Shown in pieces: positions 1 to 22,093 of a DNA stretch of 22,093 nt. This DNA is from a virus. The notes under the pieces are model-generated. The model searched no databases and had not been told where the DNA came from. It saw nothing but the letters and a program-made list of their open reading frames with translations. The first letter of the stretch is position 1, and every line of letters starts with the position of its first letter. The stretch lies in IMG/VR virus record IMGVR_UViG_3300022602_000470, positions 1-22,093 of that record, one strand, 5' to 3'. The position numbers and the translations under genes were made by a program.

Positions 1-1
1 T

Positions 2-121
2 AAGATGATAATTGGTCAAAATGAAATAGTAACATCAACAACAGTTAATAGAGTATTAGGTTATCTTTGGGATAATTTCTATACACTTGTTAAATTCTTT
101 GATCCTAACTGTATTAATTAA
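2..121 (+). CDS. C-terminal end of a truncated gene, probably a virion protein
   Basis: An open frame enters from the left edge and ends at the TAA at 119-121, giving about 39 residues with an aromatic C-terminus (GYLWDNFYTLVKFFDP). The next gene follows with its own late-type promoter. I do not recognise the fragment. Its position ahead of a tail-fibre gene suggests a tail or fibre protein, but this is inference only. The frame cannot be confirmed without upstream sequence. Confidence 0.45.
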   Translation, partial: KMIIGQNEIVTSTTVNRVLGYLWDNFYTLVKFFDPNCIN

Positions 122-129
122 AAAAGACT

Positions 130-137
130 AATAAATA
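130..137 (+). promoter_or_regulatory. T4-late-type promoter octamer AATAAATA
   Basis: AATAAATA matches the T4 late consensus TATAAATA at 7 of 8 positions. It ends 9 nt before the ATG at 147, in a gap between genes with no Shine-Dalgarno sequence. Confidence 0.6.
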
Positions 138-146
138 ATTTAAATC

Positions 147-563
147 ATGGCAACACTTATCCCTCCTAATAATATACCAGCCACAGATTGTATTGGTAAT
201 TCGTTAACGACTATTAACGGCAATTTTAATATTTTATTTGAAGATATACAAAACGTACAAACATCATTATCATTTCCCGCTTCTTTAAAAACAAACGGTT
301 ATCAAAAACTACCTAGCGGCTTAATTATGCAGTGGGGTACAGGTAATATCCCCGGCCCTACAGGTCTTGCAGTTACATTCCCCATACCGTTCCCGAATGC
401 TTGTTTAAACGTATCTGTCACTAAGCATGTATTTAGTGGCACTACATTAACTGATCAAAATCAACCAGTAGTAGTAGGAGCACCTTCTTTAACAAAAGTT
501 AGTTTTGATAATTCAATTGGTACAAGTGCTACCCCAATATATTGGTTTGCTATTGGTTACTAA
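147..563 (+). CDS. Small tail-fibre protein with gp53-like C-terminal domain
   Basis: This 138-aa protein has two parts. Residues 10-35 carry the motif CIGNSLTTINGNFNIL, which recurs at the N-termini of the fibre proteins at 9352, 10061 and 10779 and probably attaches the protein to the tail. Residues 48-138 (NGYQKLPSGLIMQWGTGN, then VTFPIPFPNACLNV, ending WFAIGY) resemble the short C-terminal receptor-binding domain found on many phage tail fibres (gp53-like/collar-type). The protein should therefore sit at a fibre tip or as a short fibre on the virion. It has its own late-type promoter, and the next gene also has its own. The fold assignment is from remembered motif patterns; receptor and partners are unknown. 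Confidence 0.75.
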   Translation: MATLIPPNNIPATDCIGNSLTTINGNFNILFEDIQNVQTSLSFPASLKTNGYQKLPSGLIMQWGTGNIPGPTGLAVTFPIPFPNACLNVSVTKHVFSGTTLTDQNQPVVVGAPSLTKVSFDNSIGTSATPIYWFAIGY

Positions 564-600
564 AAAATATAAAAACTAACAGGAAAAAACGACAATTTAG

Positions 601-608
601 AATAAATA
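601..608 (+). promoter_or_regulatory. T4-late-type promoter octamer AATAAATA
   Basis: AATAAATA ends 10 nt before the ATG at 619. The gap between octamer and start (TAATTACAAT) is A/T-rich and has no Shine-Dalgarno sequence. Confidence 0.65.
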
Positions 609-618
609 TAATTACAAT

Positions 619-1419
619 ATGAACAACCCTCTCTCAGATATCTATTCAAATAAAGTTCTTCTTTCCGAAAAGAAAGAAGGAGTCGCTGCCGAAAAGAACA
701 AAATGAAAATTGTTCCAGGTAACAAGGTCGATGAAATCGAGCCCCTTGCTAAGGGCCGCGGAGCTGAAATGGATGCTAAGAAGGGCTATCTTAAGAAGGT
801 TAAGAACAACCCAGCATTCTCCTCAACAAAGGGAATGAAAGGAAAAAGCATAGAAGAAAATATGAATACAAATAACAAATACGAAGGAGCTTTTGAAAGA
901 CTCTTTAAATCCACCCTCATTAATGAAGAAGACGAAATGAGTGACGTTGGCGCTCAACATGAAGTTGAAGATCACGCCGATGAAATGCCTACATCTAACG
1001 ATGAAATGAGTGACGAACTCGGTGAACACGAAGATGAAGCAGACGATCTCGTTTCCGATATCAAGGCTGTAATCGATAGCCTTCATTCCATCCTCGATAA
1101 GCTCTCCGAGCACGAGGCTGAAGAAGGACACGATATGGAAGCTGAAGAAGGTGGAGCAGGAGAGGGAGAAGAAGAACCTTTTGAGGAAGCTACAGATCTC
1201 AAAGCATTACCTGACACAGCTGGAAAACAGTTTGTTGGACCTAAGGGCAAGATTGACGTTCATGGCGTTAAGACTGTCAAGGGCAAGGCTATGGATGGTA
1301 ATGTCGAAAATGATCCAGAACCAAAAGCTTTCTCAGGTAATCGTAAAGAGCTTGAGAACACTAAGAAGTTCAATCCAAGAACTTCAAAGATCAAGATCGG
1401 CGATTTCTTCAATCAGTAA
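619..1419 (+). CDS. Acidic putative prohead core / internal head protein
   Basis: This 266-aa protein is extremely acidic in its middle (about residues 103-190, rich in Glu/Asp with a short helical stretch DDLVSDIKAVIDSLHSILDK) and basic at both ends. No enzymatic motif is visible. It contains several (L/I)xE tripeptides (L15-S-E17, I78-E-E80, I101-N-E103, L162-S-E164), the type of site cut by the T4 prohead protease gp21. Codon use is richer in CTC, ATC and TCC than in most neighbours and resembles the scaffold (6194) and capsid (7225) genes, suggesting high expression. Own late promoter and a strong terminator make it monocistronic. By analogy with T4 gp67/gp68-type core proteins I infer a prohead core role. 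No sequence homology to them was established, and another abundant internal or structural protein is possible. Confidence 0.5.
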   Translation: MNNPLSDIYSNKVLLSEKKEGVAAEKNKMKIVPGNKVDEIEPLAKGRGAEMDAKKGYLKKVKNNPAFSSTKGMKGKSIEENMNTNNKYEGAFERLFKSTLINEEDEMSDVGAQHEVEDHADEMPTSNDEMSDELGEHEDEADDLVSDIKAVIDSLHSILDKLSEHEAEEGHDMEAEEGGAGEGEEEPFEEATDLKALPDTAGKQFVGPKGKIDVHGVKTVKGKAMDGNVENDPEPKAFSGNRKELENTKKFNPRTSKIKIGDFFNQ

Positions 1420-1443
1420 GAAGTAATACTTCCAAGATTTCAG

Positions 1444-1475
1444 ATAGCCCCTAGCGATAGGGGCTATTTCTATTT
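1444..1475 (+). terminator. Intrinsic terminator after the acidic protein gene
   Basis: A perfect 10-bp stem, ATAGCCCCTA (1444-1453) paired with TAGGGGCTAT (1458-1467), is closed by the GNRA-type tetraloop GCGA and followed by TTCTATTT. It lies 25 nt after the stop codon at 1419, before the next late promoter. Confidence 0.9.
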
Positions 1476-1485
1476 AACAATTTAG

Positions 1486-1493
1486 CTTAAATA
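1486..1493 (+). promoter_or_regulatory. T4-late-type promoter octamer CTTAAATA
   Basis: CTTAAATA lies just after the 1444-1475 terminator and only 5 nt before the ATG at 1499, the shortest spacing in the window. It would head the 1499-4448 gene cluster. Confidence 0.5.
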
Positions 1494-1498
1494 CTATT

Positions 1499-2083
1499 AT
1501 GAATCTGTTTGAAAAAGAATTTAAAGATGGTTATTTAAAATATCATCACAACCCTATCCCGCCAAATTCTCTGGACCCTAGAGTGTTTTATAATGGTGAT
1601 GAAGGTGGTGACCCTAAGATGTTACCTGAAGTTAAATTACAAATTATTCAGGATATTGATTCAATTAATTCTGCTGAAAATGAATCTGTTAAGACAAGAG
1701 TTAATGATTATGTAGTTGTCGGTCCTATTTTAAAGTCAGGTAGTTCTAAATTTTGTCCAATAACAGTTATTGTTAGACTCAATACTACTAATTTAGATGA
1801 TGTGCTTAAAGAGCGTATATTGAGTACAATGAATATGATTAACGATAGAAGAGCACCAGGCACTACTCATCCTATTCATTATATACCAACTATTAGAGAA
1901 TTTGATTTAGAATCCTATGAAAGCGTCTATCATCCTTTTTATGAGAAATGGATCAAGAAGCCTCGTTTCTTAGGAGAAGCAAAACACGATTTAGATACAT
2001 TAAACGATCCTTCTAAGTATAAAAAGAAAACATATAAGAAAGCTTATCCTTTAAAAGGTTTTAGAAAATTAGGTAAGATGTAA
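1499..2083 (+). CDS. Degenerate phage nucleotidyltransferase-like protein (catalytic Asp pair lost)
   Basis: This 194-aa protein follows the layout I know from phage nucleotidyltransferase-fold proteins: an N-terminal part (LDPRVFYNGDEGGDPKMLPE), a central strand-loop-strand, then the region GTTHPIHYIP ... YESVYHPFYEKWIKKP, comparable to the family's conserved 'vYsv...kWi.kP' segment. Active members have GSx(10)SDID in the centre. Here residues 75-92 read GPILKSGSSKFCPITVIV: the spacing from Gly75 to the first Asp position is kept, but Ser76 is Pro and both Asp positions are Pro87 and Thr89. I infer a catalytically dead paralogue kept for binding or structure. The last 35 residues are strongly basic (KKKTYKKAYPLKGFRKLGK). 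It heads the neck-gene cluster, one nucleotide before gp14. The family call rests on remembered patterns. Confidence 0.55.
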   Translation: MNLFEKEFKDGYLKYHHNPIPPNSLDPRVFYNGDEGGDPKMLPEVKLQIIQDIDSINSAENESVKTRVNDYVVVGPILKSGSSKFCPITVIVRLNTTNLDDVLKERILSTMNMINDRRAPGTTHPIHYIPTIREFDLESYESVYHPFYEKWIKKPRFLGEAKHDLDTLNDPSKYKKKTYKKAYPLKGFRKLGKM

Positions 2084-2084
2084 T

Positions 2085-2780
2085 ATGGAACAAGTTCGTT
2101 ATCTTAATAAAAACGGTACCACTCAAGAGCGTCTTAACTTTAGTGGTTGGTGGTACGAACAAATTCAACACTATGGTGTTCAGGTAAATTATTACACAAA
2201 CGGTTATCAGTTATCAGCTCAAAATTATCTTTACGGAGAAGATCCTACTGCTACTTACATAGAGACAGGCCCAGTTGTAATGTTAACAGACATTACTAAT
2301 GACGCTATAATGTTATCAAAATTCGGTATTATGGCTGATTGTGACATGACAGCCGTTATACACTTGTCAGGTTTTTGGAAAACATTTGGCCCAGGTAGAG
2401 AACCAAAGTCAGGGGACCTTATTGAATTACAAGAATATGGTGGTTATGGTGATAGACCAGATGGAAGAGGTGCTCCAATTTATGAAGTAACCGAGCGTGA
2501 TGATGAAAACTTAGCAATGAATGCTAACACTCTTATGGGTCACTATATATGGGTTATCAAGTGTCGCCGTTGGGAAGGCTCAAACGAACCTGGAGCTCCT
2601 CACGAACCTGTCAATACTCAAATCAACGATGCCGGGGAATACGGTATATTACCAGGCGGTGTCAGTACACCAGACCTTGTTCAGCCCTATCCTGATTCAG
2701 CTAATACTGAAGGCGAACAAGTATTTGATCAGGATCAAGCTAATGAACAAGGTAGTCCGTATGGCTATTACGGTTTATAA
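2085..2780 (+). CDS. 14: Neck protein gp14-like (head completion/connector)
   Basis: This 231-aa protein matches the T4-type gp14 family. It has an N-terminal helix with WWYEQIQHYGVQVNYY (compare the family's 'li.e.i..yG.dV.Y'), then the YLYGEDPTATYIET and IMLSKFGIMADCDMTAVI segments, and PKSGDLIEL followed by YEVTERDDE, the family's 'P..GDLi ... feV...e' block. T4 gp14 is 256 aa. In T4, gp13 and gp14 form the neck that closes the filled head and joins it to the tail. The C-terminal 60 residues are Gly/Pro/Gln-rich and probably flexible. The ATG follows the previous stop after one nucleotide, so translation is probably coupled. Confidence 0.75.
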   Translation: MEQVRYLNKNGTTQERLNFSGWWYEQIQHYGVQVNYYTNGYQLSAQNYLYGEDPTATYIETGPVVMLTDITNDAIMLSKFGIMADCDMTAVIHLSGFWKTFGPGREPKSGDLIELQEYGGYGDRPDGRGAPIYEVTERDDENLAMNANTLMGHYIWVIKCRRWEGSNEPGAPHEPVNTQINDAGEYGILPGGVSTPDLVQPYPDSANTEGEQVFDQDQANEQGSPYGYYGL

Positions 2781-2784
2781 AAAG

Positions 2785-2792
2785 ATTAAATA
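2785..2792 (+). promoter_or_regulatory. T4-late-type promoter octamer ATTAAATA
   Basis: ATTAAATA ends 7 nt before the ATG of the gp13 gene at 2800, in the 19-nt gap between the two neck genes. Confidence 0.5.
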
Positions 2793-2799
2793 ACTACAT

Positions 2800-3687
2800 A
2801 TGAACGTACTCCCTAGGTATACACAAGGCTCTACTAATCTCAATCATAAGATTGCTAGTTACGATGCCCTCGCTTTAAGAGTTCGTCGTCAGTTAGGTGA
2901 ACCGTTAGTACAGGTAGAAATCTCTAATGAACAAATTTATGACAATATAGCTATTGCTATGGAGTACTTCACTAAGTACGCCGGTTACACAGAAGAGTAT
3001 TTACTGTTTCCGTCAACAAAATACATATCAGGAGTTGGTTTAGATGTTGCTACATTGATTAATACAACCCCGGAAATGTATACAACTACAATGGGGACAG
3101 CCATGTCAGCAACAACATCTCCAGGGTTATCGGGTGGTTGGGATTTTGATTTAGAATCTTATAGAAGAGTATTAGATTGTTTTGCTTTCAATTACGGAGA
3201 AACAACAGGTATTAATACTTTGTTTACTTTAGAGCAAGCTATGGCTCAACAAATTTACTCTTCATATATGATTGGTAACTTTGGTTTTGATCTTCAGTCC
3301 TGGGAAGTATTAAAAGACTTCATTAAAGTTCGTGATAAAGTATTAGCACAAGTTCCTCACTTCCGTTTTGATCCAAAGACTCAAATTCTTAGAATTATAC
3401 CTGAACCTATTCCTGCTAACCAGTATCTAGGTATTGTAGGTTGTTACTTGGAAAGACCGATTAAAGATCTTATCAACGAACGTTGGATCTTTAGATATGT
3501 TTTAGCTCTATCGAAACTAAGTGTTGCTAACGTTAGAGGTAAATTCTCTGGTACTGGTCTTTTCGCTGGAGGTTCAGTTAATGCTGGTGACTTTATGCAA
3601 CAAGGTATTGAGGAAAGAAATAGACTTGAAGAAGAATTAAAGAAAGAAAACGAAGACGTAATGCCACCGATGTGGTTTATTGGATAA
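2800..3687 (+). CDS. 13: Neck protein gp13-like
   Basis: This 295-aa protein (T4 gp13 is 309 aa) has the family's characteristic N-terminal block, ALRVRRQLGEPLVQVEIS followed by NEQIYDNIAIAMEYFTKYA ('lg.Pvi.v.vt.eQi.drid.al.yf.eYh'). Near the C-terminus it has the block containing FRYVLALSKLSVANVRGKF, then an FAGGSVNAGDFMQQGIEE segment ('alik..wg.nl.Kf.gv.lpGG...n'). It should form the head-tail neck with gp14. The segment from about residue 95 to 130 (TTP ... GGWDFDLESYRR) carries a Thr/Ser/Gly-rich stretch that looks like a loop. Gene order is gp14 before gp13, the reverse of T4. The start is preceded by a late promoter octamer and no Shine-Dalgarno sequence. Confidence 0.8.
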   Translation: MNVLPRYTQGSTNLNHKIASYDALALRVRRQLGEPLVQVEISNEQIYDNIAIAMEYFTKYAGYTEEYLLFPSTKYISGVGLDVATLINTTPEMYTTTMGTAMSATTSPGLSGGWDFDLESYRRVLDCFAFNYGETTGINTLFTLEQAMAQQIYSSYMIGNFGFDLQSWEVLKDFIKVRDKVLAQVPHFRFDPKTQILRIIPEPIPANQYLGIVGCYLERPIKDLINERWIFRYVLALSKLSVANVRGKFSGTGLFAGGSVNAGDFMQQGIEERNRLEEELKKENEDVMPPMWFIG

Positions 3688-3695
3688 TTATTTTT

Positions 3696-3998
3696 ATGAA
3701 CTTTGAATTAATTGTTGAACAAATATTAGAAGAAGGTGGCCCTAGTCTTTCTATTAAGAGAGGTGAAAAGCTTCCTGTAAGTCGTGGAGGTGGTTTAACA
3801 GCTAAGGGAAGAGCGAAGTACAATCGTGCTACTGGCTCTCATCTTAAGGCTCCAGTAACTGGTAAAGTAAAGAAAGGTTCAAAAGCTTCTAAACGTAGGA
3901 AGAGCTTTTGTGCTAGAAGTAAAGCTTGGATACCTGCAGGAGGTTGCGCTGGTAAAGACACTAGAGGATGTGCTGCAAGAAGACGTTGGAAGTGTTAA
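3696..3998 (+). CDS. DUF6321-type small basic protein
   Basis: I chose the ATG at 3696 (MNFELIVEQILEEG) because it lies just after the gp13 stop; an in-frame start at 3672 would overlap gp13. The 100-aa product contains LTAKGRAKYNRATGSHLKAP, then KGSKASKRRKSFCARSKAW and the C-terminus AARRRWKC. These are the signature blocks of the DUF6321 family, widespread in phages and of unknown function. The C-terminal half is strongly basic with four Cys (in SFCARS, GGCAG, RGCAA and WKC), which could bind metal or nucleic acid. Position between the neck genes and gp4 suggests a role in head completion or packaging. Function is otherwise unknown. Confidence 0.7.
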   Translation: MNFELIVEQILEEGGPSLSIKRGEKLPVSRGGGLTAKGRAKYNRATGSHLKAPVTGKVKKGSKASKRRKSFCARSKAWIPAGGCAGKDTRGCAARRRWKC

Positions 3999-4448
3999 GT
4001 GAACAGAAGACGTACAGTTAGGTTTAAACAGGGTCTCTTTAAGCCTAGTAACCCGGACAAGTATAAAGGCACCCATCCCATCATATACAGATCTTCATAC
4101 GAATTACGTTTTATGAGATGGGCTGATCATAACCCTGCTATTACTTCTTGGGGATCAGAATCTATAGTTATACCTTATCAGAATCCTTTAACAGGAAGAG
4201 TATCTCGATACTTTGTCGATAATAATATTACTATAAAAGCTAAAGATGGTACAACTAAAAAATACCTAATAGAAATTAAACCATCTATTCAAACTTTACC
4301 TCCCAAGGCAACAAGAAATACAAAATCCTTAATGCGTAAACAAGCCGAGTATATAAAGAATAGAGCTAAGTGGGAAGCAGCTAGTCAGTGGGCTAAGAAA
4401 AAGAATTATGAGTTTACAATTATTACCGAGAAGCACTTAGGTTTATAA
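3999..4448 (+). CDS. 4: Head-completion protein gp4-like (nuclease fold)
   Basis: This 149-aa protein (T4 gp4 is 150 aa) begins with GTG directly after the previous TAA, so it is probably translationally coupled. It has the family's conserved blocks: GLFKPSNPDKYKGTHPIIYR, SSYELRFMRWADHNPAI, WGSESIVIPYQNPLTGRVSR, YFVDN and the ExK strand LIEIKP. Glu35, Asp74 and Glu92-x-Lys94 fit a TnsA/restriction-endonuclease-like active site; Asp74 sits in RYFVDN where relatives have RYFPD. T4 gp4 is needed to complete heads before tail joining; the nuclease activity is inferred from fold, not demonstrated here. Its 3' end overlaps the opposing membrane-protein gene by 6 nt. Confidence 0.75.
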   Translation: MNRRRTVRFKQGLFKPSNPDKYKGTHPIIYRSSYELRFMRWADHNPAITSWGSESIVIPYQNPLTGRVSRYFVDNNITIKAKDGTTKKYLIEIKPSIQTLPPKATRNTKSLMRKQAEYIKNRAKWEAASQWAKKKNYEFTIITEKHLGL

Positions 4449-5273
4449 ATGATTATTAGAGTTATGATAACCTTGACCAATAATAATGTTATCAGGTAAA
4501 GGTTCTTCTTTCTTTTTAGGTTCTTTAACTTCTTTTAGCATACTACCTGTTAAAGCTATATTAAGTGCTAATACTAAACTAACTGACAATGGATCAAAGA
4601 CTGATACAAGAATTAAAATAAACCATTTAACAACAGTATCTAAAGGTGCATTAAAAGATTTAGCAACAAACTTAAATGTGCCAATATCATTTGCTTTACT
4701 AGTATCAGTTTTAAGAGATATAATTTCATTATCTTTTTCAAACTTTGTTGTTTGTAACGATTGAAGTCTACCAGTTAAGTTAGTAATTTCGTCACTTGAC
4801 TTCTTAATGTCATCGTAAATAGGTTTAGCAGCCCTTGAGGATAAATCTGGTAATCTTTTTTCTTGAGATTTTCGAGCTGCATTCAGCGTATCGATACGAC
4901 TCTGAATACTAACAATTTCTTCATTAACAGATTGCTTTTGATTTTCTATTAATGCTATTTTATTATCATCTAAAGAATTTTTAGAAGCATTCTTTTGATA
5001 AGCTGAAGATAGATAACCAAAAATACCAGCTGAAGTAATAACCATTAATATACCTACAGCTATAAGAAGATAGGTTATAAGAAAGATATTTGTCTTATTC
5101 CAATAACGATAAAGGAATGATGTTGCAATAAGTTTAGCAAATTCTAACGCCCCAGCCATAATCATAACTTGGTAGTAACACCCTGAAAACAAAGATGCTA
5201 TACCTAATACTGAAAAAAAAGCAGCACTACCGGCAACCAATAATGATGAAAGACTTAACAATATAATAAACAT
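4443..5273 (-). CDS. Phage membrane protein with central coiled coil
   Basis: I chose the start at 5273 (MFIILLSLSS) because an AATAAATA octamer lies 8 nt upstream on this strand; a longer frame from 5339 would run through that promoter. The 276-aa product has hydrophobic segments at about 2-28, 33-55 (with AGALEFAKLIATSFLYRYW) and 62-88, a Lys/Glu/Gln-rich coiled coil at about 100-192, a fourth hydrophobic segment at about 216-243 (VVKWFILILVSVFDPLSVSL) and a charged Lys/Glu C-tail. Similar proteins occur in marine T4-like phages without known function. It could act in the host envelope (superinfection exclusion, lysis timing or membrane-linked assembly). It is transcribed against the capsid genes and overlaps gp4 tail to tail. 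Confidence 0.75.
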   Translation of the reverse strand: MFIILLSLSSLLVAGSAAFFSVLGIASLFSGCYYQVMIMAGALEFAKLIATSFLYRYWNKTNIFLITYLLIAVGILMVITSAGIFGYLSSAYQKNASKNSLDDNKIALIENQKQSVNEEIVSIQSRIDTLNAARKSQEKRLPDLSSRAAKPIYDDIKKSSDEITNLTGRLQSLQTTKFEKDNEIISLKTDTSKANDIGTFKFVAKSFNAPLDTVVKWFILILVSVFDPLSVSLVLALNIALTGSMLKEVKEPKKKEEPLPDNIIIGQGYHNSNNHL

Positions 5274-5281
5274 GATTACAG

Positions 5282-5289
5282 TATTTATT
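5282..5289 (-). promoter_or_regulatory. T4-late-type promoter octamer AATAAATA (minus strand)
   Basis: The reverse complement of 5282-5289 is AATAAATA, 8 nt upstream of the membrane-protein start at 5273. With the octamer at 5320-5327 it forms a divergent promoter pair in a 66-nt gap. Confidence 0.6.
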
Positions 5290-5319
5290 GATTTTAACCG
5301 AGAAAACGGGACAGGCCGG

Positions 5320-5327
5320 TATAAATA
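5320..5327 (+). promoter_or_regulatory. T4 late promoter, exact TATAAATA
   Basis: An exact match to the T4 late consensus lies 12 nt before the ATG of the prohead protease gene at 5340. Confidence 0.75.
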
Positions 5328-5339
5328 ATTGTAACACAT

Positions 5340-6014
5340 ATGGGACTCAAATTTTTAGTCGAAGACATTAATGACGATATTGACTTCTTAATCGAAGAGA
5401 AAAATCGTCAAGGTGAACAAAAAGTATTCATTACTGGCCCTTTCTTAATGGCCGAAGAGAAGAATCAAAACGGCCGTATCTACAAATTAGATGAAATGGT
5501 TAAGGAAGTTAATCGTTACACTACTGACATGGTCAAGTCTCGTAGAGCAATTGGTGAAATGAATCACCCACAGTCTACAGAAGTTAACCCTGTTAATGCC
5601 TGTCACCTTGTTACAGAATTAACACAGAAAGGCAATTATTTTTATGGTAAGTCTCAGGTTTTAAATACACCTATGGGACTTCTTCTCAAGTCTCTTATTC
5701 AAGATAATATCAAGATGGGTATTAGTTCCAGAGCTTTAGGTAATGTAAATGAGTCTGGAGATGCTAAACATGTATCTAATTTTCATCTTATCTGCTTAGA
5801 CGTTGTTCATCAACCTTCAGTACAGAGTGCTATGTTAGAGTCCATTATGGAATCTAAAGAGTGGATGATTACACCAGATGGTAAGATTGTTGAAGCTGCT
5901 GTTAAGGCTTATAAAGCTTTACAGGAGAATCTTCGTAACTTACCTAAACACGAAACCGATATTTTCTTAAAAGAGTCCTTGATGTCCTTCATCAAGTTGC
6001 TTAAGTCAGCTTAA
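5340..6014 (+). CDS. 21: Prohead maturation protease gp21
   Basis: This 224-aa protein (T4 gp21 is 212 aa) is the serine protease of the prohead, which digests the core and trims the capsid proteins before DNA packaging. Family blocks are clear: GPFLMAEEKNQNGRIYKLDE, then RRAIGEMNHPQSTEVNP with the catalytic His76, and IKMGISSRALGNVN with the catalytic Ser at 129 or 130. VSNFHLICLDVVHQPSVQSA contains Asp154, the likely third member. Likely cleavage targets are encoded nearby: scaffold gp22 (6194), capsid gp23 (7225) and perhaps the acidic protein (619). An exact TATAAATA precedes it, and a 47-aa gene follows after 8 nt. Confidence 0.92.
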   Translation: MGLKFLVEDINDDIDFLIEEKNRQGEQKVFITGPFLMAEEKNQNGRIYKLDEMVKEVNRYTTDMVKSRRAIGEMNHPQSTEVNPVNACHLVTELTQKGNYFYGKSQVLNTPMGLLLKSLIQDNIKMGISSRALGNVNESGDAKHVSNFHLICLDVVHQPSVQSAMLESIMESKEWMITPDGKIVEAAVKAYKALQENLRNLPKHETDIFLKESLMSFIKLLKSA

Positions 6015-6022
6015 TTAACAAT

Positions 6023-6166
6023 ATGGACAACGTAAAGAAAGCTACACAGAATTTTATAGCTCAAATTGCTAACAAAGACTACTCCCAGGCTAAGATCGCT
6101 CTTCAAGCTGTAGTTGCTGAAAAGATAAAAAATAAGGTAAGAACCTATATTAATCAGGAAAAGTAG
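6023..6166 (+). CDS. 47-aa putative prohead core peptide
   Basis: A short gene fills the gap between protease and scaffold: ATG at 6023 (MDNVKKATQNFIAQIANKDY), TAG at 6164-6166. It is almost entirely predicted helix, with the pattern I..I..KDYsqAK.aLqavVaEKIknKV. This resembles short helical segments I recall at the N-termini of prohead core/scaffold proteins of T4-like marine phages. Position between gp21 and gp22 supports a small core protein analogous to T4 gp67/gp68, which also lie beside these genes. It starts 8 nt after the gp21 stop and has no promoter of its own, so it is co-expressed with the protease. Homology is not established. Confidence 0.65.
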   Translation: MDNVKKATQNFIAQIANKDYSQAKIALQAVVAEKIKNKVRTYINQEK

Positions 6167-6187
6167 ACTAAATAGAATAAATAAATA
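6167..6187 (+). promoter_or_regulatory. Three clustered T4-late-type octamers before the scaffold gene
   Basis: ACTAAATA (6167-6174) is followed by two overlapping copies of AATAAATA (6176-6183 and 6180-6187). The last two end 10 and 6 nt before the ATG at 6194. Multiple copies may raise output of the abundant scaffold protein. Confidence 0.65.
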
Positions 6188-6193
6188 TACAAT

Positions 6194-7159
6194 ATGGACT
6201 TCAAGAAAATTCTCCAAGAGCAATTCAAGGATCTCATCACAGAGGACACACTCACCGCCGTTCACGAAGCTTTCGAACAGGCTGTAAATGAAAAGGCAGA
6301 AAAGAAAGCCGAACTTCAGGTTGAAGCTACAGTAGCTAAGATTGATGAAGATCACTCTGAGAAGCTCCAGAAGCTCGTTGAAGCCATTGACGCTGATCAT
6401 ACAGCCAAGCTTAAGAAGCTTGTTGAGACAATTGATTTCGATCACGCACAGAAGCTTAAGAAGGTTCTTACAAAGATTGATGAAGAACATACCCTTAAGC
6501 TTAAGGAAGTAATTAGTCATTACAAAACAATTTTAAATGAAGAAGCTGAGTCCTTCCGTGGACGCCTTGTCGATGAAGTATCAAACTATCTCGACCTTTA
6601 CATGGAAAAGACAATGCCGACTGAACAAGTAAACGAAGCCGTAGAAAATATCCGTGCTAAGAAGACACTTGAGCAGATCCGCCAGCTTGTTGCTATCGAT
6701 GAGAATTTCATCGATTCCGAGGTTAAGGAGGCCCTCGTTGACGGCAAAAGAACTATTGATTCCCTTAAGAAGGAATTGAACGAAGCATTAGAGACTAATA
6801 CAGAACTCAACCATAAGTTGAATCGTTCTGAGTCCGCTCTATTGCTTGAGTCAAAGACAAAGGATATGCCCGTTGCGGCCAAGTCCTTTGTTAGTAAGTT
6901 ACTCAAGGGCAAGAGCCCTGAGTATATTCAAGAGAACTATCAGTACGTAGTTGAGATGTTCGAGAAGGAAATTACCGAACAAGAAGATTCTGCTAAGGAA
7001 AGCGTCACCCAACGTATCGTTGAGTCCGTTGATCGCCCCGAAACAGAAGTTCTTGAAGAGTCAATTTACTCACCGGCCCCGATTGTAGAATCGAGCGTTG
7101 GCGGATATCTGAATGAGATGAAAAAATTAGACGGATCTAAGCTTAACATTAAGCACTAA
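6194..7159 (+). CDS. 22: Prohead core scaffold protein gp22
   Basis: This 321-aa, highly charged, almost wholly helical protein lies between the gp21 protease and the gp23 capsid gene, exactly where T4 gp22 sits (T4 gp22 is 269 aa). It should form the prohead core on which the capsid assembles and then be degraded by gp21. The N-terminus (MDFKKILQEQFKDLITEDTL) precedes four tandem 15-residue repeats at 50-109. A typical scaffold block follows: YLDLYMEKTMPTEQVNEAVE, a hydrophobic helix around 160-200 and FVSKLLKGKSPEYIQENYQY. Several LxE tripeptides (for example L61-V-E63 and L76-V-E78) fit gp21 cleavage. Codon use is biased to C-ending codons, as in gp23. The gene is preceded by clustered late octamers. 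Confidence 0.9.
   Translation: MDFKKILQEQFKDLITEDTLTAVHEAFEQAVNEKAEKKAELQVEATVAKIDEDHSEKLQKLVEAIDADHTAKLKKLVETIDFDHAQKLKKVLTKIDEEHTLKLKEVISHYKTILNEEAESFRGRLVDEVSNYLDLYMEKTMPTEQVNEAVENIRAKKTLEQIRQLVAIDENFIDSEVKEALVDGKRTIDSLKKELNEALETNTELNHKLNRSESALLLESKTKDMPVAAKSFVSKLLKGKSPEYIQENYQYVVEMFEKEITEQEDSAKESVTQRIVESVDRPETEVLEESIYSPAPIVESSVGGYLNEMKKLDGSKLNIKH
6341..6520 (+). repeat. Four tandem 45-bp (15-residue) coding repeats in gp22
   Basis: Residues 50-109 of gp22 form four consecutive 15-residue units with consensus ID.(D/E)H..KLkK(L/V)(V/L)..: IDEDHSEKLQKLVEA, IDADHTAKLKKLVET, IDFDHAQKLKKVLTK and IDEEHTLKLKEVISH. The DNA copies are diverged, so this is an old protein-level duplication rather than recent slippage. 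Confidence 0.9.
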
Positions 7160-7203
7160 GATCTTCTAACGTCTTTTCATACTCAAAAGGTCGAATCTTT
7201 TTT

Positions 7204-7211
7204 TATAAAGG
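7204..7211 (+). promoter_or_regulatory. Possible variant late promoter TATAAAGG before the capsid gene
   Basis: TATAAAGG matches six of eight positions of TATAAATA and ends 13 nt before the capsid ATG at 7225. The overlapping AAAGGA could instead be a distant ribosome-binding site (12-13 nt from ATG). This is the only head gene of a likely strong unit without a clear octamer. Confidence 0.35.
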
Positions 7212-7224
7212 AAAATTAATAACT

Positions 7225-8769
7225 ATGGAACTTTTTCATATCAACAAAAACGTAGCTGAAACACTCGTCGAGAAGTGGAGCCCAGTATTGGACTACTCTT
7301 CAGACAAGGTTTCTGCTATTACTAACGAAAATACTCGTCTGAACACCGCCATCCTCTTGGAAAACCAGGAGAAGTGGTGCTTTGAGAGCTCTTCAAATTC
7401 CGCTAACGGAGTTTTCGGTACAGGTGCTGCTACAGGGTATGGTTACGGTGGACAGGTAGGCAACTCCTACCCATCCGGCGATACCTATGCTACTGGTGAT
7501 GCTCGTCTTCCTAAGGTCCTTATCCCCATGATCCGTCGTACATTCCCCGAACTCATCACAAATGAGATCGTCGGTGTACAGCCCATGACAGGACCCGTTG
7601 GACTTGCCTTCGCAATGCGCTATCAGTACGAAGCTAACGCTCTCGGAAACGGAAGTAACGGTGGAAGTGGTAACTCCCAGTACGGTGACGGTAACAACAG
7701 TCTTACCGGTACAACTGGAGGCAATACTGCTCTCTCCGAAGGTCAGGAAATTGGATATAACTACTTGAATACCGCCTTCACAGGTGCTTCAAGTGCTGCT
7801 TTATCCGGTAACTCCTATTGGACCAACATCCCTGAAGACTCCGGTGTTGCCGCTATCCTCAGCCAGTTTGAGCTTAGCTCCAACATCCCTCAGATGACAG
7901 TTTCGTTCCAGAAGACCGCAGTAGAAGCCGGCACACGCCGTCTTGCTGCTAAGTGGTCTGTTGAACTCGAACAGGATCTTAAGAACATGAATGGTATTGA
8001 CATTGACGCTGAATTAACCAACGCAATGTCCTACGAAATTCAAGCTGAAATCGATCGCGAAATGATTATGCGTATGGTACAGACCTGCTTAAATGCAGGC
8101 GGACCTGGCACAACCACAGGAACAGGTGCTGGGCTTCCCGGTACAGGTTTCTCGATCTGGTCAGCTCTTTCCGCAGACGGCCGCTGGAGCGGTGAACGTG
8201 CTCGTGACTTCTACAACAGAGTTGTAGTTGAAGCAAACCGCGTCGCCATCCGTAACCGTCGTGGTGCAGCCAATTTCATTATTGCTACACCTCGTATCTG
8301 TGCCATTCTTGAGACCCTCCCTAACTTCACCTGGCAGCCTGTCACAGGTAGTGTAAACACTACCCCCGTTGGCATTGCTAAGGTCGGAGCTATCGGTGGT
8401 CGTTTCCAGATCTATCGTGATACACGTACAGAAACCGAACTCGTTGCCCAGCCTGGTTACAACACTGGTGGTCTTTCCGGCCCCAATGGTCAGCCCGGTT
8501 ACGCAACCCAGCGCACAGCTCCTCTTGACTACGCCTTATTAGGCTATAAGGGTCCTGAGTACTATGACACCGGTATCGTTTACTGTCCTTATATCCCTGT
8601 TATGGTTCAGCGTACCATCGGTCCTAACGACTTCAGCCCACGTGTTGGGTTGCTCACTCGTTACGGCGTTGTTGACCATATCTTTGGCGCTAGCTTGTAT
8701 TATCACTTGATTATCTGCCAAGGTCTCGGTCAGCAGTTCACCCCTGGTGCAGTTGCTGTTTACCTCTAA
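7225..8769 (+). CDS. 23: Major capsid protein gp23
   Basis: This 514-aa protein (T4 gp23 is 521 aa) builds the head shell. Family hallmarks are the RLPKVLIPMIRRTFPELITN block, followed by IVGVQPMTGPVGLAFAMRY, the VEAGTRRLAAKWSVELEQDL segment, NFIIATPRICAILETLP, YKGPEYYDTGIVYCPYIPVM and a C-terminal half ending VGLLTRYGVV. The first 65 residues (MELFHINKNVAETLVEKWSP onward) look like the propeptide removed by gp21; L44-L45-E46 is a candidate LxE site. Codon use is strongly shifted to CTC/ATC/GGT, as expected for the most abundant virion protein. The sequence has Gly/Ser/Asn-rich loops at about residues 60-85 and 138-165. A perfect-stem terminator follows. Confidence 0.95.
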   Translation: MELFHINKNVAETLVEKWSPVLDYSSDKVSAITNENTRLNTAILLENQEKWCFESSSNSANGVFGTGAATGYGYGGQVGNSYPSGDTYATGDARLPKVLIPMIRRTFPELITNEIVGVQPMTGPVGLAFAMRYQYEANALGNGSNGGSGNSQYGDGNNSLTGTTGGNTALSEGQEIGYNYLNTAFTGASSAALSGNSYWTNIPEDSGVAAILSQFELSSNIPQMTVSFQKTAVEAGTRRLAAKWSVELEQDLKNMNGIDIDAELTNAMSYEIQAEIDREMIMRMVQTCLNAGGPGTTTGTGAGLPGTGFSIWSALSADGRWSGERARDFYNRVVVEANRVAIRNRRGAANFIIATPRICAILETLPNFTWQPVTGSVNTTPVGIAKVGAIGGRFQIYRDTRTETELVAQPGYNTGGLSGPNGQPGYATQRTAPLDYALLGYKGPEYYDTGIVYCPYIPVMVQRTIGPNDFSPRVGLLTRYGVVDHIFGASLYYHLIICQGLGQQFTPGAVAVYL

Positions 8770-8793
8770 GGTCACAGAAATACTCAACGTAAA

Positions 8794-8829
8794 GAAACCC
8801 CGGAGAAATCCGGGGTTTCCTATTTTATA
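8794..8829 (+). terminator. Strong intrinsic terminator after the capsid gene
   Basis: GAAACCCCGG (8794-8803) pairs perfectly with CCGGGGTTTC (8810-8819) around the loop AGAAAT, followed by CTATTTTATA. It separates the capsid gene from the next promoter. Confidence 0.92.
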
Positions 8830-8852
8830 CAGCAGAAAAAAATGTAAAGTTG

Positions 8853-8860
8853 AATAAATA
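8853..8860 (+). promoter_or_regulatory. T4-late-type promoter octamer AATAAATA
   Basis: AATAAATA ends 9 nt before the ATG at 8870, just downstream of the capsid terminator. Confidence 0.65.
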
Positions 8861-8869
8861 TATTTACAT

Positions 8870-9256
8870 ATGGCAACAGCATACAAATACGAAGCATCCG
8901 TTCCAACACCCTTTTCTACCGGTGTTGATTTTCTTTCATCGACAGTAGCAGTACCTAACATAGGGTACCCACAGAGAGTACTTTTTAATAGCTCACCTAA
9001 GCCATTAACAACAACAGCATATACAACAGCTGGTTGGGTTAATACAGCAGGAGCAGGTACTTCTTCTGGAGCCGGTAAAGTTGTATTTGATAATGCTTAT
9101 AATGGTGCTACATTCTATCTTATACAGTCAGATCGCTCTTCGTTCGCTTTCTACGCTCTCAGTGGTGTTGGTACTCAGACAGCTACATTAACAGCTAACG
9201 GTTATAATGCTTGGGGACCAACAGAAGTTCGTCTTCGTAACTTAGAGTATATCTAA
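8870..9256 (+). CDS. Unknown 128-aa protein, possible head decoration protein
   Basis: The product is Ala/Thr/Gly-rich and reads like an all-beta protein (AYTTAGWVNTAGAGTSSGAG, then KVVFDNAYNGATFYLIQSDR and the C-terminus EVRLRNLEYI). There is no signal peptide, membrane segment or known motif. It forms its own transcription unit, with a late octamer 9 nt before the start and a 12-bp-stem terminator after it, directly behind the capsid gene. Single-gene late units like this often encode abundant virion proteins, so a capsid decoration protein (Soc/Hoc-like role) is a reasonable guess. A tail or fibre protein is equally possible because the fibre cassette starts next. I do not recognise the family. 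Confidence 0.55.
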   Translation: MATAYKYEASVPTPFSTGVDFLSSTVAVPNIGYPQRVLFNSSPKPLTTTAYTTAGWVNTAGAGTSSGAGKVVFDNAYNGATFYLIQSDRSSFAFYALSGVGTQTATLTANGYNAWGPTEVRLRNLEYI

Positions 9257-9278
9257 AATATATACATTAATAAATTAG

Positions 9279-9313
9279 GAAAGCCTTTCATTATTTTGAA
9301 AGGCTTTCTTTTT
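9279..9313 (+). terminator. Strong intrinsic terminator before the fibre cassette
   Basis: GAAAGCCTTTCA (9279-9290) pairs perfectly with TGAAAGGCTTTC (9297-9308) around TTATTT, followed by five T residues. Confidence 0.92.
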
Positions 9314-9336
9314 GGTTGTATCTAGTAAGTATCAGA

Positions 9337-9344
9337 CATAAATA
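9337..9344 (+). promoter_or_regulatory. T4-late-type promoter octamer CATAAATA
   Basis: CATAAATA ends 7 nt before the ATG at 9352 and would drive the five-gene fibre run 9352-13119, whose internal genes lack octamers. Confidence 0.65.
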
Positions 9345-9351
9345 AATTATA

Positions 9352-10059
9352 ATGGCTAATACAATATATGTTATTCCAGATACTGAATGTATCGGTACAT
9401 CTCTTCAACATATTAATGACAATTTTAATTTGTTAAATCAGCAGATTACAACTGATACTACTAACATAGCTACGTTATCTAGTTATGTAGCACCTATTGG
9501 TACAACAGTATCTCTTTCATCTAATTTTGTTTATACAGTTCATTGTGATGGAACTGATACTACAGGAATAACAAATTCCTGGCAGGATATTTACGTAGAT
9601 AGTGTACCTAACCCTTTAAGAATATCATATAATAATACATCATCTTCTCCTTATACTGTTCTTTTACAAGGTAAAGTTTATGCTCGAAACTACGGTATGG
9701 CAGTTACTAGCTTTTATAGACTTACAGCTGTTGGTAGTGATAATACAAGTACAGTATTAGATACAGCAGCCTGTGAAGGTAATGTAAGTTATAGTCATAC
9801 TTACAATACAGTATTTCAAAGTGTATTTACTATCCCTGCTAATACAACTTATCAATTCGGCCTTCAATCTTATTTTCCCTCTACCGGTGCTCAACCAAAT
9901 GGTGGTGTTAATATAAACGGGTATCAAACATCTAAAAAAGATTCTTGGAATATAAACAAATCAAAACCGTATACGGCGTCATATGCTAATAATACATCTA
10001 TTGGGTATTCAGATCCAGGGGTCGGTGTTTATTCTTATCTTAAGTTAGTTGTTTTATAA
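9352..10059 (+). CDS. Tail-fibre protein, paralogue A of a tandem pair
   Basis: This 235-aa protein starts with the shared fibre anchor motif (ECIGTSLQHINDNFNLL, about residues 12-28). Its C-terminal 180 residues are a beta-rich domain clearly paralogous to the next gene: both have NPLR(I/V)S, LQGKVY.RN.GMA.TSFYRL, ACEGNV.YSH.YNT.FQS, FGLQ..(F/W)P, (D/S)SW and YANN.(S/T)IGY-like blocks and end with SY.KL. The domain contains no recognised enzyme motif and is likely a trimeric fibre or receptor-binding head. It is first in a run of fibre genes with 1-4 nt gaps. The paralogy is visible directly; the fibre role is inferred from the anchor and context. Confidence 0.75.
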   Translation: MANTIYVIPDTECIGTSLQHINDNFNLLNQQITTDTTNIATLSSYVAPIGTTVSLSSNFVYTVHCDGTDTTGITNSWQDIYVDSVPNPLRISYNNTSSSPYTVLLQGKVYARNYGMAVTSFYRLTAVGSDNTSTVLDTAACEGNVSYSHTYNTVFQSVFTIPANTTYQFGLQSYFPSTGAQPNGGVNINGYQTSKKDSWNINKSKPYTASYANNTSIGYSDPGVGVYSYLKLVVL

Positions 10060-10060
10060 T

Positions 10061-10774
10061 ATGTCTTACGTTACCACTATTAATAGTAATCAGTATGTAG
10101 GTGATTCATTATCTACTATTAATAACAATTTTGCTAATTTAGAAACACAAACTAATAACGTAACTACATTTACAAATTCTGTTTCTGGTAACGTTTTTAA
10201 AAAGGGATATACAGTATCAACTATATCTAATTTTGTTTACGGCCATGTTCTTGACGGTACTGAAAAGAAATCAACTATCATTAATAATTGGAATGATGTA
10301 TATATAAACCCTCAAAAGAATCCTTTAAGAGTGTCATTTACAAACGACAATTATACACGTAAGGCTTTCTTACAAGGTAAAGTATATACCCGTAATGTAG
10401 GTATGGCAGCTACTAGTTTTTATAGGCTTGCCCGTTTTAATGATAATACATCTTCTACACCATTAGAAGTTATTGATGTAACAGCGTGTGAGGGTAATGT
10501 AAATTATAGTCACGGGTACAATACACTATTTCAAAGTTTTTATCTACTTCAACCTAATATAACTTATACATTCGGTTTACAGCATTGGTGGCCAGGAAGT
10601 GGCGCAGGTACAGGTAACGGTATTCAAATAAACGGCTGGCAGACAAATAGTTCAGATTCCTGGGGGCAAAATTCAGGTAACACCTATAAATATATTTACG
10701 CTAATGATAAAACTATTGGTTATCCTAATACAGGAGTCAATATTGAATCGTACATTAAACTTACACTAATTTAA
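10061..10774 (+). CDS. Tail-fibre protein, paralogue B of a tandem pair
   Basis: I chose the ATG at 10061 (MSYVTTINSNQYVGDSLSTI), one nucleotide after the previous stop. A TTG at 10049 would extend the frame only into the upstream gene. The 237-aa product has the anchor motif (YVGDSLSTINNNFANL) and the same C-terminal domain as the preceding gene, at roughly half identical positions by eye. It differs in loops: the segment after the YRL block has an insertion (ARFNDNTSSTPLEVIDVT), and aromatic residues replace polar ones (QHWWPGSGAG against QSYFPSTGAQ). Such loop differences fit two receptor-binding variants. No promoter octamer precedes it. Confidence 0.75.
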   Translation: MSYVTTINSNQYVGDSLSTINNNFANLETQTNNVTTFTNSVSGNVFKKGYTVSTISNFVYGHVLDGTEKKSTIINNWNDVYINPQKNPLRVSFTNDNYTRKAFLQGKVYTRNVGMAATSFYRLARFNDNTSSTPLEVIDVTACEGNVNYSHGYNTLFQSFYLLQPNITYTFGLQHWWPGSGAGTGNGIQINGWQTNSSDSWGQNSGNTYKYIYANDKTIGYPNTGVNIESYIKLTLI

Positions 10775-10778
10775 AACT

Positions 10779-11534
10779 ATGTCTACACCTTACTTAATTA
10801 CAACATTTATTCCAGGAAGTGCCTGTATAGGAGATTCTCGAAATACAATTAATGCTAGTTTTAGCGCTCTAGATACAGCTGTACAGAATTTAAGTACTGG
10901 TTCTATTGCAAATCTTAATGTTGCAAGTGTTATAATTAGCTCAACAGTACCTTCAGTAAACGGTAATCAATTACCTTTTACAGTAGTTGGTAACAGCAAT
11001 ACATCTTTATATAGTTCTATACAGAATATATATGCCGGGGTTAGTGCTAGTACTGATTTATCATTCTATAATGATAGTGGTGTTAACTATCTTGATATCG
11101 GTATTAATAGTACTCAGTATAATGGCAACTCTTACGGTCCAAAATTTAACGTAGTAGGTGCAGGAGATTCTTACATATATACAACTGCTAATGATTTAGC
11201 AATAGGTACATCAGTGCCGAGTACTTTTGCTGATATAATATTCTTTACTGGTGGAGCTTTAAGTGGTACATCCGTCAATGGTGGTAATGAGAGAATGCGT
11301 ATCACTAATACTGGCGGATCTTACTCTGGTAATGTCGGTATTAATACCTCTTTCCCTAACCAACAGTTAACAGTAAGTGGGGCAATTAGTGCTACAACAT
11401 TTGTAGCAACAAGCTCATTATGGGTAGGTAGTTTGTCTGCAACTGTAGTATCACCTGGATCTGTTGTTGCTAAAATGCCAATATATAATGCTGTTGGTAC
11501 CTTTGTTGGTTTTATACCAGTTTATAATTCTTAA
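10779..11534 (+). CDS. Tail-fibre/appendage protein with shared anchor
   Basis: This 251-aa protein has the anchor motif ACIGDSRNTINASFSALDTA at about residues 15-34, then a beta-rich body. Near residues 174-205 it has the block NERMRITNTGG ... GNVGINTSFPNQQLTVSGAI, which closely follows the 'eRMRI...GnVGIgTt.P...LtVsG' pattern common in phage fibres and spike proteins. It ends with a short hydrophobic tail (VGTFVGFIPVYNS). It has no intramolecular chaperone domain. It shares the 5' anchor with 147, 9352 and 10061 but not their C-terminal domains. Translation probably continues from upstream (gap 4 nt). Confidence 0.75.
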   Translation: MSTPYLITTFIPGSACIGDSRNTINASFSALDTAVQNLSTGSIANLNVASVIISSTVPSVNGNQLPFTVVGNSNTSLYSSIQNIYAGVSASTDLSFYNDSGVNYLDIGINSTQYNGNSYGPKFNVVGAGDSYIYTTANDLAIGTSVPSTFADIIFFTGGALSGTSVNGGNERMRITNTGGSYSGNVGINTSFPNQQLTVSGAISATTFVATSSLWVGSLSATVVSPGSVVAKMPIYNAVGTFVGFIPVYNS

Positions 11535-11537
11535 TAT

Positions 11538-11669
11538 ATGGCAGTATTAACACCAGTATTAACAGGCGGTAATGGAGTACCTACATATAACTTAGGTATA
11601 GCAGAAACCTATTCTTGGATACCTATTCAGAATGATCAGAATAGGCCGATGTACGCTAGAGCAGGTTAT
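11538..11669 (+). repeat. Shared N-terminal module, copy 1
   Basis: The first 44 codons of the gene encode a module matching copy 2 (13266-13397) at 38 of 44 residues. The DNA copies are diverged mainly at third positions, so the protein sequence is under selection. Confidence 0.85.
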
Positions 11670-12239
11670 ATTACTAATTTATCTGATTTAACTATAACCC
11701 TTAGTGCTAGTAATTTAACAATCGGTAATGTTAAGCTTCAGGACGGTGTTGATGGTAGTTTAGCTTCTGTTGTTCAAGCTGGTACTAATTACGCTCTTTT
11801 AGTACAGACTCAAGATTTAGATTCTCGTTTAGATAGCATCACTATTGCCGACAGAAATGGACACTTTGCCGATTGTAACGGTCCGTTAAGTGCATTATAT
11901 GTGTACGCTGCTAACGATGTTCAAGTTCACGCTTCTCAAACTTTTCCTATATCAGGTAGTGTTACCGTTCTTAACCCTGTAACAAATTGGGACGTATTAA
12001 GTGCTGCTATTAATAGCTCTAGCTACACAACTCTTCCATCAAATCCTGCTAATGAGATAACAATTTTAAATAATACAGGTGGTATTATGTATATTAAAAA
12101 TGCATCTAAAACATTAGGCTTACCAATTGATAATAACACATCTGCTGATTTTAAACTTGTTGGTAATACTAATGAAGTAGCAGTTATGGCTAGTAGTAAT
12201 AATCAAACTGTATATGCTACATTTATAGCTTATAACTAA
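11538..12239 (+). CDS. Fibre/tail protein with second-type N-terminal module
   Basis: The first 44 of 233 residues (LTPVLTGGNGVPTYNLGIAE, then YSWIPIQNDQNRPMYARA) match the N-terminus of the protein at 13266 at 38 of 44 positions, while the rest differs. This defines a second reusable module, unlike the 'CIGdS..tINxNF' anchor. The middle (SGSVTVLNPVTNWDVLSAAI) and C-terminus (NEITILNNTGGIMYIKNASK ... ATFIAYN) read as beta-strands. No enzymatic motif is seen. It lies within the fibre run (gaps of 3 nt upstream and 1 nt downstream). An exchangeable adaptor or fibre domain is the best inference. Confidence 0.65.
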   Translation: MAVLTPVLTGGNGVPTYNLGIAETYSWIPIQNDQNRPMYARAGYITNLSDLTITLSASNLTIGNVKLQDGVDGSLASVVQAGTNYALLVQTQDLDSRLDSITIADRNGHFADCNGPLSALYVYAANDVQVHASQTFPISGSVTVLNPVTNWDVLSAAINSSSYTTLPSNPANEITILNNTGGIMYIKNASKTLGLPIDNNTSADFKLVGNTNEVAVMASSNNQTVYATFIAYN

Positions 12240-12240
12240 T

Positions 12241-13119
12241 ATGGGAAGAATATCTTTACTCGGAACTGGCAACATTGCTTTTAGTGGAAATGAAATTTAT
12301 TCTACTAGCGGTAATACAGTTTTATTTGGCTCTAATATAACACCAGCAACGTCTGCTTTCTCTATAGGTACTATTGGTCAGCCTTTTAATGACTTGTATC
12401 TTGCTGCAAATTCCTTTTCCCTTGCTTCTAATGTACTGGGTGCTTCGGGTATTAAGATGTCTAATGATGGAAATAGTTTTACCGTTCAAAATGGTGGTTT
12501 AAGATCCCAAATTATCTATACTGGTGGTCTTTTATTGAGTGCTAATAATATTGGAGCAGATCCATTGGTTAGTAACTTACCAATGACAATTGGAACTAAT
12601 GGTCTTCCAGCTCTTCAAATTTTAGTACCAACAACATCTATTTCTACAATTAGTACAACGAATGTAATATATGCTTCTAGTGCTAATATAACTGGTGGAA
12701 TCAATACAGTATCTTTAACAGCTAATACTGCATTAATAGGCAAAGACTTTTCAAACTTTACTGTTGTATCAACTGTAACAAACACTACAGCAATTAGTGC
12801 TGATTTTTCAAAAGATACTCTCATTCATTTACATGCTTATAAAAACGGAACAATTAATTCAGTATCCAGTCCTTTAAAAATAACACCTATCAATTTTACA
12901 GCAGGCAGTACTATTGACATTCTCATTTATAATCCATTACCTAGTAATGGTGTTGTATACATGGACTGGGGAGGAGTTAACGCATCATTTCCTAATTATC
13001 AAAATAGCAGCGGAGCGCCTTATATTGTTGCCTTAAGTAGTATTAGCACAACACAGACTTACCACTTTAAATATATTTGTATTGATGGTACTTTGACAAA
13101 TACTTTTATTATTACATAA
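12241..13119 (+). CDS. Tail-fibre-like protein without shared anchor
   Basis: This 292-aa, Ser/Thr/Asn/Ile-rich protein begins MGRISLLGTGNIAFSGNEIY. It contains FSIGTIGQPFNDLYLAANSF, which follows the 'lG....pfndlYla..s' pattern seen in many phage fibre proteins and their collagen-like relatives. The rest is beta-rich and low in charge (SLTANTALIGKDFSNFTVVS, then NGVVYMDWGGVNASFPNYQN). It carries neither of the two N-terminal modules found in its neighbours, so it may bind through another protein or form the distal part of a fibre. It starts one nucleotide after the previous stop and is the last gene before a new late promoter. Confidence 0.65.
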   Translation: MGRISLLGTGNIAFSGNEIYSTSGNTVLFGSNITPATSAFSIGTIGQPFNDLYLAANSFSLASNVLGASGIKMSNDGNSFTVQNGGLRSQIIYTGGLLLSANNIGADPLVSNLPMTIGTNGLPALQILVPTTSISTISTTNVIYASSANITGGINTVSLTANTALIGKDFSNFTVVSTVTNTTAISADFSKDTLIHLHAYKNGTINSVSSPLKITPINFTAGSTIDILIYNPLPSNGVVYMDWGGVNASFPNYQNSSGAPYIVALSSISTTQTYHFKYICIDGTLTNTFIIT

Positions 13120-13126
13120 AGTTTAT

Positions 13127-13134
13127 AATAAATA
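13127..13134 (+). promoter_or_regulatory. T4-late-type promoter octamer AATAAATA
   Basis: AATAAATA ends 7 nt before the ATG of the 38-aa gene at 13142. Confidence 0.6.
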
Positions 13135-13141
13135 ATATATC

Positions 13142-13258
13142 ATGGCTAACTATTCAAAAAATCGTACATATTCTAGGGCTAAGAAAGCTAAAGTTGAAGA
13201 AAAGAAGACTTTAGTAAAGAAAGTTACTTCTTGGATTAAAAAGGTATTAAATAAATAA
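13142..13258 (+). CDS. 38-aa very basic peptide within the fibre cassette
   Basis: ATG at 13142 to TAA at 13256-13258 encodes a Lys-rich peptide (MANYSKNRTYSRAKKAKVEE, ending VKKVTSWIKKVLNK). The C-terminal 20 residues form an amphipathic pattern with Lys on one face and Leu/Val/Ile/Trp on the other. The gene has a late octamer at the standard distance, and its stop codon overlaps the octamer of the following fibre gene, which supports a real gene rather than chance. Possible roles are a small virion or DNA-binding protein, a membrane-active peptide, or a chaperone for the large protein that follows. No family is recognised. Confidence 0.6.
   Translation: MANYSKNRTYSRAKKAKVEEKKTLVKKVTSWIKKVLNK
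13250..13257 (+). promoter_or_regulatory. T4-late-type promoter octamer AATAAATA
   Basis: AATAAATA overlaps the last codons of the 38-aa gene and ends 8 nt before the ATG at 13266. Confidence 0.6.
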
Positions 13259-13265
13259 TACTACA

Positions 13266-13397
13266 ATGGCAACACTTAACCCAGTTTTAACAGGCGGAAA
13301 TGGAACACCTACTTATAGTTTAGGTATAGCTGAGACTTATTCTTGGATTCCCGTACAGAATGATCAGAACAGACCAATGTACGCCAGAGCAGTATAC
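13266..13397 (+). repeat. Shared N-terminal module, copy 2
   Basis: Copy of the module at 11538-11669. Identity stops abruptly after the MYARA segment, marking a domain boundary. Confidence 0.85.
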
Positions 13398-15017
13398 CCG
13401 TTAGGCACTACATTTGGTAAAACTGCTAAAGATGTTATTGGCAATCTTAAGGTTTCTCAAGCTCAAAATATTTACGAAGCTAACTTTGAATATAGCCCGC
13501 AGCCTCTTCGTTGGGAAAGTTTAAATATTGGTGCAGGTTCTATCAGTCACGTCCCAGGAATGGGTGCTGTTAAGATGCAAATTCTTTCAGGTAACGATGT
13601 CAACGTTCGTCAATCTAGACCCTATCATCGTTATCAACCCGGTAAGTCAATGTATATGGCTTCTGCTGTTAATTTTGGTGGCCCTTATATTGGTCAATTC
13701 CAGCGTGTAGGTTTCTTTGATGATGCTAACGGAATGTTTATCGAACAAGGTACACCTGGTTCTAGTTTTAATACAGGTGCTAATTTCGTAGCAAATAGTA
13801 CATTAACAAACATTACAACAGCGGCTGCTTCTTCTAACCCAAACGGTACAGCAGGTATTAATCAATCTCTTTCAGCTAATAATCCATCAGGTATGTATGT
13901 TTGTTGGAGAACGGATTCTAATCCTTACGCCGTTAATGGTAACGCTTCTACAGCTGTTTATACTGATTATAAGATTAGTCTTGATCAGTGGAGTGATCCT
14001 TATAAGATCGCCGGTTCTTTAAACTGGAACGATCTTCAAATGATATGGATGGAATATTCCTGGTACGGTGCTGGTACCCTTCGTTGGGGTGTTTTAATAA
14101 ATGGTGAGCCTTATATCCTTCATGAGCAAGGTATGGGTAACTTCCAGCCTTATGCTTGGGCTAGAACTGGTAATTTACCTGTTCGTTATGAACAAAGAGA
14201 TACTACCGGTATTAATCAGCCATCAACAATGTTACATTACGGAGTATCCGTTATTGTAGACGGTCTTTTAGATCCTCAAAGAGGGTTTACATATAGCTAC
14301 GGTACTTCTGCTATCATGCCAGTTGCTGCAAACGTAAGCCGTAAACCCTTAGTATCTTTACGAGCCAGACAGATGGGAACTATTGAGTATACTCAAGCCG
14401 GTGCTGCTATAACAGGTACACCAACTACATCATCGTTATCTGTTGTAGGTACACCCTGGGCAACTAATCAGTGGGTAGGTCGTTCAATTTTATTCCCTCA
14501 GTTATCAAGCGTAGCTAACCCTTACGGAATTAATGCTAAGATTACTTCAAATACATCTAGCTCATTAACATTCGGAGATGTTGTAACATTAAGTGCTATA
14601 ACAACAGCTCCTACTGTTGGTAGCCCGTATACTATCGGTCAAATTGATCGCGGTCAGATTATTCCTTTAGATCTACTTATCACATCGAATAATTCCGCTC
14701 TCATTGAACTTATTGCTTCTACTCCTACTAGCCCGGTTCAACTAACAGGTGCTAACTTTGTATCGCTTTCATCTTTAGGTTCTACCTACTCATTCGGTGA
14801 AAGAGATATTGCAGCTACATCCTTAACTGGAGGTGAGGTAGTTTACGGTTTCTTTACCCCGACAGCAGGTACTGTTCAGGATATTAACCTTAATAACTTC
14901 TTCCCATTGTACAATACAATTAAGGGTAATACACCAGATATTTTAACTGTAGCTATCACAACAACATCTACAGTTAGTGCAGGTGTGCACGTTGTAGGTC
15001 AAGAAACAATGTCTTAA
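13266..15017 (+). CDS. Large tail-fibre/structural protein
   Basis: This 583-aa protein is the largest in the fibre cassette. Residues 1-44 are the module shared with 11538. The next part (KDVIGNLKVSQAQNIYEANF, then PLRWES) and the core follow a widespread phage structural-protein pattern: RPYHRYQPGKSMYMASAV, RVGFFDDANGMFIEQ, WNDLQMIWMEYSWYGAGTLR with WGVLINGEPYILHE, and NLPVRYEQRD. In other phages this 'dvfG..KvS ... YqpGks ... GvGtvRwGfvidG ... lPvRyei' protein is annotated as a structural or tail-fibre protein of unknown detailed role. The last 230 residues are beta-rich (RQMGTIEYTQAGAAITG onward). It is probably a major fibre or baseplate-attached adhesin. Confidence 0.7.
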   Translation: MATLNPVLTGGNGTPTYSLGIAETYSWIPVQNDQNRPMYARAVYPLGTTFGKTAKDVIGNLKVSQAQNIYEANFEYSPQPLRWESLNIGAGSISHVPGMGAVKMQILSGNDVNVRQSRPYHRYQPGKSMYMASAVNFGGPYIGQFQRVGFFDDANGMFIEQGTPGSSFNTGANFVANSTLTNITTAAASSNPNGTAGINQSLSANNPSGMYVCWRTDSNPYAVNGNASTAVYTDYKISLDQWSDPYKIAGSLNWNDLQMIWMEYSWYGAGTLRWGVLINGEPYILHEQGMGNFQPYAWARTGNLPVRYEQRDTTGINQPSTMLHYGVSVIVDGLLDPQRGFTYSYGTSAIMPVAANVSRKPLVSLRARQMGTIEYTQAGAAITGTPTTSSLSVVGTPWATNQWVGRSILFPQLSSVANPYGINAKITSNTSSSLTFGDVVTLSAITTAPTVGSPYTIGQIDRGQIIPLDLLITSNNSALIELIASTPTSPVQLTGANFVSLSSLGSTYSFGERDIAATSLTGGEVVYGFFTPTAGTVQDINLNNFFPLYNTIKGNTPDILTVAITTTSTVSAGVHVVGQETMS

Positions 15018-15059
15018 TAGTATCTCTGGTACTATAACAAGCTTCTCCTTAGTTTGTTT

Positions 15060-15090
15060 AGTTTATACGATAAACTTGTTATTCTTAGTT
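15060..15090 (+). terminator. Possible weak terminator after the fibre cassette
   Basis: AGTTTAT (15060-15066) pairs with ATAAACT (15070-15076) around ACG, with T-rich sequence (TGTTATTCTTAGTT) downstream. The stem is A/T-rich and short. The rest of the 94-nt gap (15018-15111) holds only the next promoter octamer. Confidence 0.35.
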
Positions 15091-15096
15091 TTTAGA

Positions 15097-15104
15097 GCTA
15101 AATA
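15097..15104 (+). promoter_or_regulatory. T4-late-type promoter octamer GCTAAATA
   Basis: GCTAAATA ends 7 nt before the ATG at 15112 and would head the 15112-18258 unit, perhaps extending to 19659. Confidence 0.6.
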
Positions 15105-15111
15105 ATAGTAT

Positions 15112-16497
15112 ATGGCTAGCAGTCAAGCAGTAAATACAGAAAAAACAAGTGCTCAAGGAATTGGTACTACGTACATGTATAATGACCCGGCAACGGTGTC
15201 AGCTGCTACCATTAATAAGATTAAAGTTCTTAGTAGAACCGATCTTACATTAGCTCAATATGCTCAAAACTTTTTTGGTGTTGACGCTGGATTACCTAAA
15301 ACTGATAGTTCCCAAACCCAGAGTTTAGACAAATATAGTAGAAATTTATTTCAATCTACTTTTTCTCAAGAATTAAAATTAGCAAAAAGCGGTGCAGGAA
15401 GCCCTACAAGTTCAAACATCTTAAATATTTTTAAGCCAATATCTCAGCATATTGGATCAACATTAGGTAATCAAAACGGTGTTCAAAGTGCTCCATATTT
15501 AGGTACTCCTAGCTTCTTGCCAAGCGGGCTAAACAATTTAGTTAATAAAGTAAGTGTAGGTTTTGGAGCTACAATGGATTCAGTTTTTAAAAAGCATAAA
15601 CTCGATACCACACAACATTCTCCGAGTCAAGTTCAGGGTAGTCCGAGTAGTGTAGCTGTAGCCTCTAAGTCTAATATTTCTTACCCTCCAGGTCTTATTC
15701 CAGACATTTATAATGGTGTTCAATCCTTAATACAAAATAAGTCCGCATTAATAGGGGATGTAGAAAGAGTAGGTATTACCTTTGCTACAGGAGCTATTGG
15801 CGGATTACTTGATGGTCTTTCCTCTCAAGTTACAACTCCTTTATTAAAGTCAGCAGCTAAAGGAGCTGTATCAACATTAAAAAATGCTAGTAATAGTTAT
15901 CTTGGTACAAAAGAAAAAACAGCTCTTACAAATAATGTTAAGCAGCAATCAACTAAATTAGGTTCAACATTAACAGATACCTTGAATGTAGCTACTCATT
16001 ATATACCTAAACAGCCTAAAGGTGTTGCAGGGTTTAATGCCCCTCTTTCTATTATTGGAAATTACTTACCGAGTACATTAGCATCTGCATTTAGTAAACC
16101 TCAAGGTTTACCTGGTTTTGGTAATAGTGGTAATTTAGGTTTTGCCCTTCAACCAGCTCTTCAAGCTGTTCAGGGGTTAGCTGTTCAGAGTGCATTAACT
16201 AACTTCAAGGGACAGGAAGCTATTCTTGGACCGTTGTTAACATTAGGTGCTAATGTTTTAACAACATCTCTTTCTCCGTTAAGTACAACCCCGCCCGCTA
16301 AAAAGCAATCTGCTGTTAATAAAGGTATTATTACTTCCCAAGGTGTACCTCAACCTCAAACAACACCAAACCCAGTATTACCTGTTAATACAAGTGCACC
16401 AGCCTCTAGTAGTGGTCTTACAATTTCAAGCCCTATAAATAACGGATTAGCCCAGCCTGTAAATCCTAGTCAAGTAACTATTAAAACTAATTTTTAA
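15112..16497 (+). CDS. Unrecognised structural protein upstream of gp5
   Basis: This 461-aa protein is rich in Ser, Ala, Gly, Thr and Gln, with few charged residues. The N-terminal 100 residues have the most specific sequence (TINKIKVLSRTDLTLAQYAQ, then NFFGVDAGL). The middle has mildly hydrophobic helices (GITFATGAIGGLLDGLSSQV) too weak for confident membrane segments, and the last 60 residues are Pro/Thr-rich and probably disordered. It lies 3 nt upstream of gp5 and probably shares its transcript, suggesting a baseplate-hub or tail-tube-associated role. I do not recognise a family. Its low-complexity composition would also fit a tail-associated protein ejected with the DNA. Confidence 0.6.
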   Translation: MASSQAVNTEKTSAQGIGTTYMYNDPATVSAATINKIKVLSRTDLTLAQYAQNFFGVDAGLPKTDSSQTQSLDKYSRNLFQSTFSQELKLAKSGAGSPTSSNILNIFKPISQHIGSTLGNQNGVQSAPYLGTPSFLPSGLNNLVNKVSVGFGATMDSVFKKHKLDTTQHSPSQVQGSPSSVAVASKSNISYPPGLIPDIYNGVQSLIQNKSALIGDVERVGITFATGAIGGLLDGLSSQVTTPLLKSAAKGAVSTLKNASNSYLGTKEKTALTNNVKQQSTKLGSTLTDTLNVATHYIPKQPKGVAGFNAPLSIIGNYLPSTLASAFSKPQGLPGFGNSGNLGFALQPALQAVQGLAVQSALTNFKGQEAILGPLLTLGANVLTTSLSPLSTTPPAKKQSAVNKGIITSQGVPQPQTTPNPVLPVNTSAPASSSGLTISSPINNGLAQPVNPSQVTIKTNF

Positions 16498-16500
16498 ACC

Positions 16501-18258
16501 ATGAAGAAGTATTACGGAAATTATTTAGGAATTTGTATCAGTAATTCTGATCCTCAGTATAGAGGTAGAGTACAGATATTCATACCTAATATAATGCCTG
16601 CCTTGTATAAGAAGTGGAATCAAGACGGTAAGGATATAACTATTAATGGAGTAGGAGACAACTTACAAGGTGGTATACCTTCAGAAGTTATTGAAGATTT
16701 AAAAAAGATTCTACCTTGGGCAGAAGCTGCATCCCCTATTATGGGAGGTAGTGCCCCAGGTACTTTAACTACAAACGCAAAAACAGCACCAGCGAGTAGT
16801 GGTATAGTCTCTACGTTAGTAAAAGCTGTTGCTAATGTTATAGCACCAGGTGCCACTACGTTAGTAAACGGTGTAAAAAACTTTTACGATCAATCTCCTA
16901 CAGCTACTCCTCCCAACTCTCTTAATCCGGGAGATCAAACTAAGCCTGCTGAGACAAGCAGTGTTAGTGGAACTGTAGCATCAGCCTCTCCTCATCAAAG
17001 TACAGTTCCTGTAGGAACAAATCCCGGAGACCCCAGTTATGGTAGTTCTGCTAACCCTGCTGTAGCCCCTGTTAACGCTCCTAACACTGGTAACAATACT
17101 ATATCACCTGGTTTAGCTGCAGGGTTTGCTGTCATAGGACAAGGGGAGACAGGCTTTCAAACCGGTGAAGCAAATACCGATCGTTATAATCAAGTTAATA
17201 ATAATAGTAATGTCCGTGCCGGGGTTAATAAAGGATTAACCGTAGAACAGTCTATGGCTAGTTTTGGTGATTACGGGTTCTATCAATGTAACGATCATAC
17301 TGAAGGTGCTCTAGTTGAGAAGTATTGTTTAAGTCAAGGGTTTAGTCAAGACCAAGCTACCTATTATCGTCAAGCTATTACTAATAATGCTGGTAAGGGA
17401 AGCTTCTCTGTCTCTGATCAAACCCAGGCAATGTCTTATCTCTTTGCCCAACAACATCCTGCTGCTGTTCAACAACTCAATGCCTTAAAACCAGAGGATC
17501 CTAATTTTCAACAGAGTGTAAATCAGATTATGCTACAGTTTAAAGGTCAGTGGTTTGGTATACCTCGTGGTATTCAAGAAAATGCTGCTTCACCTAACAG
17601 TAGTGCTAATCAAATTATTAAGAATGGTAAAGCTATTTCTTCTCCTAATGTTGTTAATACCCCTGATCGTCACGGACCGACAGCAACATTAGATGTAAAT
17701 AATACTCCAAAGGGTATGTTTAGCTTTCCATCTCCAGGAGCTTTACTATGGGTATTCTTCCAAGAAGGTAATCCGTTATTCCCTGTTTACTTTGCTGCTA
17801 ATTACGGAGCAGGGGAGTGGCAATCAGCGTATAAGACATCTTCACCAGGTCAAGGTATATCTACAACACCTAACGCTGATGGTGCTACATCTCATGGAGG
17901 AGTTTGGACAACAGAAAGTGGAGGCGGTTTTCATTGGGTAAATGATGAACATCCTACTGATCCCACTCAGTCAAATAAGAGTCTTATGATCTTCAGTCAT
18001 GATGGATCAAACATGCATTTCAATACCGGTTATCATCAAATATATTCTAAGTTTGATAGAAGAGATCAAGTTGAAAAGGACCGTTTTGAATCAACAGGTG
18101 GTAATCACGAAACATTAGTTCAAGGGGATCATAACCACGTAGTTATGGGTGATATGATTGTTAAGGTTGGTAACGTAAGTCAACCTGCTGTAGATGCTGT
18201 AACTAGAATACAACAACTATTAACTGAAATTCATGCTCCGTTAACCAAAAGTAGCTAA
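16501..18258 (+). CDS. 5: Baseplate hub/central spike protein gp5-like with inserted lysozyme domain
   Basis: This 585-aa protein resembles T4 gp5 (575 aa), the cell-puncturing spike. Residues 1-83 are the first part of the OB fold (YLGICISNSDPQYRGRVQIF, then ILPWAEAASPI, comparable to T4 'LPWMSVIQPI'). The OB fold appears to resume only at about 402-436 (GMFSFPSPGALLWVFFQEGN, then PLFPVYFAANYG). Between them lie a Pro/Thr/Asn-rich linker (84-200) and a muramidase-like domain (202-362). That domain has AVIGQGETGF with Glu216 as candidate catalytic acid, FGDYGFYQCND (256-265), like the 'DYGifQin' lysozyme signature, and FKGQWFGIP. Residues 460-585 resemble the start of the spike beta-helix (MIFSHDGSNMHF, GDHNHVVMGDMIVKVG). 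It should open peptidoglycan during infection. Confidence 0.8.
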   Translation: MKKYYGNYLGICISNSDPQYRGRVQIFIPNIMPALYKKWNQDGKDITINGVGDNLQGGIPSEVIEDLKKILPWAEAASPIMGGSAPGTLTTNAKTAPASSGIVSTLVKAVANVIAPGATTLVNGVKNFYDQSPTATPPNSLNPGDQTKPAETSSVSGTVASASPHQSTVPVGTNPGDPSYGSSANPAVAPVNAPNTGNNTISPGLAAGFAVIGQGETGFQTGEANTDRYNQVNNNSNVRAGVNKGLTVEQSMASFGDYGFYQCNDHTEGALVEKYCLSQGFSQDQATYYRQAITNNAGKGSFSVSDQTQAMSYLFAQQHPAAVQQLNALKPEDPNFQQSVNQIMLQFKGQWFGIPRGIQENAASPNSSANQIIKNGKAISSPNVVNTPDRHGPTATLDVNNTPKGMFSFPSPGALLWVFFQEGNPLFPVYFAANYGAGEWQSAYKTSSPGQGISTTPNADGATSHGGVWTTESGGGFHWVNDEHPTDPTQSNKSLMIFSHDGSNMHFNTGYHQIYSKFDRRDQVEKDRFESTGGNHETLVQGDHNHVVMGDMIVKVGNVSQPAVDAVTRIQQLLTEIHAPLTKSS

Positions 18259-18285
18259 TAAACTTTTACAATATTAATTAACTAT

Positions 18286-19659
18286 ATGGCCGATCAGAAA
18301 CAAATAACATGTCCTTTTTGTACAGGTACCGTATTACCAAAGTTAGCTGCCAGACCTTTTTTAAGTTTAAACGGATTTCTTCAACGTAACTTTGGTATAC
18401 AAATACCTTCAACTGCTTTTAGTACGTTATTACAGTTAGCACCTATTCCAAAGAAAGCTCTTTTTTTACAAGCCTGTGTAGCTTGTGGAGGTAAGGGTAC
18501 AATATCTGATCCTTCAGATGATTCAGCAAAGCATGCACAAGTAGCAAATTTAGCTAAACAACATCAAGCTGAAATTGAAAAGAATGAAGCTTTAGCTACA
18601 GGATGTAATCGTTATACTATAATTCAAGGTAGTGATTTATTAGAGGTTGGTATCGGTATGAATACTACTCCTTCATATAGAGTAGATGAAGGTAAGGGAA
18701 TAAGAAATGCTCGTCTAGCTGATCCTTCTGAAGTTGATACTTCTAAAGGTGGACCTCAAGCACCGATTGGAGCTACAGCTAATCACGTTCAAGGTACTAA
18801 CCCTCTATCCTCCCCAGGAGGAGTTTATGTTATTAAGTGTAGTAATAAATTTTCTGTATTAGCCGGAGCTCAGGGTATTGATATTACAACCGGAGGTCCT
18901 GTTAATATACACGGAGGTATAACTTCTATTATTGGCCCGGAAGTTACTATTGGTTCAAGTACTGGTCGTCTATTACTAGAAGGAGAAACAGTAATAGTAA
19001 ATGGTAAGAGTATTGAAGTATCACCCTCTGATGGTCATTTATTTGTTCGTGGCACGATTAGTAATACTGGTAATATTATTACTGGTGGTCACATTCATGC
19101 TGAAAGTATGTCTGTAGTTAAGATGGATTGTGTTAGTAGAAATGAAACAACTACAATTAGCGGACCAGGTAACTTAATGACTGGTCCTGCTTTCTGGGGA
19201 CCAGAAACAGCTTTAGTTGGTACGTTATTAGATCTCTCAAGTAATGTATCCCAGCAAGTAGCTAATCCTGATTTTGCTACTCAATTAACCTCAATTAGAG
19301 GAGCTTTAGGTATGAGTGAGAGTATGGTTAATTTAGCTTATGCTGCTATACCATTCGAATTAAAACCGAGTGGGGTAACTGCAACAGTTCCACCAGTACC
19401 TGTTTATCTTTTCCCTCACGTTCATGCTTTACCTGATCTTAGACATACTCACGAAGTTAGAGTACCGAATTTTGATCATAGTGATACAGCTGATGAACTT
19501 AGGAATAAACAAGCTGGAGTTACTGATTCTGCTCCTTTAGGTAAGGATTCAAGCAGTCCTCTTAAAGCTGTAGCTAGTTTAATCAGTTCAATAGGAACGG
19601 CGTTTACAGCAGCTCGCTCAGCTACTCAGAATAGCGTATTCCTTAAACACTTACTTTAA
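18286..19659 (+). CDS. Beta-helical spike/baseplate protein with zinc ribbon and HxH motifs
   Basis: This 457-aa protein has an N-terminal four-Cys site (C9-x2-C12 and C64-x2-C67, in CPFC and CVACGGKG) that looks like a zinc ribbon. A beta-helix-like region follows (about 175-275: GGVYVIKCSNKFSVLAGAQG, then TTGGPVNIHG, LEGETVIVNGKSIEVSPSDG), similar in style to the C-terminal needle of gp5. Three HxH motifs are present: H269-x-H271, H378-x-H380 and H387-x-H389. In phage P2 gpV and phi92 spikes, HxH residues bind iron at the tip. Located 27 nt after gp5, it is likely part of the central spike or its tip, possibly in place of a PAAR protein. The C-terminal 60 residues are Ala/Ser-rich helix. 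The role is inferred; the metal sites are seen only as motifs. Confidence 0.65.
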   Translation: MADQKQITCPFCTGTVLPKLAARPFLSLNGFLQRNFGIQIPSTAFSTLLQLAPIPKKALFLQACVACGGKGTISDPSDDSAKHAQVANLAKQHQAEIEKNEALATGCNRYTIIQGSDLLEVGIGMNTTPSYRVDEGKGIRNARLADPSEVDTSKGGPQAPIGATANHVQGTNPLSSPGGVYVIKCSNKFSVLAGAQGIDITTGGPVNIHGGITSIIGPEVTIGSSTGRLLLEGETVIVNGKSIEVSPSDGHLFVRGTISNTGNIITGGHIHAESMSVVKMDCVSRNETTTISGPGNLMTGPAFWGPETALVGTLLDLSSNVSQQVANPDFATQLTSIRGALGMSESMVNLAYAAIPFELKPSGVTATVPPVPVYLFPHVHALPDLRHTHEVRVPNFDHSDTADELRNKQAGVTDSAPLGKDSSSPLKAVASLISSIGTAFTAARSATQNSVFLKHLL

Positions 19660-20063
19660 AAAATATTAGTATAGTGATGAAGTAGCTTTTGAGCTATAAT
19701 AGGTGCTTCAATTGAATTAATACGCTCAGCAGGTATACTTCTTACTACCTCATGAAACTCTATATACTTTTTAATCTGATCGGTATTTACAGTAAAAGTG
19801 TCTCCAGACAAGGAAGCAAAAGCATTTCCAATATGAGTATGATCATGAAGATTAATCATCTCTGCATAATGAGTATCATGTATGTCTTTTTGTTTAGCAT
19901 TAATAGAAGTTAACTTACTAATGGTTGTACGAATACTAAAATCAAAAGGCATAGAAAGATCATCTATTGTAGGAAATTTATGATCCGGTCCAAAATGCTC
20001 GTGTATTAAACGATCATAAGGATGAACAGGGGCAGCAGATAAGGATTGTACGGATACGTCCAT
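19656..20063 (-). CDS. Unknown His-rich 135-aa protein
   Basis: The protein is soluble-looking, with 14 His residues by my count (for example HEHFGPDH, HDTHYAEMINLHDHTHIG and LLHHYTNIF). The first 45 residues are Pro-rich (PYDRLIHEHFGP, then FPTIDDLSMPFDF); the rest alternates predicted helix and strand. HDHTH could bind metal, but no known enzyme motif is formed. It overlaps the 3' end of the spike gene by 4 nt on the opposite strand. Upstream (20072-20079 on this strand) lies TATAATAA, a variant of the late octamer, 8 nt before the start. Small baseplate-hub proteins often lie near gp5, so an assembly role is possible, but nothing in the sequence proves it. Confidence 0.6.
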   Translation of the reverse strand: MDVSVQSLSAAPVHPYDRLIHEHFGPDHKFPTIDDLSMPFDFSIRTTISKLTSINAKQKDIHDTHYAEMINLHDHTHIGNAFASLSGDTFTVNTDQIKKYIEFHEVVRSIPAERINSIEAPIIAQKLLHHYTNIF

Positions 20064-20094
20064 ACTATAACTTATTATAGCAATCTAACGAAAA

Positions 20095-20889
20095 CTAGTG
20101 TCTAAGTGCTTTTTGTTGCTCTTGATATACTTCTAATTTTTCTACAATAAACTTCAATAATTCTGATCTCATGATATCTTCTTTACCGAATTGTACGCAA
20201 AAGATACCTTGTTTTTGAGATTCTTCATCATTAAAGATATCAAACATTGGTTTAAACCCAGATTGTTCTCTATGTCTAAGATCTGTTTGCATTGGATCTC
20301 CTAAGATAAAGAACTTACTAAACTTACCAATACGAGTAACTGCAGTTATGAGTTCCTTAGTATCTAAGTTTTGAGCTTCATCAACAATAATACAGTTAGC
20401 ATTATAAGAAGCACCTCTTAGATAGTTAACTGGAATTGGCTTAATACGTTCATCAAGAAATAATTTTTTTATATCTCCAGAACTAAGAAACTCTTCAAGC
20501 TTATCTACTAAAGGCATAGCAAAGGGTTTAAACTTATCGTGAGCTTCACCAGGTAAAGAACCTAAAGTATTTGAAGCACTCTCTACAATAGAACGTACAT
20601 AGATAAGTTCACTCGCTTTCTTTAAATTCATTAAAGCTAAGGCACAATAAACAGCTAGAGCTGTTTTAGATGTACCAGCCGGGCCACTTAAAAATACAAC
20701 TCTTGTATCTTTATGAGTAGCAAGCTCAATAAAAGCTTTTTGTTTTTCCGTCCATTCTAATCCTTTTATGTTTAATGTATAGGGTAGTTTGTCTCGTTGA
20801 GGGACGCGGGGTGAAGTATCCTTGGTAACAGTTTCTGTTACTTCGGCCTTAACAGGTGCTGCTTTCGCAGTACGCTTTTTTTTACTCAT
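20095..20889 (-). CDS. phoH: PhoH-family ATPase
   Basis: This 264-aa protein has a basic, low-complexity N-terminus (MSKKKRTAKAAPVKAEVTET, about 35 residues), then a PhoH/helicase-type P-loop domain. Walker A is GPAGTSKT (69-76); many relatives have GPAGTGKT. The block YVRSIVESASNTLGSLPGEA follows, then PVNYLRGASYNANC, Walker B IIVDEAQN (167-174) and ILGDPMQTD (196-204). Such PhoH-like proteins are common in marine and T4-type phages. Bacterial PhoH is linked to phosphate starvation and RNA metabolism, but the phage role is not settled. An AATAAATA octamer sits 7 nt before the start, suggesting late expression, and the gene is divergent from 20949. Confidence 0.92.
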   Translation of the reverse strand: MSKKKRTAKAAPVKAEVTETVTKDTSPRVPQRDKLPYTLNIKGLEWTEKQKAFIELATHKDTRVVFLSGPAGTSKTALAVYCALALMNLKKASELIYVRSIVESASNTLGSLPGEAHDKFKPFAMPLVDKLEEFLSSGDIKKLFLDERIKPIPVNYLRGASYNANCIIVDEAQNLDTKELITAVTRIGKFSKFFILGDPMQTDLRHREQSGFKPMFDIFNDEESQKQGIFCVQFGKEDIMRSELLKFIVEKLEVYQEQQKALRH

Positions 20890-20896
20890 CTATTAA

Positions 20897-20904
20897 TATT
20901 TATT
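20897..20904 (-). promoter_or_regulatory. T4-late-type promoter octamer AATAAATA (minus strand)
   Basis: The reverse complement of 20897-20904 is AATAAATA, 7 nt upstream of the PhoH start at 20889. Confidence 0.6.
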
Positions 20905-20913
20905 CAAAGTAGC

Positions 20914-20942
20914 TTGCACTTCTTCGTCCCCCTACATATAAT
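20914..20942 (+). promoter_or_regulatory. Host-type sigma70-like promoter
   Basis: TTGCAC (20914-20919; only TTG matches the -35 consensus) is separated by 17 nt from a perfect -10 hexamer TATAAT (20937-20942). Transcription starting 7 nt downstream would begin at the A of the ATG at 20949, giving a leaderless message. This is the only gene in the window with such a promoter directly upstream, suggesting early or middle expression. Confidence 0.5.
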
Positions 20943-20948
20943 GTAGGG
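20930..20948 (+). promoter_or_regulatory. Perfect palindrome over the -10 box, operator-like
   Basis: CCCTACAT (20930-20937) and ATGTAGGG (20941-20948) form a perfect 8-bp dyad around ATA. It covers the TATAAT hexamer and ends at the base before the ATG. It could be a repressor operator or, if transcribed, a hairpin that hides the start codon. Confidence 0.5.
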
Positions 20949-21269
20949 ATGACAGCTTTTGAACTAAATGAAGACTTAAAAGAAAGATGTATGCTTTTAG
21001 GTGCTACAAGAGCTGTAACTACTTGGTTTAAAGATGGTGTACCATTAATACCTGATGAATTTTGGGAAACAATAGTAGTATTACCTGCTGGTATTCATAA
21101 GAATCTTATTAAGATTGTTTTTAGTCTAGTAAAAGAATATATGAAGGAATTTGAAGATAATGGATTTGAATGCGCCGACCCTGTATTAGAATTTAGTTTT
21201 GCTCAACCTAGAATTGTTTATGCTATATTTCCAGAAAAAAACTCTTTTAAAGAAAAAGAGTTGATTTAG
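20949..21269 (+). CDS. Unknown 106-aa protein with sigma70-like promoter
   Basis: The product starts MTAFELNEDLKERCMLLGAT and reads as a compact alpha/beta domain with a hydrophobic centre (FWETIVVLPAGIHKNLIKIV), then a helix (FSLVKEYMKEFEDNGF), a strand (DPVLEFSF) and a charged tail (NSFKEKELI). It has no signal peptide, membrane segment or recognised motif. Unlike its neighbours it is preceded by a host-type promoter inside a palindrome, and not by a late octamer, so it is probably expressed early and regulated. A 9-bp A/T-rich inverted repeat (AACTCTTTT at 21240-21248, AAAAGAGTT at 21254-21262) lies at the 3' end of the coding region. It lacks a T-run, so it is doubtful as a terminator. 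Confidence 0.6.
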   Translation: MTAFELNEDLKERCMLLGATRAVTTWFKDGVPLIPDEFWETIVVLPAGIHKNLIKIVFSLVKEYMKEFEDNGFECADPVLEFSFAQPRIVYAIFPEKNSFKEKELI

Positions 21270-21273
21270 TTAA

Positions 21274-21281
21274 TATAAATA
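21274..21281 (+). promoter_or_regulatory. T4 late promoter, exact TATAAATA
   Basis: An exact TATAAATA lies 17 nt before the ATG at 21299, the longest spacing in the window. Confidence 0.65.
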
Positions 21282-21298
21282 GATAATAATTAGAACTT

Positions 21299-21478
21299 AT
21301 GTCACTTAAAAAGCACGAAATAGAATCTCTCATTGAACACGCTATGGACGATATCGTAGCTCAAGTATTTGAGAATGAATTTGGTAGTTTAGAAGATCTC
21401 GAATATGCTATCGATTATCTTAAAGAAAAGATAAACGATCTTGAAGCTGAGGACTTCGAGGACTCTATTACTGAATAG
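21299..21478 (+). CDS. Unknown 59-aa acidic helical protein
   Basis: ATG at 21299 to TAG at 21476-21478 encodes a short acidic protein (MSLKKHEIESLIEHAMDDIV at the start; GSLEDLEYAIDYLKEKINDL near the C-terminus) that is predicted helix throughout, with two helices separated by ENEFGS. An exact TATAAATA upstream and a fit between neighbouring genes (2 nt before the opposing gene's stop) support it as real. The acidic helical character resembles small phage core or regulatory proteins, but no family is recognised. Codon use (CTC, ATC, GAG) resembles the highly expressed structural genes more than its neighbour at 20949. Confidence 0.6.
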   Translation: MSLKKHEIESLIEHAMDDIVAQVFENEFGSLEDLEYAIDYLKEKINDLEAEDFEDSITE

Positions 21479-21480
21479 TC

Positions 21481-22047
21481 TTACTTAAGACCTTGTAAGT
21501 ATTGAGAGGTATTAGGTGCTCCGCCTGCTTGAGGAGCTGCTCCTGGTGCTGGAGGTTGTTCTGTACCTGTAGGAGGTACCGCGCCAGGTAAAGCTGAAGG
21601 AGTTTCACCAACTGCTTCAGGAGCTGTCTCTCCAGGAATTTCTTCTTCGTTACGACCACCCTTTTCTTTTTCAATATAATCTCCAATATCAGCAATAGAA
21701 GAATCCTCAAATGTGTTATCAATTACATAAGGTTCCTTATCATGATTAATAAGATCGTAGATACGAACCTGCATACCTGATAAATCTTTATCAGTATTGT
21801 CAAATACGAAAGCAATTTTATAAGCTACATTGTGATTATTATCAAAGTCTTTATAGATATAAAAACCATCTTTAACAATTTCAGTAGCTGTATCTCTTAA
21901 GTCTTTTAAGTTTTCAGGATGTAAAAGGTCACGACTTATGAACTGCTGTAACATAACGACAACATAATCATAAAACGAAGGATCATTACGATCCTGTACG
22001 TTAAATTCTGTTAAATACATTTCCAATAAAGACTCAAACTTTTTCAT
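21481..22047 (-). CDS. Unknown 188-aa protein with Pro/Ala-rich tail
   Basis: The N-terminal 125 residues form a folded alpha/beta-looking domain (MKKFESLLEMYLTEFNVQDR, then YDYVVVMLQQFISRD, KDGFYIYKDFDNNHNVAYKI, YDLINHDKEPYVIDNTF). The last 60 residues are an acidic stretch followed by a Pro/Ala/Gly/Thr-rich low-complexity tail (EEIPGETAPEAVGETPSALP ... PPAPGAAPQAGG). The N-terminal phrase 'MKKFESLLEMYL' resembles starts of many phage proteins but is not diagnostic. An ATTAAATA octamer lies 13 nt upstream on this strand. Its stop lies 2 nt from the stop of the opposing 59-aa gene. Function unknown; a virion or assembly protein is possible given the late promoter. Confidence 0.65.
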   Translation of the reverse strand: MKKFESLLEMYLTEFNVQDRNDPSFYDYVVVMLQQFISRDLLHPENLKDLRDTATEIVKDGFYIYKDFDNNHNVAYKIAFVFDNTDKDLSGMQVRIYDLINHDKEPYVIDNTFEDSSIADIGDYIEKEKGGRNEEEIPGETAPEAVGETPSALPGAVPPTGTEQPPAPGAAPQAGGAPNTSQYLQGLK

Positions 22048-22060
22048 ACAATATATAGAT

Positions 22061-22068
22061 TATTTAAT
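22061..22068 (-). promoter_or_regulatory. T4-late-type promoter octamer ATTAAATA (minus strand)
   Basis: The reverse complement of 22061-22068 is ATTAAATA, 13 nt upstream of the start at 22047. The last 25 nt of the window hold nothing else I can support; the window ends in ATG (22091-22093), which may or may not start a gene. Confidence 0.5.
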
Positions 22069-22093
22069 CGTTTTTATATAATTAACACGGATG

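Follow-up and report, generated by a model that had tools for sequence, protein, structure and literature searches.

The open reading frame at 16501-18258 (+ strand) of our window, a 22,093-base stretch of DNA that constitutes the whole virus record, encodes a 585-residue baseplate hub/spike of the gp5 type, and the phage is a distant member of the T4 superfamily. In our judgment it is very likely that this protein forms the central hub and spike, and that a loop of its OB domain is interrupted by an exchangeable cassette carrying a lysozyme-fold glycan hydrolase. This placement follows from a capsid protein of the gp23 type, together with PhoH and a head-closure match, all in the window; that capsid protein is only 31-32% identical to that of its nearest isolates (cyanophage gp23). 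Compared by these traits alone, it resembles the uncultivated freshwater Far-T4 phages, which are environmental, have a T4-superfamily capsid and carry phoH (20095-20889 in the window) close to the structural genes (PMC4360716). That paper makes no mention of gp5, lysozyme or the baseplate.

The N-terminal half of the OB domain (residues 1-81, 16501-16743, +), which ends ILPWAEAASPIM, is recognized by its identity among relatives, by half-matches of these relatives to PF04717 and by alignment to T4 gp5, while the C-terminal half (about residues 403-440, 17707-17820, +), GMFSFPSPGALLWVFFQEGNPLFPVYFAANYG, is recognized by positions 44-73 of PF04717. This Pfam spike OB model has 75 positions and a curated cut-off of 23.8 bits. 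In the window it matches only with positions 44-73, at residues 404-433, and in a hub that is 60% identical (L001) only with positions 2-26, at residues 9-33; in relatives, the model is covered from position 1 to 36 by N-terminal matches and from 35 to 75 by C-terminal ones. When the two halves of the window protein are joined, the score rises to 23.6 bits (cut-off 23.8), versus 0 and 15.1 bits for the halves alone, and the joined halves of relatives score 23.9-40.4 bits, with 27.8, 29.1 and 40.4 in three of them. Joining the halves in the reverse order (C before N) gave a nearly equal score, a control that does not discriminate because HMMER sums separate stretches. In the 50-row family alignment, the C-terminal half keeps G, F, W, FF, G, P, PV, A and W invariant. 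Together, profiles and relatives indicate that residues 1-81 and about 403-440 are complementary halves of one OB domain with the enzyme nested between them.

The sequence-only reading had proposed that the OB-like N-terminus reaches ILPWAEAASPI, the counterpart of T4 LPWMSVIQPI, and that the missing segment returns some 320 residues later, placing an enzyme inside the fold. The first part finds its pairing in hhalign of the family profile against T4 gp5 (residues 8-86 with T4 11-68, LPW-AEAASPI with LPW-MSVIQPI), although, with T4 represented by one sequence only, the formal probability of this pair is low. The return of the segment is confirmed by the second half of PF04717: ILPWA begins at residue 70, the first OB-like part ends with ILPWAEAASPI at residue 80, OB-like strands resume at 404 after a gap of 324 residues, and FSFPSPGALLWVFFQEGNP and PVYFAANYG occupy residues 407-436. 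Nesting itself is supported by the profile halves, by natural relatives that lack the enzyme and by enzyme swaps at the same site.

The length of the loop between the OB halves is bimodal, 75-131 aa without enzyme versus 294-571 aa with it, and nothing lies between 131 and 294; T4 gp5 has 17 residues at the insertion site. Thirty-five hubs, the window included, bear an enzyme in the loop, and about 84 fetched relatives have the short loop and intact reading frames (some of these rows are the same contigs fetched twice; distinct relatives keeping both halves number over 50). Those enzyme-less relatives that were aligned to the window share roughly 40-57% identity with its N half and 21-30% with its C half. 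It could be argued that the protein is linear, as in T4, with a complete OB domain in residues 1-100 followed by the enzyme, and with residues 403-440 opening a separate beta domain of the spike. The AlphaFold2 monomer of the whole hub, computed with 50 relatives, leaves some room for this: it gives the enzyme with confidence, and both OB halves stay largely below pLDDT 50, without confident packing of one on the other. Structure prediction, which had been suggested as a check, gave a confident fold for the nested domain and showed neither arrangement of the OB domain. As the barrel has no confident model, the split-OB claim rests on profiles and relatives, and these make the linear arrangement very unlikely. 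The PF04717 model is accounted for only by both halves, each covering a different part of the profile, and some enzyme-less relatives exceed its curated cut-off with two stretches parted by the short loop. An assembly chimera or a one-off insertion, for which the fact that we started from a single window could speak, has next to no probability, because independent contigs share the architecture: the 60% identical hub with the same arrangement comes from a separate metagenome contig, and the 35 enzyme-bearing and about 84 enzyme-less rows have intact reading frames.

The nested domain (residues 199-368, 17095-17604, +) is delimited by AlphaFold2, VIA-align and its eight-member family, and its 170 mostly helical residues fold alone with a pLDDT of 91.6 and a pTM of 0.85. 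The candidate catalytic acid, Glu216 (codon 17146-17148, +), closes the domain's first helix (5-19 in the domain model) and is invariant in 8/8 relatives. So are the G, D, Y, G, Q and N of the active-site-like motif GDYGFYQCN (residues 256-264, 17266-17292, +; GDYGFYQ at 256-262), that is, the pattern GDYG..Q.N. VIA-align ranks lambda lysozyme at the top (Z 6.7; rmsd 4.3 over 120 residues), followed by MltE, GH19 chitinases, phi29 gp13, MltC and phiKZ gp144. Rows 1-21 all belong to the lysozyme superfamily, except for one entry whose title says no more than "putative bacteriophage protein"; the Z values, at 5-7, are modest. Foldseek returned no significant match for the domain (E above 1). Neither the domain nor its profile has a sequence match in Pfam, PHROG or the PDB, including any to GH24, the T4-type lysozymes (Pfam, PDB). 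The proposal of a muramidase-like domain with Glu216 and DYGFYQ is supported by its structural neighbours and its invariant motifs, with the activity predicted; the suggested comparison with lysozyme and transglycosylase families yielded no match in sequence and a modest likeness in structure (lambda lysozyme, MltE, phi29 gp13).

One may ask whether the insert is an enzyme at all, or instead a structural or receptor-binding decoration of the hub. The missing sequence family and the weak Foldseek scores are compatible with a decoration. We nonetheless hold this to be unlikely, since lysozyme-superfamily proteins top the VIA-align list, an invariant Glu stands at the end of helix 1 together with GDYG..Q.N, and recognizable peptidoglycan hydrolases occupy the same loop in relatives. 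On the strength of the structural neighbours, Glu216 and the GDYG..Q.N motif, we take the nested domain as a putative lysozyme-fold glycan hydrolase of a new family. Its best structural neighbours (lambda lysozyme, MltE, phi29 gp13, GH19) have the candidate Glu at the end of the first helix as well, but no sequence relation to them is detectable, and the domain is found only as an insert of hub OB loops. Its family has at least 8 members, and all the IMG/VR relatives found lie within such loops. Searches with the insert alone gave no match outside hub proteins in viral contigs, none in 84,980 bacterial and archaeal genomes and no real match in 50,697 phage records.

The loops of other hubs carry different enzymes, although several of these matches score below curated cut-offs: CHAP or Amidase_5 (L023, L042, L052), NlpC-like (L046), VanY/M15 (L025, L048, L053, L056), M23 (L074), SLT (L029, L031, L032, L042, L043, L058) and GH75-like (L040). 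Two more (L037, L041) contain a module found elsewhere in phage endolysins and tape measures, some loop modules have no family assignment, and modules usually come two in a row. Among eight module types compared by profile, the single link is that of the window type with type G. The hubs of L042 and L045 are 95% identical outside the loop and differ in the second enzyme, as do those of L035 and L036 (87% identical); conversely, the hubs of L037 and L041 are only 44% identical and share a module at 71% identity. DNA matches between L042 and L045 are confined to the flanks and the middle linker. In the hub-core tree, sister pairs with full support carry different cassettes. The tree (33 rows) also implies 19 changes of glycan-hydrolase type, but the labels of two-slot modules were partly assigned by eye, and we therefore rely on the sister pairs instead of this count. 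Like hubs with unlike enzymes, and unlike hubs with a like module, point to exchange: as judged from sequence, enzymes move between hubs and hubs change enzymes. Nesting of an enzyme had thus been read correctly from the window, and the insertion is no singular event: the site is a family-wide, exchangeable cassette site with two slots. As a separate observation, an RNNNPGNL-type module in the loops of L036, L037 and L041 is 66-75% identical across hubs of 44-50% identity, and its PHROG matches are to tape measure and endolysin.

The linkers suggest how the cassette is organized. The entry linker (about residues 82-140, 16744-16920, +) contains FYDQSPTATP and is the same in eight other hubs (L001, L021, L024, L026, L030, L031, L034, L037). 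It is followed by the middle linker (residues 141-198, 16921-17094, +), ETSSVSGTVASASPHQST..YGSSANP, which has 53-56% identical counterparts in L027, L029 and L030, and the enzyme is followed by the exit linker (residues 369-402, 17605-17706, +), VN.xDxHGP.AT.xxNNT, common to 11 other enzyme-bearing hubs. In L027, L029 and L030, the middle linker appears at aa 299-357, only after a CHAP-type module, whereas in the window it directly adjoins the entry linker. By this comparison of linkers, the loop has two enzyme slots, and in the window slot 1 is empty and slot 2 filled. It is somewhat more probable than an even chance that a large group of uncultivated phages has, in the hub OB loop, a general docking site with two slots and with the linkers as recombination seams, and that these phages refit their spike with different enzyme pairs (typically an amidase or peptidase plus a glycan hydrolase) to match the peptidoglycan of the host, as other phages refit their tail fibres.

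Downstream of the C-terminal OB half, the chain continues into a beta-rich, gp5C-like spike base (residues 441-560, 17821-18180, +) and ends in a terminal helix (residues 561-582, 18181-18246, +; AlphaFold2 DSSP). The base is indicated by PHROG 430, "baseplate hub subunit and tail lysozyme", which the hub matches at E 7.6e-7 with its best stretch at 521-561, and by VIA-align to T4 gp5, VgrG and eCIS spikes (Z 4.3-5.4); Gp5_trimer_C scores 14.5 bits in the hub, under its cut-off of 30.9. A separate spike shaft/tip protein is encoded at 18286-19659 (+), with CxxC pairs about 55 residues apart at its start and a double HxH tip motif (HVH......HTH) near its end. HxH is an iron-binding apex motif of phage spikes (PMC11448403). 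Such a separate ORF, with CxxC and an HxH......HxH tip, directly follows the hub in 29/34 enzyme-bearing loci, while enzyme-less relatives have the two fused, in a chain that runs past the position of the terminal helix into the shaft. We considered a rule by which an enzyme-bearing hub always has a split spike, and dropped it, as L101 has both the enzyme and a fused spike; the link is therefore strong, not absolute. That hub (L101, 3584-6808; 1074 residues), with a window-type enzyme nested in its OB domain and the shaft fused, is the most distant member.

In T4 gp5, the OB domain is continuous, the lysozyme comes between it and the beta-helix, and cleavage separates this enzyme from the shaft, which blocks the lysozyme until it dissociates. 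The window enzyme (199-368) does not follow a continuous OB domain but lies between its halves; its sequence family is a different one, and the shaft has a gene of its own. The likeness to T4 gp5 lies in the hub position, the N-terminal OB domain, the putative lysozyme-fold enzyme and the beta-rich C-terminal spike, with anchor and enzyme in one polypeptide; T4 gp5 likewise is a hub protein that joins an N-terminal OB domain, a lysozyme and a beta-rich spike part in one chain (PMC3004832). In our proposal, the OB domain, whose expected role is to anchor the spike trimer in the hub, is broken open in the loop behind its third strand. The cassette placed there begins with the entry linker, slot 1 (empty) and the middle linker, and continues with a putative lysozyme-fold glycan hydrolase, which fills slot 2, and the exit linker. 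Each trimer would then hold three enzymes, on long tethers attached at either end to the spike collar. If the protein works as T4 gp5 does, the OB trimer would sit at the end of the tail tube, the spike would cross the outer membrane on contraction, and the tethered enzymes would breach the peptidoglycan surrounding the tube. Freeing the enzyme would not require a cleavage of the T4 type between lysozyme and shaft, because the enzyme is held at both ends by the OB domain and the shaft comes from its own gene. In relatives, the loop would act as a tolerant docking site, where other peptidoglycan hydrolases, whose swaps are seen in sequence, are exchanged with the hub unchanged, possibly through recombination in conserved linkers and flanks.

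Contractile spikes of phages, T6SS and eCIS have the OB domain as a conserved part of their core, and to our knowledge the additions described for it sit mostly at chain ends or between domains. Both halves of the window protein match PF04717 (Phage_base_V), the OB domain of VgrG and phage spikes, but here the domain is interrupted midway by about 320 residues. Against phages, the full-length protein, its halves, an enzyme-less relative and L101 gave only weak, short OB matches; one of these, in Bacillus phage SP-15, lies about 60 residues into a 424-aa hub without insert. A nested OB-loop enzyme or a two-slot cassette was found neither in the open-access literature searched nor among isolate phages. 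Hubs with tail lysozymes are already known; what appears to be new is that the enzyme sits within the OB domain and belongs to an exchangeable cassette with two slots. A loop with room for 300-570 foreign residues, which natural relatives do without, may indicate where a spike tolerates cargo with its assembly kept, and the natural swaps offer a ready set for testing whether a tail enzyme is matched to the wall chemistry of its host. These hubs would also hold at least one lysozyme-fold family missed by current libraries and a way of freeing a tail enzyme other than by the cleavage known from T4.

Three further observations concern other genes of the window. Four tail-type proteins (147-563, 9352-10059, 10049-10774 and 10779-11534) all begin with a CIGxSLxxINxNF-like module, about 30-45 residues long, which probably serves each of them for attachment, while their C-terminal parts differ; two of the four are 47% identical throughout. 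The proteins at 11538-12239 and 13266-15017 form another mosaic pair, with like N-terminal parts (42% identity over 136 residues) and unrelated remainders. Finally, a 298-residue protein is encoded on the opposite strand amid the structural genes (4443-5339, -), and shows, by eye, apparent membrane helices and a coiled-coil stretch.
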